A DNA stretch of 41,883 nucleotides from the IMG/VR virus record IMGVR_UViG_3300036715_002244, positions 1 through 41,883 of that record; one strand, given 5' to 3'. The translations under genes were made by a program, and so were the position numbers. How positions within the stretch are numbered: position 1 is the first letter of the stretch; every line of letters starts with the position of its first letter. The DNA comes from a virus. The notes below the pieces were generated by a model. It had not been told where the DNA came from, searched no databases, and saw nothing but the letters and a program-made list of their open reading frames with translations. Below are positions 1 through 41,883 of this stretch, in pieces.

Positions 1-127
1 CTGGCAATTAAAATAAAAGGAGGCGATAAGAAAAATGAAAGTTCTGATAAGGGAATATCTTTTTTCTTTGGAGTATACAGTCCCTGAAGATTTTCCTAAG
101 GTAGTATCGAAATTTGCAATACAACCT
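1..127. repeat. Terminal overlap, left copy
   Basis: These 127 bases are identical to the last 127 bases of the window. The copies are in the same orientation and cut through the first gene, so the sequence closes into a circle of 41,756 bp. An overlap of exactly 127 is a common assembler k-mer size, so this is most likely an assembly overlap marking a circular or circularly permuted genome. Confidence 0.95.
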
Positions 128-247
128 GGTTGCCAAGTTGTTCCCCATTGGTGGCTTGACCAGGTTGATGGTCAAGAGGTGCTTGTAGGGTTTGAAAAAC
201 ACCCTACTTGGATCTATGAACAAGCAAAAAAACAAGAGGAGGAATAA
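35..247 (+). CDS. Small early protein, PEDF/WWL family, copy 1
   Basis: A 70-residue protein of unknown function with an AGGAGG site ahead of the ATG. It shares the pattern YxVPEDFxxVV, then PxWWL, a GFE motif and a tyrosine/alanine-containing tail with the product of 1337-1567, so the two are paralogues. It is acidic and aromatic, with no membrane segment, and may be a host-takeover protein, but that rests on position only. The coding sequence holds two perfect 7-bp hairpins (arms CTTGACC/GGTCAAG and GTAGGGT/ACCCTAC). The gene spans the artificial ends of the window. Confidence 0.75.
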   Translation: MKVLIREYLFSLEYTVPEDFPKVVSKFAIQPGCQVVPHWWLDQVDGQEVLVGFEKHPTWIYEQAKKQEEE

Positions 248-249
248 AA

Positions 250-804
250 ATGTTAATTAACGAAAGTTGCAACAATGAAATGGAAAGTGTAAAAGAAGAA
301 ATAAGAAAGATTAACGAAAGAGTTACGAGGCTTGAGGAGCTTAGTAACAAAAAGAAAGTGGAAATAGGAAAAATGAAAGTGATAAGCAAGAAGATTTGCG
401 GTTTGCCTATTAGGTGGATCGCATTAGCGAATGGCGCGAAATTATTTATCCCCTCACAGTTGGGGGATGAAATAGAATTCCCCTTATCTGGGTATGAAAT
501 TTCGTATATGGAAAATCTTTTTGATTATAGATTACAAACCAAAAGTGTCGCAAAAATTTATTTGTTCTGTAATTTAAAACTGGTTATAAGTTGTTATAAC
601 CAAATTATAAAACATGGTCCCATAAAGGTTGTCCACCTGGAGGGGAATGGCAGCTTGCTTTCGTACTGGGTTGGGGGGAATTTTGAAGAAAACGGGAATT
701 TACCTGTTGTCTTTAGAAGTAAGAAAGAAAATAAAAGGCTCCTGTGGTCACCCGATTGTGGGTTTCGCACAATTTCTTATAGGGATTTACAGTCCCTCAT
801 ATAA
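250..804 (+). CDS. Hypothetical early protein with N-terminal coiled coil
   Basis: 184 residues, function not recognised. It starts two bases after the preceding stop with an AAGAGGAGG site, so the genes are probably co-translated. Residues about 8-45 are charged and heptad-like (coiled coil); the remainder is a mixed, beta-rich domain with several aromatic residues. No catalytic motif was found. It sits in the early rightward transcript between the PEDF/WWL gene and the DUF1874-like gene. Confidence 0.7.
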   Translation: MLINESCNNEMESVKEEIRKINERVTRLEELSNKKKVEIGKMKVISKKICGLPIRWIALANGAKLFIPSQLGDEIEFPLSGYEISYMENLFDYRLQTKSVAKIYLFCNLKLVISCYNQIIKHGPIKVVHLEGNGSLLSYWVGGNFEENGNLPVVFRSKKENKRLLWSPDCGFRTISYRDLQSLI

Positions 805-822
805 AACAAAGGAGGTAACAAA

Positions 823-1137
823 ATGTTTAAAGCTATTCTAAGCACTACCGTCCTACCATTGGACGGCACTTATCAAGTCAAAACGCTTGATACTATTCCA
901 GATGTCAAGGGGGTGACTCACTTTATTGGTCATCCTGCAACCCGTGAGATTGTAGAGAACTTAGGAGCAGTTCCAACGCTCCAGAAGTTATTCAAAGGCT
1001 TGGAAGTGGGCGAGCAAGCCTTATGTTTTAGCATCAAGCAAGACCGAACAAATCGTAAAGACAACGGCTTTACGGCTCCGCATCAGGATGTGACCTTGTC
1101 TGATTTAAGTATCAGATTAATAACAAGAATAGAATAG
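823..1137 (+). CDS. DUF1874 / AcrIII-1-like protein (candidate anti-CRISPR ring nuclease)
   Basis: 104 residues. The plan fits the DUF1874 family (STIV B116, SIRV1 gp29, YddF of ICEBs1): an N-terminal strand, then an IGHPAT motif at residues 35-40 followed by a helix (REIVENLGAV), a G-containing strand (GEQALCFSI), and a C-terminal TLSDL helix ending ITRIE. In AcrIII-1 the His of IGHxxT (His47 in SIRV1 gp29) helps cleave cyclic tetra-adenylate, which silences type III CRISPR signalling; His37 corresponds here. The second catalytic residue, a Glu in gp29, is not clearly present because the region is longer (about residues 75-90). The site is GGAGGT before ATG. Family assignment is from remembered motifs, not a search. 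The gene also contains six simple hairpins of 5-8 bp. Confidence 0.6.
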   Translation: MFKAILSTTVLPLDGTYQVKTLDTIPDVKGVTHFIGHPATREIVENLGAVPTLQKLFKGLEVGEQALCFSIKQDRTNRKDNGFTAPHQDVTLSDLSIRLITRIE

Positions 1138-1148
1138 GAGGAGCTAAA

Positions 1149-1298
1149 ATGAATAAGATATTTGAACAGATGAACGAAGAGCTGGAAGAAGTCTGTCAGA
1201 ATTTGGATAGGTTGTCAGATGAGAAGTTTTTGTTTGACAATCCGAATTATTTTGAACGCTGGCAGAGACAACAAATAGACGATCCCCCACTGCAATAG
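1149..1298 (+). CDS. Small acidic early protein
   Basis: 49 residues, preceded by AGGAGGAG and starting 11 bases after the previous stop. It is acidic and helical (EELEEVCQNLDRL), with an aromatic C-terminal half. The last codons form the left arm of the terminator at 1282-1307, so coding sequence and terminator overlap. No function is recognised. Confidence 0.65.
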   Translation: MNKIFEQMNEELEEVCQNLDRLSDEKFLFDNPNYFERWQRQQIDDPPLQ

Positions 1299-1307
1299 TG
1301 GGGGGAT
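1282..1307 (+). terminator. Stem-loop overlapping end of the small acidic gene
   Basis: Arms ATCCCCCAC and GTGGGGGGAT pair with one extra G on the right, followed only by TTTGCTATATAATA, so it is a strong stem with a weak U-tract. It closes the cassette before 1337. Confidence 0.6.
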
Positions 1308-1336
1308 TTGCTATATAATAAAAAGGAGAAGAAAAA

Positions 1337-1567
1337 ATGAAGATTAAAATGCAGAAGAATAGACAGAATGCAGTGATAGATGGCTACGAAGTGCCAGAAG
1401 ACTTCATAGAAGTTGTAAGGCAATACGTTCTACCATCAACACAGACGCCTAAGTGGTGGCTGTGGTGGGAAGATGAAGATTACGAATATGAATGGGGGTT
1501 TGAATTTAGCCCGTTAGCTTTATATTATGAAGCAGGTTGTAGTAAAGGGTTTAACTTCCCATATTAA
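1337..1567 (+). CDS. Small early protein, PEDF/WWL family, copy 2
   Basis: 76 residues with an AAGGAGAAG site. It contains YEVPEDF, PKWWLWW and a GFEFSPLALYYEAG tail, matching the protein at 35-247 in order and spacing. It is strongly acidic and tryptophan-rich. Function unknown. It lies between a terminator stem-loop and the clamp gene. Confidence 0.72.
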   Translation: MKIKMQKNRQNAVIDGYEVPEDFIEVVRQYVLPSTQTPKWWLWWEDEDYEYEWGFEFSPLALYYEAGCSKGFNFPY

Positions 1568-1581
1568 AATCAAGGAATAAA

Positions 1582-1635
1582 ATGGAAGGCAAGATAAAAA
1601 TAAAAGTTTTGGAGGATTATAAAAATGAAGATTGA
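1582..1635 (+). CDS. Possible 17-residue leader peptide overlapping the clamp start
   Basis: A short reading frame with an AAGGAAT site begins at ATG 1582, runs through the clamp ribosome binding site and stops 11 bases inside the clamp gene. Translating it would move ribosomes over the clamp start. Such a frame can arise by chance; the evidence is only the ribosome site and the overlap. Confidence 0.25.
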   Translation: MEGKIKIKVLEDYKNED

Positions 1636-2707
1636 GCTTAAAACGAAGGAACTAAACAAGATTATCCAGGATTTATCAAGAAACATCAAGAAGCACCCAG
1701 TAGAAACATTGAGAAGCATTCAAATATCAGCCAAAGATAAAAATATGATATTCAGAACTACAGATTTGGAAGCTGAGACTATTTATAATTTTGGCATTGA
1801 AGAAGATATAAACATAGAACCAATTCTTGTAGAATCAAGCGAGATATCAAGCTTAATTAAAAACTATCCAAGCGAGAATATCACATTAGAATTTGAGGAC
1901 GAAGAATTAAAAATAGAAGGAGAAAACATATCAGCAACAATACCAACAAAAAAAGATTCAAACTATCCAGAACAAATTGATATATCTGGAATAGAACCAA
2001 AAAAGATCTACTTCTCACTGATAAAACAAGCAATAGAAACAGTCGTCAACTCAAGCCCACAAGACGCAAATTCTAAAATGGGCGGGGTAAACATTAAGAC
2101 AAATGGCAAAGAGGTATCAATCGCAGCCACAGACGGCTTTAGACTGGCACTTTATAAAATGTATTTAGATGAAGAATTAGATATGAATTTTACTATATCT
2201 AAGAAGTGCGCACAGGAGATAATAAAATTTGATGTAGTATCGCTAATGTCATATCAAACAGATTCTCACTGGATACTGTCAACCAACGATAAAACAATTG
2301 CAGTTAAAAAACTTAATTATGAATATCCAAACTATGAGAAGGCTATCCCAACAGACAATAAACACAAGGTCGCTATTAATAGAGAAGACTTTATCAAGAA
2401 GCTATTGTTTGCATCGTCGCAGTCTGAATTGATAAAGCTAATCATAAAAGATAATGTTCTAACTGTGCAATCTTCAGACACAAGAATAAATACAAAAATA
2501 GATATTAGAACAGTGACAGAAGTTGCGGATATTGAATTCACATTCAAGTCACAATATTTAATTAGCGGGCTTAGGATTTTTGACACTGAAGATGTGCTAT
2601 TCACTTACAAAGATAACAATGATAAACCAATAACAATAGAAAATGAAGTCAAAACAGGTTATGTAAATATTCTTTATATAACAATGCCAACAAAACCAGA
2701 AAGATAG
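1625..2707 (+). CDS. dnaN: DNA polymerase III beta subunit-like sliding clamp (full length)
   Basis: 360 residues, the normal length of bacterial DnaN with three clamp domains of about 120 residues each. Recognisable parts are the domain I start, the junction SATIPTKKDSNYP, the domain II signature ATDGFRLALY (about residues 178-187) and PNYEKAIP before domain III. DnaN dimers encircle DNA and tether polymerases and repair enzymes. The start is fixed by TTGGAGGAT eight bases upstream. No polymerase gene is seen in the genome, so the clamp probably serves the host polymerase or recruits other phage enzymes. A shorter relative lies at 38095-38817. Confidence 0.9.
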   Translation: MKIELKTKELNKIIQDLSRNIKKHPVETLRSIQISAKDKNMIFRTTDLEAETIYNFGIEEDINIEPILVESSEISSLIKNYPSENITLEFEDEELKIEGENISATIPTKKDSNYPEQIDISGIEPKKIYFSLIKQAIETVVNSSPQDANSKMGGVNIKTNGKEVSIAATDGFRLALYKMYLDEELDMNFTISKKCAQEIIKFDVVSLMSYQTDSHWILSTNDKTIAVKKLNYEYPNYEKAIPTDNKHKVAINREDFIKKLLFASSQSELIKLIIKDNVLTVQSSDTRINTKIDIRTVTEVADIEFTFKSQYLISGLRIFDTEDVLFTYKDNNDKPITIENEVKTGYVNILYITMPTKPER

Positions 2708-2738
2708 GTAAAAGAATTAAAATAGGTGTATAATAGTT

Positions 2739-2758
2739 GTTATAGCTCCCCAGCTATA
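2739..2758. other. Perfect hairpin with CCCC loop
   Basis: Arms TTATAGCT and AGCTATAA (8 bp) enclose a CCCC loop, just after the clamp gene and 17 bases before the terminator. There is no U-tract, so it is more likely an mRNA 3' stabiliser or protein site than a terminator. Confidence 0.45.
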
Positions 2759-2774
2759 AGATACTTCTTCAAAG

Positions 2775-2800
2775 GCCGTCTCTTTATGAGGCGGCTTTTT
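2775..2800. terminator. Terminator between convergent clamp and helicase genes
   Basis: Arms GCCGTCTC and GAGGCGGC (one G-U pair) are followed by TTTTT on the plus strand. It ends the rightward early transcript. The reverse strand has only a short U-run (CTTTG), so termination of the leftward helicase transcript would be weaker. Confidence 0.75.
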
Positions 2801-4298
2801 ATTGTAGCGTATCTGGTTTGCAAATATACAAATTGTTTTTTGCTCTTGTCATTCCTACATATTTAACCCGCCTAAAGTATTCAACATTGTTTGTGTCAAC
2901 ACACGAAGCGTCAAAATGCAAAAATACATCCTGAGCCTCTAAGCCTTTAGCTGTATGTATCGTTCCAATCTTTACATTTGGGTTAGCACCAAAAACTTCT
3001 TTATCAAAATTCCTTTTCCATTTTTCAAATTGCACTTGTTTTTCTTTTGTTAATAATTCTTTTATATAGCCTTTTTTAACATAATCAGCAAGTGTTCTGA
3101 AGAACGGCATCTCTTTGAGGTCGCTTGTGTTAAATGTGTTTGCACTAAAAAACTTCTTCAACATTATCCTACCGCCGTATCGTTCAGTGACACTGCCTTT
3201 TATCAAATCGATTACTGTATCCACATTCTGTTTACTTACTTTGATATTTTCTTTTTTTGTTAGCATTCTTAAAAAGATATAACCAGTTATCAAATTGGTT
3301 GGTGTGGTGTTTTTGCTATCTAATCTTGTCGCTAAAATGCCGTTCGCAAATAGTTTTTTATATAAATTCTCAAAGTCATTAATATAATATGTCAACAATA
3401 ATGTTTGCCTTTTGGGATTCAAAAAATTGATTATATTGTTATAGTCGATGTATTGCACACAACCATCATTGTGCAAACCTTGTATAAACATATATTTATC
3501 ACGAACCACATTCTTGCTGATTAATTCCATTGCTGCGTTTGATACTGCTTTTGAGCACCTAATTGATTGCGTTAACCTTACCGTTTCGTCTGCCTTGAGC
3601 TTGAGCATAACCTCAGGAGTGCTGCCAGCCCACTCAAAGATGTTTTGGTCAATATCTCCCGCAACTATCAATGTTTTACGGATATTGATATTCTGGATAA
3701 TCTTCCACATTAGCGGGGTGATGTCTTGAAATTCATCTATGATAACCGTGTCAAAAACGCCCTTGTAACGCTTTTTACCTTCAACTAATATGTCTGTATA
3801 GTCGTAGCCTGTTTCTTGCAGCAGTGCGTCAAATTTGTTGTATGTGGTGATATAGTCCTGCGGTGATACTGGCAAAAAATTATGCAAGACATATTGCTCA
3901 GGCGTCTCATCCATAAGTTTTTGGATACTAAAATGGCTATATAAAACATTGCCTAATGACTCGTTGGTCAGAAACTCAGGACTTCTAAATATCTCAACCC
4001 TGTTATCGAACGGCTCATATGCAATGTCTAACTTAGCAAACATATTCCTAATTTTGTGTTGTGTCAAAAAATTGCTTAATTTGAGCTCTCTTGAGATAAA
4101 AGAATGCAAGGTAGTAATTCTTATGTTCTCATTGTTTATTATGCTCTCTGGCAGTTTTTCGGCTATACTGGCTCTTGCAGACCTTGTAAAAGAAGTAATA
4201 AGTGTATAGCCAAGCTCATTGATGTTCTTCTCAATATATTTAGCCAGCCAGCGTGTTTTACCACTGCCTGGACAACCTAATACTTTGATTGTCTTCAT
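2799..4298 (-). CDS. Superfamily 1 (UvrD/Rep-like) DNA helicase
   Basis: 499 residues. Motifs occur in order: Walker A GCPGSGKT at residues 8-15, TSFTRSAR (Ia), TTLHSF, Walker B VIIDEFQDI, motif III AGDIDQNIFEWAG, LTQSIRCS (IV), a TIHTAKGLEAQDVF block (V) and VGMTRAKNNLYI (VI). These define an ATP-driven 3'-5' helicase of the UvrD/Rep/PcrA group. The protein is shorter than cellular UvrD (about 700 residues), so accessory domains are reduced. It is last in the leftward operon with annealing protein and terminase and overlaps the terminase stop by four bases, which suggests coupled translation. Likely role: replication restart or recombination. Confidence 0.88.
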   Translation of the reverse strand: MKTIKVLGCPGSGKTRWLAKYIEKNINELGYTLITSFTRSARASIAEKLPESIINNENIRITTLHSFISRELKLSNFLTQHKIRNMFAKLDIAYEPFDNRVEIFRSPEFLTNESLGNVLYSHFSIQKLMDETPEQYVLHNFLPVSPQDYITTYNKFDALLQETGYDYTDILVEGKKRYKGVFDTVIIDEFQDITPLMWKIIQNINIRKTLIVAGDIDQNIFEWAGSTPEVMLKLKADETVRLTQSIRCSKAVSNAAMELISKNVVRDKYMFIQGLHNDGCVQYIDYNNIINFLNPKRQTLLLTYYINDFENLYKKLFANGILATRLDSKNTTPTNLITGYIFLRMLTKKENIKVSKQNVDTVIDLIKGSVTERYGGRIMLKKFFSANTFNTSDLKEMPFFRTLADYVKKGYIKELLTKEKQVQFEKWKRNFDKEVFGANPNVKIGTIHTAKGLEAQDVFLHFDASCVDTNNVEYFRRVKYVGMTRAKNNLYICKPDTLQ

Positions 4299-6064
4299 AA
4301 TATCCTCACTCCTGGTGTGTTTTTTATCCGATAAAACATCTCTCTAATCTTCATATCTTCTTTTTGTTCTTCTTCTGATTTTGGGTCGGTTTCATCTGGC
4401 AGTCTTCGTTCAATTTGTCGGTATAGTCTACAGGCTAAAAGCGCACCCATTACCCTATCGTCATTATGCCCTGATCTGGCAGATAATGTATCTTTTTCTA
4501 TGTTCTTTAATTCGTCAATCAGTTCTGGAGACCTGATAGTTATCATCTCACTTGATATCAAGCCCTTTAATATGTCTGTCATTAATTCTTTTTCTTCACG
4601 GCTTGTTTTGGTGCCCAATGAAGAAAATCGTGGAGACAAAGAATCAGCCCTGCCATAAAGATATGATCTTGATTTGCGGATATTTTTTGTAATTAGCTCC
4701 TGAATGTCTTTAATTGCTGAATCATATTGTATACTTTGTAGCATTTTAAATGCATCCTTCATTCGTCGTTGGACATTCATACCTGGACCCGTCACCTCAA
4801 CATTATATGCTGCTCCATTATACAAAGAGCATAAGAACGCCAAATAAAAAACCAGCTCATCTGAAGGAATAGAATTATCTACAAGCTCCGCCACCTGCAC
4901 TATCTGGCTTTTACTGGCCTTCCAGATGCTAATAACTGCATTATCGCTATCAGGATTAGCTGCTCCTGTTGGGTCACATCCAACAATATATGCTGCGCCG
5001 TTTTTTGGTAGTTCCCAGATAGTCAATGTTGGCTCGTGTGTTGTGAATATTCTTAGCCGTGAAGGTTGGAACTTCTCAAAATCAAGCCTAACCTTCAACT
5101 CGTATTCTATTTTTTTTGGTTCGTATATCTTTTCTAACTGTGCAAAATCATAGCACCTAAGCTCATTAGTTAGCTCCCAAGCTTCGTTTTCAGTCGAAGG
5201 ATATTCTTGTGCCATAGCTTGATCGTCACTTCCATAACTTTCGTGCAACTTCCAAAAATACCAAGCCCATTGCTCAGGCTGAATTTTATAGCCATACTGT
5301 TCCATAACCTTCCTTTGAATCTCTTCTGCATACTCTGATTCTGCTTCTTCTGCATATGTTTCATATATCTTTGACCGTTTATCTACTTTATATAAATCGT
5401 GATGCCACCAGCTTAAAAACAGGCTACAGGATGTAGCGCTAAACTTTGAATCTTCGTATTCAGTCATAAAGTGATTTTCACCGTGCGGTGAGCTTTCATA
5501 AATTAAATACCGCAATGGATTAGTCTCAGGCAGTGACGCCTGCAAGGCATTCAGTGGCAAGACATTGTCATAAAAAGCTACCTCAGTGGCGTGTAATGCC
5601 ACTGAGGATGAGCTTCTGCCTTCTGTTTCTGCGTCAGCTCCTCTGCTTTTGATTGCATAAAGCATTATCGAAGAGCCATTAGCAAATCGAATATTTGTAT
5701 TGTTGTTAATTAGCATTGGATGTTTTCTTTTCATTGTTGATAACATTTGGCTGTATCTTGAACGGAATTCTCCGAAGTATTTACCGTTATGGACTAAAAA
5801 CGATAATTCAAAGGCGTTGAACATCTGCAAAAAATACAGGTTAATCAGCATTGATTCTGTTGATATTGCTGACTGTCTGCATTTTAATATGACTATTTTA
5901 CTGCGTTCATCTGACTTCATTTTAAAGAATTGCTGACAAAAAAGCTTTTGGGTTAGGAGCTTATTCTTCCAGCTTTGTCTAACCCAGCCTTTTTCTTTTG
6001 TCGCAACCCACACATTAGAAGTAAACTTCAGATACTTCTTGAATTCATTATTCCAATCAATCAT
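4295..6064 (-). CDS. terL: Terminase large subunit
   Basis: 589 residues. The ATPase half has an atypical Walker A-like KCRQSAISTE and a Walker B-like ALHATEVAFYDN. The RNase H-like nuclease half has IVGCDPTGAANPDSDN (first acidic site), YNVEVTGPGMN (second) and GHNDDRVMGAL (third). This is the phage packaging motor and headful or end-cutting nuclease. It sits with ERF and helicase genes rather than beside the portal, which is about 25 kb away. It overlaps both neighbours by a few bases. Confidence 0.85.
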   Translation of the reverse strand: MIDWNNEFKKYLKFTSNVWVATKEKGWVRQSWKNKLLTQKLFCQQFFKMKSDERSKIVILKCRQSAISTESMLINLYFLQMFNAFELSFLVHNGKYFGEFRSRYSQMLSTMKRKHPMLINNNTNIRFANGSSIMLYAIKSRGADAETEGRSSSSVALHATEVAFYDNVLPLNALQASLPETNPLRYLIYESSPHGENHFMTEYEDSKFSATSCSLFLSWWHHDLYKVDKRSKIYETYAEEAESEYAEEIQRKVMEQYGYKIQPEQWAWYFWKLHESYGSDDQAMAQEYPSTENEAWELTNELRCYDFAQLEKIYEPKKIEYELKVRLDFEKFQPSRLRIFTTHEPTLTIWELPKNGAAYIVGCDPTGAANPDSDNAVISIWKASKSQIVQVAELVDNSIPSDELVFYLAFLCSLYNGAAYNVEVTGPGMNVQRRMKDAFKMLQSIQYDSAIKDIQELITKNIRKSRSYLYGRADSLSPRFSSLGTKTSREEKELMTDILKGLISSEMITIRSPELIDELKNIEKDTLSARSGHNDDRVMGALLACRLYRQIERRLPDETDPKSEEEQKEDMKIREMFYRIKNTPGVRIL

Positions 6065-6635
6065 TTAAATGTGACACTGCACTCTTCACCATCCCCTCTG
6101 CCTCTATAAAGTTCTTAGCCCAACCTTTTTCTGCAATATGCTTTGCTAATGCTTCTATATACACATCTTCTATTTTGCCGTCTTTGTCTTGCTTTGACCT
6201 CAAGGCGTTTTTGATTTTCTCAAAAACTACTTGAGATTGTTTATCAGGCGTTGCCATATTAATATTTGGTATAATTTTTGACATTTCTTTTGATCTTAAG
6301 TCTCTTGTCCAGCACAATTCTTCGATGTCGTCGCTTAGTTTAACTCTTTTTTTATTAAAGCCTATCTTTTCTAAGCCGTCTATAATATCCTGTTTACCGT
6401 AGCCACCTAAAATAGGTATCTTTCTCATCATCTTCAACGATGAATAGGTAATTGCTACTTCTTTATTCTCAAGAATCAGCAAATAAAATCTTGATACATA
6501 GGTGTTCAGGAATGTTTCAGCTGAATTTGTCCACGCATAATTGCTATATGGTGATGTAATTACACGAAGAGCGTTCAAAAACGAACGCTCTTCTTCTAAG
6601 CTATTTTCAAGTATTTCTTCATCGGTTTTTTTCAT
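6057..6635 (-). CDS. Hypothetical protein upstream of terminase (possible small terminase subunit)
   Basis: 192 residues, mostly helical and charged, with no recognised motif. It overlaps terL by eight bases and the ERF gene by four, so the three are translationally linked. Small terminase subunits often precede terL, but the expected N-terminal helix-turn-helix is not evident, so this role rests on position alone. Confidence 0.65.
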   Translation of the reverse strand: MKKTDEEILENSLEEERSFLNALRVITSPYSNYAWTNSAETFLNTYVSRFYLLILENKEVAITYSSLKMMRKIPILGGYGKQDIIDGLEKIGFNKKRVKLSDDIEELCWTRDLRSKEMSKIIPNINMATPDKQSQVVFEKIKNALRSKQDKDGKIEDVYIEALAKHIAEKGWAKNFIEAEGMVKSAVSHLND

Positions 6636-7492
6636 TTATTGTCTCCTTCAAATATATCATCTTCAGTAATGCTGTCTATTTGGTCTGTCAATTGCTTCAA
6701 AAATTCATAACAACCAATAGCGTGGAATGATTTCATTATCTCTTTAATCATTCCATCCGTCGGAAGGTCTGTATCTATATTTATTTTGTGATCTTTGATG
6801 TAATTAACTAACAAAGAATGGAATGAGCCAGCGTCCATCATATTCTGAATGCCGTTCCAATCACAATACTTTTCAGTTAGCGAACGAATAGCACTCATAG
6901 CTTCTTTTTTATTGAGCTGTGATATCTGCTTTTTAAGCACTTCTTTCTCAAATTTTTCTGCAGTCATTCCTGTTTTCTTCAGCAAAGTAAATATAAAACT
7001 TCTTTGCTTATCAGACATTAACTCACTGCCTGTTTGTGGTTGCGGTTGTGATGTTGGTTGTGGATTCGGTTTATAAGTGCTTGGTTGTTTTTGTGGTAGC
7101 GGCTCTGTGTTAGCGTCGCTATCTTCGTCAGTCGTGATTCCTAAGAGTGCAGAAATCGCATACCTTTTTGCGTATGTAATTGCTGCTCCACACTCTTGAG
7201 TATAGTTGATTTTTTCATCCTTACCTTGAATCGGCAAGTATGTTTCTACATCGCCTAAAACTGAATCACCAGATTTGCAATCAATAATAGAAGTGACAAC
7301 CCTAATCATCTTAGGGTTGTCTAATAAAGCAGTTGCCTTCTGAACAAGCACAAATTCATACTTGTTCAATATCTCAATTACCTCTGGTAAAAATCCTTCC
7401 AATGGCGCATACTTATATTTGTATGCTGCCTTAGTTCTTTTTACCTCTATTTTATTTATTTCTTGTTGTGCCTGTAAAAATCTATTAAACAT
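6632..7492 (-). CDS. erf: ERF-family single-strand annealing protein
   Basis: 286 residues. The ERF signature is clear: YKYAPLEGFLPEVIEIL near residue 26 and a QECGAAITYAKRYAISALLG block followed by DEDSDAN near residue 115. A Pro/Gln-rich linker (about 130-155) leads to a separate C-terminal domain, as in P22 Erf and related proteins. ERF proteins coat single strands and anneal homologous DNA, and usually work with an exonuclease; the Cas4-like nuclease across the divergent promoter is the obvious partner. Confidence 0.9.
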   Translation of the reverse strand: MFNRFLQAQQEINKIEVKRTKAAYKYKYAPLEGFLPEVIEILNKYEFVLVQKATALLDNPKMIRVVTSIIDCKSGDSVLGDVETYLPIQGKDEKINYTQECGAAITYAKRYAISALLGITTDEDSDANTEPLPQKQPSTYKPNPQPTSQPQPQTGSELMSDKQRSFIFTLLKKTGMTAEKFEKEVLKKQISQLNKKEAMSAIRSLTEKYCDWNGIQNMMDAGSFHSLLVNYIKDHKINIDTDLPTDGMIKEIMKSFHAIGCYEFLKQLTDQIDSITEDDIFEGDNK

Positions 7493-7682
7493 TATTATTC
7501 TCCTCCTTTTCTTCTTTTTGTGCTAAAGCTCTTTCAAACCAAAAGTCCTTAGATTTTGTCACCTCTTCCAGATTTGCTCTTAGGTTTTTGTTCTCTAACA
7601 ACACCTCTAAAAGCAGTTCCTTTAACTCTTCTTTTGTGTAGTCTTTCATTTTTGTTACCTCCTTTTGTTTGATATATAACAA
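7485..7682 (-). CDS. Small coiled-coil protein, first gene of leftward recombination operon
   Basis: 65 residues, Lys/Glu-rich and predicted to be one long helix (EELKELLLEVLLENKNLRANLEEV). It overlaps the ERF gene by eight bases. The frame opens at 7682, but the internal ATG at residue 12 (7649) follows AAAGGAGGTAACAAAA and is the more likely start, giving 54 residues. Function unknown. Confidence 0.6.
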   Translation of the reverse strand: MLYIKQKEVTKMKDYTKEELKELLLEVLLENKNLRANLEEVTKSKDFWFERALAQKEEKEENNNV

Positions 7683-7709
7683 TATAAATTATGCAATAAA
7701 ATATGTCAA
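7681..7709 (-). promoter_or_regulatory. Leftward promoter for ERF-terL-helicase operon
   Basis: On the minus strand TTGACA (7709-7704) is followed after 17 bases by TATATT (7686-7681). The -10 box lies about 30 bases before the internal ATG at 7649. It is back to back with the rightward promoter at 7746-7774. Confidence 0.7.
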
Positions 7710-7745
7710 ACAAGTATTATTTATGATTTGATAAAAATTGTTTGT

Positions 7746-7774
7746 TTGATTTAACATCATATGTAGTTTATCAT
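7746..7774 (+). promoter_or_regulatory. Rightward promoter for nuclease-helicase-RusA operon
   Basis: TTGATT, 17 bases, then TATCAT, about 30 bases before the ATG of the Cas4-like gene. The short repeat CAAACAA flanks both divergent promoters and may be an operator. Confidence 0.6.
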
Positions 7775-7805
7775 ATCTATATCACAAACAAAAGGAGGAT
7801 CCAAA

Positions 7806-8756
7806 ATGTCAAATCTAAGAGTATCAAGTGTCGGGGGGAGCTGTTTGAAGAAGATCCAGTTAGAGTATAAGGGTGCAGAGCCCACATATTCTGACTACAT
7901 TCTCAAAGCTTTTGAGGATGGCAATATGCACGAACCATCTGTTATTAGGTGGTTTGAGCAAAAATACAACACTACGGTTGGCTTTAAAGGAGAGAACCAG
8001 CTGACACTTCGTATCAACGACTATCTAACAGGCCATCCAGATGGGTATATCCCGAACCTTCCAGACGATAAGAATTCATATTTGCTTGAATGCAAGGCTC
8101 TGAGACAACGAGCTATTTTTGAATTACGAGCACAAGGCTTGCAAAAATCACATCCACATTACTATACACAAGTGCAGATTTATATGTATGGAATGCTAAA
8201 AGAAGGATATCCATTAATTGGTTGTTACTTCGTCGCCAGGAACAAAGAGAAGTTTGTTAACGGCGAGTATGACACATATGTAGAGATTGTGCCATACAAT
8301 GAAGAATTCGTAGAAGCCACTTTACAAGAAGTTGAACAAAAATATGCCGTAGCTATTGGCGAAGATATAGAACCGCCAATGCATCCAAACGACAATTGGG
8401 AATGTAGATATTGCGGTTATTTGCATATCTGTCACCCGCTTTGGTCACCACCTAAAAAAGAATCTACCATAAAAGACTTAGACTTGGAATCAAAGATAGT
8501 CAGGTTAAAAGAGATACAAATACAAAGGCAGCTTTTAGAGGCTGAAGAAAAAGAATTAAAGGAAGCAGTATTAAGTGCCACATCGGTTGGCACAACGAAT
8601 ATATCAAATTATATAGTAAAGGTAACTGAAGTAAGGTCTGAACGATTGGACACAAAGGCTATCAAATCGTTTATACCGCCAGATAAATTTAGTCAGTTTG
8701 TTAAACAAAGCACATATAAAAGATTGACTATATCAGAAGTAGAGGAGGAGCTATAA
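7806..8756 (+). CDS. Cas4-like PD-(D/E)XK exonuclease with probable Fe-S cluster
   Basis: 316 residues. The nuclease core shows GHPDG (Asp79) and LLECKAL (Glu95, Lys97), followed by a QVQIYMYGM helix typical of RecB/Cas4 nucleases. Cys13 near the N-terminus plus Cys200, Cys203 and Cys209 (ECRYCGYLHICH) match the four-cysteine iron-sulphur arrangement of Cas4/AddB. The C-terminal third (about 225-316) is helical with a coiled coil. It probably resects DNA for the ERF annealing protein. The start has AAAGGAGGAT seven bases upstream. It is not near any cas genes. Confidence 0.85.
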   Translation: MSNLRVSSVGGSCLKKIQLEYKGAEPTYSDYILKAFEDGNMHEPSVIRWFEQKYNTTVGFKGENQLTLRINDYLTGHPDGYIPNLPDDKNSYLLECKALRQRAIFELRAQGLQKSHPHYYTQVQIYMYGMLKEGYPLIGCYFVARNKEKFVNGEYDTYVEIVPYNEEFVEATLQEVEQKYAVAIGEDIEPPMHPNDNWECRYCGYLHICHPLWSPPKKESTIKDLDLESKIVRLKEIQIQRQLLEAEEKELKEAVLSATSVGTTNISNYIVKVTEVRSERLDTKAIKSFIPPDKFSQFVKQSTYKRLTISEVEEEL

Positions 8757-8757
8757 A

Positions 8758-9576
8758 ATGAGAAATAATAAGAAAGTAGAACCACATTCTTTAGAAGCAG
8801 TTTATTTAGAGTACAAACGAAAATCAAGGGCTGGTTTACTTGGATCTGTACCAACGGGGTTTAAAAAAATAGATGACCTCTTGGGTGGTGGCTTATTAAG
8901 AGGAAGCTTATATATAATTTGTGGTAAACCAGGTATTGGTAAGTCCACTTTTTGTGTCCAAATGATGTATCAGATGTTAGAAAAAGGATACAATGTTATT
9001 TATGTGACAACTATAGGAGAAGAGTGGAATTTGTCTACGAAACTGCTTTATCTTGCTTATATGTTTGACCAAAAAAAGGTGAATGGCAAAGTTGCTTTCA
9101 ATTTAACCCAAGCACGGGACAATAAATTTAAAGATGTAAAAGAAAGCGCAAAAAAATTATTGGATAAATGGGGTAAGTCTATTTTTTTTGCCAGAACAAG
9201 TAGTATGGAAGAAGTAAAAAGAGTTGTTGAAGCAGTACCAAAACCTATTCTTATAATCGACTTTATCCAAGATATGCAAATAGCAGATGAATATCAACAC
9301 TACGATTTAAGGAAATCTGCTGTCTTATCAGAAATAACCGAACTAAAAAATAATTTTTATATACCTATTATTGGAATACCTATGGATGATGCAGAGTATT
9401 ATGAGGACGATGCAACAGCTTTTTTCCTCTTAACTGAAGATGATGTATGCGATATAAAATCAGACCCTGATACCAAACCTATGGTGCTTGAGTGTATCAA
9501 AAATAGATTTGGTGAAAGAGGAGAAATTAGGCTAAAATTTTATCCAGAATATGCCTTTTTTGAGGAGGAGTTATAA
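8758..9576 (+). CDS. DnaB/RecA-fold ATPase (minimal replicative-helicase-like protein)
   Basis: 272 residues. VPTGFKKIDDLLGGGLLRGSL leads into Walker A GKPGIGKST (residues 56-64); Walker B-like LIIDFIQDM and a C-terminal KNRFGERGEIRLKFYPEYAF follow, the last being characteristic of DnaB C-terminal domains. It lacks the DnaB N-terminal primase-interacting domain, so it is a bare motor domain, comparable with small phage helicases or RadA/KaiC-like ATPases. It starts one base after the nuclease stop with GAGGAGCT. Confidence 0.8.
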   Translation: MRNNKKVEPHSLEAVYLEYKRKSRAGLLGSVPTGFKKIDDLLGGGLLRGSLYIICGKPGIGKSTFCVQMMYQMLEKGYNVIYVTTIGEEWNLSTKLLYLAYMFDQKKVNGKVAFNLTQARDNKFKDVKESAKKLLDKWGKSIFFARTSSMEEVKRVVEAVPKPILIIDFIQDMQIADEYQHYDLRKSAVLSEITELKNNFYIPIIGIPMDDAEYYEDDATAFFLLTEDDVCDIKSDPDTKPMVLECIKNRFGERGEIRLKFYPEYAFFEEEL

Positions 9577-9577
9577 A

Positions 9578-9730
9578 ATGCGCATAAAAAACTTATTTAA
9601 AGAAGTTCCATTTTTAAAAGAGGGATTTTTTGTTCTTTGGTTTATGTGTTTGGCTTTTGCAATTATTTGCGGTTTTATAAGTTTTTGTATTTTTTTAGGT
9701 AATGTTTTATTGTTAGGAAGCTTAAGATGA
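9578..9730 (+). CDS. Small membrane protein
   Basis: 50 residues with GAGGAG upstream; its stop overlaps the RusA start (ATGA). After a short charged N-terminus, residues about 17-48 are strongly hydrophobic, enough for one long or two short membrane segments. Function unknown. Confidence 0.6.
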   Translation: MRIKNLFKEVPFLKEGFFVLWFMCLAFAIICGFISFCIFLGNVLLLGSLR

Positions 9731-10095
9731 AGTTCACATTAATGGGACATCCAGCGACAAAGAAGAATAGCTCAATTATAGTCGGGCATAGGTTATTACC
9801 TTCAAAGGCATATAGAACCTATGCCAAGAAGTGCAAACAACAAATAAAAGCAATGAAATTAGACACTTGCACAGAATTGTATGGCGATTGCACATTGGAA
9901 TGCAAAGCCATATTTTATTGTAAAGATAAACGCAGAAGGGATTTGGTAAACCTAATGCAGGCTTTAGCTGATATTCTTGAAGATAGTGGTATAATTGAAA
10001 ATGACGCACTGATTATCTCTTGGGACGGCACAAGAATGGTTTGTGATAAAGAAAACCCACGAGTTGAAGTTGAATTAACACCATTTATAATCTAA
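9727..10095 (+). CDS. rusA: RusA-family Holliday junction resolvase
   Basis: 122 residues, normal RusA length. The typical start MKFTLMGHPATKKNS and the catalytic stretch KDKRRRDLVNLMQALADIL followed by GIIENDALI are clear. RusA dimers cut four-way junctions using a cluster of Asp residues. Here the usual DxDN reads DLVN, so one of the classical acidic positions is Val74; D67, D72, D86 and D93 remain available. It would resolve recombination or packaging intermediates made by ERF and the nuclease. Confidence 0.88.
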   Translation: MKFTLMGHPATKKNSSIIVGHRLLPSKAYRTYAKKCKQQIKAMKLDTCTELYGDCTLECKAIFYCKDKRRRDLVNLMQALADILEDSGIIENDALIISWDGTRMVCDKENPRVEVELTPFII

Positions 10096-10106
10096 GGAGG
10101 CTAATT

Positions 10107-10415
10107 ATGAATTTAGGAACTGCTAAAAAAATTGTTTTAAGGTATTTGCCTTGTGGAACTACTTATGTAGGGAATGGTTATGTTGTCAGGAAGAATTCAA
10201 ACAGTATCTTGTATTTGTTTGATGTAGAAACAGTGCTTGAGGTGACAAGTCCTGACATAGAAGAATTGGAAGCTCTAAAAATGAATGTTATTCAAAACAT
10301 TACAGAACCATTCTTCGAAGCACAAGGTTATCACTGGCAGTTAGGTGCTGACTTCCTAAGAGGCAGTAAAAGAGAGACAAAAAAGCTGCCAAACAAAATA
10401 GGTAATATTGATTAG
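10107..10415 (+). CDS. Hypothetical protein downstream of rusA
   Basis: 102 residues with TAAGGAGGCT before the ATG. Mixed alpha/beta composition with no recognised motif. It overlaps the next gene by eight bases, so both are likely co-translated. Confidence 0.7.
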   Translation: MNLGTAKKIVLRYLPCGTTYVGNGYVVRKNSNSILYLFDVETVLEVTSPDIEELEALKMNVIQNITEPFFEAQGYHWQLGADFLRGSKRETKKLPNKIGNID

Positions 10416-10788
10416 CTCGTATGTTATATTGCTCTCAATTGTAGCTATGTTTAATTCACATGTAATACACTATCAAATACCAAAGACACAGACTGCAATA
10501 GTTACTGCATATACTTGCGGATATGAGAGCACAGGTAAAAGGAATGGAGATAAAGGTTATTGCTTAACTGCCAGTGGTTATAAGCTGACACCAAAAGATA
10601 GTTATAAGATAGTAGCAGCAGATCCAAAATACTATCACTTTGGGCAAAGAATTTACTTAGAAGGGATTGGAGAAGTGATAGTTGAAGACACAGGAGCAAG
10701 TATCAAGGGTAAAAATAGATTTGATATTTTTATCAATGATGTAAAAGAGGCAAAAAAGTTCGGAATAAAGAAATTGAGGTTAGATTAA
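10408..10788 (+). CDS. 3D-domain secreted cell-wall protein
   Basis: 126 residues from a TTG start overlapping the previous stop; no other start retains the hydrophobic leader (residues 4-14). The 3D domain is clear: TAYTCGYESTG, LTASGYKL, VAADPKYYHFGQRIYL, VEDTGASIKG and FDIFINDVKEAKKFG, with the three conserved aspartates and the DTG of the MltA/Rpf/YorM group. Such proteins act on peptidoglycan or as secreted wall enzymes. It lies in the early replication operon rather than the lysis cassette. Confidence 0.8.
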   Translation: MISSYVILLSIVAMFNSHVIHYQIPKTQTAIVTAYTCGYESTGKRNGDKGYCLTASGYKLTPKDSYKIVAADPKYYHFGQRIYLEGIGEVIVEDTGASIKGKNRFDIFINDVKEAKKFGIKKLRLD

Positions 10789-10830
10789 GGAATAAGACAC
10801 GCTCAAAATCGAACGAGGTTGAGTTGAACG

Positions 10831-10872
10831 AGAGATGAGACGATGAATTATATGTCTCATCTCTTTTTTTTA
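10831..10872. terminator. Strong terminator of rightward operon
   Basis: Perfect 11-bp stem with arms AGAGATGAGAC and GTCTCATCTCT, a 12-base loop and a run of Ts. It separates the rightward replication operon from the leftward late operon. Confidence 0.9.
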
Positions 10873-10898
10873 ACTGTGAGCTAAAATTAAGCAAATCA

Positions 10899-10971
10899 AT
10901 AAAAAACCCTGCCTGAGGAGGATAACAGACAGGGAAACAAAAGGAGTGTAACGAATGCTTGAACCCGAACC
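10899..10971 (-). ncRNA. Candidate short RNA with anti-Shine-Dalgarno segments
   Basis: On the minus strand TTGACA (11005-11000) lies 16 bases before TAATAT, and about 75 bases later a stem of CCCTGTCTG and CAGGCAGGG ends in TTTTTT. The predicted transcript has no reading frame and carries ACTCCTTTTG plus, in the terminator loop, TTATCCTCCT, both complementary to ribosome binding sites. It could be a small regulatory RNA, or simply the terminator of the late operon with a chance promoter. Confidence 0.35.
10901..10934 (-). terminator. Late-operon terminator
   Basis: Stem arms at 10926-10934 and 10907-10915 (one mismatch) with a 10-base loop and six Ts on the minus strand, 60 bases after the last late gene. 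Confidence 0.75.
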
Positions 10972-10993
10972 CCGAATATATTATAACATAAAA

Positions 10994-11371
10994 TTATTTT
11001 GTCAACACATTGAATCTTTTAATGCAAAACTCACTTAAGTCATTTAACCAGCTGACTTTTCCAACCTTCTTTGAGAATGTAATTAATAATAATAACAACC
11101 CAGCAGATTCACTCATTGAATTCAAAACAATATATGTGTATTCAACATCTCTTTGTGGTAATACATTTGTTTTAATTCTATAGAAGTATTTTTTTTTAAT
11201 CTCTTTTAGGACTTTTAACAAGGTTTGCAATCCTAATTTAAAACCTGCCTCTAAAATAAAATATCTATGAGCAGGACTTGCAAGCTTAATTAATGATAAC
11301 TGATTGAACACTTCGTCGGCAAGGTCGGCGTATCTATCACCTAACCTTTTCTGGACAATATCTTTAACCAT
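10994..11371 (-). CDS. Hypothetical protein, last gene of late operon
   Basis: About 125 residues from the ATG at 11371, which overlaps the previous stop by eight bases; an upstream start at 11431 would overlap by 68 bases and is less likely. It is helical with a hydrophobic segment (SAGLLLLLITFSKK) and a basic C-terminal region. No family recognised. Its position after the internal virion proteins suggests a minor virion or membrane-associated role. Confidence 0.6.
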   Translation of the reverse strand: MVKDIVQKRLGDRYADLADEVFNQLSLIKLASPAHRYFILEAGFKLGLQTLLKVLKEIKKKYFYRIKTNVLPQRDVEYTYIVLNSMSESAGLLLLLITFSKKVGKVSWLNDLSEFCIKRFNVLTK

Positions 11372-11606
11372 TTCTAACCAAAATCTTTGCACCAAATATA
11401 GACAAGAAAAAGAAACCAATCGCATAACCAATCAAATCTGGTTTTAATAACATAGTAGCAACAAACACGCCAATGTTAAGCAAAACAATTAAAAGGTAAA
11501 AAAACACATTTGTAAATGTTGCCCACTTTAGAATTTTTTCTATTATGCTCTCTTGTGCTATTTCGTTTTGTGCTTGTGGCACATCATATTCATACTGCTC
11601 GTTCAT
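11364..11606 (-). CDS. Small two-helix membrane protein
   Basis: 80 residues. An acidic, soluble N-terminus is followed by two hydrophobic segments (about 32-52 and 57-74). It overlaps its upstream neighbour by four bases. Two-helix membrane proteins in late operons can be holins or entry-related proteins; nothing here decides which. Confidence 0.65.
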   Translation of the reverse strand: MNEQYEYDVPQAQNEIAQESIIEKILKWATFTNVFFYLLIVLLNIGVFVATMLLKPDLIGYAIGFFFLSIFGAKILVRNG

Positions 11607-11929
11607 AATTCAAATTCCTCCTCAAGTTTATTCTTTTTCTTCCTTTTAGGCTTTGCTTTTTGCAGTAGTTCAGTATCTAATGAAGGGAAGTCGCCTTCGT
11701 CGTCATCGTCATCATCGAATAAAGGCATTCCTGAGCTATCTTCCAATTTTTGAGTGGTCTTGAGTGCGTCTGATATGCCTTTTAATACTGGCACTGTGGT
11801 TGCTATCTTCTCTTCTTTACCTAAGTCAGGGTCATCTAATATCTCATTACCAAGAATACTTAGCTTTTCGCACATTGCCAAAACTCCGTCAGTTACCTTT
11901 ATCTTCTTGTTCTCTTTTTTGTCGCTCAT
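11603..11929 (-). CDS. Small acidic protein after internal virion protein
   Basis: 108 residues with a run of about seven acidic residues (DDDDDDEGD) near 76 and a basic KPKRKKKNK patch at the C-terminus. Predicted helical N-terminal half. It overlaps the next gene by four bases. Unknown function, possibly a virion assembly factor. Confidence 0.65.
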   Translation of the reverse strand: MSDKKENKKIKVTDGVLAMCEKLSILGNEILDDPDLGKEEKIATTVPVLKGISDALKTTQKLEDSSGMPLFDDDDDDEGDFPSLDTELLQKAKPKRKKKNKLEEEFEL

Positions 11930-11938
11930 ATCTCCTCC

Positions 11939-14900
11939 TTAGAATTTGCCTGGATTTGCATTATGCAACAAATCTTTTAGCACACTGTCTTGTCTGGCTT
12001 GTTGCATAACTTGTTGTCTTAGCACTGGATTACTTGCCAATGCTGAGACATCTATATTATACACCGCTTTTATATATCTTTTATAAAGTGCCTTTTTTGC
12101 GTCTTTTTTAAATGCTCCACGCTCTGCCAATCCAAGATTTTTAAATGCATTTGCACTGCCATCAAGAAAACTATTAACCACTGAAGGCATAACACCTCGC
12201 CTTTTTTGTTCTGTTGTTGTGTTAGTCGCCCATATTGTATATAGCTCATCTAAGACTTGAGATGAAGTTCTTAGCCTTGCGCCCATCATAGTAAGCGCAA
12301 AAAGTTCTGCGTTAGTTATAGCATTAGACATCGGGTCCTTGCTTGTTGTGTATGGCAATAGTCTGGTAAAACTTGACCCAGCGATTGGAGTTCCAGCGAA
12401 TACAGTTGTGGAAATTAAAGTCCCTAATGGGTCAGTTTTTACGTGCTCACCTGCTTGCACAAACGGCTGAATAGGTAACCCTATCTTTGACATTATAAAC
12501 TTGCTCCAATCATCCCACGCTTCGATTACAGTTGCCCTCATCCCTCTTACAGGGTCGGTAGCCGTTGTATGAAAATATTTTATAGCAGCGTTAGCAAGCG
12601 GTAAAATACCTAAAAATTCTAATCCTTCAGTTTGGAATCCAAATATATCTAAATAGATTATTTTTCTTTCACGAGTTCCGTTTGGGGATGTCACAAGAAC
12701 AGGAATAGGAATTCTGCCTAAATCCTTAAGGTCGTGCGTTACTAAAAATCTATCAACAGTGCCTTGACCAGTAAAAGCAATACTAATCGAATTAGCTATT
12801 ATGCCTGCAGTTGCGGTGATACGAGGTATAAACATAGCAAATTCAGGCGTGCCGTCCATCATACGGGTTACGTGCTTAGTTAATGTCACATACCAGTCAG
12901 GAGCAAATGCTAATAGTCTGATAAGCGCGTTTGCCTCAGGACTAATCGAATGCCATATAGCTTGCCCGCCTATAGCGTCCTGAATTGTTGTTAGCTGCCT
13001 ATATATTTCTTCTGGTGATGCGCCTGCTTTTTCTCCTTTTTCAATAATCTGCCTTACCGCTCCGCCCTTTACTAATGGGACAAAATAATTCCATAATGCA
13101 TATTCCATATCGAATGTTAATGCTTTTGCGCCCTTGCCAAGCACTTTTGCAAAACCGCCCACTCCTGGCACTTTGCCTACAATACGTGCCATATCAGAGC
13201 CGCTGAATGACCTAACAACCTCTTGCAATAATTTAAGCTCTGCGACTTCTGCTGGAGCGTTCAAAAGAGACAAGATTTTTTGATCTTTTTCAAGTTCTGG
13301 ATGTTCCCTTAAAAAGTTAATATACACTTTTGCATTATTTGTATTTTGCTCTTTTACCCATTCTGCAGCATCTTTTTCCACAAAAGCGTGGTTTATCAAC
13401 CCCCCAAAGGTTTTTGCAGCTAACTTGCCGTGCTTTACTCCTAAAGCAGCACTCATTATAGCTCCAAAGTGAATAACTGAGAGGGTTAATTTGGTTGATT
13501 TTAATGCAGCATTACCCTTTGTAAACCCTTTAAGCGGGGCCAACACTTGTGGAGTTTCACCTCTTATTGACGAAAAAAGTCTGGAAACAAAATCAGCATA
13601 ATGTTTATCTATAAGTTTTGCTCCCTTACCAAAATTAATCTCTGTATAGTGGTTTTTTAACATTGTTTCGCCTGTAGCCCTTGTATAAATGTCATTAAGG
13701 TTATCTACAAAAAACTTTTTATCTGATACTGTTGGGTAAAAAAGAATTCTAATTCTTTGAATTATCCCTTTTACTTTTTCACCAACACTAAGGGCTGCCG
13801 CTCCTGGGTTCGTCGTCTTCTGTATGTCTGACACCATATAAACGCCATCTTTTAATATATTACCTTTTTCCATATAGTTTTCTACTGCTTTTCCAAAATC
13901 TCCTCCTGCAAGAATATTATTTGTAACGGCATCTTTCCCGCCTGCTTCTAAGTGCTCAAGCCAATTAGCAAAGTCCCATAGCAATGCTGGTTGTTGTATA
14001 CTAAAATTAACGGTTCTTTGAAGTCCCCAACCATTTTTGTATGATATGCCAGGGTCGTCGAGAATTCTTTCAAACATAGTTTTATAACGTCTCTCTTTTA
14101 ATTCATCTAAAGTAAAACTCATTAAAGAATTATCATATGTTTTTAACATATTATCAATCGAATCAAAACTGGCATTAACTCCAGGTGGCATTTCTATCTC
14201 GTTCGTCCCTTGTAAACTTGTTCTGGTAAGATATTCGCCTCCCTCACCTATTGAGCGTTTATATATCATTTTATTTGCAGTGGCTAATGTGTCTAAAATG
14301 TATTCTATCCCACTGCCATTAGCTTTCATTTCTTCTATTTTTTTCTTAAAAAAAGCACGCTCTCCTTCATTTTCTACATAAGATAGCGCTTTTTCTTCGT
14401 CGCCTGCTTTTAACGAATCATAAAATTCAGATGGCAAAGATTCTTTAAATCCCCTATACACATCATTAAACGGTATCCAATATTTGCTTAACTCTCCACT
14501 GTGAAGGTCAAGAAGGTCTTTATATTTTGTTAGAATGTTATTAACTGCTTTCTTTGCTTCTGGTGTGTTAAAAAATTCATAAATATATCTTTTACCTTTG
14601 TAGCTCATTTGCTCTTCTGGAATACCATTTTTTAGTTTTAGTATCAATTCATAGGTAGCGTGAGCCATTGGTTTTGTATCAAGCTTTTGCGCTATTGTTT
14701 CTGGACTGCCTTCTAACCCATCTTCAAGCCCTCGAATGAATGGGTTAACTTCGTGTTTTTCAATTTGTTCTTCGGTAAAGCCAAGTGCTTTAGCCGCTTC
14801 TTCGTTGCCTGCTATAATATAATCCGCAAATTTTGCAACACTTTTTGTCGCAGTCAAAAAATCAGGGTCTTTCATCAGATCAGGAAAGTCATATCCAACT

Positions 14901-15832
14901 ATTAATTTAGCTTCTTCTCTTTCGGCGTGAGACGATTTGTAAAGAGCGTTTACTGAACCATTAACAAGTTCAGGGCTAATAGGAGCCACAGTTTTTTGGA
15001 ACGCTTCAACCCCAGCCTTTATATATTGCCCCATCCAACCGCCAGTAAGGTTATCAACGGCATTAAAACCCTTAGAAATTGCAAACCCTAAGCCCTTAGC
15101 AGACTTTGAGATTGTAAAACCAAAGCCGTGCAAAACAATTGGAGTGATTATAAAAGTTCCTGCTGTATATAAAAATTGTTCTTCTGTTATTTTAGCTATG
15201 TTTATTGGCTCGTGTTCTATTGCTCTTGTCCCTACATCTACTCCTGTGCCAGCCAAAGACCAACTTATTATATCTTTTGCAGGGATTTCTAATTGACCAA
15301 GTCTGCCCATAGGGATATAAACACCTGAAGTAAATGTGTTGCCTATCGTTTTGCCTATTGCAGAACCGCCAATTTTTTCTAATATAGACGCAATCCCCTT
15401 CCCCACTATAGGCAATTCTGTGACTTTACTGCCTACTCTAGTAAAAACTGAGCCGATTGCACCCGCACCTATCATAGGTCCAATAACCTCTGCGGCAATC
15501 CCTGTAGCTGCCAATTGCGTTGCTGGATTCCACATATCATTTATGATTTCTTCTTGAGCGCTTGGTGTTGGCACATATCCTGTTTGCGACCAAATGCCTG
15601 TGTGAGCTGCATTTTTATCAGCTTGAATATTCTCTTCAGGCGTTCTCACCATCATATCTATAACAGGAACAATTGGAGACGGTGTATCATTAGATACTTG
15701 AGGTTGTATTAATGCAGCACTTTTAGAGACATCTTCTGTTTGTGTTTGTGAAGATTCTGGCTTCCCATATGCTGCTTCGTGAGCTTTTGCATCTTGCTCT
15801 TCTGTTGTGTGAAAATAATAAGGGCTATTCAT
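11939..15832 (-). CDS. Very large internal virion / DNA-ejection protein
   Basis: 1297 residues, the largest gene. The N-terminus has Pro/Gln-rich sequence, then glycine/alanine-rich hydrophobic stretches (about 100-240 and again around 800-830 and 1000-1040) and long helical regions; no enzymatic motif is apparent. Size, position after the transglycosylase gene and amphipathic composition fit the T7 gp16 type of ejection protein, which extends the tail across the cell envelope. The assignment rests on size and context, since these proteins diverge quickly. Confidence 0.7.
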   Translation of the reverse strand: MNSPYYFHTTEEQDAKAHEAAYGKPESSQTQTEDVSKSAALIQPQVSNDTPSPIVPVIDMMVRTPEENIQADKNAAHTGIWSQTGYVPTPSAQEEIINDMWNPATQLAATGIAAEVIGPMIGAGAIGSVFTRVGSKVTELPIVGKGIASILEKIGGSAIGKTIGNTFTSGVYIPMGRLGQLEIPAKDIISWSLAGTGVDVGTRAIEHEPINIAKITEEQFLYTAGTFIITPIVLHGFGFTISKSAKGLGFAISKGFNAVDNLTGGWMGQYIKAGVEAFQKTVAPISPELVNGSVNALYKSSHAEREEAKLIVGYDFPDLMKDPDFLTATKSVAKFADYIIAGNEEAAKALGFTEEQIEKHEVNPFIRGLEDGLEGSPETIAQKLDTKPMAHATYELILKLKNGIPEEQMSYKGKRYIYEFFNTPEAKKAVNNILTKYKDLLDLHSGELSKYWIPFNDVYRGFKESLPSEFYDSLKAGDEEKALSYVENEGERAFFKKKIEEMKANGSGIEYILDTLATANKMIYKRSIGEGGEYLTRTSLQGTNEIEMPPGVNASFDSIDNMLKTYDNSLMSFTLDELKERRYKTMFERILDDPGISYKNGWGLQRTVNFSIQQPALLWDFANWLEHLEAGGKDAVTNNILAGGDFGKAVENYMEKGNILKDGVYMVSDIQKTTNPGAAALSVGEKVKGIIQRIRILFYPTVSDKKFFVDNLNDIYTRATGETMLKNHYTEINFGKGAKLIDKHYADFVSRLFSSIRGETPQVLAPLKGFTKGNAALKSTKLTLSVIHFGAIMSAALGVKHGKLAAKTFGGLINHAFVEKDAAEWVKEQNTNNAKVYINFLREHPELEKDQKILSLLNAPAEVAELKLLQEVVRSFSGSDMARIVGKVPGVGGFAKVLGKGAKALTFDMEYALWNYFVPLVKGGAVRQIIEKGEKAGASPEEIYRQLTTIQDAIGGQAIWHSISPEANALIRLLAFAPDWYVTLTKHVTRMMDGTPEFAMFIPRITATAGIIANSISIAFTGQGTVDRFLVTHDLKDLGRIPIPVLVTSPNGTRERKIIYLDIFGFQTEGLEFLGILPLANAAIKYFHTTATDPVRGMRATVIEAWDDWSKFIMSKIGLPIQPFVQAGEHVKTDPLGTLISTTVFAGTPIAGSSFTRLLPYTTSKDPMSNAITNAELFALTMMGARLRTSSQVLDELYTIWATNTTTEQKRRGVMPSVVNSFLDGSANAFKNLGLAERGAFKKDAKKALYKRYIKAVYNIDVSALASNPVLRQQVMQQARQDSVLKDLLHNANPGKF

Positions 15833-15834
15833 GC

Positions 15835-17727
15835 TCAGTCCCCTTCATACGCTTTATATGAATTATCGACGCTGTCAGACTTGCCAGAATTACCAGAATT
15901 GCCAGAATTGTCAGGAGCGTCACCTGTCGGAACAGAACCAGGCGAAAAACTACCGCTTGTAAAGAAGTCAGCGTTGCCCAACGAAGAAAAAACTTCAATA
16001 AGTTTTTTGACGCTTGCATCATCGTTCGCTGAAAGCCCAGGAAGAAGTCCATTTTGATAATGCGGTATCAAAACATGCAAAATAAAATGTTTTTCTAAAG
16101 CTCCTGAGATCATATTTTTATCAATACCTTTATACATTAGATCATTTAACGCACCATATGCTACTTTCCCAGCTGTATCATCTGACACTCCTATTCCCAT
16201 TGAGGCAGAATCTTGTTTAATTGCTTGTATTAATACATTTCTTACATACCTCATATCTGTTGTGTTATTTGGATCTTGTTCATTATACCAATTGTCAAGT
16301 ATATCTTGATAAGTTGGATAGTCTTTTGTATTGTTGATTATATTTAACAAATCTATAGCAGCACGACCTGTGCTGTTGCTGAGAATACTATGTATATTGT
16401 TAGTGATTGACACTTCATTTTTGTGCCCTATTTTAATTATCGGGTTGTCTTTGCTATCTTTACCTTGAATTAATGTGCCGAATGTATAGGTTGTGCTACC
16501 AGTTGCGCCACTTGACTTGCCACCATTTGAGTGCCCAGCCTTTGCGGCTTCTATCTCCAACTTCTTTTGTTCTATTTGATTTTTTTGTGCGCCTAATTGA
16601 ATCATAGCGTTCCTATATGCGTTAGTTGAGTTTAATGCAGCTAATTTTTCGTATAATTCTTCTGAATTTTTTAATGCAGTATATGCTTCTTTTTCTTGAT
16701 TTTGCAAAGATGCAAGCTCACTTTGTTTGGATTTCAAATCTAATGTCATATCATTTTGGATCATTTGCGCTTTTGTCTGCAATGCAGTTATTTTTGCTTG
16801 TGTTTCTTCTTTAAGCGCTTCCATTTGATTCTTCCAATCACTTAATGCTATTTTATAGTTTGCAATATCATTCTCTTTAAGCGAATTCCAAAGAGAAGAC
16901 GCTAAAGCTACACGATAACCATATTTGCCAGGAGATATAGCAGCGGCTAAAGATAAAGCCACTGGCAAAAATGTCTTAAAGAATTCTTGCAAGCCATTCT
17001 TTGGTTTAGACACCTCATCATATGTTGGAGGTTTTTTAAGCTTATTTGAATAGTCTGTTTGTTTGCTTACTATATCATTATAAATATTATTTAACTTTGA
17101 TTTGTTTTCTTCTATTATCTTATTTGATTCACTTATTAGATTCGCCATTGCAGGACCATATGTGTTTGCAATGTTTAGCCTCTCATTAGCGAACTTCTCC
17201 AATATTGCTTGAGTAGAGTTGTCAGCTGTGCTACTTGATGAACTGCTTGAGGTGGTGTCTGCTTTGCCTGTTATTCCTAAGCTTGCTAACTTATCAGTAA
17301 AATTCTTTACGCCTTGCGAATGGAAACTATCTAATTGTTCATCTGAAATTTTAGGATTGCCAGACATATAGCCTTTATATGCCTGAACATAGTCACCACC
17401 AGTTGCGTTAAGCATACCTTTATAATAAACCAAACCGCCTAACAAATTCTGAGCAGGGTCGCTTATTTCTACTCCTAAGCCTTTAGCAGTATCAGGCATT
17501 AGTTGTCCCAACCCATAAGCTCCAGCATAACTTTTGGCGTCAGGTTTAAATCCACTTTCTACCCAAATTAGTGTTCTTCCTACTTTTGGGTCTATACCTG
17601 CTACTTTAGATGCGTAGTTTACTGCATCGGTAGTGTTGCCCGATGCTATCATATCGTCTATCTTTTTAACATCATCTATATCAAAACTAAATTTGCCTGT
17701 TTCACTGCTTCCAATTGTTATTGCCAT
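15835..17727 (-). CDS. Internal virion protein with lytic transglycosylase domain
   Basis: 630 residues. An SLT domain occupies about residues 40-135: LIWVESGF with catalytic Glu57, YGLGQLMPDTA and YYKGMLNATGGDYVQAYKGY. A serine-rich linker (about 163-175) precedes long coiled coils (200-390) and a C-terminal domain with a short NSGNSGNSG repeat near the end. Virion-borne transglycosylases open a local hole in peptidoglycan during genome entry. It ends two bases before the 1297-residue partner and starts on the stop of the upstream gene. Confidence 0.85.
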   Translation of the reverse strand: MAITIGSSETGKFSFDIDDVKKIDDMIASGNTTDAVNYASKVAGIDPKVGRTLIWVESGFKPDAKSYAGAYGLGQLMPDTAKGLGVEISDPAQNLLGGLVYYKGMLNATGGDYVQAYKGYMSGNPKISDEQLDSFHSQGVKNFTDKLASLGITGKADTTSSSSSSSTADNSTQAILEKFANERLNIANTYGPAMANLISESNKIIEENKSKLNNIYNDIVSKQTDYSNKLKKPPTYDEVSKPKNGLQEFFKTFLPVALSLAAAISPGKYGYRVALASSLWNSLKENDIANYKIALSDWKNQMEALKEETQAKITALQTKAQMIQNDMTLDLKSKQSELASLQNQEKEAYTALKNSEELYEKLAALNSTNAYRNAMIQLGAQKNQIEQKKLEIEAAKAGHSNGGKSSGATGSTTYTFGTLIQGKDSKDNPIIKIGHKNEVSITNNIHSILSNSTGRAAIDLLNIINNTKDYPTYQDILDNWYNEQDPNNTTDMRYVRNVLIQAIKQDSASMGIGVSDDTAGKVAYGALNDLMYKGIDKNMISGALEKHFILHVLIPHYQNGLLPGLSANDDASVKKLIEVFSSLGNADFFTSGSFSPGSVPTGDAPDNSGNSGNSGKSDSVDNSYKAYEGD

Positions 17728-18725
17728 TAACTACCACCACCCTGTATAGTAGTATCTGAATGGTTATGAGGATCATTAGGATTTGGTATCCAATTAGGAT
17801 TTGTTGGAGTGCCTAATTGGTTAACATACATATTATTATATGCATTAAATGCATTTGTAATAGGTTGCATATATTTTGATGTTTCATCGCTACTTAATCC
17901 TAAGTTAGTAAATAAAGATTTAGTGTTGTCAACAAATGAATTCATACTATTTGTTGCGTTGCTGAATGCGTTCTCTTCACCACGAATACCCGATTCTATT
18001 TGTGGCCCCATATGAGAACCAGAACCAGTTTCTGCCTGCAAATCTCTAATTTCATTAGTTGCCAGCTGGTCAAGAGAAGTCGGCATAGAAACACCTATGC
18101 CTTGATATGTGCCTTCTCTGTCATAATACCCATAATTGTTTTTTACAGTGCCAAAACTATTTAAGAATGGTTGCAATTCGCCCAAACCTATCATCTCAGA
18201 TACAGATTTTGGATCCATATTTTGATATTGTTGTTCTATATTCTGATAATATTGTCGCATTTGATTTGAATCGGCTTGTGATTGCTGTTTATTCTGTTCG
18301 TATTGTTGCTTAGCTTGATTGTATTGATTTAATATATCTTGCTGTTTTTTGTAAGAAGGTGAACCTTGCAAATAAGATTGTAAAGCTGTAAACCCGCCTA
18401 ATCCACCTTGTGCGTTTGCAATTGCAGCGTTATTAATATTAAAATTCATTGCAGGAGCAGAAGGAAATGATTGTGCTGCTGTTTGCAAATTGCTGCTAAA
18501 ATTAGAAAAATAAGAATTTATCGCTTTAGTTAAATTGGTTGTAAGCGTGCTCCAATCTATTTGATATGGGTTATTGGTTATTGCTTGAGCTATTGGACTA
18601 AGTTCAGTGGTAGTAGGGTTATTACCGCCTGTAGCAACATTTGTATCTCTCGTTGGATCATAACTGCTATAAGGTTGCATTCTTGTATTAAAACTTGTTG
18701 GGTCAAAGTTATAATTGTTAGCCAC
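17727..18725 (-). CDS. Gln/Asn-rich virion protein
   Basis: 332 residues, rich in N, Q, S and Y, with a Gln-rich coiled-coil segment (about 129-175) and a disordered, His-containing C-terminus. No domain recognised. It sits between a hydrophobic ejection-type protein and the transglycosylase, so it is probably an internal core or tail component. Confidence 0.65.
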   Translation of the reverse strand: MANNYNFDPTSFNTRMQPYSSYDPTRDTNVATGGNNPTTTELSPIAQAITNNPYQIDWSTLTTNLTKAINSYFSNFSSNLQTAAQSFPSAPAMNFNINNAAIANAQGGLGGFTALQSYLQGSPSYKKQQDILNQYNQAKQQYEQNKQQSQADSNQMRQYYQNIEQQYQNMDPKSVSEMIGLGELQPFLNSFGTVKNNYGYYDREGTYQGIGVSMPTSLDQLATNEIRDLQAETGSGSHMGPQIESGIRGEENAFSNATNSMNSFVDNTKSLFTNLGLSSDETSKYMQPITNAFNAYNNMYVNQLGTPTNPNWIPNPNDPHNHSDTTIQGGGS

Positions 18726-18740
18726 TATTCATCACCTCAC

Positions 18741-19565
18741 TTATTTAAAATCAGAATAATTTGTATCAGACCACCAATTCTCATCAAGCGTCGCAGGAGG
18801 ATTCCAAGTTGAAGAATTTATTGAAGTGTCAATCTTACCAAGTGTGTTCCCCATACCAGCAAGTGAATTAGCTTGCCCAGCTGCCATTTGGTTTGATAAC
18901 TGTGTTCCTAACATTGTATTATAATCATTTAATTGTTGCATATGTGCATAGCCAGCGTCGCCAGCTAATATAGTTGCATTTTGCTGTGCATTAATTCCAG
19001 ATGTTGTATTTGCAGCATTCATTATATCCGTTGCCTGTTGTCTGGTTAACCCAGCTGCATTCATAGCGTTTGTTAATTGTGTTTGCAAATAGTTAGCTGC
19101 TTGCGCTTGATATTGTTGGTCAAGCTGATTTAACGCACTCGTTAGCTCTGTGCTGTTGCCTTGTCCTTCTCCTTGAAACTGTTGAAGAATAGCTGTTCTT
19201 TGTTTGTTATACCAATTGTCCAACATCGATTGATACTGTGGAGACAGTTTACCAGCGTTGTAATCAGCTAAAGCCTGAGTTGCTGTTTGCCTTGCAGCAT
19301 CAGATATTTGTTGGTTATTTGTTATATTCTGCTGTAGTTGGTTTAATAAGTCGGTTGGCACTTGCGGAACCAATGATTGCGATGTTGCTTGCTGATAAGC
19401 ATTTGGCATTTGAAAGTTTGGCATATTAACCTTTGGAGGGTCAAATGCGTTAACTATTGACATAACACCTGTCACTGCTCCAAGTATTCCTGTTATGTTA
19501 CTTAAAATACCGCCAGCACCAAATAAACCGCCTAAAAGGTCACCTAAACCTGCTAAAAATCCCAT
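18741..19565 (-). CDS. Ejection-type virion protein with hydrophobic N-terminus
   Basis: 274 residues. The first 40 are a Gly/Leu/Ile-rich hydrophobic stretch (GDLLGGLFGAGGIL), followed by a long Gln/Ala/Asn-rich helical body and an aromatic C-terminus (NWWSDTNYSDF). This resembles T7 gp14-type small ejection proteins, which enter the outer membrane. Function is inferred from composition and context. Confidence 0.65.
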   Translation of the reverse strand: MGFLAGLGDLLGGLFGAGGILSNITGILGAVTGVMSIVNAFDPPKVNMPNFQMPNAYQQATSQSLVPQVPTDLLNQLQQNITNNQQISDAARQTATQALADYNAGKLSPQYQSMLDNWYNKQRTAILQQFQGEGQGNSTELTSALNQLDQQYQAQAANYLQTQLTNAMNAAGLTRQQATDIMNAANTTSGINAQQNATILAGDAGYAHMQQLNDYNTMLGTQLSNQMAAGQANSLAGMGNTLGKIDTSINSSTWNPPATLDENWWSDTNYSDFK

Positions 19566-19580
19566 TTATTCCACCTCACT

Positions 19581-20003
19581 TTATGTCAGCCCTAAACTTG
19601 TATTTAAGGCTGCGAACATGATATTATGTATTACCTTCTCAGTGTATAAAAACTTTTCTAAACTAATATCCATTATATTGCCCGCATACAAATAAGGATA
19701 AGTGTAGCTTGGATTTGGTGCCACACCTCCCAATTGGTTTAATAAAGAATAAAACATCATATGGTCATTGTAGTTTTGCTCAAAAAATAAGCTTGTTTGA
19801 GCCTTATCTTGCGGATCTATTGTTGTTGTTAGTGTTGGCTGATAATCTCTATTTATTCCATAAGATAGCAATGCTGAGGTCACTGCTTGCGCGAATGTCT
19901 GGTGTTCTTGCAAGTGTGTTGTTGAATAATCTAACCAAAACCTGTTATCATTCTCAGGAATTATTTTTAAACTTGTAAAAAATGCTTTAGTAGTTCCTGC
20001 CAA
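19581..20003 (-). CDS. Hypothetical late protein next to tail protein
   Basis: 140 residues, unrecognised, mixed alpha/beta with many aromatics. It overlaps the tail gene stop by 17 bases. Probably a small tail or tail-assembly protein. Confidence 0.62.
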   Translation of the reverse strand: MAGTTKAFFTSLKIIPENDNRFWLDYSTTHLQEHQTFAQAVTSALLSYGINRDYQPTLTTTIDPQDKAQTSLFFEQNYNDHMMFYSLLNQLGGVAPNPSYTYPYLYAGNIMDISLEKFLYTEKVIHNIMFAALNTSLGLT

Positions 20004-21531
20004 TCCAACCTCCTACCACACAAGATATTAATTCCGAATAATTGTTTGTTGTGTTCTTAACTTGCAATTGATACCAAGTCGATGGTATAGCCAAACCATT
20101 CGGTAAATAATATTTGTTGAAGAATTCTACTGATGTTGCAACCCCTGAAGAAACTTGAGGAGTAACAATAAATGAAAATGTTCCTGAAGAATTTTGGAGA
20201 GTAACAGGTTGGTTGTTAATAGCAAATGTATAGTTATAAGACAGTGATAATGGTTTTGGTTGTTGGAATTGAATGTTTGTTTGGCTATTCGTGTTTAAAT
20301 AACAAGTATAATTGCTATCGCCAACACCTTTAAGATACATCTTAGACACATTCTTATTAACAATAATTTGCCCTAAATCTATCTTTTTTGTTACAACATT
20401 TATCGGTAAATAAGAATTGCCACCAAATAGTAAATAGATAGAAGTGCCTGATGATATATATGTGCTTGATTGATATGTGCTTATGTCTGTCACATTAAAA
20501 CCTAAATTAAGCACAAACCAATTTTGGAACACAGTCGAATAACAATAAATCACATTGCTATTCGAATATAAACTTTGCCCTATAAATCCAATATATTCCA
20601 ATCCATTGAACACAAAATAATCAACATACGATTGGAGAGGTATATTGGATATAGCTATATCTATCTTTTGTGGCATAGACGACGTCATTGCTTGCACGCC
20701 TTGTTGCTCTAAATTGCTACCGATAGAGCAAAAATATGTAGTATTCTCAGCTGTTTTTAAATAGTTTTGATTCGATACCCCCATGTTTTTTATCAGCTCT
20801 TGAAAATACCACAAACTTGGGCTATTAGTCGTTGTTGTTCCTATCATTGCGATTATACTATTGTTAGTATACGCATAAATAGTATCAACCTTTGGGTCTA
20901 ATGCAGTGATTGTCACAAAAGATGATATTGTTGACAAGTCTATATTGCCAGAGCCATTAGCAGTATTCCAAAAAGCAGACGCACCTGCAGTTGGGTCACA
21001 ACTTATTACTGAATAGTTTAGAACAGTTCCCATTGCTACGAATAATCTGCCCTTCCAATAACACATTGCATTGCCATATATATTACCGCTTGTTAGGTCG
21101 TAAACAGTTGTTCCGCTGAATGCTATTAAATGGGAAGAATTTCCAAAATAAGCATATTTGTTACCCTGCAAACACCAAACAAAATTAGAACCAAAGGAAG
21201 AATATGTTGTGATAAGACTGCCTGTTGGTGTATAAAAATTAAGCACATTCTTGCTGTCTAAAATAGCAAAATACGAACCACTACCTAATGCAAAGTAGCA
21301 AAACTGCACAATGGTTGATGTGTGGTTAAATGCCAACGATGGAGCAGGAGGAGTAACTAAAGCTCCTGATACCTTTGGAAGTCCTTCAATCCAAATACTA
21401 TATTCATCTTGAACTTCCAACGGGTCGACGGCAGTTATCATACCCTTCCAACCAGCAATTGTATTTTGGAAGTCTCTCATAACTGCTTTTTTGCTGTTAC
21501 TGATTGTAAATGTCTGTCTCCTATCCGCCAT
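19987..21531 (-). CDS. Large tail tube/nozzle protein (T7 gp12-like by context)
   Basis: About 514 residues from the internal ATG at 21531 (MADRRQTFT), which has AAGGA upstream; the longer frame from 21573 overlaps the previous gene by 53 bases. It is almost all beta, with repeated blades such as YFALGSGSYFAILDS, YAYFGNSSHLIAFSG and YWKGRLFVAMG, which suggests a beta-propeller as in podovirus tail nozzle proteins. It follows the adaptor gene, the T7 gp11-gp12 order. Confidence 0.72.
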   Translation of the reverse strand: MADRRQTFTISNSKKAVMRDFQNTIAGWKGMITAVDPLEVQDEYSIWIEGLPKVSGALVTPPAPSLAFNHTSTIVQFCYFALGSGSYFAILDSKNVLNFYTPTGSLITTYSSFGSNFVWCLQGNKYAYFGNSSHLIAFSGTTVYDLTSGNIYGNAMCYWKGRLFVAMGTVLNYSVISCDPTAGASAFWNTANGSGNIDLSTISSFVTITALDPKVDTIYAYTNNSIIAMIGTTTTNSPSLWYFQELIKNMGVSNQNYLKTAENTTYFCSIGSNLEQQGVQAMTSSMPQKIDIAISNIPLQSYVDYFVFNGLEYIGFIGQSLYSNSNVIYCYSTVFQNWFVLNLGFNVTDISTYQSSTYISSGTSIYLLFGGNSYLPINVVTKKIDLGQIIVNKNVSKMYLKGVGDSNYTCYLNTNSQTNIQFQQPKPLSLSYNYTFAINNQPVTLQNSSGTFSFIVTPQVSSGVATSVEFFNKYYLPNGLAIPSTWYQLQVKNTTNNYSELISCVVGGWIGRNY

Positions 21532-22111
21532 AGAATGTAGTCCTTGAGGCTTTTTGCAATAACAAGTGCTCAAGATATTGTTGTGTATTGAAGTTTTGGT
21601 CTTGCATTGCTATTAAAGAAGCTAACTTAATTACCACTAAATTGCCATATTTGTCTGATATATCTGTATCTGCTGTTGCTAAATTGCTTGCTGTGTAAAC
21701 TAACTGCAATGGTTGTAAATAACGGGTATACATTGTTAGTGATGTTATGCCTGGAGTTGGATATAAGCGAATAGATGTTGATGATATAGGCGCATAGCAT
21801 TCAGGGAACCCAAACGGGCAATTAAGTAATGGATAATCGTCAAGCTTAATTCTCTCAAGATTTGGGGAACGGGGCATCATACCATAATTCCCCCACGCAA
21901 ACCAAACATTCATTAACCCTAAGTTAGCAGGAATAGTGTAATCACTTTGCCCCACTGTTGTTGTAAATGTGCTGGTTACGGGGTATTCTCTAAGCAAGAT
22001 ATAAATCTCTGTGCGAGCCGTATTTAAGAGGTCTATAACCTGCGCTTGAGAAAGCCCCGTAGCCAACGGATAATAGTATGCGTATTTAGTTAGGTATTCT
22101 GAGCCAGTCAT
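21521..22111 (-). CDS. Head-tail adaptor / tail tubular A-like protein
   Basis: 196 residues: a helical N-terminus (QVIDLLNTARTEIYILLREYP), a beta segment TTTVGQSDYTIPANLGLMNV, IRLYPTPGITSLTMYTRY, and a closing helix with KLASLIAMQDQNF. This pattern is common to gp6/gp11-type adaptors of short-tailed phages. It precedes the propeller-like tail protein and overlaps it slightly. Confidence 0.75.
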   Translation of the reverse strand: MTGSEYLTKYAYYYPLATGLSQAQVIDLLNTARTEIYILLREYPVTSTFTTTVGQSDYTIPANLGLMNVWFAWGNYGMMPRSPNLERIKLDDYPLLNCPFGFPECYAPISSTSIRLYPTPGITSLTMYTRYLQPLQLVYTASNLATADTDISDKYGNLVVIKLASLIAMQDQNFNTQQYLEHLLLQKASRTTFYGG

Positions 22112-22117
22112 TGTTTA

Positions 22118-22492
22118 TCACTTCTTGCCTTTTTTAGTTTTCACTTCCTCTAAGGCTTCTTCTAACTCTTCAGCGGTTACCTCTTCGCCACCAATCTTAT
22201 ACGATGTTATTATAGGTAATACTTCTGCGCTATCCACAAACTGTTTAGCGTCTTCCAGTGACATATCTGTATTGTAGTTTTGTATGCGCCTATACACATC
22301 GTCAATGATAGTCTTTTTTACCTGTTCATTTTCTGGTGCGGCTGTTCTATATAAAAAATAAATTGCAGCCACATCTGACGGCACATTGACAGTTTGATTT
22401 GCGCCAATTTTATATTCCTGTGTGCCAAATTTGAGAGTAACATCAAAAGATGTGTTATTCTTAACCTGAACTTCTTCTAATGTCTCAAACAT
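22118..22492 (-). CDS. Hypothetical head protein downstream of capsid
   Basis: 124 residues. N-terminal half is beta (NNTSFDVTLKFGTQEYKIGANQTVNVP), C-terminal half helical and acidic ending in a basic tail. It begins one base after the capsid stop. Possible head decoration or completion protein; no motif confirms it. Confidence 0.65.
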   Translation of the reverse strand: MFETLEEVQVKNNTSFDVTLKFGTQEYKIGANQTVNVPSDVAAIYFLYRTAAPENEQVKKTIIDDVYRRIQNYNTDMSLEDAKQFVDSAEVLPIITSYKIGGEEVTAEELEEALEEVKTKKGKK

Positions 22493-22493
22493 T

Positions 22494-23585
22494 CTATATA
22501 CCCGCCATAGTCGGTAAATTGATAAGCCTCATAGTTGCAGATGGTTTTTCACAAATAAGCTGACCGCCAATTAACAACACAAGCCCTTGAGCCTCAAAGA
22601 ATTTGCTAAATGTCAGGTCTATAATCTTTGAGACAAAAGCATCGTCCCTGTTCAACATCAATTTGATGTCTTGAGGATGGAAGAAGAACACTTGCCCTGC
22701 TGGTATAAGCCTGTCTGGAAACAAAAGAACATTACCAACCCTAACATATGGGATATTATATTCTCTTGCCCCCTCAAGGTTTAGTATTCTCTCTAATGAA
22801 TTGCCATTTACATCCTTAGTCAAAGAGAACATAATATAGCTTAGCGTTGCGTGACTGCAGAACCCAAACCTAAATGGTGCGATTGAGCCGTTATTCTGCT
22901 CATCGAACCAAATTTGAGAAGCGACTAACTGCTGATAAATTGGAATTGAGTTACCGTTAATCTTGAATGTGCTTGGGTCAAGCACTTTTGCGTTGAACCA
23001 GGGATAAGTAGTTCTGTTAATATTTTCTAACATCGTTACGCCTGTCTGTGTCGTATCATCGATAATGTTACCCAGCCCGTAGAAATCTGAGAAGTCCGTT
23101 ACAGTGGTATAGCCAACAAGGATATTGCTTAACTGCTGAATGATATTTTGATATAACTGCCCCATCCTTACTGCAATCTCATCGAAGAATGCATTAGGAT
23201 TATCTGCCAAAAGGTTAAGCTCGCCCCTTGTGACAGTAGCAGTAGTAATGTATTTTGCATCGTTACACCTGCCTGGTTGCGGGTTAGATGGTATAGATTG
23301 CTGTAGATCATATGCATAGGTATAATCTGTCTTCTGAAGTGGTGTAGAAGGATTGAGAGGCAAAGCATTAAATTCATAAAAGCTCTGACCTGGACTGCCA
23401 GGCATTACCTCTTTGTTCCTTAACAAACACTGAACGGCTGGTGATAAAAGTGGTGCTTGCTGTGTAACAACGCCTTTTAATACCTTCCTTGATAGGTTAT
23501 TAAAGATTGTGTTAAATGAACCAGAATAGCTTGGGTAACTCGCTCCTGGAATTGCGCCCCAAGAACCTTGAATAGCTGTTGGCAT
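22494..23585 (-). CDS. Major capsid protein
   Basis: 363 residues, a usual length for an HK97-fold capsid protein. It lies directly downstream of a coiled-coil scaffold-like gene and two genes before the adaptor. Features consistent with a shell protein include a long N-terminal arm, a central domain with the helix FFDEIAVRMGQLYQNIIQQLSN and a C-terminal FSKFFEAQGLVLLIGGQLI block. Assignment relies on order, length and composition. Confidence 0.8.
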   Translation of the reverse strand: MPTAIQGSWGAIPGASYPSYSGSFNTIFNNLSRKVLKGVVTQQAPLLSPAVQCLLRNKEVMPGSPGQSFYEFNALPLNPSTPLQKTDYTYAYDLQQSIPSNPQPGRCNDAKYITTATVTRGELNLLADNPNAFFDEIAVRMGQLYQNIIQQLSNILVGYTTVTDFSDFYGLGNIIDDTTQTGVTMLENINRTTYPWFNAKVLDPSTFKINGNSIPIYQQLVASQIWFDEQNNGSIAPFRFGFCSHATLSYIMFSLTKDVNGNSLERILNLEGAREYNIPYVRVGNVLLFPDRLIPAGQVFFFHPQDIKLMLNRDDAFVSKIIDLTFSKFFEAQGLVLLIGGQLICEKPSATMRLINLPTMAGI

Positions 23586-23601
23586 TTAAATCATCATCTC
23601 C

Positions 23602-24198
23602 TTATCTCATTCTCATAATTTTTTTGTATTCTTCTGCTGTTTCAGCAGCAGCCTGTCTGGCAATATCATTTACATTGCTAGCACCAAAAATATCATTATT
23701 GCCACCTTTAAATGCATTCCCTATTGCCTCATATGTGTCATCGACAGGTGATTTCTTCGTAGACAACATTTCGTTCTTATAAAACTTTGCTGCGCTCTCA
23801 TAAGAGGCAATGTTGTTGTCAATCATATACCTTGTCACTGCGTCAACCGTTTCTTCGTCTGGCATTAAGCCATACTTTTGGTTGGCTCCCATCTTTTTTT
23901 CATAATCTTCTTTAAGCTGCAGTTGGAACTGCAGCCTTTTCATTTCTTCCTTTGTCGCTTGCAAGTCAGCTTCCAATTCATACGGGCTCTTCGGCAAAGG
24001 AGCAATACCTTTTTGGCTTAACACTTCCTTTACCTGATTTGCAACTCGTGGATCTTTGTGCAATGTAGTTAATGCGTCAGCAAGGAATTGCTTTTTGTTC
24101 ATCAGCTCGTTTCTTTCAGCTAAAAGCTTTTTATTGTCTGCGTTTAGCCTTTCGAATTCGGCTCTCATCTTCGCATATTCTGCGTCGGTATCATACAT
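23602..24198 (-). CDS. Scaffold-like protein
   Basis: 198 residues, highly charged. Residues about 5-35 and 75-105 are coiled coil (MRAEFERLNADNKKLLAERNE), and the C-terminus is helical with a basic end (EEYKKIMRMR) as in capsid-binding scaffolds. It is immediately upstream of the capsid gene. No protease is visible. Confidence 0.75.
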   Translation of the reverse strand: MYDTDAEYAKMRAEFERLNADNKKLLAERNELMNKKQFLADALTTLHKDPRVANQVKEVLSQKGIAPLPKSPYELEADLQATKEEMKRLQFQLQLKEDYEKKMGANQKYGLMPDEETVDAVTRYMIDNNIASYESAAKFYKNEMLSTKKSPVDDTYEAIGNAFKGGNNDIFGASNVNDIARQAAAETAEEYKKIMRMR

Positions 24199-24378
24199 TT
24201 AGAATACGCCTCCCTTTTTAGGCTTGTCACTGTCTTTTGTATGCTTCGTAACATCTTCAGGAATGGCTCTCTGCCATTGGTTATCCAATGCGTCTCCGTG
24301 TTCAAGATAGCGCTTAGCCTCGTCAATAGTCTTCAACCTCTTAACCTTAGGTTCATTATTAAAATTAACGCTTGCCAT
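24199..24378 (-). CDS. Small basic hypothetical protein
   Basis: 59 residues starting on the last base of the previous stop (TAATG) and ending next to the scaffold start. Sequence contains KVKRLKTIDEAKRYLEHG and a lysine-rich C-terminus. Function unknown. Supported by tight overlaps on both sides and an AAAGGAGG site 11 bases ahead. Confidence 0.6.
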   Translation of the reverse strand: MASVNFNNEPKVKRLKTIDEAKRYLEHGDALDNQWQRAIPEDVTKHTKDSDKPKKGGVF

Positions 24379-24542
24379 TATTTATCACCTCCTTTCAAAA
24401 TATCATCTTTAATCTTGCCTTCAGTAGATTTTAAAGCACTATCCAATTTAGTCTCTACAGTTTTTAGCTTATGAGACAAAACCAAATAAACAATCCCAAT
24501 AAAAAGAACTAAAGCAATTGTGTCAATTACACCTGTATACAT
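24378..24542 (-). CDS. Small single-pass membrane protein in lysis cassette
   Basis: 54 residues: N-terminal membrane helix (VIDTIALVLFIGIVYLVLSH) and a short charged cytoplasmic tail. GGAGG precedes the ATG. It directly follows the endolysin; it could be a pinholin, antiholin or minor membrane factor. Confidence 0.6.
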   Translation of the reverse strand: MYTGVIDTIALVLFIGIVYLVLSHKLKTVETKLDSALKSTEGKIKDDILKGGDK

Positions 24543-24544
24543 CT

Positions 24545-25093
24545 TTATACCTCCTCATATAATATATCGCCATCAAATGTATTGCCATTGATATTCAAGC
24601 TGTCTGTATATTGCCACATAAAGCCTTGAATATCGTCTGTATCACCCCATTCTGCGTTCCAAACAGGACAACCTAAAGACTTCCAATCAATATAATTAGT
24701 TAACCAATCATATGTAGCATATACCCCACCGTGTAACGGTGACAATTCTATTAAGAATGACTTTGCTATATCTGTCACATATTGTAATGGTATAGTTTTG
24801 TCTTCTAAATCATAAAATATTGGTAACTCTAACTGTATTCCCGATGTGTTCACAATATCTTTACAATTCCTTGCCTCAAACACTGCGTCTAAAGTGTTTT
24901 GTGCATAGGAATAATAATATCCACCAACCTTTAAGCCAACATTATGTGCATTTGTAACATTCTGCACAAACTTTTCGTCAATTCCTTCTTTGCCATAGCC
25001 AATCCTGACCATAACAAATTGAATGCCGTTCTGAGCCAAAATGCTGTAATCAACATCGCCATTCCAAACACTTACATCAACACCTTTTACCAT
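24545..25093 (-). CDS. GH25 lysozyme endolysin
   Basis: 182 residues, a complete GH25 catalytic domain without wall-binding module. GVDVSVWNG (Asp6) opens the barrel, FYDLED carries the catalytic pair Asp95/Glu97, and WQYTDS followed by FDGDI closes it. GH25 enzymes are muramidases. No signal peptide is present, so release needs a holin. The GH25 type is commonest in phages of Gram-positive bacteria but occurs elsewhere. Confidence 0.88.
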   Translation of the reverse strand: MVKGVDVSVWNGDVDYSILAQNGIQFVMVRIGYGKEGIDEKFVQNVTNAHNVGLKVGGYYYSYAQNTLDAVFEARNCKDIVNTSGIQLELPIFYDLEDKTIPLQYVTDIAKSFLIELSPLHGGVYATYDWLTNYIDWKSLGCPVWNAEWGDTDDIQGFMWQYTDSLNINGNTFDGDILYEEV

Positions 25094-25650
25094 CTAATCT
25101 CCCCTTCCACGCCCAAATAGTTATGCCACTGGTCTGTCTTTATCTCAGCGTCAAGTATTCCTAAGGATACAGGATTGCCTTTGATTGTTGCCATTTGTCT
25201 TGTTATTCCTACAAAATATAACCTATTAGGAATAACCCCAATATTCAAAGAATTTTTCTTCTCTAAGTTTATGCGGTATACATCAACCTTTGTTGGTTGA
25301 GGCGTGATGATAGTTTTATCAGCCACAGGCAGTTTAACTGGAGCAGTGTTAGTATTTATCTGTTGTTCAACCCTTTTTGCAGCCTCGTTCGGATTTTGAG
25401 CAACCACAGTATATGTAATAACAGGTGGCTTTTGTGCAACCTGTTCTATCCTCATTATTATCTCTTTAGCTGTATCCTGTGACACATCAATTGCTTTTGA
25501 GATATTATTAGCAGTTAATTTGTCAGAAGGTATGACAACTACGCTATTTGCTTTATTAAAATGAAAATAAATGAAGACAAAAATAATAACCACTAATAAT
25601 ACTTCAACAATTGTTCGTATATGCTTTTTTAGGAAGGTTAAGATAAGCAT
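25087..25650 (-). CDS. Membrane-anchored periplasmic protein (spanin-like by context)
   Basis: 187 residues: basic cap, one N-terminal membrane helix (about 11-30, TIVEVLLVVIIFVFIYFHF), then an extracytoplasmic helical and Pro/Thr-rich stretch and a beta-rich C-terminus ending VEGEIRW. It sits between a coiled-coil membrane protein and the endolysin and overlaps both. An inner-membrane anchor with long periplasmic part suits an i-spanin or envelope linker, but there is no lipoprotein partner. Confidence 0.6.
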   Translation of the reverse strand: MLILTFLKKHIRTIVEVLLVVIIFVFIYFHFNKANSVVVIPSDKLTANNISKAIDVSQDTAKEIIMRIEQVAQKPPVITYTVVAQNPNEAAKRVEQQINTNTAPVKLPVADKTIITPQPTKVDVYRINLEKKNSLNIGVIPNRLYFVGITRQMATIKGNPVSLGILDAEIKTDQWHNYLGVEGEIRW

Positions 25651-25874
25651 TATCGTCTCACCAGAGAACTAAATAGACCAAAAAATGCTATAGCTACTGA
25701 ACCAATTGCTACCATAACTGCAATCGCCCACTTAGCACCTTGTAGTTGCCCAAGCACTTGCTGGAGCATCTCTTTTAGTTCCATTAGTTCTTTAACTTGG
25801 TTTCGTAGCTCTTCTATATATTCTTTCTGTATTTCTATCTCTCTTTTAAGCAACTCTAAGTCTTTATCGTCCAT
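25650..25874 (-). CDS. Coiled-coil plus C-terminal membrane helix (holin-like)
   Basis: 74 residues. Residues 1-45 form an acidic coiled coil; residues about 49-70 are a membrane helix followed by VRR. This matches the XhlA/hemolysin-type layout in phage lysis cassettes. It ends on the first base of the next gene. Confidence 0.65.
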   Translation of the reverse strand: MDDKDLELLKREIEIQKEYIEELRNQVKELMELKEMLQQVLGQLQGAKWAIAVMVAIGSVAIAFFGLFSSLVRR

Positions 25875-25895
25875 GATACCCCTTTCCTTTTGACA

Positions 25896-26687
25896 TTAAA
25901 AAACCACCCCCGTCAAGATAGAAGTAATATGCAAGCTGCCATTACCAAAGTAATACAGGCCTGCATAAATATTTTTAGTAATGTGATAACCAACTTCCAA
26001 TTCGTTCGTTCTGTAATGGTCAATTCGATTAGGAATCATTGCGGTTGATGCTAATCCTCTTGCATATAAATGATGATTATCGTATTCCAAACCATACACA
26101 ATACCTGTTCTGTGATGGTCGATGAATCCTACGACAGTACGGGTGTCAGATGGTGTTATAAATGTGCCATCATATCCACCGACAACTGCTATGTCTTGGT
26201 AAACCTTTTTAGCTATTAAAAGCTTGTAGTCGTTTACCATCGTAGTGTTATAGCTTATTGGACTATCACCATATGGAGTATCCTGTCTTGTATACTTCAA
26301 AGATATCTTCCAATTTTTATAAACATATGAAGGCTCAATATAAAACAACGATGTTTTGCCAACCCAACCGCCAGTATTGGTATATGGATTGCGTTGTAAA
26401 TCTCCTACCATCTTGATGTTTGGATTTGCATTTGCTACACCGATAGAAGACAACACTAAATAAACCATTAATAATCCAATAGCATTGTAAATGATGTCTT
26501 GTAAGCTATCTCTTAATGGCTTAATGCCGTATTTTAGTTCTATATATTGTTCGTAAATTCCAATACAAAAGGTTATCGACATTGCCTTCCATAAACTTAT
26601 ATCAAGGTTAAATAAGATAAGGAATACTATAACAGTGCCTAAAATATGCTTTGCTATATGTCTGGAAGTATCATCGAATAACTTCAT
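25896..26687 (-). CDS. Multi-helix membrane domain fused to probable outer-membrane beta-barrel
   Basis: 263 residues. Residues 1-90 hold two or three hydrophobic helices, including a DSLQDIIYNAIG motif; the last helix runs into IGVANANPN, which looks like a signal-peptidase site (ANA, then Asn). From about 95 to 263 the sequence is short alternating beta-strands with aromatic girdles (FYIEPSYVY, KISLKYTRQ, NELEVGYHI, NIYAGLYYFGNG) and ends LTGVVF. A terminal Phe after an alternating strand is the hallmark of Bam-inserted outer-membrane barrels, here about eight strands. Either the chain is cleaved into an inner-membrane part and a barrel, or it bridges both membranes. It sits among lysis genes. 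I know of no such fusion family. Confidence 0.65.
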   Translation of the reverse strand: MKLFDDTSRHIAKHILGTVIVFLILFNLDISLWKAMSITFCIGIYEQYIELKYGIKPLRDSLQDIIYNAIGLLMVYLVLSSIGVANANPNIKMVGDLQRNPYTNTGGWVGKTSLFYIEPSYVYKNWKISLKYTRQDTPYGDSPISYNTTMVNDYKLLIAKKVYQDIAVVGGYDGTFITPSDTRTVVGFIDHHRTGIVYGLEYDNHHLYARGLASTAMIPNRIDHYRTNELEVGYHITKNIYAGLYYFGNGSLHITSILTGVVF

Positions 26688-26877
26688 TAGGTGGCTCTCC
26701 TTTCGGACTGTTATATACGCTGTTTATAGCGTGAATTCCTATCTTTGGCACAATAACTGACAAATACAACTGCATAAGCTGACCTAAATCAAACATAGTA
26801 TGGTGCAAGGCATTTGATAGCCAAGCTATTAACCAAATTACTACAAAGAAGATTGTGATTAGATTGCCTTTAAACAT
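26671..26877 (-). CDS. Small membrane protein, candidate holin
   Basis: 68 residues from ATG 26877, which overlaps the fibre stop (TAATG); a GTG three codons earlier is also possible. N-terminal membrane helix (LITIFFVVIWLIAWLSNAL) and a second weaker hydrophobic segment (QLYLSVIVPKIGI). First gene of the lysis block. Confidence 0.6.
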   Translation of the reverse strand: MFKGNLITIFFVVIWLIAWLSNALHHTMFDLGQLMQLYLSVIVPKIGIHAINSVYNSPKGEPPNEVIR

Positions 26878-28172
26878 TAAAACCACGCTAAATCAATCCA
26901 CTTAGTATTGCCATCATTTGTATGCATCACTACCCAAGCTGGATTAATAGAAGAGGGTCCCGAGTCAAATGTATTGCCACTTTGAACAGTGACTGTTAAT
27001 GCGCCAGATGATCCTGTTGAATTTCTGCTAGTTATTACCATACTGCCAGCAGGATATGAATTTGCAAGTGGCAAGGTAAGCGTGCAAGACGCAGTTGCAC
27101 TATAAACCTGCCAACCAACAACTGCAGGAGCTGTTGTGTTTGCGTTTATTGTAGTTACACTTACCACAGGTTTTGGTTGGTTGTACCACAAGTGATGCCA
27201 AGCGTTTCCACCATCATTTACTAAACAATGCATTCCCTGTGGTAGTATCACTGTACTACCATCAATGCTACTAGATGATGTTAATGTTAAAGTATAGCTA
27301 CTTTGATTAGATATTATTACTTGCATAGTATAAGCAGCTACTACATTTGCTGCTGGAAGTGTCCAAGTAGCATTTGAACTACCAGTAAAAAAGAATAGTC
27401 GTGAACCTTGAAATGTTGGGACTGTATAATTTCCACTGGATCCCCCAGTGTTTTCTACTAATGTGTTATTTACATATACCAAATTACTTCCATTAGATAC
27501 TGCTTTTGTTCCAACAGCACCTATAGATGTTGTTCCAGTGCCTCCTAATGAAGCAGGTAACGGTGCATTAACATAAGTTAGGTTAGTGCCGTTGGATACT
27601 GCAATGCTGTTATTAGAACCTATGGTTGATGTCCCAGTGCCTCCTGAACTTGCAGGTAAAGGATTAACATAAGTCAGATTAGTGCCGTTCGAAATAGCTA
27701 CTGAACCATTAGCACCAATAGATGTAGATCCTGTGCCACCATTAGCAACAGGCAACACTTGAGGATTTGGATTATACCAAGTCTTATTACCATCGCTAAA
27801 GAATAACATAGTGCTACCAGGTGACATTACAGTAGCACCAACTATAGTATCAGCACTATTGCCGTTTGATACTATAGTTAAATTAGCCGTTGATGAACTT
27901 GAATTGCTAATAGCTAATATGCCAGGATTAGCATTATTTGTGTTGGCTATCGGCAGCTGAACAGTTGCTGCCGATGATACAGTAAACACATTCAAAGAAC
28001 CAAAAGCACTAATTATAGCATTGCCTGTGTATTGGTTGATAGTGTTTACTGTAGTGCTTGCAAGATAAACAAAGTTATTGTCAAGCAAAGCAGCAGGAAC
28101 TTCTGCCTCGCCAATTGAATTTGTCGGATATCCAGACAGACCTAAATTGGCAAATGTTACTGGCAAGGACAT
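26877..28172 (-). CDS. Tail fibre / receptor-binding protein with tandem GGTG repeats
   Basis: 431 residues, beta-rich, Ser/Thr/Asn-rich. Three tandem units of about 32 residues carry GGTG(S/T)(T/S)(S/T)IG, then (A/V)SNG(T/S)NLxYVN, a pattern common in phage fibres. The C-terminal 95 residues (TLPLANSYPAGS, then GNTFDSG, WIDLAWF) resemble the whole protein encoded by 28174-28497. It is probably a trimeric adsorption fibre. Confidence 0.8.
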   Translation of the reverse strand: MSLPVTFANLGLSGYPTNSIGEAEVPAALLDNNFVYLASTTVNTINQYTGNAIISAFGSLNVFTVSSAATVQLPIANTNNANPGILAISNSSSSTANLTIVSNGNSADTIVGATVMSPGSTMLFFSDGNKTWYNPNPQVLPVANGGTGSTSIGANGSVAISNGTNLTYVNPLPASSGGTGTSTIGSNNSIAVSNGTNLTYVNAPLPASLGGTGTTSIGAVGTKAVSNGSNLVYVNNTLVENTGGSSGNYTVPTFQGSRLFFFTGSSNATWTLPAANVVAAYTMQVIISNQSSYTLTLTSSSSIDGSTVILPQGMHCLVNDGGNAWHHLWYNQPKPVVSVTTINANTTAPAVVGWQVYSATASCTLTLPLANSYPAGSMVITSRNSTGSSGALTVTVQSGNTFDSGPSSINPAWVVMHTNDGNTKWIDLAWF

Positions 28173-28173
28173 T

Positions 28174-28497
28174 TTAGATTAGTCTCCAAACCTTATTGCC
28201 TGCAGTATTCGTAGAACAAACCATCCTTACATAAGCCCACTGAGCGGACGCCGTCTTAGATGTAGTGCCATCTAAGAATGTATCGCCTGAAGAACAAGCA
28301 ATGGTTACAGCATTGGATGAACTGTCTACTTTTGTAACCGTAAACGATTGACCTCTAACAGTTTGTGATAATAGTGGTAATGTCACAGTAAAAGCTGCCG
28401 ATGTGGCATTAGCGTCTATGTAATCATCTGTATCCTGATTGATAGTATAGGCACTTGTAGCACTAACTACATTTAAACTAATTGATGTATTAATCAT
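28174..28497 (-). CDS. Short fibre-type beta domain protein
   Basis: 107 residues from ATG 28497, which has GGAGGCG upstream; the longer open frame is a repeat-derived extension over the neighbouring gene. Contains AFTVTLPLLSQTVRGQSFTV, SGDTFLDG and a C-terminal VWRLI, a fold shared with the fibre C-terminus next door. Likely a fibre subunit or cap. Confidence 0.7.
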   Translation of the reverse strand: MINTSISLNVVSATSAYTINQDTDDYIDANATSAAFTVTLPLLSQTVRGQSFTVTKVDSSSNAVTIACSSGDTFLDGTTSKTASAQWAYVRMVCSTNTAGNKVWRLI

Positions 28498-28498
28498 T

Positions 28499-28903
28499 TT
28501 ATTGCATCGCCTCCTGTAGATTTCTTTGTGGTTGTTGTGGTGCTCCTTGTGGTGCGCCTTGTGGTGCTCCTTGTGGTGCGCCTTGTGGTGCTCCTTGTTG
28601 CATTCCTGGTCGACCGCCACCAGAACCAGAACTTAAGATTTGATTTTTTAATTGTCCGACAACTCTCGGATCTACTACTGGTGCCAAATCTTTTGCAGCC
28701 TTAACAAAGGCATCGTGTATTGGTGAATTTACAGACATATTTGGAGATTTAGCGGCTAACTCCAAACCAATTTCTAACAATGCGTCTGCATAAGACCCCA
28801 AAGTAGTAAGTGCCTGCTCCTCTTCTTGTGGATTACCTTGTGGTGGTTGAGCACCTGCCATCTGTGCCCTTTGATTTGATGCTCCTGCCATTGGTATTGG
28901 CAT
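28499..28903 (-). CDS. Helical virion protein with GAPQ repeats
   Basis: 134 residues. N-terminal Pro/Gln-rich segment, a helical core (about 32-90), then five GAPQ tetrapeptides and a Gln-rich tail. Located between the tiny basic genes and the fibre. Unknown function, possibly a tail or head-associated factor. Confidence 0.65.
   Translation of the reverse strand: MPIPMAGASNQRAQMAGAQPPQGNPQEEEQALTTLGSYADALLEIGLELAAKSPNMSVNSPIHDAFVKAAKDLAPVVDPRVVGQLKNQILSSGSGGGRPGMQQGAPQGAPQGAPQGAPQGAPQQPQRNLQEAMQ
28535..28594. repeat. Five 12-bp tandem units coding GAPQ
   Basis: Units TTGTGGTGCTCC and TTGTGGTGCGCC alternate strictly, so the true period is 24 bp. This suggests duplication of a two-unit block. 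It is in frame, so unit number can change without breaking the gene. Confidence 0.9.
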
Positions 28904-28938
28904 TTAATCACTTCCTTTTTAAAATATTTTAAAAACTA

Positions 28939-29127
28939 AATAGACGGAGTAAAGGAGGGCTAAACATATGAGTTACTTGTGTCTCCTACTTACAGCTCTC
29001 TTTTTGGCTCTAATTGCCTTTTTTGTTGCTTTTCTTTGCTTTGCCATATGTTTAGCACCTCCTTTCGTATATAAATTTCGTTTGTCCACTAAGAATTCTT
29101 AGCCACGCCCCTTTTACTCCGTCTATT
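28939..29127. repeat. Long split inverted repeat around the tiny basic gene
   Basis: The left arm (28939-28970) is continuous. Its complement is split: 29045-29062 (CATATGTTTAGC plus CCTCC) and 29113-29127 (TTTACTCCGTCTATT), separated by about 50 bases that include the perfect palindrome CTAAGAATTCTTAG. In minus-strand RNA the 3' arm would pair with the ribosome binding site and ATG of the 24-residue gene and with codons of the gene before it. Confidence 0.85.
28973..29047 (-). CDS. 24-residue polycationic peptide
   Basis: The peptide starts MAKQRKATKKAIRAKK and ends SRRHK; half of its residues are Lys or Arg and none acidic. GGAGGTGC eight bases before the ATG is a good site. It lies between the portal and the GAPQ protein, with its start inside the inverted repeat. 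Very basic peptides can coat nucleic acid or act in capsid DNA condensation; function is unknown. Confidence 0.6.
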   Translation of the reverse strand: MAKQRKATKKAIRAKKRAVSRRHK

Positions 29128-29160
29128 AGGTTTTTGTCTTCTCAAAGTTTGTGTTCTCAA
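29089..29160 (-). CDS. 23-residue arginine-rich peptide (TTG start)
   Basis: A frame from TTG, preceded by AAAGG seven bases upstream, directly after the portal stop. It is rich in Arg/Lys (about 9 of 23) with a core RRQKPNRRSKRG. Start choice is uncertain. Together with the next gene it makes a pair of tiny basic peptides. Confidence 0.4.
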   Translation of the reverse strand: MRTQTLRRQKPNRRSKRGVAKNS

Positions 29161-29176
29161 TGAAAAACCTTTACTT

Positions 29177-30781
29177 CTACTTCTTTTGCTTGCCACCGTG
29201 AGCACCTCCTTTGAATTGAGCTTCAGCTTGTTCAATGACAAGCTCAGGATGTTCTTGGAATAACTTAGCCTGTGCCGCTTCTTTTTCTTTTAATTCTTTT
29301 ATAATGTCATTCTGTCGAGGTATTGGTAGAAGTTTGACTAACAAGTCAGGTGATATAATGCCTGCTTGTGCCAATTGGAATATCATACCTGTATATTGGA
29401 ATTGAGTAATCGGCGACGTTGAGTGCGAATCTACTTTTATTCTGTAATTGTCCAAATCGCCATATTTATCAGCGTGTATTATCTGATAAGATTGAGCGTA
29501 TAACATCATTATTTCTTCTATTGCACTCTCTACTCTCAAAGCCTTCTTTTTAAGAGGAGCTGAAGCAAAGGACGCAAGCAAGCCTTGCTGACCAGCACTT
29601 CTTACATTCGATGAGGCTCTACCTGCTAATGTCTCATTCAAACCTGATATCTTCTCGAATGCTTGCTCATAAAAGCGCTTAACCTCATAAGCAACCTTTG
29701 GATCAAGCTTTGGAAGATATGGTTCCATTTTTATGTCTTCGCCTGGAAAATCAATAACAGCTCCTGGTTCTGTTAGCTTGTCTTTGTTCTCACTTGATAC
29801 CTCACTTGACATAATGCCTGAGAATATTATTGGAGGCTTTGCCAAAAGCTCCATTACCTTGTCGCCTCTCTCTTGGTTCTTGTTTACCATATCCTGAAGA
29901 TGAACAAGATAATAAAGCTCACTCATACCCCAAAAACTCTTAGGTTGAGGATTTAAACATATATTAACAAATGGTAAACGCCCTTCAACACAAGGATTTA
30001 GCCCCTTGTTGACAATTGTATCGTTGATTATTGTATATACATAATAGTCTGATATAGTTTTGCTTTCGTCAGTAGAAGATTTATCTGGAATATCCTCTTC
30101 CCATACCCACAATTCGTATATCCTTACAAGCTTTGCAGTGCCGTGCTGGTTCATAATAGAACGAGCGTCATTGCCATAAGGCGCTGCATAAAAATATCCC
30201 TTCGAACTGCCATATGCAGTGAGAGGCTCTTCTAAAAGGTCATCTAATAAACCAACCGATTTTTCAGACACTAAAGCGCTATTAATCAATTCTTCTGGAT
30301 ATTGTCTTCTTAAAATATCATAAGGAATGTATTTGATATGGCATACTGCTTGTGAAGTATCATCCATCTTAGGAATTGTTGTATATCTAACGCCTATCTC
30401 ATATGGGAATACTGTCTCAATCTCAACATTCTTGCCAGTAGGATAGATTTTAAGGAATTGGTTGCCAAAAGTTAACGCATTTTGGACTTCATCATAAAGA
30501 AGTAGGTTAATATTATCTGAATAAAATCTATCCTGAATAACATCTCTGAATTGTTGTTCAACGGGCGATAATACTTCATATTTGTGATTTTTAAAATAAT
30601 CAAGCACAACATTCTCAGATAAATAGATAAGTGATACAACTTCATCTAAATGAGCTTTTAAAAGGTTTTCGCAAGTGTCATCTTCATATGCAGACAAAAA
30701 GTGGTTATACATTTTCTTGCGGTTATCTAAATTTTCTAGACATTCATCTTTTATGTCTATTATTTCTTTATCTGTTCGCAT
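29177..30781 (-). CDS. Portal protein
   Basis: 534 residues, standard for podovirus portals. A helical N-terminal region, wing-like alpha/beta domain and a C-terminal block with NETLAGRASSNVRSAGQQG and long helices are typical of T7/P22-type portals. It forms the dodecameric DNA gate to which terminase docks. Unusually, the terminase gene is far away in another operon. Confidence 0.85.
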   Translation of the reverse strand: MRTDKEIIDIKDECLENLDNRKKMYNHFLSAYEDDTCENLLKAHLDEVVSLIYLSENVVLDYFKNHKYEVLSPVEQQFRDVIQDRFYSDNINLLLYDEVQNALTFGNQFLKIYPTGKNVEIETVFPYEIGVRYTTIPKMDDTSQAVCHIKYIPYDILRRQYPEELINSALVSEKSVGLLDDLLEEPLTAYGSSKGYFYAAPYGNDARSIMNQHGTAKLVRIYELWVWEEDIPDKSSTDESKTISDYYVYTIINDTIVNKGLNPCVEGRLPFVNICLNPQPKSFWGMSELYYLVHLQDMVNKNQERGDKVMELLAKPPIIFSGIMSSEVSSENKDKLTEPGAVIDFPGEDIKMEPYLPKLDPKVAYEVKRFYEQAFEKISGLNETLAGRASSNVRSAGQQGLLASFASAPLKKKALRVESAIEEIMMLYAQSYQIIHADKYGDLDNYRIKVDSHSTSPITQFQYTGMIFQLAQAGIISPDLLVKLLPIPRQNDIIKELKEKEAAQAKLFQEHPELVIEQAEAQFKGGAHGGKQKK

Positions 30782-31148
30782 TATCTACGCTATATTTAAT
30801 TTTATTGTGCTCCTCTGGTGTAATGCCAATGGTTGGAGCTTGAGCAGGGTTAACCCTATAATTGAATAAACTTTCTCTTGGAATATCTATATCAAGGTCA
30901 GGCTTTGGAATATCTTTTACTTCGCCATAAATTCTGTCCATAAATTCTTTAGGAAGGCTTTTGACAGGTCGCATAAAAAAATCTCTGTTTTGGTTTGGAG
31001 GTTGCATTCTTTGTATTCTTTCTTGAGCGGCATCTCCTCTATCTTTGTCGTGCTGAATGCGTTCTATCATCGTATCTATTTTTTTATAGATAGGGGTTAC
31101 GCTAATCTTTGACATATTAATAGTTTTTATCTTCTCCTTAAACTCCAT
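30768..31148 (-). CDS. First gene of late operon, hypothetical
   Basis: 126 residues, charged, Pro-rich in its second half, overlapping the portal start by 14 bases. GGAGGGAT precedes the ATG. No motif recognised. Could be a head-assembly or packaging factor. Confidence 0.65.
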   Translation of the reverse strand: MEFKEKIKTINMSKISVTPIYKKIDTMIERIQHDKDRGDAAQERIQRMQPPNQNRDFFMRPVKSLPKEFMDRIYGEVKDIPKPDLDIDIPRESLFNYRVNPAQAPTIGITPEEHNKIKYSVDNANR

Positions 31149-31184
31149 AATCCCTCCTCAATATTCTAATATCACTACTAACAA

Positions 31185-31213
31185 ATATTAAAATATTTTT
31201 ATATATTTGTCAA
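31185..31213 (-). promoter_or_regulatory. Late promoter
   Basis: On the minus strand TTGACA (31213-31208), 17 bases, TAATAT (31190-31185), about 37 bases before the first late ATG and just after the terminator of the preceding operon. It would drive about 20 kb of structural and lysis genes. A consensus sigma-A promoter for late genes implies control by repression or antitermination. Confidence 0.7.
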
Positions 31214-31228
31214 GGAGCAATTTTGCAC

Positions 31229-31258
31229 AAAAAAAACAGCCAGCAAAAAAGCTGGCTG
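31229..31258 (-). terminator. Terminator of regulatory/methylase operon
   Basis: Arms CAGCCAGC and GCTGGCTG with a six-base loop and eight Us on the minus strand. It insulates the late promoter from upstream transcription. Confidence 0.88.
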
Positions 31259-31278
31259 CTAATTAAAAAATAAATAGT

Positions 31279-31773
31279 CTATTTTTTCTTACTGTAAATA
31301 ATATTGTCTGGGATATCGTTGTAATTTATCCAAAAAAAACTTGCGTTGCTTGACGATGGTCTTGTGTGGCTTTTAATTATTTCTTCGTAAGAGTATTTGG
31401 ACAACCACATCAAAAAATCAAATGTTTTGAACAAATACCATTTTTCAATATCAGTCTCTTCGTTGTTCCAATATCCGTGAAAATAAAATTGAGTGCCTAA
31501 ATTAAATAATTCACCTTGTTCTTCCGTGAATCTATTTTGCAAACATTCAACTGTAAAAGTATTATATTTAACAAATTTGTTCCGTAAAACTTTTTCTTGT
31601 CCTATAAGTTTTATTTTGTTAGACAGTTCGATAACTACATCTATATGATATTGTTTATCTAAAATATTCCCCTGTGTTCTTACTATTTTACAATCAGGGA
31701 ACACTAATCGATATATGTTGTCTATTAGCGGTTCAGCTTTGTGCGATAACTCTAAATCATCTTTAAAACTCAA
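31279..31773 (-). CDS. Hypothetical protein paired with methyltransferase (possible nuclease)
   Basis: 164 residues. A YHIDVVIEL strand followed by KLIGQEKVLR faintly resembles a PD-(D/E)XK core (Asp, then QEK), but the spacing and final ExK are not convincing. It overlaps the methyltransferase by 11 bases. The pair could be restriction-modification, or it may be an unrelated small protein. Confidence 0.55.
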   Translation of the reverse strand: MSFKDDLELSHKAEPLIDNIYRLVFPDCKIVRTQGNILDKQYHIDVVIELSNKIKLIGQEKVLRNKFVKYNTFTVECLQNRFTEEQGELFNLGTQFYFHGYWNNEETDIEKWYLFKTFDFLMWLSKYSYEEIIKSHTRPSSSNASFFWINYNDIPDNIIYSKKK

Positions 31774-33154
31774 TTCTGCACCCCAGTGATTCGGCTATTT
31801 TTGCATTCTCTTCATTTATCTCACAGCCTACCGCTTGCCTTCCTAATTTTGCTGCTGCCGTTAGAAAAGTGCCTGTGCACGCAAATAAATCTAACACTTT
31901 GGCATTCGGTTCTGTTGTTTGTCTTATTAACTGCTCCGCAAGCTCTATAGGTTTTTGCCAAGTGTGGAAACGGTTACCCAACCTACCATCTGGCGCATTG
32001 AATTCCTGAACGGCAAATGTTTCGATTGCAATATTATTATGGTTTAATGGTTTTGAGTTTTTTGTATATAAGTGCAAAATAAATTGGTAATTTAAGTTAT
32101 ATTTATTTTTTGGCGGCAATAAATGAGTATTTTTATAAGTCCAAACCAATGGGTTGTCTAAAATAAATTTATCTTGGTTTAGTAAAATATCTAAATAAGC
32201 TTTGATTTCGACTGGATAAGCGCCTATAAAAATAAAAGCCCTACCATCGGATTTGATTTTTTTTAAGGCAGACAATACCCAAGAATTTGCAAAATCCACG
32301 ATATCATCAACATCTGTTGAATAAGGCGGATCAGTAATAAGCAAATCAAATTCTTCATCGTTTAAGGTTTGTAAGTAATCTCTGCAATCGGCTATATGGA
32401 TTACGGGTTGGTTGTTAGAAACATTAGAGTTCAGTCTGGATATATACTGTTGTTGCCTTTGCAAAAGCTTTGTATTATCTTTCCGCGCTTCTTTAATCTC
32501 TTTTGCTCTCTTAATAATCTCTCTCTCATCAAGGTTTTTAATAATCTCCTTTTGCTCTTCTTTTGGCAACTGCGATATTATCTCTGCTGTGTTAATAGTT
32601 AGCTTGCCGTCGGGATTCATAAGTTCTTGCTTAATCTCATCAACTACATTTGATTCAATCTTTTTAACTTTAAAAATAGTATCACGACTAATACCTGCTA
32701 ATTTTGCAAGCTCTTTGGCGGTGTTAATAGATTCGACAGTTTTGTCTGATTTCAGACTAAACTGTTCGGCATTATTGTTCGGGTTTAACTGCCTAGCTTT
32801 TTGCATCGCAAGCTGTTTGTTTTTTAAGGCTAATTCGGATAATGTTGATTCTAACTTTAAAACAAGTTGTGCTTTTGTATAATCAGTTATATTTCTGCGA
32901 CCTAATTGGTTTTTAATAATAAAGATAATCGCTTGGTTTTCGTCATCAAACTCAAGTTCTTCAAATGTAAAAGGTATATTGTGTTTTTGGCAAATTGCAT
33001 ACCTATTATGTCCGTCAATGATTATATTGTTCCATACAAGAATATGCTCTCTAACTCCGTGCTCTTTTATGCTTTCTTCCAAAATTTTAAACTCATCAGC
33101 TGTTAACGGCGGAATTAGATTTTTGAATTTGTCGTTGATTTTTAGCTCATTCAT
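31763..33154 (-). CDS. ParB-like domain fused to DNA methyltransferase
   Basis: 463 residues. Residues about 12-100 are a ParB/Srx-type nuclease domain (IIDGHNRYAICQKHNIP, GRRNITDYTKAQL), followed by a helix-turn-helix (145-165, LAKLAGISRDTIFKVKK) and a long helix. The C-terminal part is an N6-adenine/N4-cytosine methylase of beta order: DPPY at 275-278, then a DLFACTGTF S-adenosylmethionine motif near 425 and QAVGCEIN. Such fusions protect phage DNA from restriction. Target sequence unknown. Confidence 0.88.
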   Translation of the reverse strand: MNELKINDKFKNLIPPLTADEFKILEESIKEHGVREHILVWNNIIIDGHNRYAICQKHNIPFTFEELEFDDENQAIIFIIKNQLGRRNITDYTKAQLVLKLESTLSELALKNKQLAMQKARQLNPNNNAEQFSLKSDKTVESINTAKELAKLAGISRDTIFKVKKIESNVVDEIKQELMNPDGKLTINTAEIISQLPKEEQKEIIKNLDEREIIKRAKEIKEARKDNTKLLQRQQQYISRLNSNVSNNQPVIHIADCRDYLQTLNDEEFDLLITDPPYSTDVDDIVDFANSWVLSALKKIKSDGRAFIFIGAYPVEIKAYLDILLNQDKFILDNPLVWTYKNTHLLPPKNKYNLNYQFILHLYTKNSKPLNHNNIAIETFAVQEFNAPDGRLGNRFHTWQKPIELAEQLIRQTTEPNAKVLDLFACTGTFLTAAAKLGRQAVGCEINEENAKIAESLGCRIEF

Positions 33155-33155
33155 T

Positions 33156-33524
33156 TTACTTAAGCTTCTTTACTCTAATTAACCATGTATCGTAGTGTTC
33201 GTTAATTCTGTCTTCTAATTCGTCTTCTATATCATCTTTTAGCACTTCCAAAAATTCAAGCGGATCAACCAAAAAATTGAGGCAGTAATCATCTGACTTT
33301 GCTTCCAGCTCCCAGCGCTCATTTAAATAATAATCGTAGTCTCCAAAGCCTATGTTTTCTAAATTATATGCAATTATCGTTTTGATCAGCAATAAAATTG
33401 TATCCTCTACATCCTCTGTCACTTTAATTTTCTTTTCTTTGCACACCTCCAAAAATTTGTCAAAATTCTCCAAAGCAGCCTGAATGTCTTCTCTTACCTC
33501 TTCATCAAGTCTAACTTCCCACAT
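33156..33524 (-). CDS. Acidic hypothetical protein
   Basis: 122 residues, strongly acidic and helical (about 28 Asp/Glu), with AGGAGG site. It begins one base from the methyltransferase start. Its charge suggests DNA mimicry, for example against a host enzyme, but nothing specific supports this. Confidence 0.6.
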   Translation of the reverse strand: MWEVRLDEEVREDIQAALENFDKFLEVCKEKKIKVTEDVEDTILLLIKTIIAYNLENIGFGDYDYYLNERWELEAKSDDYCLNFLVDPLEFLEVLKDDIEDELEDRINEHYDTWLIRVKKLK

Positions 33525-33548
33525 TTTAAAACCTCCTATTAAGATATA

Positions 33549-33749
33549 TTAATAACAACGCCTAACCAAAATTATACCAACTATAACAAAAACAATACAA
33601 AATATATCAGTCCAGTGTTGCAACAAATAGGTTATCATATAGTCCAGAAAAAATATCAAACAAGCACCAGCTATAAGCCCAAACAGACTACTAATGATAT
33701 TTTTTGCCGTGACAACAATTGCTTTAACCTTACTGAAATAATCTATCAT
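33549..33749 (-). CDS. Small two-helix membrane protein
   Basis: 66 residues from ATG 33749 (GGAAG five bases upstream); the longer frame from 33839 overlaps the pentapeptide gene by 77 bases and is unlikely. Two hydrophobic helices (about 19-38 and 44-62), C-terminus RRCY. Unknown role. Confidence 0.55.
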   Translation of the reverse strand: MIDYFSKVKAIVVTAKNIISSLFGLIAGACLIFFLDYMITYLLQHWTDIFCIVFVIVGIILVRRCY

Positions 33750-33762
33750 CGTATCTTCCACA

Positions 33763-34368
33763 TTATTTTTTATCATCAGTGTCATCACTTTTATCACGGA
33801 ACGGGCAGTAGCGTCCGCCGTCGCATACAAGCTGAACATTTTCCACTTTCGCTCCTAACGACAATAGATATTTATACAATTCATTATTCATATAATTACA
33901 AAAGAAACTTGTTTCATATAGATTAAGTTTCTCAGCGTCAACATCATCGAGATAAGCATAATTCAAATCAGCTTCAGCCAGATTGACTTTGAACAATGTT
34001 GCGCCACAAAGAATAGCCCCATACATATTGGCTCTTTCTAAAGTGCAAGTGTCTATGGTTGCGCCACGCATTTCACATTCACGGAAACTAGTATCACTTA
34101 AATCACAGTCAAAAAATTCTGCCTTATTAAGGATACTACATCTAAAATTAGCATAACAAAGATCACATTGGTCAAAGACTGCTTCGCTTAATCTCAACTC
34201 GCTTAAATCTGCTTTGATCATAGAACAACCCAAAAAGGTAGCTTCCCTTAAACTTACATTCTCAAACTTCACATAATCTAAATTCAATCCTATAAAAAGT
34301 CTTTGGTCTAAAATTGCACCAGGTTTTATATCTTCCGCACTTGCCCTTTGCAATCCAAAAATTCTCAC
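33763..34368 (-). CDS. Pentapeptide-repeat protein
   Basis: 201 residues. Repeats of the A(D/N/T)LXX type run from about 35 to 150 (for example ADLSELRLSEAVFDQ, ANFRCSILNKAEF, ANMYGAILCGATLF), forming a right-handed quadrilateral helix. Qnr and MfpA proteins of this fold mimic DNA and bind gyrase. A C-terminal tail (about 160-201) has CDGGRYCPF. Here it may protect or inhibit a host topoisomerase; unproven. Confidence 0.8.
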   Translation of the reverse strand: MRIFGLQRASAEDIKPGAILDQRLFIGLNLDYVKFENVSLREATFLGCSMIKADLSELRLSEAVFDQCDLCYANFRCSILNKAEFFDCDLSDTSFRECEMRGATIDTCTLERANMYGAILCGATLFKVNLAEADLNYAYLDDVDAEKLNLYETSFFCNYMNNELYKYLLSLGAKVENVQLVCDGGRYCPFRDKSDDTDDKK

Positions 34369-34380
34369 TTCGCATTCCCC

Positions 34381-34944
34381 CTAATCAAAATTGGAGAATC
34401 TGTCATCGTATTTGCCACTATAAATTTTGTCAGCGTTCTTCAGAATCCAACTAAAAGAACAAAACGCATTAGCCTTCTGGCGCAAAAAACTACTAGCTTC
34501 AGTCTTGTTAAAAGTCTTCTTAAAGAATCCCAAATCAGGATGGCTTATCCACGCTATCTCAATCTCTTCTTTTGGAATTGCGCCAACCCTTTTAAATGAT
34601 GTGCAAGTCTTATTGAACATTTCAACAATTTCTTGATACGGCGTTTCGGCATAGTCTTCATACTCAGGCTCAGACTGGCTAACTATTCCAACGGTAGCGT
34701 CCGATAGATTGCCGTGTCTATCTATATAGTATTTATCTTCAGAATAGCCACAATTGCACTTGTAACGAATAATAACATCATCGCCGAGAAGTTTAGCCCA
34801 CTCAAGCATTCTCTTGTCACAAACAGGACAAATAAATTCTTCTAAAGCTTCTTTGGCTTCTTGCTGAAGTGTTTCTGCTGGAATGCCTGACATCTCAGCC
34901 AGCTGTTGTATCATCGGTTCGATATCTGCGATTAGTTTTTCCAT
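34381..34944 (-). CDS. Zn-ribbon hypothetical protein
   Basis: 187 residues. CPVC (about 38-41) and YKCNCGYS (about 64-71) give four cysteines in two pairs suited to a zinc ribbon. The rest is alpha/beta with a conserved-looking FKRVGAIP. Starts one base past the regulator stop. Unknown function. Confidence 0.65.
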   Translation of the reverse strand: MEKLIADIEPMIQQLAEMSGIPAETLQQEAKEALEEFICPVCDKRMLEWAKLLGDDVIIRYKCNCGYSEDKYYIDRHGNLSDATVGIVSQSEPEYEDYAETPYQEIVEMFNKTCTSFKRVGAIPKEEIEIAWISHPDLGFFKKTFNKTEASSFLRQKANAFCSFSWILKNADKIYSGKYDDRFSNFD

Positions 34945-34945
34945 C

Positions 34946-35125
34946 TTAGCACCTCTTCTTTGTTGATGTATTCAATAGCCTCTCTAATTCCTCTTCAGGT
35001 ATCCTTATTAATATGCCACTTATTTTAATAGCCTGAATATCGCCAAGCCTTATCCAATTTCGGACAGTCCCTTCTGTTATCCTTAGTATGTTAGCTACTT
35101 CTTTAACTGTATAAAGTTTTTCCAT
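34946..35125 (-). CDS. Excisionase/MerR-type helix-turn-helix protein
   Basis: 59 residues: LYTVKEVANILRITEGTVRNW, then IRLGDIQAIKISG and IRIPEEELERLL. This is the standard HTH_17 excisionase fold, a DNA-binding regulator. GGAGG upstream. With no integrase in the genome, it is more likely a transcription regulator than an excisionase. Confidence 0.8.
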   Translation of the reverse strand: MEKLYTVKEVANILRITEGTVRNWIRLGDIQAIKISGILIRIPEEELERLLNTSTKKRC

Positions 35126-35140
35126 TTAAACTCCTCCTTT

Positions 35141-35989
35141 TTAAAAAAAACCTTGCCCTGAGGCACGTAACAAAACCAATATATAGTTAAACAATGCTTC
35201 GTCAACTAGTTTCTCAACTAAAATACATTCTTCAGGTTCTTTTATCCATTTACCGTCTTGCCAATCTAATATTGTTTCAATCTCCCTTTTAATATCGCCA
35301 ATTACATACATTTCCATCGTTTCTATCTCTAATGGGTCATCTTTTTTGCTTGCCATCTTTATAATCAAATCCATCTTTTTGATGCTCTCGCCGTTCCACT
35401 TAAAAGGAATCTTTTGTTCTTTATTCTCTATCTTTACCCAAGATCCTTTAGCCTCGTGAGGGAACTTATCAAATTTTTTGTCAAAGGCTACTTCCATCTC
35501 AAATGGCGGGACAGTTAATAAGTATTCCTTCTCATATGCTGCTTCTAAAAGCCGTTTCATACTTGATTCACCAAGTTTAAGCTTAGACAAATCTTCTTCT
35601 ATTATCTCCTTTTTATGAATCTTAAGACTGTCTAAATGGAGCAGTATCCAATCATAGTAATGTTTTCTTGCCTCGCTAAAAACAGATGGATAGCCTATAT
35701 ACAAATAAAAGCCACGAGGGTCAAGTGCCTTTTTGCACTCTTCTGTTCTTACAACATCAGTTACTTTGGTAACTTTTATTCTTTTAATCTCTGTTCCTAT
35801 ACTGCTTACACTTGCAATATATTCTCCCTTCTCAGGTGGCAACATTGTAACCCCTGTTGAACGACTATACTCACCAACACTATCAAATATACAACTGCCT
35901 TTTACCTTTTTGCCTTCAATCGAATCAAACTTCAAATTGTTATCTGCTATTACTTTTTTGAATTGTTCTATGTTTGCTTGCATATCCAT
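35141..35989 (-). CDS. Hypothetical protein of early leftward operon
   Basis: 282 residues with no recognised motif; charged, alpha/beta, many Lys/Glu. It follows the ribbon-helix-helix gene by one base, so they are co-expressed and may act together. Length and soluble character suggest an enzyme or DNA-interacting protein. Confidence 0.6.
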   Translation of the reverse strand: MDMQANIEQFKKVIADNNLKFDSIEGKKVKGSCIFDSVGEYSRSTGVTMLPPEKGEYIASVSSIGTEIKRIKVTKVTDVVRTEECKKALDPRGFYLYIGYPSVFSEARKHYYDWILLHLDSLKIHKKEIIEEDLSKLKLGESSMKRLLEAAYEKEYLLTVPPFEMEVAFDKKFDKFPHEAKGSWVKIENKEQKIPFKWNGESIKKMDLIIKMASKKDDPLEIETMEMYVIGDIKREIETILDWQDGKWIKEPEECILVEKLVDEALFNYILVLLRASGQGFF

Positions 35990-35990
35990 T

Positions 35991-36140
35991 TTAAGACTTC
36001 TTCTTGTTTTCGCAGTATTCTTCTAAGATAAGCTTAATCATAAATGACAGCGTTCTTTTGTTCTGTTTTGCGATCTCCTCAATTTGCTTTTTTGTCTCCA
36101 AATTAATCCTTGCATAAACATTAATCTTCTCTTCTTCCAT
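35991..36140 (-). CDS. Ribbon-helix-helix (Arc/CopG-type) regulator
   Basis: 49 residues. A short strand INVYARINLE followed by two helices (TKKQIEEIAKQNKR, TLSFMIKLILEEYCE) is the Arc/CopG plan. GGAGGAAGT precedes the ATG. It is the first gene after the leftward promoter at 36173 and is adjacent to the control region, so it probably represses one or both divergent promoters. Confidence 0.78.
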   Translation of the reverse strand: MEEEKINVYARINLETKKQIEEIAKQNKRTLSFMIKLILEEYCENKKKS

Positions 36141-36172
36141 TTTACTTCCTCCTTTTATTTGATAATACAATT

Positions 36173-36201
36173 AAGATAACATAAAATACATGCATTGTCA
36201 A
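36173..36201 (-). promoter_or_regulatory. Leftward promoter for the regulatory operon
   Basis: TTGACA (36201-36196), 17 bases, TATCTT (36178-36173) on the minus strand, 33 bases before the ATG at 36140. Confidence 0.7.
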
Positions 36202-36268
36202 TAACAAAAAGCACTTAAATAAATTGTCTACAAAATCATATACAATTTAACGAACATTCAAAAAACTA

Positions 36269-36297
36269 TTGACAACATTTAAAATCCATGCTATAAC
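36269..36297 (+). promoter_or_regulatory. Rightward promoter entering gene-free region
   Basis: TTGACA, 17 bases, TATAAC. It points into 1.8 kb without a convincing gene and is back to back with the promoter of the ribbon-helix-helix operon. It may make a non-coding transcript across the repeat arrays or activate an origin. Confidence 0.55.
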
Positions 36298-36402
36298 TAA
36301 AGTTGAACCTAAAGCACGGAAGCTTTTAATATATATACGTAATTTCTTCGTTTTGCTGTGTTTTGCTTCTGCTCTTTGATGCGCTCCTAAAAAGTTTAAA
36401 AA

Positions 36403-36690
36403 ACTGTCGCTCTTGGCGTTCTTGGCGCTTTTGTCGCTTTTGGCGCTCTTGCTTTTGTCGCTTTTGTCGCTTTGCTTTGGTTCTTGTCGTTCTTGACCTG
36501 GTTTAGCGGAATTGTCAGACTATTCTGACTATTCTGACTATTGCAAAGATGTCAAAGGCGTCAGAAGCGTCAAAAGATGTCAAAAGCGTCAGAAGATGTC
36601 AAAAGCAAAAGCGTCAAAGGCGTCTTGTTAAAATTTTTTAAAAGCGTCAGAAGCGTCAAGAGCAAAAAGCTGTCAAGAGCGTCAAAAGCA
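36403..36690. repeat. Inverted arrays of GCGTCAAAAG / CTTTTGTCGC units
   Basis: The right half (36541-36690) has about 12 units of (GC or AT)GTCA(A/G)AAG in one orientation. The left half (36403-36498) has the opposite polarity, CTTTTGTCGC, CTTTTGGCGC, CTTGGCG. Between them is TCAGACTATTCTGA. Transcript from the promoter at 36269 could fold into a long imperfect stem. Confidence 0.8.
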
Positions 36691-36902
36691 CTTCTTTTTG
36701 TTGATAAAAATCAAATTATCGAATGTGGGCAGATTTTTTTTTGTTGCAGAATATTTTTTTTGGGAGTAAGAATTTTTTTTGGGGTAAGGGCTAGTCGCCT
36801 TTGTGTGTAAATCTACCATTAACCCAAGTAATATCTAATTATTTATTTAAGGTCAAGGTCAAAAGCAAAGCAAAAGCAAAGCAAAAGATAAAAGGTAAAG
36901 GG

Positions 36903-36976
36903 ACCTTAATTAATGACCAGCGAGTCAGTGGTTGTGGGTGGGTTGTCAGTGACTGACCAGTCAGTCAATTAAGGTA
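36903..36976. repeat. Palindromic TGAC/GTCA cluster
   Basis: CCTTAATTAATGACC on the left and CAGTCAATTAAGG on the right are inverted; between them lie repeated TGACCAG, GTCAGTG and GTGGTTGTGGGTGGG. Possible initiator or repressor binding zone. Confidence 0.5.
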
Positions 36977-37201
36977 AAAAGTGCTGATTTTTGCTTGTTT
37001 TAGGGGGTGCGGGAGCGAATAAAAAAGTAAAGTGCTAAAGTATATAATTGAAGATATGGCTTTGTAAGGCTGTTAAATAAGGTTAATGTGCGATATTTGG
37101 CTATAGAGAGCCATTTTAAAATTCAAAACAACGACAAAAAGGCACTCAATTTGTTAATTTAGTTTACATAAGCTTTAAAAAGTGCAATTCAGAATTATCA
37201 G

Positions 37202-37560
37202 TAAAACAACAACAAAAACAAAACAAATTAACAACAAAAACAAAAAAAATAAAAACAATAAACAAATCTAAAAACAAACAAATCTGAATAACAAAAAACA
37301 ACAAAAACAAAAACAAATCTGAATAACAAAAAACAATAAAACAAAATCTAAAACAAAAACAACAAACAAAAATAAAACATTAAATATCAAAACAACAAAA
37401 ACAACAAAAAGAATTCAAATAAAAAAAAATCTGAATAACAAATATAAAATCAAACAAAAAAAACAAAAACAATAAAACAATAAAACAATAACAAAAAAAC
37501 AAAACAAATTAACAAATTTAAAAAACAATAACAAAAACAAAAAACAACAAAAACAAACAA
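37202..37560. repeat. A/C-rich, almost G-free tract
   Basis: Only four Gs occur in 359 bases; the sequence is AACAAAAAC-type low complexity with three copies of ATCTGAATAACAAA (one slightly shorter match). Its plus-strand RNA would be unstructured and its duplex easily melted. Confidence 0.85.
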
Positions 37561-37704
37561 GGTAAAAGAACTTTATTTATTTTATTTAACTGGATAATAT
37601 ATAAAATATTTTTGAAGTATTTATATTTTTGGTTCAATAATTTGAATTCTTTAACTGTAAAAAAACAAAAAGCTTTAAGAATTTATAATAAAGTGCTGGA
37701 ATTG

Positions 37705-37718
37705 TCAGAATATTCTGA
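37705..37718. promoter_or_regulatory. Operator-like palindrome TCAGAATATTCTGA
   Basis: Perfect 14-bp palindrome 24 bases upstream of the -35 box of the first tandem promoter. A close variant, TCAGACTATTCTGA, is at 36515-36528. Likely a dimeric regulator site. Confidence 0.5.
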
Positions 37719-37742
37719 ATTGTCGGAATATTTAAAAAGGAC

Positions 37743-37770
37743 TTGACAAGTCGATTCACTATGATATACT
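37743..37770 (+). promoter_or_regulatory. Early rightward promoter P1
   Basis: TTGACA, 16 bases, TATACT. The -35 lies in CTTGACAAG, symmetric about its central A, and is followed by TC(A/G)ATT as in the promoters at 37870 and 39089. Confidence 0.7.
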
Positions 37771-37786
37771 ATAGGTATAGGGGGGC

Positions 37787-37862
37787 TATATAAACATATG
37801 GCTATATAACTATATGTTTATATAAGTCAAGCTTATCAATTGATAAGAAGGTCTTATCAATT
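37787..37862. other. Two leader hairpins between P1 and P2
   Basis: TATATAAACATAT and ATATGTTTATATA form a 13-bp stem; then CTTATCAATTGATAAG is a perfect 16-base palindrome, and its half CTTATCAATT recurs at 37853. They lie in the P1 transcript leader and just upstream of P2, so may act as operator or attenuator. Confidence 0.55.
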
Positions 37863-37869
37863 AAGGTAC

Positions 37870-37930
37870 TTGACAAGTCAATTAGATATGGTATACTTAA
37901 ATGTAGTAAGTCGACCATTGACAATTGAAT
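37870..37930 (+). promoter_or_regulatory. Early rightward promoter P2 with boxA-like leader motif
   Basis: TTGACA, 16 bases, TATACT (37892-37897), then about 20 bases later ATTGACAATTGAATAGGG, which resembles the boxA antitermination element of bacterial rRNA leaders. Transcript would meet the stem at 38003 before the clamp-like gene. Confidence 0.6.
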
Positions 37931-38002
37931 AGGGAGCAAAAAAAATTTAAAGAGTGTTTTTAAAAGATTATGTAAGGCTTTTACTTGCATAAAAGTTAAC
38001 AA

Positions 38003-38036
38003 GCCCGGGGCTTAACAGCCCCGGGCGTTTAGTGTT
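38003..38036 (+). terminator. Attenuator-like stem before the short clamp gene
   Basis: Perfect 10-bp stem (GCCCGGGGCT and AGCCCCGGGC) with loop TAAC, followed by a poor U-tract (GTTTAGTGTTT). It lies between promoter and gene, so it must be read through for expression. Confidence 0.65.
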
Positions 38037-38094
38037 TATTAAAGCTTTAAGTTTTAACAAGCACTAAAAAAAACATTTTTAAAGGAGTGTAAAA

Positions 38095-38817
38095 ATGGTA
38101 TTAGAAAAAACAGCAGTTGATGTAAGAATTTTAAAGCCCGTTAAAAGGGCTTTAAAAAAAGTAATTAAATTCAGTGATAAAAACACTGAAAAAAACATGC
38201 ATGGAGTAAATTTTAAAACGATTAACGATGAATTACTAGTTGCAACGACCGACGGTTTTAGACTTGTAATTTATACAATAGACATTAAACAAATACCTAA
38301 TTTAGAAATGAATTTTACAATTTCTATTAACGATGCTAGAAGGTTGTTAAAAGCTACAAAAATAATGGAATCATTTCAGACTGAATCTGAATTGGTTGTT
38401 ATTACTTCAGATTCAGAAATTAGATTAGCAAAAATTGAAAAACCTTACCCAAATTATTTAAAGGTGACTGAGCAAATAACCGACGACCTTCATTTTTCTT
38501 TTATGGTTGATAGAAAAAAGCTTTTAGATACTATTATCAAGTTTAAAGATACTAATTTGATTGAAGTATCTTTAAAAGATAATGCACTATATATTGAATC
38601 AGAAAAAGTTTATATAACAGCAACGACCGTTAAAGATTTTAATATTGAAATAAGACCTTCATTTTTAATTGAAGGTTTAAAACTATTTGATGATGAATTA
38701 ATTTATTTTTCTTATAAAAAAACTAGTAAATATTCTAATCATTATTTAATAGTGATGAATAACAGTGATATGTTTACTGATTATGAATGGATCCATTATT
38801 TTACAGCTTCTAAATAG
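38095..38817 (+). CDS. Two-domain sliding-clamp homologue (lacks DnaN domain I)
   Basis: 240 residues. It aligns with the full clamp (1625-2707) from domain II onward: KNMHGVNFKT against SKMGGVNIKT, TTDGFRLVIY against ATDGFRLALY, LEMNFTIS against LDMNFTIS, KPYPNYLK against YEYPNYEK, and a matching C-terminal block (IEGLKLFDDELIYFSYK against ISGLRIFDTEDVLFTYK). Domain I is absent, and a GGAGTG site just upstream of a normal ATG indicates a real start. Two-domain subunits could build a six-domain ring as trimers, as PCNA and T4 gp45 do. It is AT-rich, unlike the next two genes. Confidence 0.85.
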   Translation: MVLEKTAVDVRILKPVKRALKKVIKFSDKNTEKNMHGVNFKTINDELLVATTDGFRLVIYTIDIKQIPNLEMNFTISINDARRLLKATKIMESFQTESELVVITSDSEIRLAKIEKPYPNYLKVTEQITDDLHFSFMVDRKKLLDTIIKFKDTNLIEVSLKDNALYIESEKVYITATTVKDFNIEIRPSFLIEGLKLFDDELIYFSYKKTSKYSNHYLIVMNNSDMFTDYEWIHYFTASK

Positions 38818-38823
38818 TTGTAA

Positions 38824-38851
38824 GCCCGGGGCTTAACCCCCGGGCGTTTTT
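38824..38851 (+). terminator. Terminator after short clamp gene
   Basis: GCCCGGGG, loop CTTAAC, CCCCGGGC, then GTTTTT. Confidence 0.88.
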
Positions 38852-38894
38852 ACTATTTAAAGTATCTAATTAGATATTTTAACCAGTAAAAACC

Positions 38895-39094
38895 TTGACA
38901 ATTGGATATCGTCATAAATATATTTAAATATTTAAATATATTTTATTATAATATAAACATATTTAAATATATTTATCAGTGATCAAAACATCGTCCAGGA
39001 GCATATAAAACTTCATATATCGAATGTGGGCGAACGTGGGTAAATTGTGGGCATTAATAGATTTTATGGATACATAAATAATGCTTTGTTGACA
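38895..39094 (+). repeat. Promoter cassette repeat, copy A
   Basis: About 200 bases repeated at 40545-40740: a TTGACAATTG element, an ATTTAAATAT-rich stretch, the block CGTCCAGGAGCATATAAAAC, three GTGGG motifs, TTAATAGATTTTATGGAT, and the -35 box of a promoter. The following gene differs between copies. Confidence 0.9.
39026..39051 (+). promoter_or_regulatory. Phased GTGGG triplet, copy A
   Basis: GTGGG starts at 39026, 39036 and 39047, spaced 10 and 11 bases, so all face one side of the helix. The last ends 38 bases before the -35 box. A single related site (ATCGAATGTGGGC) is at 36718. Confidence 0.6.
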
Positions 39095-39157
39095 AGTCAA
39101 TTCACTATGGTATACTTAAATATAGCAAGTGACCTTTGACAACTGAATAGAGAGCAA
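39089..39157 (+). promoter_or_regulatory. Promoter P3 with rRNA-like boxA leader
   Basis: TTGACA, 16 bases, TATACT (39111-39116). Near +12 comes CCTTTGACAACTGAATAG, then AGAGC, similar to boxA of Firmicute and other rRNA leaders. It precedes the hairpin-rich gene at 39216. Confidence 0.6.
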
Positions 39158-39168
39158 ATTTTAGTATC

Positions 39169-39624
39169 TTCGAGCCCTACGGGGTTCGAAAATATTAAAA
39201 AAAGGAGGTTTTAAAATGACTTTTAATTTTAGTTTTTGGAAGTATGGCGACCAGGACGGCGAGAGCCGTTTTAGGTTGCAAAGCGTCACAACCCCAAAAG
39301 GGGTTATGCATCCTGCACGGGGTATTGACCTCGTGCAAGAAGTTCTCTCTACTGGTAGGGTAGCTACCTATCTTGTAGAGAGGTTGAACCACCAGGACGG
39401 GGTTAAGATACCCGTTCAGATTAGGGGCTCCATTCCAACAAAGGGGGTGGAATTGAAGTTCCAACCTTGCAAGGGCGTCTATGCTCTTGCAAGAGCTAAC
39501 AGGATCCCTGCAAAGGGGCTGTTTCTTGCTCCTGATGAGGGGATTCTGTTGTCGGACGGAGTCATTAATGCAATGGCTCCTGTAATAGGATAAATGAAGA
39601 GCCCGGAGCTTAACCGCTCCGGGC
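39169..39624 (+). other. Transcript segment composed of serial hairpins
   Basis: Helices found by eye, in order: 39169-39190 (9 bp), 39256-39269 (5 bp, GAGA loop), 39290-39305 (6), 39314-39337 (9), 39345-39382 (8, plus an inner 5), 39395-39417 (7), 39446-39466 (7, one bulge), 39466-39493 (11), 39502-39546 (7) enclosing 39514-39533 (6), 39558-39580 (9), and the terminator 39601-39624 (9). Many include G-U pairs. They hardly overlap and cover most of the transcript. It may be a structured RNA as well as an mRNA. Confidence 0.6.
39216..39593 (+). CDS. GC-rich early protein on hairpin-tiled mRNA
   Basis: 125 residues, unrecognised. AAAAAAGGAGGTTTTAAA before the ATG is a strong site like those of neighbouring cassettes, favouring real translation. 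The protein has no acidic or hydrophobic bias, with segments such as LVQEVLSTGRVATYLVERL and YALARANRIPAKGLFLAPDEG. The gene is visibly richer in G and C than the clamp-like gene upstream, which suggests separate origin or RNA-structure constraint. The opposite strand also has a long open frame, so coding status needs proof. Confidence 0.55.
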   Translation: MTFNFSFWKYGDQDGESRFRLQSVTTPKGVMHPARGIDLVQEVLSTGRVATYLVERLNHQDGVKIPVQIRGSIPTKGVELKFQPCKGVYALARANRIPAKGLFLAPDEGILLSDGVINAMAPVIG

Positions 39625-39629
39625 GTTTT
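39601..39629 (+). terminator. Terminator
   Basis: GCCCGGAGC, loop TTAACC, GCTCCGGGC, then GTTTTT. Confidence 0.9.
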
Positions 39630-39683
39630 TGATATATTTAAGCTTTTAAAAAGTTTAAACATATTAAAAAAGGAGGAATTAAA

Positions 39684-40115
39684 ATGGCAATCGTGTTATG
39701 TGTAGAAAAAAAGCCTTTAGGATTTGCCGCTTGGGAAGAGGGCGGCGCAGAAAAAAATACAGGGTCTGTGATTATTGTCGCAGATCCTGAAGGTCGTCCA
39801 AAAAGGGCGCACTATGTCAGGACAAGAGGGCATTTAGCAAATGGCAGGCACGCTTTAGTGCCTGTTGTTAGTGGTGACGTAATCATCTTTGTAAACCGTC
39901 ACGGGGATGATTACACGATTGAAGTCTGTAAAATTGCAGATTTCACTTATGACGAACAATATGACAATTGGGACGCAAACTGTGATTTGATAGCTAAGTT
40001 CTCAGAGGGAGCTTGGGACGACGAAGCGGTCGCAAGCCGTTTCGATGCAGCAATAAAGGCTGCATGTGACAAGGCGGCAGATTATCACTGCTGCAAGCCA
40101 TATTATATTGTCTAA
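39684..40115 (+). CDS. Early acidic protein on hairpin-tiled mRNA
   Basis: 143 residues, unrecognised, with AAAGGAGGAATTAAA before the ATG. N-terminal half is beta with basic patches (RPKRAHYVRTRGHLANGRHALVP); the C-terminal half is acidic and helical (DDEAVASRFDAAIKAACDK) and ends CCKPYYIV, with four Cys in the last half. No signal or membrane segment. It looks protein-like and well translated, yet the RNA is a chain of hairpins (39726-40094). Perhaps a host-takeover or counter-defence protein, from context only. Confidence 0.72.
   Translation: MAIVLCVEKKPLGFAAWEEGGAEKNTGSVIIVADPEGRPKRAHYVRTRGHLANGRHALVPVVSGDVIIFVNRHGDDYTIEVCKIADFTYDEQYDNWDANCDLIAKFSEGAWDDEAVASRFDAAIKAACDKAADYHCCKPYYIV
39726..40094 (+). 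other. Serial hairpins inside coding sequence
   Basis: Helices: 39726-39746 (7 bp), 39764-39785 (8), 39795-39809 (5), 39831-39843 (5), 39845-39864 (7), 39879-39914 (9), 39921-39944 (8), 39996-40014 (8, AGA loop), 40022-40044 (8), 40045-40065 (7), 40074-40094 (7). Seven use one or two G-U pairs, and loops are mostly 3-8 bases. Spacers are short and arms do not overlap. Confidence 0.65.
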
Positions 40116-40126
40116 GTAGAGTTACC

Positions 40127-40152
40127 AGCCAGGGCTAACGTCCTGGCTTTTA
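40127..40152 (+). terminator. Terminator
   Basis: AGCCAGGG, loop CTAACG, TCCTGGCT (one G-U), then TTT. Confidence 0.8.
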
Positions 40153-40180
40153 CTAAAAAAACAAAAAGGAGTGTTAAAAA

Positions 40181-40462
40181 ATGTTAGATAGAGTTAAAGA
40201 AATGGAACAAAAAATGAATAAATATGGCATTTATTGTATTACAATAGATGATTATAACAACAAGGTTTATCGTAAATATTATCTGAATTCTAATAGTGAG
40301 TTAGGAGTTAGTATTAGGAGTTTTAAAAAGAATGATCCAAAAAGATTAGACTGGGAGCATTCAAAACTTATTAGTTATTCGTCTCAAGATAAAAAATTTG
40401 TAAAAATTTTATCAAAAGATATTAATTCAAGAGAATTAAAAAAGCTGTTTGAACTACAATAA
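40181..40462 (+). CDS. Small early protein, YSxxDKKF family, copy 1
   Basis: 93 residues, Lys-rich. C-terminal KLISYSSQDKKFVKILSKD then ELKKLF matches QVIRYSQNDKKFWEYINAYS then EIKKYL of the gene at 41482, so these are paralogues. AAAGGAGTG before the ATG. Unknown function. Confidence 0.68.
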   Translation: MLDRVKEMEQKMNKYGIYCITIDDYNNKVYRKYYLNSNSELGVSIRSFKKNDPKRLDWEHSKLISYSSQDKKFVKILSKDINSRELKKLFELQ

Positions 40463-40470
40463 ACAATAAA

Positions 40471-40499
40471 AGCCAGGACTTAAACGTCCTGGCTTTTTA
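40471..40499 (+). terminator. Terminator
   Basis: AGCCAGGAC, loop TTAAAC, GTCCTGGCT, then TTTTT. Confidence 0.9.
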
Positions 40500-40544
40500 T
40501 TTTTTAAGGCATTTTTAATAGATGCTTTAAAAAATAAAAGCTCT

Positions 40545-40740
40545 TTGACAATTGCATATTATAAAAGTATTTAAATATTTAAATATATTTTATAAAAATA
40601 TAATAATATTTAAATATATTTATCAAGTTCAAAATACCGTCCAGGAGCATATAAAACTTCATATATCGAATGTGGGCGAACGTGGGTAAAATGTGGGCAT
40701 TAATAGATTTTATGGATTGATAAATAACGTTTTGTTGACA
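40545..40740 (+). repeat. Promoter cassette repeat, copy B
   Basis: Second copy of 38895-39094. It begins GCTCTTTGACAATTG, the best boxA match in the genome (start at 40540), then the ATTTAAATAT stretch, CGTCCAGGAGCATATAAAAC, three GTGGG motifs and TTGACA. Confidence 0.9.
40672..40697 (+). promoter_or_regulatory. Phased GTGGG triplet, copy B
   Basis: GTGGG at 40672, 40682 and 40693: the same 10/11 spacing and the same 38-base distance to the -35 as copy A. Confidence 0.6.
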
Positions 40741-40762
40741 AGTAATTTAAACACGCTATAAT
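40735..40762 (+). promoter_or_regulatory. Promoter P4
   Basis: TTGACA, 16 bases, TATAAT; 34 bases before the ATG at 40797. The spacer differs from copy A, but position relative to the GTGGG sites is kept. Confidence 0.75.
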
Positions 40763-40796
40763 AAAGTTATACAAAAAATAAAAGGAGGAAACAAAA

Positions 40797-41117
40797 ATGA
40801 CTACACAAGTAAAAGGGCAAAAGAAAGATGCGAGCGACTGGCTACACGAAAAAGCAGATACTTTTCGCAAAATATCTATTTTTGACCTGGACGACCTCAA
40901 CTTTCACTTTGGTGGTAAGTTCGCAGTCACGGAGATTTTTGGCTGTGGACTAATCTACAAAAGAGACGGAATGGGGCCAAGCACTGAAGACTTTTTAGAA
41001 CCATTGGACGAGGAGTGTTTTAATGCAGACGGCTCGTTTAACGACGAGCAGGTAATGAATTATCTGAGCAAGTATGCGACACTACTCAGTATAAAGAAAA
41101 TACTTTATTATATTTAA
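40797..41117 (+). CDS. Acidic early protein
   Basis: 106 residues with AAAGGAGGAAAC upstream. A Lys-rich N-terminus leads to FDLDDLNFHFGGKFAVTEIFGCGLIY and an acidic C-terminal half. Unrecognised. First gene after promoter P4. Confidence 0.68.
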   Translation: MTTQVKGQKKDASDWLHEKADTFRKISIFDLDDLNFHFGGKFAVTEIFGCGLIYKRDGMGPSTEDFLEPLDEECFNADGSFNDEQVMNYLSKYATLLSIKKILYYI

Positions 41118-41130
41118 AAATTGGATAATG

Positions 41131-41151
41131 AGCCAGGGGCTAACCCTGGCT
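41131..41151 (+). terminator. Stem-loop without U-tract
   Basis: AGCCAGGG, loop GCTAA, CCCTGGCT, followed by TAACAAAAA. It has the family shape but lacks the U-run, so may permit read-through. Confidence 0.55.
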
Positions 41152-41179
41152 TAACAAAAAACAAAAGGAGGAGTTCAAA

Positions 41180-41428
41180 ATGAAGTATATTTGGGAAGAA
41201 AAAGAAGTTACATTTAAAAACCCGACACGTTACAAGTGCGACGGGCTGAAGTATCTTTTTGAGTGGGTTGATCACGAAACATGCTTTGTGTTTTCTATTG
41301 AAGAAGAGAATGAAGAGCAAATTGTATTGTTACAAGACGGAGTATATTCCGACGAGCGCTGGCTAGAGTATCCATATGGCTGGCTTGTGGGTATTGAAAG
41401 AGCAATTATGAAAGTAAGACCGAAATAG
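41180..41428 (+). CDS. Small acidic early protein
   Basis: 82 residues, aromatic and acidic (FSIEEENEEQIVLLQDG, WLEYPYGWLVGIERAI). AAAGGAGGAG precedes the ATG. Unknown function. Confidence 0.7.
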   Translation: MKYIWEEKEVTFKNPTRYKCDGLKYLFEWVDHETCFVFSIEEENEEQIVLLQDGVYSDERWLEYPYGWLVGIERAIMKVRPK

Positions 41429-41433
41429 CTACC

Positions 41434-41462
41434 AGCCAGAGCTTGACCGCTCTGGCTTTTTA
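41434..41462 (+). terminator. Terminator
   Basis: AGCCAGAGC, loop TTGACC, GCTCTGGCT, then TTTTT; the next ribosome site starts seven bases later. Confidence 0.88.
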
Positions 41463-41481
41463 AAAAAAGGAGGTAATAAAA

Positions 41482-41772
41482 ATTAAAGAATTGTTACAAC
41501 AATTAGTAAACAAGATGAACGAAGGCTTTTTAGATTCGTTCTATCTTGAGCTTAATCCTGATAAAGATGTCTATTTTGCACAAATATTTGTGCACATAAA
41601 AGGGCACTTTACAAAAAAAAGCAAAGTAGTTGTAACAATAGCCACTTACACAAAAAGTGGACAGGTTATAAGGTATAGCCAGAACGATAAAAAGTTCTGG
41701 GAGTATATCAATGCTTATTCTTCTGAGATAAAAAAATATCTTAGAGGAGAGAGAAGCTGGCAATTAAAATAA
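41482..41772 (+). CDS. Small early protein, YSxxDKKF family, copy 2, unusual start
   Basis: About 96 residues if started at ATT 41482, the codon seven bases after AGGAGG, where all sister genes have ATG. The next options are TTG 41491 (16 bases from the site) and ATG 41515, both too far. Paralogue of 40181-40462 through the YS(Q/S)xDKKF block. Its stop is just before the ribosome site of the 35-247 gene on the circle. Unknown function. Confidence 0.62.
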   Translation: MKELLQQLVNKMNEGFLDSFYLELNPDKDVYFAQIFVHIKGHFTKKSKVVVTIATYTKSGQVIRYSQNDKKFWEYINAYSSEIKKYLRGERSWQLK

Positions 41773-41883
41773 AAGGAGGCGATAAGAAAAATGAAAGTTC
41801 TGATAAGGGAATATCTTTTTTCTTTGGAGTATACAGTCCCTGAAGATTTTCCTAAGGTAGTATCGAAATTTGCAATACAACCT
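41757..41883. repeat. Terminal overlap, right copy
   Basis: Identical to bases 1-127; see the left copy. Confidence 0.95.
41791..41883 (+). CDS. Partial duplicate view of the PEDF/WWL gene
   Basis: The first 31 codons of the gene at 35-247, cut by the window end. It is the same gene on the circular genome, not a second copy. Confidence 0.9.
   Translation, partial: MKVLIREYLFSLEYTVPEDFPKVVSKFAIQP

Follow-up and report, generated by a model that had tools for sequence, protein, structure and literature searches.

A distant DUF1874-like candidate ring nuclease with a conserved histidine and a partly rebuilt active site in a tailed phage genome

The closest described systems to the locus considered here are the AcrIII-1/Crn2 ring nucleases, proteins of the DUF1874 kind. 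Changes of their catalytic histidine have been described: the H47A variant of SIRV1 gp29 is termed inactive in a passage of PMC7213978, and in the Marinitoga Csx1-Crn2 protein, a fusion of the Crn2 domain with a type III effector, the H495A change abolished cA4 cleavage, as passages of PMC7293037 state. The AcrIII-1 protein of Thermoanaerobacterium phage THSA-485A is a phage ring nuclease which, according to a passage of PMC7371418, abolished cA4-mediated immunity in a plasmid assay. A passage of PMC12409355 gives AcrIII-1 in 36 of 28,114 surveyed phage genomes. The native anti-CRISPR role of AcrIII-1 has been challenged by the claim that the protein, when natively expressed, does not act as an anti-CRISPR (Nature 2025 640:E8, with a reply at E15), and passages of PMC12751052 and PMC13131331 comment on the dispute. 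AcrIII-2 resembles the present candidate in its proposed role alone, the viral destruction of cA4, whereas its fold is different: it has a SAVED domain and not DUF1874, as described in a section of PMC12751052.

The window, by which we mean the whole stretch of viral DNA analysed (IMG/VR record IMGVR_UViG_3300036715_002244, 41,883 nucleotides), begins and ends with the same 127 bases. Given this exact direct terminal repeat (1-127 and 41757-41883), the record probably represents a whole phage genome, either circular or terminally redundant. The virus is a tailed phage, since portal, terminase, capsid, Erf, helicase and RecE/Cas4-like genes are present in the window. The terminase has remote relatives, with 33% identity to that of Hydrogenobaculum phage 1; no phage relatives of the capsid were found, and a megablast search with bases 1-25000 gave no matches. 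Two other proteins of this genome may be mentioned: a pentapeptide-repeat protein (33763-34368, minus strand; 72.7 bits to PF00805) and a protein of 1297 residues in the structural gene block (11939-15832, minus strand) for which Pfam gave no match at E <= 0.01.

An earlier note, made from the letters of the DNA, had proposed that one short ORF of this genome encodes an AcrIII-1 ring nuclease directed against type III CRISPR. The ORF itself is real: it lies on the plus strand, starts with ATG, is preceded by a ribosome-binding site and has full-length relatives elsewhere (Table 1). It belongs to a run of small plus-strand ORFs that starts with 35-247, continues through the three ORFs listed in Table 1 and is closed by a terminator-like hairpin; four terminator-like sites were found in positions 1-2800 against 1.6 expected. 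The next large gene after this run codes for a DnaN-like clamp (1625-2707, plus strand). The small ORFs neighbouring the candidate had no family match above cut-off, and no cas genes lie around it. The note had also read the early position of the gene as a sign of counter-defence. This argument is weak, because the terminal repeat makes the start of the window an arbitrary cut, and position 823, counted from that cut, is uninformative about the time of expression.

Table 1. Features of the candidate gene and of its surroundings, in window coordinates
Feature	Position	Strand	Basis or remark
Candidate ring nuclease gene, DUF1874-like, 104 aa	823..1137	+	ATG-start ORF; relatives; profile-profile DUF1874 match; AlphaFold2 model and fold match
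Ribosome-binding site GGAGG, 7 bases 5' of the ATG	811..815	+	Direct sequence reading
N-terminal motif LSTTVLPLDG, residues 6-15, kept across the family	838..867	+	Alignment
H33-x-I-G-H37-P-x motif, residues 33-39	919..939	+	H37 on catalytic His47 of SIRV1 gp29; H33 family-specific
Rebuilt active-site loop DRTNRKDNGFTAPHQ, residues 74-88	1042..1086	+	Four-residue insertion; R78 on gp29 R85, N81 on gp29 E88; D80 is the nearest acid
Upstream ORF, 184 aa, 3' end 18 bases 5' of the candidate gene	250..804	+	No family match above cut-off
Downstream ORF, 49 aa, own GGAGG	1149..1298	+	No family match above cut-off
Terminator-like hairpin with weak T tail, ATTTGCTATA	1283..1305	+	Closes the run of small genes

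Several observations concern the neighbourhood in a wider sense. A second DnaN-like sliding-clamp gene is present at 38095-38817 (plus strand); the two clamps are 32% identical over 217 aligned columns, and this second one has no N-terminal part. The small ORFs 35-247 and 1337-1567, both on the plus strand, are paralogous (42% over 52 columns, with VPEDF..WWL in common), flank the candidate gene and had no family match above cut-off. A perfect promoter match, TTGACA-16-TATAAT (12/12), is located at 40735-40762 on the plus strand and precedes a series of small orphan ORFs that continues across the terminal repeat. We considered this promoter as the driver of the candidate gene; such a role is doubtful, as hairpins are visible in between.

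How widely is the gene distributed? Besides the window we detected 22 further loci that encode the family, namely in two phages of thermophiles, 16 IMG/VR contigs (one of them with a broken gene), three MAG contigs and one bacterial genome, which gives 23 places in total. A tblastn search of 50,697 phage records returned two relatives, both aligned over at least 97% of the query: one in Moorella phage MTATph1 (62.9% identity, E 3e-37) and one in Parageobacillus phage JGon-2020a (62.6% identity, E 5e-38). Alignment-based scans gave 17 viral contigs, of which 16 belong to the family, with several nearly identical pairs among them, and the 17th (L033) codes for a canonical DUF1874 protein. Bacterial assemblies yielded three relatives and a further one in genome G285, where it is carried on a 3.1-Mb contig. 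A sample of 398 genomes from one phylum held the family in two genomes, G285 and the already known genome of locus L018; the third match in this sample, G322, is a canonical DUF1874 protein. When a single protein was used to scan viral or genome contigs, no relatives came up. Among the 21 loci compared for conserved neighbourhood, the window included, no neighbour recurred beyond the gene itself and its antisense frames, and so the gene travels alone.

Some members depart from the usual form. In the broken copy (L032:3876-4104) the IGHP segment, and with it the catalytic histidine, has been lost through a deletion and a frame shift. Two possible fusions were seen, one with a zinc-ribbon-like CxxC..CxxC tail at the C-terminal end (L018:8001-8378) and one with a Cys-rich N-terminal extension (L015:4954-5559, also in L016). 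The alignment used for counting leaves out this broken copy as well as L012, L016/L031, L017 and L029, which are copies or near copies of L011, L015, L005 and L030.

At the level of single sequences the relation to DUF1874 is faint. Pfam PF08960 scores the window protein with 12.6 bits (E = 0.15), below its gathering cut-off of 26, and at E <= 1 it matches only two of 18 family members, so by this cut-off the protein is not counted in this Pfam family. PHROGs and NCBIfam had no match to the window protein, PADLOC had none to three family members (the P0001, L003 and L036 proteins), and a phmmer search with the window protein gave no DUF1874 chain. Thus none of the four profile libraries tried matches the family significantly, and it is a previously unprofiled branch. 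Among the papers that the literature searches listed, none was on this DUF1874-like family. As to names, the PADLOC model PDLC01147, 'Csx16', matches the canonical DUF1874 proteins L033:10001-10318 (87 bits) and L043:1474-1812 (52 bits), and this name overlaps with the Crn2/AcrIII-1 name.

The comparison of profiles gave strong evidence. Aligned with hhalign, the 18 family rows matched 11 canonical DUF1874 sequences over 101 columns with a score of 72.1 and a probability of 97.8%, whereas the highest score among 60 column-shuffled controls was 17.6, and the reversed alignment scored 9.6. The check by HHpred/Pfam that had been suggested for DUF1874 is split: the PF08960 score is insignificant, and the profile-profile match stands far above its controls. 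The family profile also finds the canonical protein of G322 at E = 0.0044, a locus that PF08960 itself finds at 7.8e-29. A bridge is provided by L033, which is canonical by PF08960 (98 bits), yet has a family-like NTTVLPNDGLYQMKT start and, over 80 columns, shares 38% identity with the window protein. Against the PDB the 18-row family profile found no DUF1874 chain up to E = 10; a three-row profile reached AFV3-109 at E = 0.42, the sole DUF1874 chain seen by sequence. In the maximum-likelihood tree a branch with 100/100 support sets the 18 family rows apart. PF08960 had no match at E <= 1 in any of the 12 carrier records; mutual exclusion would fit this, but the base rate is low (10/398). On the profile evidence these proteins are homologous to the DUF1874 superfamily in the wide sense.

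The second level of comparison was structural. An AlphaFold2 model of the window protein, built from 15 family rows with no canonical members, had pLDDT 88.9 and pTM 0.79. In the Foldseek search of the PDB, ranks 1-16 were all DUF1874 entries (8y7f, 8y7g, 2j6b, 2x4i, 6scf and 2j85) with probability of at least 0.96, followed at rank 17 by a methyltransferase with probability 0.18. The best VIA-align match was the cA4-bound Csx1-Crn2 of Marinitoga (Z 9.1, 2.7 A, 98 residues; PDB 8Y7G), and its counterpart 8Y7F gave Z 8.4, 2.9 A over 93 residues; the IGH histidine of this Crn2 domain is aligned with H37, and in contrast to the fused domain the window protein is a free-standing phage protein. The alignment with SIRV1 gp29 that the earlier note had asked for agrees with its proposal (6SCF; Z 8.7, 2.9 A, 96 residues; 2X4I at Z 7.3), at an identity of 10-11% in the structural alignments. 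AFV3-109 (2J6B; Z 8.6, 2.9 A, 95 residues) has the top identity among the stand-alone solved members, 22%. The remaining DUF1874 entries, 2X4I among them, gave Z 7.3, 6.2 and 5.6, and the first unrelated chain Z 2.3. In a viral structure library the THSA-485A protein ranked third, with TM 0.63 but 12% identity in the structural alignment.

As a yardstick we modelled the canonical L033 protein (three rows, pLDDT 86.1; two of five models good). It reached Z 12.8-14.1 to the same entries and 9.2 for 8y6z. Judged by these models, the window protein has the DUF1874 fold but is clearly more distant from the solved structures than L033. Compared with the L033 model it is without the helix before the IGH strand and without the helix after the active-site loop, and a short helix at 78-81 is predicted instead; the rebuilt loop is the part of the model with the lowest confidence (pLDDT 69 for residues 81-90). 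The DUF1874 fold, catalytic histidine and C-terminal layout that had been read from the sequence are thus borne out together by the profile-profile match, by L033 as a bridge and by the structure comparison.

If the family has diverged so far, then which residues of the active site has it kept? They were counted in an alignment that combined the 18 family rows with 15 canonical ones. The IGHPAT motif lies at residues 35-40 and is followed by a predicted helix at 38-46, as had been proposed. H37 is invariant in the family (18/18), stands in an invariant G-H-P-x-T context and is aligned with the catalytic histidine of SIRV1 gp29 (H47) and of the Crn2 domain (H495); 14 of the 15 canonical rows have His in this column. 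Other active-site residues of AcrIII-1/Crn2 we take to be R85 and E88 of gp29, in the R-x-x-E-G loop, and R66, in the Asn-Arg pair before the fourth strand. The loop arginine is kept: R78 is found in all 18 family rows and falls on the canonical Arg (15/15). Four residues (74-77) are inserted before it in comparison with canonical DUF1874, and the segment 79-90 after it is rebuilt, which agrees with the insertion that had been noticed near residues 75-90. The same register of the loop was given by hhalign and MAFFT.

The glutamate is a different matter. The canonical rows have Glu in 14 cases and Asp in one, while at the corresponding position 81 the family has Asp in seven rows, Glu in five, Asn in three (window included), Gln in two and Lys in one. 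The remark that the catalytic Glu was not obvious was right in that the canonical Glu is absent; it is not hidden by the insertion, however, since Asn81 takes its place with Asp80 beside it. An acid is present at position 80 or 81 in 17 of the 18 rows (the exception is L014), and Asp80 might stand in for the canonical Glu. Before the fourth strand the window protein has Gln54-Lys55 versus Asn-Arg; Lys at 55 is found in 15 of 18 family rows in a count by eye from the alignment.

In exchange the family has invariants of its own that are mostly different in canonical rows: H33 (18/18 versus 0/15), P38, E45, G48, A49, F57, G59, L60 and R98; Q88 is present in 17 of 18 rows. With SIRV1 gp29 the window protein shares the IGH motif with its catalytic His, the loop Arg, a polar position three residues on and then a Gly; it differs in the insertion before the Arg, in Asn for Glu88, in a shorter region before the His and in the H33 and E45 that are invariant in its family. 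The loop of AFV3-109 is a canonical RLPEG, in contrast to RKDNG after the insertion here. We have not filed the protein as AcrIII-1 or as a PF08960 member, because the Pfam score is under the cut-off and both the loop Glu and the Asn-Arg pair are missing. The kind of protein had been recognised correctly, as DUF1874; the narrower identity was not upheld, given also the separate clade and the 18-row PDB profile search that gave no DUF1874 chain. The evidence fits a divergent sister branch of the DUF1874 ring nucleases, and the label 'AcrIII-1' exceeds it.

For the host side we limited our reading to gene-by-gene inspection of two carriers. Genome G285 has two type III loci, one of type III-A (Csm1, Csm6 and a CRISPR array of 18 repeats) and one of type III-B (Cmr2 and a CARF protein); genome G003 has a type III-B locus with Card1-like and NE0113-type CARF proteins. 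Since these type III loci include CARF-domain proteins, both carriers have genes of cyclic-oligoadenylate signalling. In G285, a single contig of 3.10 Mb, the family gene is located at 2.956 Mb near a tyrosine integrase, and the Cas10 genes at 0.21 and 0.98 Mb, so that it lies neither in nor beside a type III locus, where a Crn2 of the host type would be expected. A broader host link by Cas10 palm hits was tried and rejected: three of four carriers had hits over the cut-off against a background of 137/398 genomes of the same phylum (P for at least three of four about 0.12), and the E. coli control also passed, so the weak matches are probably other cyclases. About 6.5 kb from the family gene of G285, the region L048:16639-18865 shows Csf1 and Csf3 matches below cut-off (type IV CRISPR) as well as a Cas6 that scores above its Pfam cut-off (46.9 versus 25 bits), with the tyrosine integrase nearby; a mobile element of G285 possibly combines a type IV system with the ring-nuclease relative.

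What could be the function of such a protein? In our opinion it is probably a divergent DUF1874 (AcrIII-1/Crn2) ring nuclease, acting most likely on cA4 and lowering type III signalling during infection. By analogy with the solved members it would be a homodimer, with a cyclic oligoadenylate, probably cA4, bound between its subunits. His37 would serve as the general acid while the 2'-OH of the ribose attacks the neighbouring phosphodiester, Arg78 would lie on the phosphate, and an acid of the rebuilt loop (Asp80 here, Asp or Glu81 in most relatives) would replace the canonical Glu. Degradation of the alarm molecule would keep type III effectors of the Csm6, Csx1 and Can2 kind off during phage replication.

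The main competing idea, to which we give perhaps a fifth or slightly more of our belief, is that the fold and the histidine were kept and the ligand was changed, the protein cleaving or sequestering another cyclic nucleotide such as cA3, cA5, cA6 or a CBASS or Thoeris signal. It is favoured by the family-specific residues around the His and in the C-terminal half (H33, P38, E45, R98 and the near-invariant Q88), by the four-residue insertion and the missing helix before the His, by the clade separated at 100/100 support and by the canonical Glu that was not kept. The type III-A locus of G285 moreover encodes Csm6, and activation by cA6 is also known in this effector family. The retained His, Arg and adjacent acid argue against it, as does the fact that the nearest solved relatives bind cA4. 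A more specific form, in which an unprofiled DUF1874-fold branch of phages of often thermophilic Bacillota acts through its rebuilt loop on a signal other than cA4, seems to us possible at about the same low level or a little lower. It is unlikely that the fold has left cyclic-nucleotide chemistry altogether for some other use, such as nucleic-acid binding or regulation; the canonical Glu missing from the window protein and the published dispute over the native role of AcrIII-1 would suit such a use, but a His kept in 18 of 18 rows within an invariant motif is what one expects of an active site under selection. The four relatives in bacterial assemblies could suggest a Crn2 of the cellular type, which would reset type III signalling as a regulator of the host and have phages as mere carriers. 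We regard this as very improbable, with 18 of the 22 other places being phage or viral contigs and the G285 gene close to an integrase and far from the Cas10 genes. Finally, the weak Pfam score might be ascribed to a spurious ORF or a chance motif, an explanation that is practically worthless and is refuted by the full-length relatives in unrelated genomes, the ribosome-binding site and the invariant residues.

The AcrIII-1/Crn2 enzymes are known; what is new here is a distant cousin in which the key histidine is kept and the active site is partly rebuilt. Viral ring nucleases are surveyed by means of sequence profiles, and a branch that is missed by PF08960 and by the PHROGs, NCBIfam and PADLOC models may escape such counts. 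Its close relatives in Moorella and Parageobacillus phages offer named hosts where the question of function is testable. The family is also a natural experiment on catalysis, with His and Arg fixed and Glu free to move. If its members are active, they tell us which active-site part is important; if their ligand differs, the range of alarms silenced by the DUF1874 fold would be wider.

Follow-up and report, generated by a model that had tools for sequence, protein, structure and literature searches.

Introduction

Spanins are known in two kinds, each of which requires an outer-membrane lipoprotein, and Kongari et al. noted that an outer-membrane protein (OMP) could in principle serve as o-spanin (PMC6139136). 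Negativicutes, a class of Firmicutes that possesses an outer membrane (PMC5007114, PMC5491611), have no Lol components (PMC5491611). The outer-membrane proteome of Veillonella gave no sign of lipid-modified proteins in a test that is not conclusive (PMC5491611, PMC11784454), and outer-membrane lipoproteins are reported to be absent in diderm Terrabacteria (PMC11784454). Since Lol is missing and outer-membrane lipoproteins are reportedly missing too, a spanin of the lipoprotein type would probably fail in Negativicutes. In the literature searched, no description was found of how phages of these bacteria open the outer membrane. A host protein of related design is the elongated MlaD of Veillonella parvula, in which an inner-membrane transmembrane (TM) domain is joined to a ten-stranded C-terminal barrel, with support from fractionation (PMC10665443).

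Here we analysed a 41,883-base IMG/VR virus record over its whole length (the window) and focused on one gene of its lysis cassette, P0001. The window and 66 related cassettes point to specific candidate genes for opening this outer membrane, chiefly a neighbouring gene of family phrog_10797 and secondarily P0001. We tentatively read P0001, at somewhat less than an even chance, as a lineage-specific accessory inner-membrane protein of a Negativicutes-phage lysis cassette, with a soluble beta-rich domain that is probably periplasmic.

Results

The P0001 gene and its cassette

The open frame of P0001 (263 amino acids) lies exactly at 25896-26687 as previously claimed, on the minus strand, which the preliminary description had left unstated. 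The codon log-odds per codon were 0.10 in this frame versus −0.06 and −0.12 in the other frames, and a ribosome-binding site read from the sequence, AAAGGAGAG (26695-26703, minus strand), stands upstream of the ATG at 26687. P0001 is a real gene.

The block is transcribed leftwards in the order of a 431-aa gene taken for a tail fibre, a 71-aa holin-like gene (26671-26886), P0001, a 74-aa gene (25650-25874), a 187-aa phrog_10797 gene (25087-25650) and a GH25 lysozyme gene, the endolysin (24545-25093; PF01183, E 5e-23), the last five all on the minus strand. The 71-aa protein matched by phmmer (E 3e-4) the protein at 5087-5365 of locus L160, from another Negativicutes phage, which itself matches phrog_28789 at 1e-19. 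The 74-aa protein has an XhlA-like layout, a coiled coil and a C-terminal TM segment (residues 49-71), with a weak match to the hemolysin family phrog_1193 (E 0.041). With holin-like, coiled-coil/TM, phrog_10797 and GH25 genes around P0001, its assignment to a lysis cassette was fair. The suggestion that P0001 is cut to release a holin part found no support, the 71-aa phrog_28789-like upstream gene being the likelier holin. P0001 as a whole was also considered and rejected for this role, as a 176-aa tail follows its helices and the adjoining 71-aa gene fits better; P0001 is unlikely to be the cassette's holin. In the lysis cassette of the other Negativicutes phage, L160 4300-4590 encodes a 96-aa protein with a signal peptide and a DUF2279/YfiM-like match that is below the cut-off (Pfam E 0.024).

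Only chance-level matches to P0001 were obtained in the Pfam, PHROGs and NCBIfam profiles, by tblastn in INPHARED, in two pattern scans of viral contigs, in GTDB contigs, in 380 Negativicutes and 398 Bacillota genomes, in 28 phage records with the phrog_10797 neighbour gene and among PDB sequences. The P0001-like design was likewise absent from the 66 loci carrying phrog_10797. Because relatives are lacking and the 66 loci do without it, P0001 would be an accessory or fast-evolving gene and no standing part of the cassette. Cassettes of this type can do without it, as it was seen in none of the related cassettes that we examined.

Phages often carry accessory genes of the moron type. P0001 might be a late superinfection-exclusion or surface-modifying membrane protein that merely sits within the lysis block; its orphan status and its absence from all related cassettes speak for such a gene, but it has no similarity to known exclusion families in PHROGs or Pfam and is placed inside the late block of lysis genes, whereas exclusion genes are usually expressed early or during lysogeny. 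We consider this origin unlikely.

The phage itself has no close relatives by portal, terminase or capsid, and the best portal matches are about 27% identical; the portal (29177-30781), capsid (22494-23585) and terminase (4295-6064) have distant relatives only. By these comparisons it represents an unsampled lineage. The window also carries two homologues of the DNA sliding clamp DnaN on the plus strand (1625-2707 and 38095-38817), the second of which (240 aa) aligns with the family profile in its central and later part only, and no DNA polymerase was recognised among the window proteins scanned. At 31763-33154 (minus strand), a ParB-like N-terminal half, identified by tblastn to phage ParB, is followed by an N6/N4 DNA methylase domain; the closest full-length matches of this protein are in the Methanoculleus viruses Blf4/L4768 (29% identity).

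Host class

GH25 enzymes are frequent in phages of Gram-positives, which explains why a diderm host had been proposed with hesitation. Three proteins of Selenomonadales, with 40-44% identity, were the nearest relatives of the phage GH25 found in GTDB contigs. The 187-aa neighbour matches phrog_10797 at E 1e-23, and this family has matches in 48 of 200 Negativicutes genomes versus 0 of 14 control genomes. The GH25 relatives and the phrog_10797 distribution therefore support a diderm host well, on evidence different from that first offered, and judging from these matches the phage almost certainly infects two-membrane Firmicutes, the Negativicutes. Two chromosomal GH25 genes of Selenomonadales (L086 6773-7657 and L087 3364-4266), whose identity to the phage lysozyme is 44%, are close to ribosomal protein genes and outside any obvious prophage, with a repeated C-terminal motif, AQNLIHNILSNR.

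N-terminal helices and topology

The N-terminus of P0001 had been described as multi-helical, and two clear transmembrane helices bear this out while a third is doubtful. Helix 1 (residues 11-33; 26589-26657, minus strand) and helix 3 (residues 65-85; 26433-26495, minus strand) are likely to be transmembrane, with good hydropathy and insertion energies of −0.3 and −0.8 kcal/mol on an approximate scale. Helix 2 (residues 32-53; 26529-26594, minus strand) carries K34, E46 and E50, and the middle stretch (residues 30-48 by hydropathy) is not predicted to insert (+2.2 on the same approximate scale). AlphaFold, run on the single sequence, drew three helices (6-27, 32-53 and 56-85) at pLDDT 50-59. 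A VanZ/YfiM-like pattern that we spotted by eye in the helices was rejected, since the VanZ profile score was at the level of shuffles (910/1905); P0001 had no Pfam match to the VanZ or DUF2279 (YfiM) families.

Two spans would leave the tail in the cytoplasm, while three would export it and expose Ala85-Asn-Ala87. The charged residues between helices 2 and 3 (K52, K56 and R59) speak for three spans, so that export of the tail is more likely on the sequence. The Ala-Asn-Ala reported earlier is indeed present at residues 85-87 (26427-26435, minus strand); it is a putative signal-peptidase site that would be reachable by the enzyme only if helix 3 runs from in to out.

If only helices 1 and 3 span, the beta-rich tail would be cytoplasmic and P0001 could be, for example, a membrane-tied regulator. 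The poor insertion of the charged helix 2 is what such a topology predicts, but the charges at 52-59 suit a loop on the cytoplasmic side that joins helices 2 and 3, giving three spans, and with a cytoplasmic tail the Ala-Asn-Ala site would be purposeless. A cytoplasmic tail is regarded as rather improbable.

The C-terminal tail

The tail (residues 88-263; 25899-26426, minus strand) is beta-prone above 98% of 475 comparison proteins, contains 14% aromatics and no cysteine, and ends in Phe. The proposed aromatic beta tail with a final Phe thus held for its composition over 176 residues, but not for its strand alternation. Amphipathic alternation over the whole tail was no better than in shuffles (p = 0.09). 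In the last strand it was 0.25 versus 1.53 ± 1.07 in host OMPs, a value that 40% of ordinary proteins equal, and the claimed likeness to the strands of BamA substrates was not confirmed. A terminal aromatic alone is weak evidence of a barrel, because 12.5% of the open frames of at least 150 aa here end in F, W or Y. The C-terminus also fits the loose C-terminal pattern used by BOMP, as do 6% of ordinary proteins.

As references we used OMP_b-brl, autotransporter, Omp85 and MlaD proteins of Negativicutes, with about 475 further proteins of phage and host loci for comparison. A composition-based feature classifier separated OMP_b-brl perfectly in cross-validation and placed P0001 between the classes, at 0.2-0.4; scores this high occur in 2-11% of ordinary proteins, and some autotransporters and Omp85 score as low. 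A home-made barrel grammar of alternating strands and of loops, both short and long, was trained by EM with entire families left out of the training and recognised the held-out Omp85, autotransporter, OMP_b-brl and MlaD families. Order z against own shuffles was 1.5-7.7 for held-out genuine barrels and 0.4-1.6 for P0001, which 6-30% of ordinary proteins reach, and the P0001 score was below nearly all held-out barrels, yet among the highest 2-11% of ordinary proteins. MlaD is the fairest control, as it combines an inner-membrane helix with a ten-stranded C-terminal barrel in the same bacterial class. Among held-out MlaD tails, 22 of 23 had an order z of 2.8-5.5, the one failing tail being probably a wrongly picked frame, versus 1.0 for P0001, within the range of ordinary proteins. 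Nearly all Negativicutes Omp85, autotransporter and MlaD tails end in F. HHalign found no similarity between the P0001 tail and Negativicutes OMP_b-brl. The AlphaFold check asked for in the preliminary description gave the three N-terminal helices and was uninformative on the fold of the tail, whose pLDDT was about 30 from a single sequence without homologues.

Consequently, the claim of a barrel, and with it the fusion of helices to a barrel, finds no support in a test able to recognise held-out barrels, including those of the same architecture in Negativicutes MlaD. Because the models are home-made and the tail has no homologues, an outer-membrane barrel is disfavoured, rather than refuted, by this modelling. 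A small outer-membrane barrel made of the tail, released by a cut at Ala87 and inserted by BamA while the helices stay behind as a membrane peptide, would account for the Ala-Asn-Ala after helix 3 and for a final Phe as in host OMPs, and the tail falls within the lower tail of the autotransporter and Omp85 classifier scores. The low order z, the last strand without the host pattern and the lack of similarity to host OMP_b-brl count against it, and we hold it to be a poor prospect.

The phrog_10797 neighbour and the spanin question

The phrog_10797 protein has one N-terminal TM segment followed by a folded alpha/beta domain (pLDDT mostly above 90 for residues 61-130), which topology would place in the periplasm. 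A W, F or Y is the very last residue in 53 of 54 nonredundant members (background 12.5%); a beta-signal reading of this terminal aromatic found no support, the alternation of the last residues being at the level of ordinary proteins. An endolysin homologue lies within 1.5 kb in 51 of the 66 phrog_10797 loci, as counted with endolysin queries drawn from the same loci. When the model was used for a fold search, no PDB fold stood out and one phage relative was found in BFVD.

The neighbour thus shows features of an i-spanin, namely an N-terminal inner-membrane TM segment, a presumed periplasmic domain and a lysis-cassette setting, but no o-spanin lipoprotein was found nearby in the 66 cassettes. 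A scan of these for lipobox proteins with a ribosome site gave no convincing partner, and none was found in the window cassette. The absence of Lol and outer-membrane lipoproteins, together with the missing lipobox partner, makes another outer-membrane solution likely. As lipoprotein spanins are improbable here and no such partner was found, the phrog_10797 protein is a better candidate than P0001 for a lipoprotein-free spanin. Among the proteins of Negativicutes phages it is a strong candidate for an as yet undescribed outer-membrane lysis protein. That these phages breach the outer membrane by a lipoprotein-free spanin system built on phrog_10797, here perhaps helped by P0001, is a speculation to which we give a small chance.

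The idea that P0001 is itself an uncleaved one-protein spanin, bridging from inner-membrane helices to an outer-membrane barrel, has a precedent in V. parvula MlaD and would suit hosts without Lol or outer-membrane lipoproteins and a window cassette without a lipobox partner, but it is very improbable, as held-out MlaD barrels pass the grammar test that P0001 fails, nothing evident in P0001 could cross the periplasm between residue 87 and the first strand, P0001 is absent from other phages with the same cassette, and the neighbour at 25087-25650 is the better spanin-like candidate.

Discussion

The accessory inner-membrane protein that we tentatively prefer starts from what was observed of P0001: the gene, its cassette position, its helices, its beta-prone tail and the host class. 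Two or three helices would anchor it in the inner membrane, and a soluble beta-rich domain would be displayed, most likely in the periplasm. P0001 would then act on the envelope late in infection, as a lysis auxiliary or in the exclusion of other phages. Export of the tail, its solubility and any function are what we infer beyond this; solubility, read from the negative outcome of our home-made barrel model, carries low confidence. Absence from the 66 phrog_10797 cassettes, the 28 phage records and the 380 Negativicutes genomes fits an accessory gene. Counting against this reading, the Ala-Asn-Ala and the C-terminal Phe are expected traits of an exported barrel, and a non-spanning helix 2 would leave the tail cytoplasmic. 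P0001 may assist phrog_10797, exclude other phages, or do something unrelated.

Among known systems, the elongated V. parvula MlaD (PMC10665443) shares with P0001 an N-terminal inner-membrane helix and a C-terminal beta domain, and, like P0001, almost every Negativicutes MlaD tail has a final Phe. MlaD differs by its MCE domain, its long helical bridge from membrane to barrel, its strong barrel-grammar scores and a ten-strand barrel modelled with confidence, none of which P0001 has. T1 gp11 and other unimolecular spanins (PMC6139136) are likewise lysis-cassette membrane proteins with a beta-rich part; they carry an N-terminal lipobox and one C-terminal TM segment, whereas P0001 lacks a lipobox and has its helices at the N-terminus, and its assignment to the T1 gp11 type was rejected for this. 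The phrog_10797 neighbour shares with P0001 the cassette, an N-terminal membrane anchor and a C-terminal aromatic, but it is unrelated in sequence, widespread in Negativicutes phages and predicted to have a folded alpha/beta periplasmic domain. Beside these, P0001 appears from its sequence to be a one-of-a-kind membrane protein, without a relative in any collection searched.

Follow-up and report, generated by a model that had tools for sequence, protein, structure and literature searches.

Behind the portal gene of an uncultured phage, a gene of 24 codons for a polycationic peptide (micro-ORF2) is enclosed in the transcript by a long-range fold-back stem, the 5' arm of which is made up of the final codons of another very small gene (micro-ORF1). 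The stem lies on the minus strand of the window, by which we mean the whole stretch of viral DNA analysed here (41,883 nucleotides; IMG/VR record IMGVR_UViG_3300036715_002244). Computation supports the existence of the stem, the constancy of its anatomy across five records from four lineages and the coding constraint on micro-ORF2 in the relatives of the window. The control step itself we infer: it is possible, and we tentatively propose, that this conserved, translation-sensitive stem controls micro-ORF2 post-transcriptionally and thereby limits and times the dose of its peptide. The locus is laid out as follows.

29177-30781, minus strand: portal gene (534 aa), assigned by PHROG profiles phrog_1216 (3e-8) and phrog_156 and by alignment with the portals of MW202753 and MW202825.
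29089-29196, minus strand: micro-ORF1, a 35-aa basic peptide MASKRSRSKGFSLRTQTLRRQKPNRRSKRGVAKNS with a GTG start and the Shine-Dalgarno (SD) sequence AAAGGAGG, read from the sequence and from basic counterpart ORFs in relatives G002, G021, G022 and G023.
29108-29135, minus strand: outer 5' arm, the final codons of micro-ORF1, with the unbroken core at 29113-29127, defined by complementarity.
28973-29047, minus strand: micro-ORF2, a 24-aa polycationic peptide MAKQRKATKKAIRAKKRAVSRRHK with the SD sequence AAAGGAGG, read from the sequence and from counterparts at portal loci.
29045-29062, minus strand: inner 5' arm GGAGG-U-GCUAAACAUAUG, which is the SD sequence and start codon of micro-ORF2.
28931-28970, minus strand: continuous 3' arm, the partner of both 5' segments, followed by UUUAGUUUUU.
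28499-28903, minus strand: 134-aa gene that comes next in the head cluster, with its SD sequence outside the stem.
31185-31213, minus strand: promoter-like TTGACA-17-TAATAT at the head of the portal transcription unit, from a pattern scan only.

The same pattern scan places a strong terminator-like hairpin (31260-31235) just ahead of this promoter-like site. A search of PHROGs and Pfam with the 24-aa and 35-aa peptides gave no match, and the 134-aa gene has no homology detectable by BLASTP to the gene of about 160 aa at the same place in the freshwater clade described below.

The inverted repeat that had been predicted in the window is real and its sequence is as described, with the ends at 28939 and 29127 being the exact limits of an unbroken 15 bp core (AATAGACGGAGTAAA/TTTACTCCGTCTATT). 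The outer arms (28931-28958 and 29108-29135) are 28 nt long and 86% complementary. The inner arms GCTAAACATATG/CATATGTTTAGC (28959-28970 and 29045-29056) are complementary at 12 of 12 positions, and GGAGG at 29058-29062 pairs with CCTCC of the same 3' arm. The pairing of the 3' side with GGAGG, with the start region and with codons of the preceding basic peptide, as originally described, is present at 29045-29062 and 29108-29135, and so is the UUUAGUUUUU tail into which the 3' arm was said to run. The preceding basic peptide itself also exists, but is better worded as a separate 35-aa ORF, starting with GTG and sharing 20 nt with the end of the portal gene. The continuous 3' arm is composite in that it pairs with two 5' segments separated by about 45 nt.

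The window RNA folds with a predicted energy of -61.1 kcal/mol, compared with -38.1 +/- 4.0 kcal/mol in 200 dinucleotide shuffles (z = -5.7, 0 of 200 as good), and the duplex of its 5' and 3' regions has a z-score of -5.4 (0 of 100 shuffles as good). Of 1,482 random placements along the window strand with the geometry kept, none gave a contiguous helix of this strength. Rfam 15 covariance models gave no match in the window, nor in seven relatives up to an E of 0.5.

The stem recurs in four relatives (G002, G021, G022 and G023), whose portals are 33-35% identical to that of the window. All four were picked by portal or terminase similarity and none by the repeat; G021, G022 and G023 were found with a DNA pattern for a portal motif that is specific to the window and G002. 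G021 and G022 are near-duplicates (87% identical at the locus), so the relatives amount to three further lineages and the stem is known from four independent ones, all of them metagenomic records. An unbroken helix of 14-15 bp (14 bp in the relatives) is found in all five records, and in all five the 5' arm lies wholly within micro-ORF1, 4-21 nt ahead of its stop codon. The 3' arm begins 14-21 nt past the stop codon of micro-ORF2, and the loop is 85-159 nt long. In the relatives micro-ORF1 encodes 22-34 aa and micro-ORF2 encodes polycationic peptides of 14-17 aa. The end of the portal gene and micro-ORF1 overlap in four records (the window, G021, G022 and G023); in G002 they do not, and the SD sequence of micro-ORF1 is weak there.

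The duplex z-scores in the relatives are -5.2 (G002), -4.9 (G023), -2.9 (G022) and -2.7 (G021), with 0-1 of 100 shuffles as good across the five records, and 0 of 1,291-1,482 random placements per genome gave a helix as strong. The arm sequences are unrelated among the lineages. When arms were swapped, cognate pairs gave -43 to -54 kcal/mol and non-cognate pairs -16 to -39 kcal/mol, and interchange worked only for the near-identical G021/G022 pair. Three differences within the 14 bp core of this pair are all compatible with pairing, which is weak evidence in itself. A shared anatomy built from unrelated arm sequences in four lineages argues, in our reading of the sequences, for selection on the pairing of the arms.

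The exposure of the micro-ORF2 SD sequence differs among the records. In the window its predicted unpaired probability is 0.10 with the 3' arm and 0.74 without it, in G002 it is 0.25, and in G021-G023 it is 0.76-0.85, with the SD sequence lying within the loop. Conserved SD masking was rejected, as burial is predicted in the window and G002 only. Of the on/off switch coupled to translation that the original prediction put forward, the coupling is partly supported by the location of the 5' arm within micro-ORF1 in every record, while the hiding of the start is predicted for those two only. In silico, the SD sequence of the window stays closed (0.01 unpaired) once the RNA 5' of the inner helix is removed, and translation of micro-ORF1 alone may fail to open the inner helix.

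Polycationic micro-genes behind the portal are not restricted to these records. An alignment of three portals retrieved over 500 encoding stretches from IMG/VR; 80 of them were kept, and the addition of terminase-derived records brought the set to 97 loci. Of these, 90 contain, no more than 600 nt past the portal, one or more polycationic ORFs of 9-40 aa that are preceded by an SD sequence; among control positions behind other long ORFs the count is 5 of 561, and on the reverse strand it is 0 of 97. These relatives were recovered only by portal and terminase alignments and the portal-motif DNA pattern: single-protein scans (portal, terminase and capsid protein in IMG/VR, terminase in a species-genome set) found no close relatives and a two-sequence alignment gave just the known record. 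The nearest GenBank portals, those of MW202753 and MW202825, are about 26% identical to the window portal, which belongs, distantly, to a large family. Past these two portals lie unannotated 13-aa ORFs, MRKAYKKTRKTRR and MARAKRKGRKARK in one and MYKKHKRSRKTRR and MARKARKTRKGRK in the other, and the micro-genes are missing from the annotation in both public genome records checked. The GenBank record of MW202753, the only one examined at the level of single genes, puts opposite-strand hypothetical proteins over the polycationic micro-ORFs (locus L005, 4740-5038), which is probably a misannotation. The longest tandem array seen has five or more successive tiny polycationic ORFs and lies about 50-460 nt past the portal stop codon of G006 (locus L192).

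In the freshwater clade, which makes up the bulk of the 80 loci, pN/pS is 0.30-0.46 in pairs that are not phylogenetically independent and third codon positions vary most; between G021 and G022 all five substitutions in micro-ORF2 are synonymous and none is non-synonymous. From such sequence comparisons, the polycationic micro-ORFs are very probably translated genes. As read from the translations, the micro-ORF2 products of the five stem-bearing records contain 50-71% Lys/Arg and have no hydrophobic stretch. No polycationic micro-ORFs were found in G001 (terminase 33% identical), or at the portal of phages related through the capsid-protein family only (cultured Mx9, BUCT555, ppBjS10J-1 and Mwe-JY13, as well as ctMlz233 and a TM7 phage). 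No cultured member of the group was found, all relatives being metagenomic records. Partial coverage of the literature turned up no description of such genes, and their novelty is not proven.

In the freshwater loci the enclosing stem is missing: z averages about -0.8 (32 loci) and the best helix has a median of about 9 bp, and on these values the stem was rejected as a feature of the whole family. Relatives with the gene and no complementary arm, which the original prediction would have counted against itself, thus occur outside the clade of the window only, whereas its own clade keeps the arms in all five records. Between the micro-ORF1 stop codon and the micro-ORF2 SD sequence, loci L005, L006 and L008-L087 share another conserved element, AGGG..TGGCTnnCTT..CCCT..AAGnnGGCC, with a short hairpin ahead of it. 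From its sequence this element can be read as pseudoknot-like, of the H type. For both of its helices the own partner beats swapped partners (0 of 5000 permutations each, with sequence relatedness not removed). A mini-peptide MAAFPLK in the freshwater spacer was rejected as a conserved product; judged by eye, it varies with the RNA pairing and not as a peptide. The recurrence of RNA structure next to micro-ORF2 in differing form fits regulation of these genes. A pseudoknot used in the translation of a small toxin provides a separate published example (PMC11228461).

Because the 5' arm consists of micro-ORF1 codons near the stop, translation of micro-ORF1 and the closed stem are mutually exclusive. 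In the post-transcriptional control that we tentatively propose, ribosomes on micro-ORF1 would keep the stem open, and once ribosome traffic ends the already transcribed 3' arm would fold back and close it. In the window and G002 closure would bury the SD sequence of micro-ORF2, leaving nascent RNA and RNA on which micro-ORF1 is translated as the main templates for the peptide; the exposure of the window SD sequence in the absence of the 3' arm makes initiation on nascent RNA plausible. In G021-G023, where the SD sequence is left in the loop, the closed stem would more likely act as a double-stranded processing element (RNase III type) or an insulating element. As SD burial is not conserved, the regulatory consequence may differ among lineages. 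The net effect would be to restrict how much of a nucleic-acid-binding peptide is made, and when, in relation to the portal and capsid genes. Judging from its composition and position, the peptide could bind or neutralize nucleic acid in head assembly.

It is also conceivable, if somewhat unlikely, that the stem is primarily a stalk for RNase III-type processing, in which case cutting would free a mini-mRNA and split the portal message (few copies) from the scaffold and capsid message (many copies). Stems of 14-23 bp enclose micro-ORF2 in all five records regardless of SD pairing, and the 3' arm stops short of the SD sequence of the next gene, which a cut would therefore spare. The layout is like that of precursor rRNA processing stalks; there, as in T7-type RNase III stems, long complementary flanks enclose a functional segment, whereas here the enclosed segment is a gene of 14-24 codons, the stems are shorter and cleavage is only putative. 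On the other hand, the 14 bp core of G002 would be a short substrate for RNase III if the inner helix does not stack on it, and cutting the 5' arm would destroy the micro-ORF1 message.

It is improbable that the stem acts as an intrinsic terminator or attenuator placed between the portal gene and the head genes that follow; the original prediction had considered a terminator as a means of tuning the two. The window 3' arm does run into UUUAGUUUUU, and in freshwater relatives hairpins followed by a TTGACA promoter-like box are seen by eye past micro-ORF2. A terminator needs a U-run in the relatives as well, and this is missing after the arm in G002, G021, G022 and G023, so that termination is not supported as the shared function. 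The loop of 85-159 nt also speaks against it, and in the window the scan neither calls a terminator at the site nor finds a convincing promoter for the downstream genes.

We consider it quite doubtful that the arms are a neutral by-product, whether of template switching during replication or as the functionless relic of a small inverted-repeat element. The 3' arm of the window does resemble an inverted copy of the 5' region in which about 50 nt are missing between shared AAAGG words, and the match is perfect across the SD core and the start codon. Drift would not keep the pairing, however, and the same anatomy is present in three further lineages with unrelated arms; the pairing-compatible core differences between G021 and G022 point weakly the same way. 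The relic that had been suggested would need recurring ends, and none were found: arms of different lineages do not cross-pair and no second copy of the arms was found within the record of the window.

Very improbably, the arm serves the plus strand, where GGAGGGCTAAACATATG starts a 44-aa hydrophobic ORF (28968-29102), which would be an antisense gene of toxin- or antitoxin-like type, and where a promoter-like site lies at 28897-28925: SD sequence (GGAGG), ATG, open frame and a 10/12 promoter-like match are all present, but the antisense of Lys/Arg-rich codons is automatically Phe/Leu-rich, making the ORF probably a by-product, promoter-like sites are barely above chance (15 versus 9.7), and in G002 no minus-strand promoter-like site is called near micro-ORF2.

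Among known systems, hok has an upstream overlapping ORF, mok. In type I toxin mRNAs (hok/mok; AapA/IsoA of Helicobacter pylori), a long-distance interaction between the 5' and 3' ends buries the SD sequence of a tiny ORF (PMC6733600). The arrangement described here is alike in that a tiny ORF is enclosed by long-range pairing; a 3' element is also predicted to bury the SD sequence, though for the window and G002 only. It differs in that the products are polycationic peptides of a head cluster and not hydrophobic membrane toxins, that the stem sits in the middle of a long head operon and that SD burial is not predicted in three of the five records; the antisense RNA would correspond here to a weak plus-strand promoter-like match in the window, with none called near micro-ORF2 in G002. 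The locus is not classed with type I toxin-antitoxin systems, since the peptide is not hydrophobic and an antisense RNA is at most putative. The maturation gene of MS2 is translated on nascent RNA before a distant complement folds onto its start region; MS2 is an RNA phage and its complement is located upstream of the gene, whereas the phage of the window is a DNA phage with the complement on the 3' side of the enclosed gene. The Microviridae J protein and the adenovirus mu peptide are very short, highly basic and encoded among capsid genes. The micro-peptides resemble these and protamine in composition and place only, being short, strongly basic and encoded among head genes; they differ from J and mu in belonging to tailed dsDNA phages, in their length of 10-24 aa and frequent occurrence as tandem pairs, and in being at most putative virion components.

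Extremely short polycationic genes, linked to the portal, are widespread in a large group of uncultured phages and are accompanied by RNA elements in which structure is conserved and sequence is not. A broader reading, which we offer as speculative and rather unlikely, is that paired protamine-like micro-genes of 10-35 codons behind the portal of these tailed dsDNA phages have their dose set by RNA structures on the same transcript, namely a micro-ORF1-sensing stem in the clade of the window and a covarying pseudoknot in the freshwater clade. The Lys/Arg-rich peptides may also act as repressors of their own translation by binding these RNA structures. Incorporation of the peptides into capsids or the packaging motor, if it occurs, would give tailed phages an analogue of protamine or J-type peptides, and if the stem senses micro-ORF1 translation, it would represent a compact dosing design for a nucleic-acid-binding peptide within a head operon.

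Some other features of the window concern its leader sequences and repeats. The leaders of micro-ORF1 and micro-ORF2 are both AAAGGAGGTGCT, spaced 147 nt apart. This SD leader word occurs at 29201, 29054 and 28907 in exact steps of 147 nt, the third copy (83% match) preceding the 134-aa gene, and the spacing suggests a tandem duplication. The 134-aa gene closes with a Gln/Gly/Ala/Pro repeat (28499-28620), which a 148-aa ORF, overlapping the gene by 122 nt, reads in another frame as a His/Lys-rich repeat (HHKEHHKA). At 7650-7678 and 7778-7806, near-identical leaders of two divergent genes, a minus-strand ORF ending at 7485 and a plus-strand 316-aa gene, form a 29-nt inverted repeat that includes their SD sequences. 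From these sequences, leaders seem to have been copied within the genome of the window.

Follow-up and report, generated by a model that had tools for sequence, protein, structure and literature searches.

A phage-encoded sliding clamp paralogue without domain I alongside its full-length sister

Introduction

Clamp rings are made of six domains, built either as dimers of three-domain subunits or as trimers of two-domain subunits, according to a review (PMC9690074). How one plan becomes the other is an old question. In E. coli, a clamp form without domain I, termed beta* (dnaN*), is said to be induced by UV and has been reported to be functional and possibly trimeric.

Short clamps of the bacterial type have also been recorded in phages. 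Escherichia phage Seurat gp31 (AIW03894.1, 246 aa) is annotated as a sliding clamp subunit, and the Seurat paper lists one (PMC4342423). The database record for Bcep781 gp15 notes a DNA Pol III b subunit fragment. Beta-type phage clamps with two domains are therefore already known, and the statement in the initial annotation that none had been described is contradicted by Seurat gp31 and by the phrog_3007 proteins found in many phages. As a class, these clamps met with no description in our literature searches, most subscription papers lying outside their coverage. Here, we focus on a virus which carries a clamp of this kind together with a full-length one.

A clamp paralogue without domain I

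The window, meaning the whole stretch of DNA analysed, is the 41,883 bases of the IMG/VR virus record IMGVR_UViG_3300036715_002244. An identical 127-bp stretch is found at both ends, as expected for a complete circular assembly. Genes for a terminase, a portal and a major head protein are present, with weak library matches. The replication and recombination set consists of an Erf-like annealing protein, a Cas4/RecE-like exonuclease, a UvrD-like helicase, a DnaB-like protein, RusA and a protein resembling replication initiators; no DNA polymerase or clamp loader was found among the phage proteins scanned, a subset of the ORFs. A protein encoded at 31763-33154 has a ParB-like N-terminal part and a DNA methyltransferase C-terminal part. 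By terminase, the nearest named phage is Hydrogenobaculum phage 1 (TerL, 33%), which gave no PF02767 match. A TerL profile search of genome contigs found nothing. A search of Rfam returned no match above the gathering score. Two clamp genes were located:

1625..2707, + strand: P0001, full-length three-domain beta-type clamp of 360 aa, sister of P0002
38095..38817, + strand: P0002, clamp paralogue with domains II and III only, ATG start, 240 aa
38494..38814, + strand: domain III codons of P0002, about residues 134-240 (222-240 with low confidence), placed by the P0001 alignment and a structural model

P0001 is matched by Pfam domains I, II and III, and its best solved relative is the clamp of Thermotoga maritima; a thermophilic host is possible. 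P0002 starts at the domain II boundary and aligns with domains II-III of P0001 by BLASTP (69/217 identical, 32%, E 6e-29), bearing out the initial proposal that this 240-residue protein corresponds to those domains of the phage's own 360-aa clamp. Matches were also obtained to the clamp central domain, Pfam PF02767 (E 8e-9, 36.2 bits, above the 27-bit curated cut-off), and to PHROG 947, DNA polymerase processivity factor (E 4.8e-15, profile positions 135-342 of 368). Judged by domain II homology, P0002 is a member of the bacterial-type (DnaN) clamp superfamily, and its conserved core motifs include TDGFRL and YPNY. The evidence for domain III is of a different kind, namely the alignment with P0001, which reaches residue 208 of 240, and an alignment-guided model. 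A joint profile of P0001 and P0002 recovered domain III with 91% probability, while this part of P0002 had no match to Pfam PF02768 and, taken alone, none to a profile of 47 viral clamps.

The Pfam search gave no match of P0002 to PF00712 (domain I). The initial annotation had named frameshift evidence for an upstream domain I as a refutation of its view. When domain I of P0001 and that of E. coli were compared by tblastn with 36171-38094, no match scored below E 0.4, and a frameshifted or split domain I there is rejected. Lacking both a PF00712 match and an upstream remnant, P0002 is to be regarded as a clamp paralogue and not as a canonical DnaN.

Origin of the short clamp

Two trees were computed, neither of them with PCNA or gp45 rows. 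The first, of 39 rows, contained 24 of the 47 viral full-length clamps, 5 other full-length clamps, 8 phrog_3007 proteins, P0001 and P0002; the second, of 24 rows, included Seurat gp31. P0001 and P0002 are sisters in the 39-row tree (100/100) and pair again in the 24-row tree (100/100), long branches and the odd composition of these two proteins calling for caution on deeper nodes. The phrog_3007 proteins group together (97/98) in a separate clade beside E. coli DnaN. Placing P0002 in one clade with them is rejected (AU p 0.004), and no profile match to that family was seen at E 1. Grouping with Seurat gp31 is rejected as well (AU p 0.0004), a weak result in view of a Seurat branch of 5.9. Scans of viral and genome contigs with P0002 and of viral contigs with P0001, together with a two-sequence profile, found no close relatives.

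P0002 is almost certainly a genuine paralogue of P0001, which arose by duplication or was acquired from a very close relative and then underwent clean loss of domain I and fast divergence. By the clades tested, the trees indicate that domain I was lost at least twice among phage beta-type clamps.

Putative expression signals of P0002

P0002 is a stand-alone gene and not part of an operon with the replication genes. Its surroundings contain the following signals:

37743..37770, + strand: sigma-70-like promoter, TTGACA-16-TATACT, -10 box preceded by TG, copy 1 of 3
37870..37897, + strand: second, near-identical promoter copy, upstream of P0002
38003..38026, + strand: terminator-like hairpin downstream of both promoters and ahead of P0002, perhaps an attenuator (z -4.3 for 37990-38060)
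38081..38087, + strand: ribosome-binding site AAAGGAG, 7 nt before the P0002 ATG, as read from the sequence
38824..38845, + strand: terminator-like hairpin after P0002, followed by GTTTTT
39089..39116, + strand: third, near-identical promoter copy, before the next early genes

The three promoters have TTGACAAGTC in common, with 0 expected by shuffling, and the left part common to them may also be an operator. With the hairpin at 38003-38026, absent from the initial annotation, lying between the promoters and the gene, expression of P0002 probably needs read-through. Three terminator-like hairpins (38003-38026, 38824-38845 and 39601-39624) flank the early genes and have a similar GCCCGGRGC...TTAAC core.

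Further upstream, the cumulative GC skew reaches its lowest value near 36 kb, and the sequence from 36.2 to 37.7 kb is AT-rich and repetitive. The region at 36171-37700, which adjoins the skew minimum, is filled with repeats and without long ORFs; GTCAAAAGC-like repeats occur at 36400-36690 and an A/C-rich run at 37200-37560. The region, with the skew minimum beside it, suggests a candidate replication origin.

The codon use of P0002 resembles that of its phage, with a mean log score of -0.84. The scores of 21 phage genes run from -0.87 to -1.09, and those of the two alternative frames of this stretch are -1.04 and -0.95. A functionless duplicate in decay would fit the fast branch of P0002 in the 39-row tree (2.37 vs 0.97 for P0001) and its low third-position GC (0.17). 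However, the frame is intact over 240 codons at 31-32% identity to P0001, signals are present at both ends of the gene, codon use is phage-like and the core motifs are conserved, which makes decay very improbable. The initial view that P0002 is a real two-domain paralogue and not debris, since it has its own ribosome site and terminator, is strengthened by the upstream promoters and the codon use.

Predicted fold and DNA-facing surface

A two-sequence AlphaFold run of P0002 was poor (pLDDT 37.6). With an input of 49 sequences (P0002, domains II-III of P0001 and the 47 viral clamps), the model reached a mean pLDDT of 77 and a pTM of 0.69, with residues 222-240 below 50. It has four beta-alpha-beta-beta-beta motifs, equal to two complete clamp domains. 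By VIA-align 2 the model superposes on DnaN chains with Z 15-18.0 over ~215 residues at an rmsd of ~3 A, covering E. coli clamp residues ~120-366, and the top Foldseek matches are DnaN clamps. The VIA-align 2 rows listed included no PCNA or gp45 chain, an absence without weight. When predicted viral structures were compared, the highest ranks went to full-length phage clamps, and the proteins of Seurat (246 aa) and Xanthomonas phage Suba (222 aa) ranked lower. Because the alignment consisted of clamps, the model speaks for compatibility with the clamp fold and is not independent proof of it.

38122..38172, + strand: codons of the first DNA-facing helix of P0002, in domain II (model residues 10-26), net charge +7

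The four DNA-facing helices of the modelled P0002 have a net charge of +9 and the rest of the protein -9 (shuffle p 0.003; 12/240 circular shifts reach the value). For P0001 the charge at these alignment columns is +2, and for the 47 full-length clamps it lies between -3 and +5. On the model, these basic helices point to DNA contact rather than a peptide decoy. Such a decoy would be a monomeric P0002 which exposes nothing but its peptide pocket and titrates host proteins that bind clamps, a role conceivable for the phrog_3007 proteins. Those proteins (172-258 aa) are missing about half of domain III and nevertheless keep 12-18 of the 23 pocket positions compared. P0002 retains 7/23 of these positions and P0001 8/23; pocket residue P242 is kept in P0002. 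The pattern of P0002 is the opposite of theirs, with a complete-looking domain III, few pocket positions and no C-terminal Met-Pro, and it lies outside the phrog_3007 clade (AU p 0.004). A decoy is therefore improbable.

The domain III hairpin, which in the E. coli clamp faces the neighbouring subunit, is ~7 residues shorter in P0002 than in P0001. From the alignment, the interface could have been remade or lost.

Proposed assembly of the second clamp

The initial annotation had entertained a ring mixed from both phage clamps. Arithmetic excludes a closed one: for a subunits of P0001 and b of P0002, 3a + 2b = 6 is solved only by two P0001 or three P0002, and mixtures give 5 or 7 domains. A six-domain P0002 homotrimer (3 x 2) is the most economical reading. 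In the mechanism we propose, three P0002 subunits of two domains each would form a closed ring of six domains on the plan of PCNA and T4 gp45, kept on DNA by strongly basic inner helices. The ring could be loaded by the host loader or by itself. The altered pocket, with C-terminal Met-Pro lost, would bring in partners other than those that P0001 recruits, at an early stage of infection and close to the putative origin of replication. Homology, domain content, origin, expression-type signals and the charge pattern are shown by the data; trimerisation, encirclement of DNA, loading and the identity of the partners are all inferred steps.

The homotrimer on DNA is favoured because of the charge pattern and the complete domains. 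Further points for a ring are the four predicted motifs, the superposition on the E. coli clamp, the sister relationship to P0001 and the precedent of Seurat gp31. Counted against it are the shortened domain III hairpin, the partner-pocket tail, lost or unclear in the low-confidence residues 222-240, and the position of the gene outside any operon with replication genes. As no phage polymerase or clamp loader was seen among the proteins scanned, a second ring would be without an obvious dedicated client. A count of clamp-binding motifs in phage proteins showed no enrichment (loose matches 5 vs 7.7 expected; strict 1 vs 2.6). We tentatively regard P0002 as a second DNA-encircling clamp, a homotrimer with a partner set different from that of P0001.

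The main rival to a ring is a poison subunit, in which P0002 would use its domain III to bind the host clamp, or P0001, at the edge of domain I and leave a five-domain ring that cannot close, so that host replication is shut down or redirected early in infection. A stand-alone gene with strong promoters would suit this role, and mixed assemblies never reach six domains. Other phages attack the host clamp: Twort Gp168 occupies the clamp channel (PDB 7evp; PMC11223826), and overproduced Waterfoul gp48, a phage clamp, is toxic (PMC11797047 and PMC10700055). Known attacks of this kind, the early expression expected of a gene standing by itself and the shortening of the hairpin at the edge of domain III give the poison reading some weight. 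However, that hairpin is the very element expected to pair with the partner's domain I, and very basic DNA-facing helices would be useless in a protein-only poison. We consider a poison subunit rather unlikely.

If P0002 does form a ring that tracks DNA, it might activate late promoters. Any DNA-tracking ring could in principle do so, as gp45 does in T4 (PMC9690074). In a non-systematic look, none of the scanned proteins bore the name of a gp33 or gp55 counterpart. A transcription clamp is highly improbable.

Occurrence of short clamps and of the pairing

PHROG family 3007 is labelled RusA-like resolvase in a widely used library. By Pfam and alignment it holds clamp fragments (L090:7992-8573, L092:7986-8504 and L093:8001-8537) and is a domain-I-less clamp family. 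Its members occur in Bcep781 (gp15), Dhillonvirus, Klebsiella, Pseudomonas and other phages; the Bcep781 and TheodorHerzl genes lie singly within the cluster of head genes, on the opposite strand, in the manner of a moron. A tblastn search with one phrog_3007 protein gave 149 phage records, some full-length clamps included. None of the phrog_3007 records checked had a full-length clamp.

A search for domain I in nine short-clamp records searched whole, Seurat among them, found it in none, and it was matched in 3/3 full-length-clamp records. Conversely, a separate short clamp was found in 0/50 records with a full-length clamp (50 of 80 loci), one of which has two long frames. The 113-kb IMG/VR record behind locus L125 (G042) has two long clamp frames (459 and 480 codons) at 65985-66335 and 101925-102278. 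Among 27 terminase-related records (24 of 80 IMG/VR loci and 3 phages), 2 have a clamp, short in both. The Campylobacter phage A11a record MG065691.1 (L102) contains a dnaN similar to that of E. coli/Salmonella, which is probably bacterial contamination. Having P0001 and P0002 in one virus looks unusual in this sample, which is non-random, consists of records that may be fragments and could let a very diverged short clamp escape. As far as the searches show, P0002 is new in standing beside a full-length sister, in having an origin of its own and in its basic channel.

Comparison with known clamps

With a full-length clamp and its domain-I-less sister in one 42-kb genome, the conversion between ring plans, or a change from clamp to inhibitor, becomes testable with two small proteins. 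It is conceivable, if doubtful, that one phage has two rings from one lineage, a P0001 dimer and a hyper-basic P0002 trimer with divided tasks, and so an independent dimer-to-trimer conversion. Were this true, replication and another DNA task would be divided between the rings, with the three-domain form persisting in the same genome.

P0002 differs from each of the described systems in its own way. Domains II and III are homologous to those of bacterial DnaN and of the full-length phrog_947 phage clamps, of which P0001 is one, while domain I is absent. Seurat gp31 is likewise a beta-type clamp relative without the Pfam domain I (phrog_947, profile 94-365); unlike P0002, it adjoins a phage DNA polymerase and has no full-length clamp alongside, with no PF00712 elsewhere in the Seurat genome. 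The phrog_3007 proteins are also phage-encoded and start at domain II without domain I, yet they have about one and a half domains, keep the canonical pocket and belong to a separate clade. E. coli beta*, reportedly made from inside dnaN, has domains II and III as P0002 does, P0002 being a separate diverged gene. Finally, T4 gp45 and PCNA are trimers with two clamp domains per subunit, as in P0002, and the ring plan would be equal if P0002 trimerises. By ancestry P0002 lies outside the PCNA/gp45 branch, descending from a bacterial-type clamp as the sister of P0001 (100/100).

Follow-up and report, generated by a model that had tools for sequence, protein, structure and literature searches.

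The coding sequences of two adjacent small genes, here called A and B, fold into chains of short RNA hairpins far more strongly than expected by chance, and this property is gene-specific within the window (the whole 41,883-nucleotide stretch of viral DNA that was analysed). Selection very probably acts at the RNA level, and what it maintains in relatives of gene B is the amount of structure. Folding predicted approximately 13 hairpins at positions 39169-39624 (stems of 6-13 bp) and 10 hairpins plus a terminator at 39725-40148 (stems of 5-14 bp), close to the 12 helices, and 11 plus a terminator, that had been read by eye in the earlier note. The hairpins stand end to end and have short loops, as described there. 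The abundance of G-U pairs was also found again, with 23 of the 155 predicted pairs in the first stretch (15%) and 32 of 158 in the second (20%). In gene A, some 10-12 hairpins with centres about 37 nt apart form domains covering 85% of the sequence; in gene B, the centres are about 31 nt apart. Across the structured genes, the hairpin domains were local (23-41 nt), with centres 31-48 nt apart, and covered 81-89% of the frame. The start region was less paired than the rest of the frame in B, F, gp55 and gp65 (the last two being genes of Fusobacterium phages described below), but its pairing still exceeded that of C and D.

The minimum free energy of gene A was -169.3 kcal/mol, versus an average of -118.4 for dinucleotide shuffles (z -8.9), -122.2 for synonymous shuffles, in which synonymous codons are swapped inside the gene (z -7.8), and -117.3 for codon-order shuffles (z -8.9). 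For gene B, the corresponding values were -161.4 kcal/mol versus -119.1 (z -7.1), -128.3 (z -5.1) and -118.7 (z -7.7). The two genes thus fold 36-43% below their dinucleotide shuffles, and none of 200 shuffles reached the real energy of either. Genes C, D and E of the same cluster gave z values of about -0.7 to -1.6 in the same tests. The structure reaches beyond the coordinates first given, since gene F is also structured (synonymous-shuffle z, z_syn, -5.0 to -5.4). The control proposed at the outset, shuffles keeping the protein, the codon usage and the codon-junction dinucleotides together, left A (z -6.3), B (z -3.7) and F (z -3.4) each more stable than all 100 shuffles, and gave values within chance for C (-0.3), D (-1.3) and E (0.0). 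These shuffles remain 0.85-0.95 identical to the real sequence, and the effect is therefore understated.

In a baseline taken from lambda, T7 and the first 50 kb of T4 (155 ORFs), the extremes were z -5.8 and -0.082 kcal/nt, whereas gene A had z values between -7.6 and -8.6 and folded at about -0.11 kcal/nt. Genome-wide, the mean z was -1.84. Single synonymous changes weakened the folding of gene A in 56% of cases and strengthened it in 16% (46% and 24% for gene B, respectively), with no excess of weakening in genes C and D. All structures are predictions, and several of the z values reported here come from 14-30 shuffles. Outside the cluster, another structured coding sequence was observed on the minus strand at 6632-7492 (z_syn -6.8 to -7.5).

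Table 1. Features of the gene cluster and the basis on which each was assigned.
Feature	Position	Strand	Basis
Sigma-70-type promoter with extended -10 (TTGACA-16-TG.TATACT), before gene A	39089..39116	+	consensus scan, 11/12; repeat copy
5'-leader hairpin TTCGAGCCC-TACG-GGGTTCGAA, directly 5' of the gene A Shine-Dalgarno site	39169..39190	+	fold, 9 bp
Gene A, 125 aa, coding sequence a hairpin chain	39216..39593	+	folding and shuffles
Intergenic terminator-like hairpin 3' of gene A, GCCCGGAGC-TTAACC-GCTCCGGGC GTTTTT	39601..39624	+	sequence
Gene B, 143 aa, conserved uncharacterised family, coding sequence a hairpin chain	39684..40115	+	folding, shuffles, homologues
Terminator-like hairpin 3' of gene B, AGCCAGGGC-TAAC-GTCCTGGCT TTTA	40127..40148	+	fold and sequence
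Genes C (40181-40462), D (40797-41117) and E (41180-41428)	40181..41428	+	ordinary folding; internal negative controls
Gene F, 93-96 aa, the cluster's third structured frame	41482/41491..41772	+	shuffles; start from sequence

The features of the cluster are given in Table 1. Strong Shine-Dalgarno sites precede both A and B, and B belongs to a conserved family, in agreement with the earlier description of good reading frames with strong ribosome sites. Judging from the sequence, genes A and B are plausibly expressed early in infection from sigma-70-like promoters; promoters of gene A's type also lie at 37743 and 37870. Genes C, D and E have a gene layout like that of the structured genes. Gene F could start at TTG 41491 or at an in-frame ATT (41482) better spaced from its GGAGG, which lies about 8 bases before the ATT and about 17 before the first TTG (41482-41493), so that a rare ATT start is possible. 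The contig is that of a phage, with portal, terminase, helicase and clamp genes; searches with the portal and a 431-aa protein gave it only a loose placement among phages. Its 42 kb include two distinct genes for sliding-clamp-like proteins (DNA polymerase processivity factors), at 38095-38817 and 1625-2707.

Promoter units are repeated before gene groups (37743-37946, 38980-39160 and 40640-40762), with copies of TTGACAAGTC..GTATACT and, within these units, two copies of a second element, GTCCAGGAGCATATAAAACTTCATATATCGAATGTGGGCGAACGTGGG. An exact-pattern search of IMG/VR for the repeated promoter-proximal element found no relatives, nor did a DNA search of the cluster region against phages. 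Nearly all genes are separated by members of one intergenic hairpin family, with the common stem AGCCCGG/AGCCAGG and a TTAAC, CTAAC or TTGACC loop (38003-38026, 38824-38845, 39601-39624, 40127-40148, 40468-40497, ~41130-41153 and ~41435-41458). Several copies lack a good T tract, and the one at 38003 lies in the 5' leader of a clamp gene. Upstream, about 360 nt (37200-37560) consist almost purely of A and C (GC skew -0.70 and AT skew +0.66 over 37201-37600). This tract is the opposite of structured RNA and might be a leader without structure or belong to a replication/SSB region. Directly before it, at 36390-36700, dense short GCGTC/GTCAAAAGCG repeats preceded by their complements (CGCTTTTGTCGC, GGCGTTCTTGGCGC) form an imperfect inverted repeat.

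Protein searches found no relatives of the gene A protein, so that selection on gene A is deduced from shuffles only; its single-sequence model had a pLDDT of 37.6, with no confident fold. Protein B showed 28.7-30.9% identity (E down to 8e-9) to gp65 of the Fusobacterium phages JD-Fnp1, 4, 6 and 7, which are roughly 175-180 kb in size; the annotation of JD-Fnp4 includes RNA polymerase genes of its own. Profile searches of IMG/VR and GTDB genomes extended the family to approximately 35-40 loci, these cultured phages included, with GTDB labels of Parcubacteria, Desulfurellales, Alphaproteobacteria, Clostridia, Peptococcaceae and Chloroflexota. Members share the motifs WExGGGxTNTG ... HALF ... 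KATCYHCR, with W17 E18 xGG, K130, H135 and C136 invariant, and the family had no match at a meaningful score in Pfam, NCBIfam or PHROG. The AlphaFold2 model of B had a pLDDT of 94.6; this, together with sequence conservation across diverged genomes, indicates that B is a real protein. The best fold match of the model was the AFV1 ORF157 nuclease (PDB 3ii2; Z 7.8, a range that the tool calls common for unmatched models, rmsd 3.0 over 109 aligned residues, 6% identity), and the next unrelated match had a Z of 4.0. Foldseek searches of PDB and BFVD with the same model gave nothing below E 0.001. AFV1 ORF157 has a catalytic glutamate, Glu86 (PMC4187194); the likeness of B to it is one of predicted fold, and an ORF157-like nuclease fold is a lead only. 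PADLOC found no defence match among the proteins scanned.

B-family genes were significantly more structured than neighbouring ORFs (mean z_syn -3.16 for 37 genes versus -1.19 for 111 ORFs; Mann-Whitney p = 3e-7), with the reservation that neighbours were called mechanically and some may not be genes. About a third of the family was stronger than z -4, and some members were near 0 (L025, L030, L049 and L053). A B-family protein with a long insertion (L055, 6001-6714) has a gene that ranks among the family's most structured, whereas the other ORFs examined at that locus were all ordinary.

In all four Fusobacterium phages, gp65 was structured over its full length (z_syn -5.9 to -8.9), although the homologues differ by 72-105 synonymous changes. 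As a control, the observed changes were re-dealt at random among the starting gene's other synonymous sites. Between Fnp4 and Fnp1, where 105 synonymous codons differ, the real relative folds at -261, and random re-dealing weakened folding to -205 ± 11. The four phages gave seven directed comparisons, and in none of them did any of 60 simulations reach the real value, which was 3-6 SD below the re-dealt controls. In three further pairs of relatives (27-44 synonymous differences), 0-5 of 100 controls reached it. Folding strength is therefore held by selection.

The individual pairs, in contrast, turn over. Fnp4 and Fnp1 gp65, the most diverged pair, share 98 of about 318 predicted pairs (about one third), and compensatory changes among these phages were modestly enriched (up to 13 versus 4.8 expected). 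Since pairs turn over while folding strength is kept, it is the amount of structure that is selected, not one fold. The earlier note had held that a folding energy no lower than in shuffled controls, or relatives with changed arms and no compensating partners, would refute its claim. At the level of folding energy this check was passed, as fold strength was retained in relatives despite many synonymous changes; a conserved single RNA fold was not supported. A common fold of the B family, too, found little support: helix-level covariation gave p values of 0.007-0.59, nominally significant only for H3 and H5, and permutation support was weak for the others. Hairpins do recur at particular protein columns more commonly than in shuffles (10 pairs common to at least nine sequences, versus 0), with most of the pairing coming from protein-conserved positions.

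Structured genes were not confined to the B family. A second small family (HNDRREKKELPDGR), reached through neighbours of B in loci L029 and L039, consists mostly of structured members; they are no more structured than their neighbours because these are structured too, which makes the trait one of the region and not of the family. Two small, uncharacterised protein families came to light in this way, neither with a meaningful match in the libraries of families that were searched. Independent blocks in other phages had an anatomy like that of the window genes: hairpins of 8-20 bp follow one another in L069 3266-5369 (four genes with gene-level z -16.0, -9.9, -4.4 and -6.5, each from 14 shuffles) and in L068 710-2997. 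Compared with 40 dinucleotide shuffles, four block examples had energies 44-80% lower (z -10.4 to -12.7). In JD-Fnp4, gp55, gp64 and gp120 lay in the same range. The most extreme frames, both encoding unknown proteins, were L069 3266-3709 (z about -16; 80% below) and L068 710-2587 (z about -15; 61% below). Overall, structured genes recur in phages and in contigs whose assignments include Clostridia, Peptococcaceae and Alphaproteobacteria, among others.

A need for structure over the whole frame, independent of position, is best fitted by shielding of the message from ribonucleases or RNA-targeting defence, a benefit that we infer with somewhat less than even confidence. A, B and F would be ordinary translated phage genes whose synonymous codons are selected for a hairpin-rich transcript. 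During synthesis, short local hairpins would form close together along this transcript; they may shift and be replaced over time as long as overall stability is maintained, and the turnover of pairs fits such selection. The resulting message would be nearly without long single-stranded stretches, its start site accessible, with the 5'-leader hairpin at one end and the terminator hairpin at the other. It would be a poor substrate for single-strand-specific endoribonucleases, whether of the RNase E/Y/J type or toxin RNases of abortive infection, and a poor target for guide-RNA-directed RNA targeting. Ribosomes, with their helicase activity, could still read it, and the mRNA for a small accessory protein, probably an early one, would thus persist in a cell hostile to it. 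A more tentative extension is that a class of dsDNA-phage accessory genes, from several unrelated protein families and host phyla, has a second, non-coding role in its codons, the mRNA being armoured as a hairpin chain against ribonucleases of the host or of its defences and against RNA-targeting CRISPR; structured frames would then mark counter-defence or first-response genes. If protection is the benefit, phages would possess a so far unrecognised answer, at the level of mRNA, to immunity based on ribonucleases, and a search for the signature could single out counter-defence candidates among the many phage genes whose function is unknown.

The main rival, possible though rather unlikely, is that the hairpin chain tunes translation, by slowing or spacing elongating ribosomes or by coupling access to the start site to translation; a low or even rate of synthesis would be set, with mRNA stability as a side effect. 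mRNA structure within reading frames generally lowers translation efficiency, and the hairpin spacing of about 31-48 nt is near the ribosome footprint. The start regions of A, gp55, gp64 and gp65 were also more paired than those of C and D, so that restrained translation could be an option as well. Against such tuning stand the strong Shine-Dalgarno sites before A and B, the evenness of the structure over the whole frame, with no ramp or defined pause site, and the turnover of pairs, which leaves no fixed pause positions. Were translation control the cause, these genes would be a strong natural test case for how ribosomes tolerate structure.

Less likely than translation tuning are two other explanations. 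In the first, which we regard as unlikely, the structured transcript is itself functional and the reading frame secondary, for example as a decoy that sequesters RNase III, a dsRNA sensor or an RNA-binding protein of the host. The extreme structure, the strong promoter and terminator around gene A and the depth of folding in the other blocks would suit such a role; however, B is a conserved, confidently folded protein family, and neither a conserved RNA fold nor more than weak pair-level covariation was found. Nor did Rfam offer a match: no covariance model reached its gathering score anywhere in the window, and no known family was found in the structured genes of eight related loci, where the one hit, a group I intron in L071, lay away from them. 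The earlier note had mentioned the large phage RNAs GOLLD and ROOL without matching the genes to them, and no link to either was found here. Weak MicC and mir-2574 hits near 40456-40565 were rejected, being far below gathering scores and on an AT-rich palindrome.

The second, which seems quite improbable, is a cause at the DNA level: inverted repeats would arise when replication corrects quasi-palindromes, or from selection for hairpins in the DNA, with RNA structure as a by-product. Watson-Crick pairs are indeed the majority in the stems, and antisense folding was also below shuffles for gene A (z -6.2) and Fnp4 gp55 (z -7.8), but for gene B it was only -1.8. Across the strong B-family cases, sense folding was stronger than antisense (mean z -5.84 versus -4.00; p = 0.007). 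With an equal penalty on G-U and A-C mismatches in the stem search, which makes the counts symmetric, the GU:AC ratio over 28 strongly structured genes was 83:45, versus 36:31 in synonymous shuffles (p = 0.008), and 12:1 in gene B; this excess is significant, if not large in size. These two asymmetries identify the sense transcript as the selected molecule, as the earlier note had argued from its G-U pairs, and structured and unstructured genes adjoin, as is not expected of such a cause. Finally, an origin of the structure purely in the protein sequence, the codon usage or the base composition, with no selection on structure itself, is very improbable and contradicted by the controls: A and B are G+C-rich (0.49 and 0.45, versus about 0.36 for the genome) and several recurring B-family hairpins lie on conserved first and second codon positions, but the signal disappears both in the junction-preserving shuffles and upon re-dealing of synonymous changes, and B-family GC3 is hardly above that of neighbours (mean +0.03, higher in 19 of 37).

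Discussion of selected structure in coding sequences has so far centred on RNA viruses; here, it sits in particular genes of DNA phages and is held by selection in cultured Fusobacterium phages. In the literature searched, which was mainly open-access, we found no account of such phage genes, only GORS and a catalogue of viral mRNA structures. GOLLD and ROOL, large structured RNAs from phage genomes, are noncoding and have a conserved architecture, unlike the translated genes described here. The catalogue lists conserved local structures in viral and phage mRNAs, derived from orthologous groups (PMC6563262). It resembles our observations in placing RNA structure within phage coding sequences, but it seeks local folds conserved in an alignment, whereas here the fold is fluid and its quantity is conserved; methods based on conserved folds would therefore tend to miss such genes. 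The closest parallel is GORS, in which the folding energy of coding RNA is likewise well below sequence-order controls and the effect is spread along the whole stretch. GORS, however, spans the whole genome of positive-strand RNA viruses, whereas the trait described here is confined to single genes, with C, D and E ordinary, and is found in the mRNA of dsDNA phages. It also differs in the large energy difference, already given for A and B and reaching 80% elsewhere, and in its short hairpins placed end to end. The best reading of these genes, with a hairpin every 30-45 nt, is thus that of gene-restricted, GORS-like 'armoured' mRNAs built from short end-to-end hairpins.
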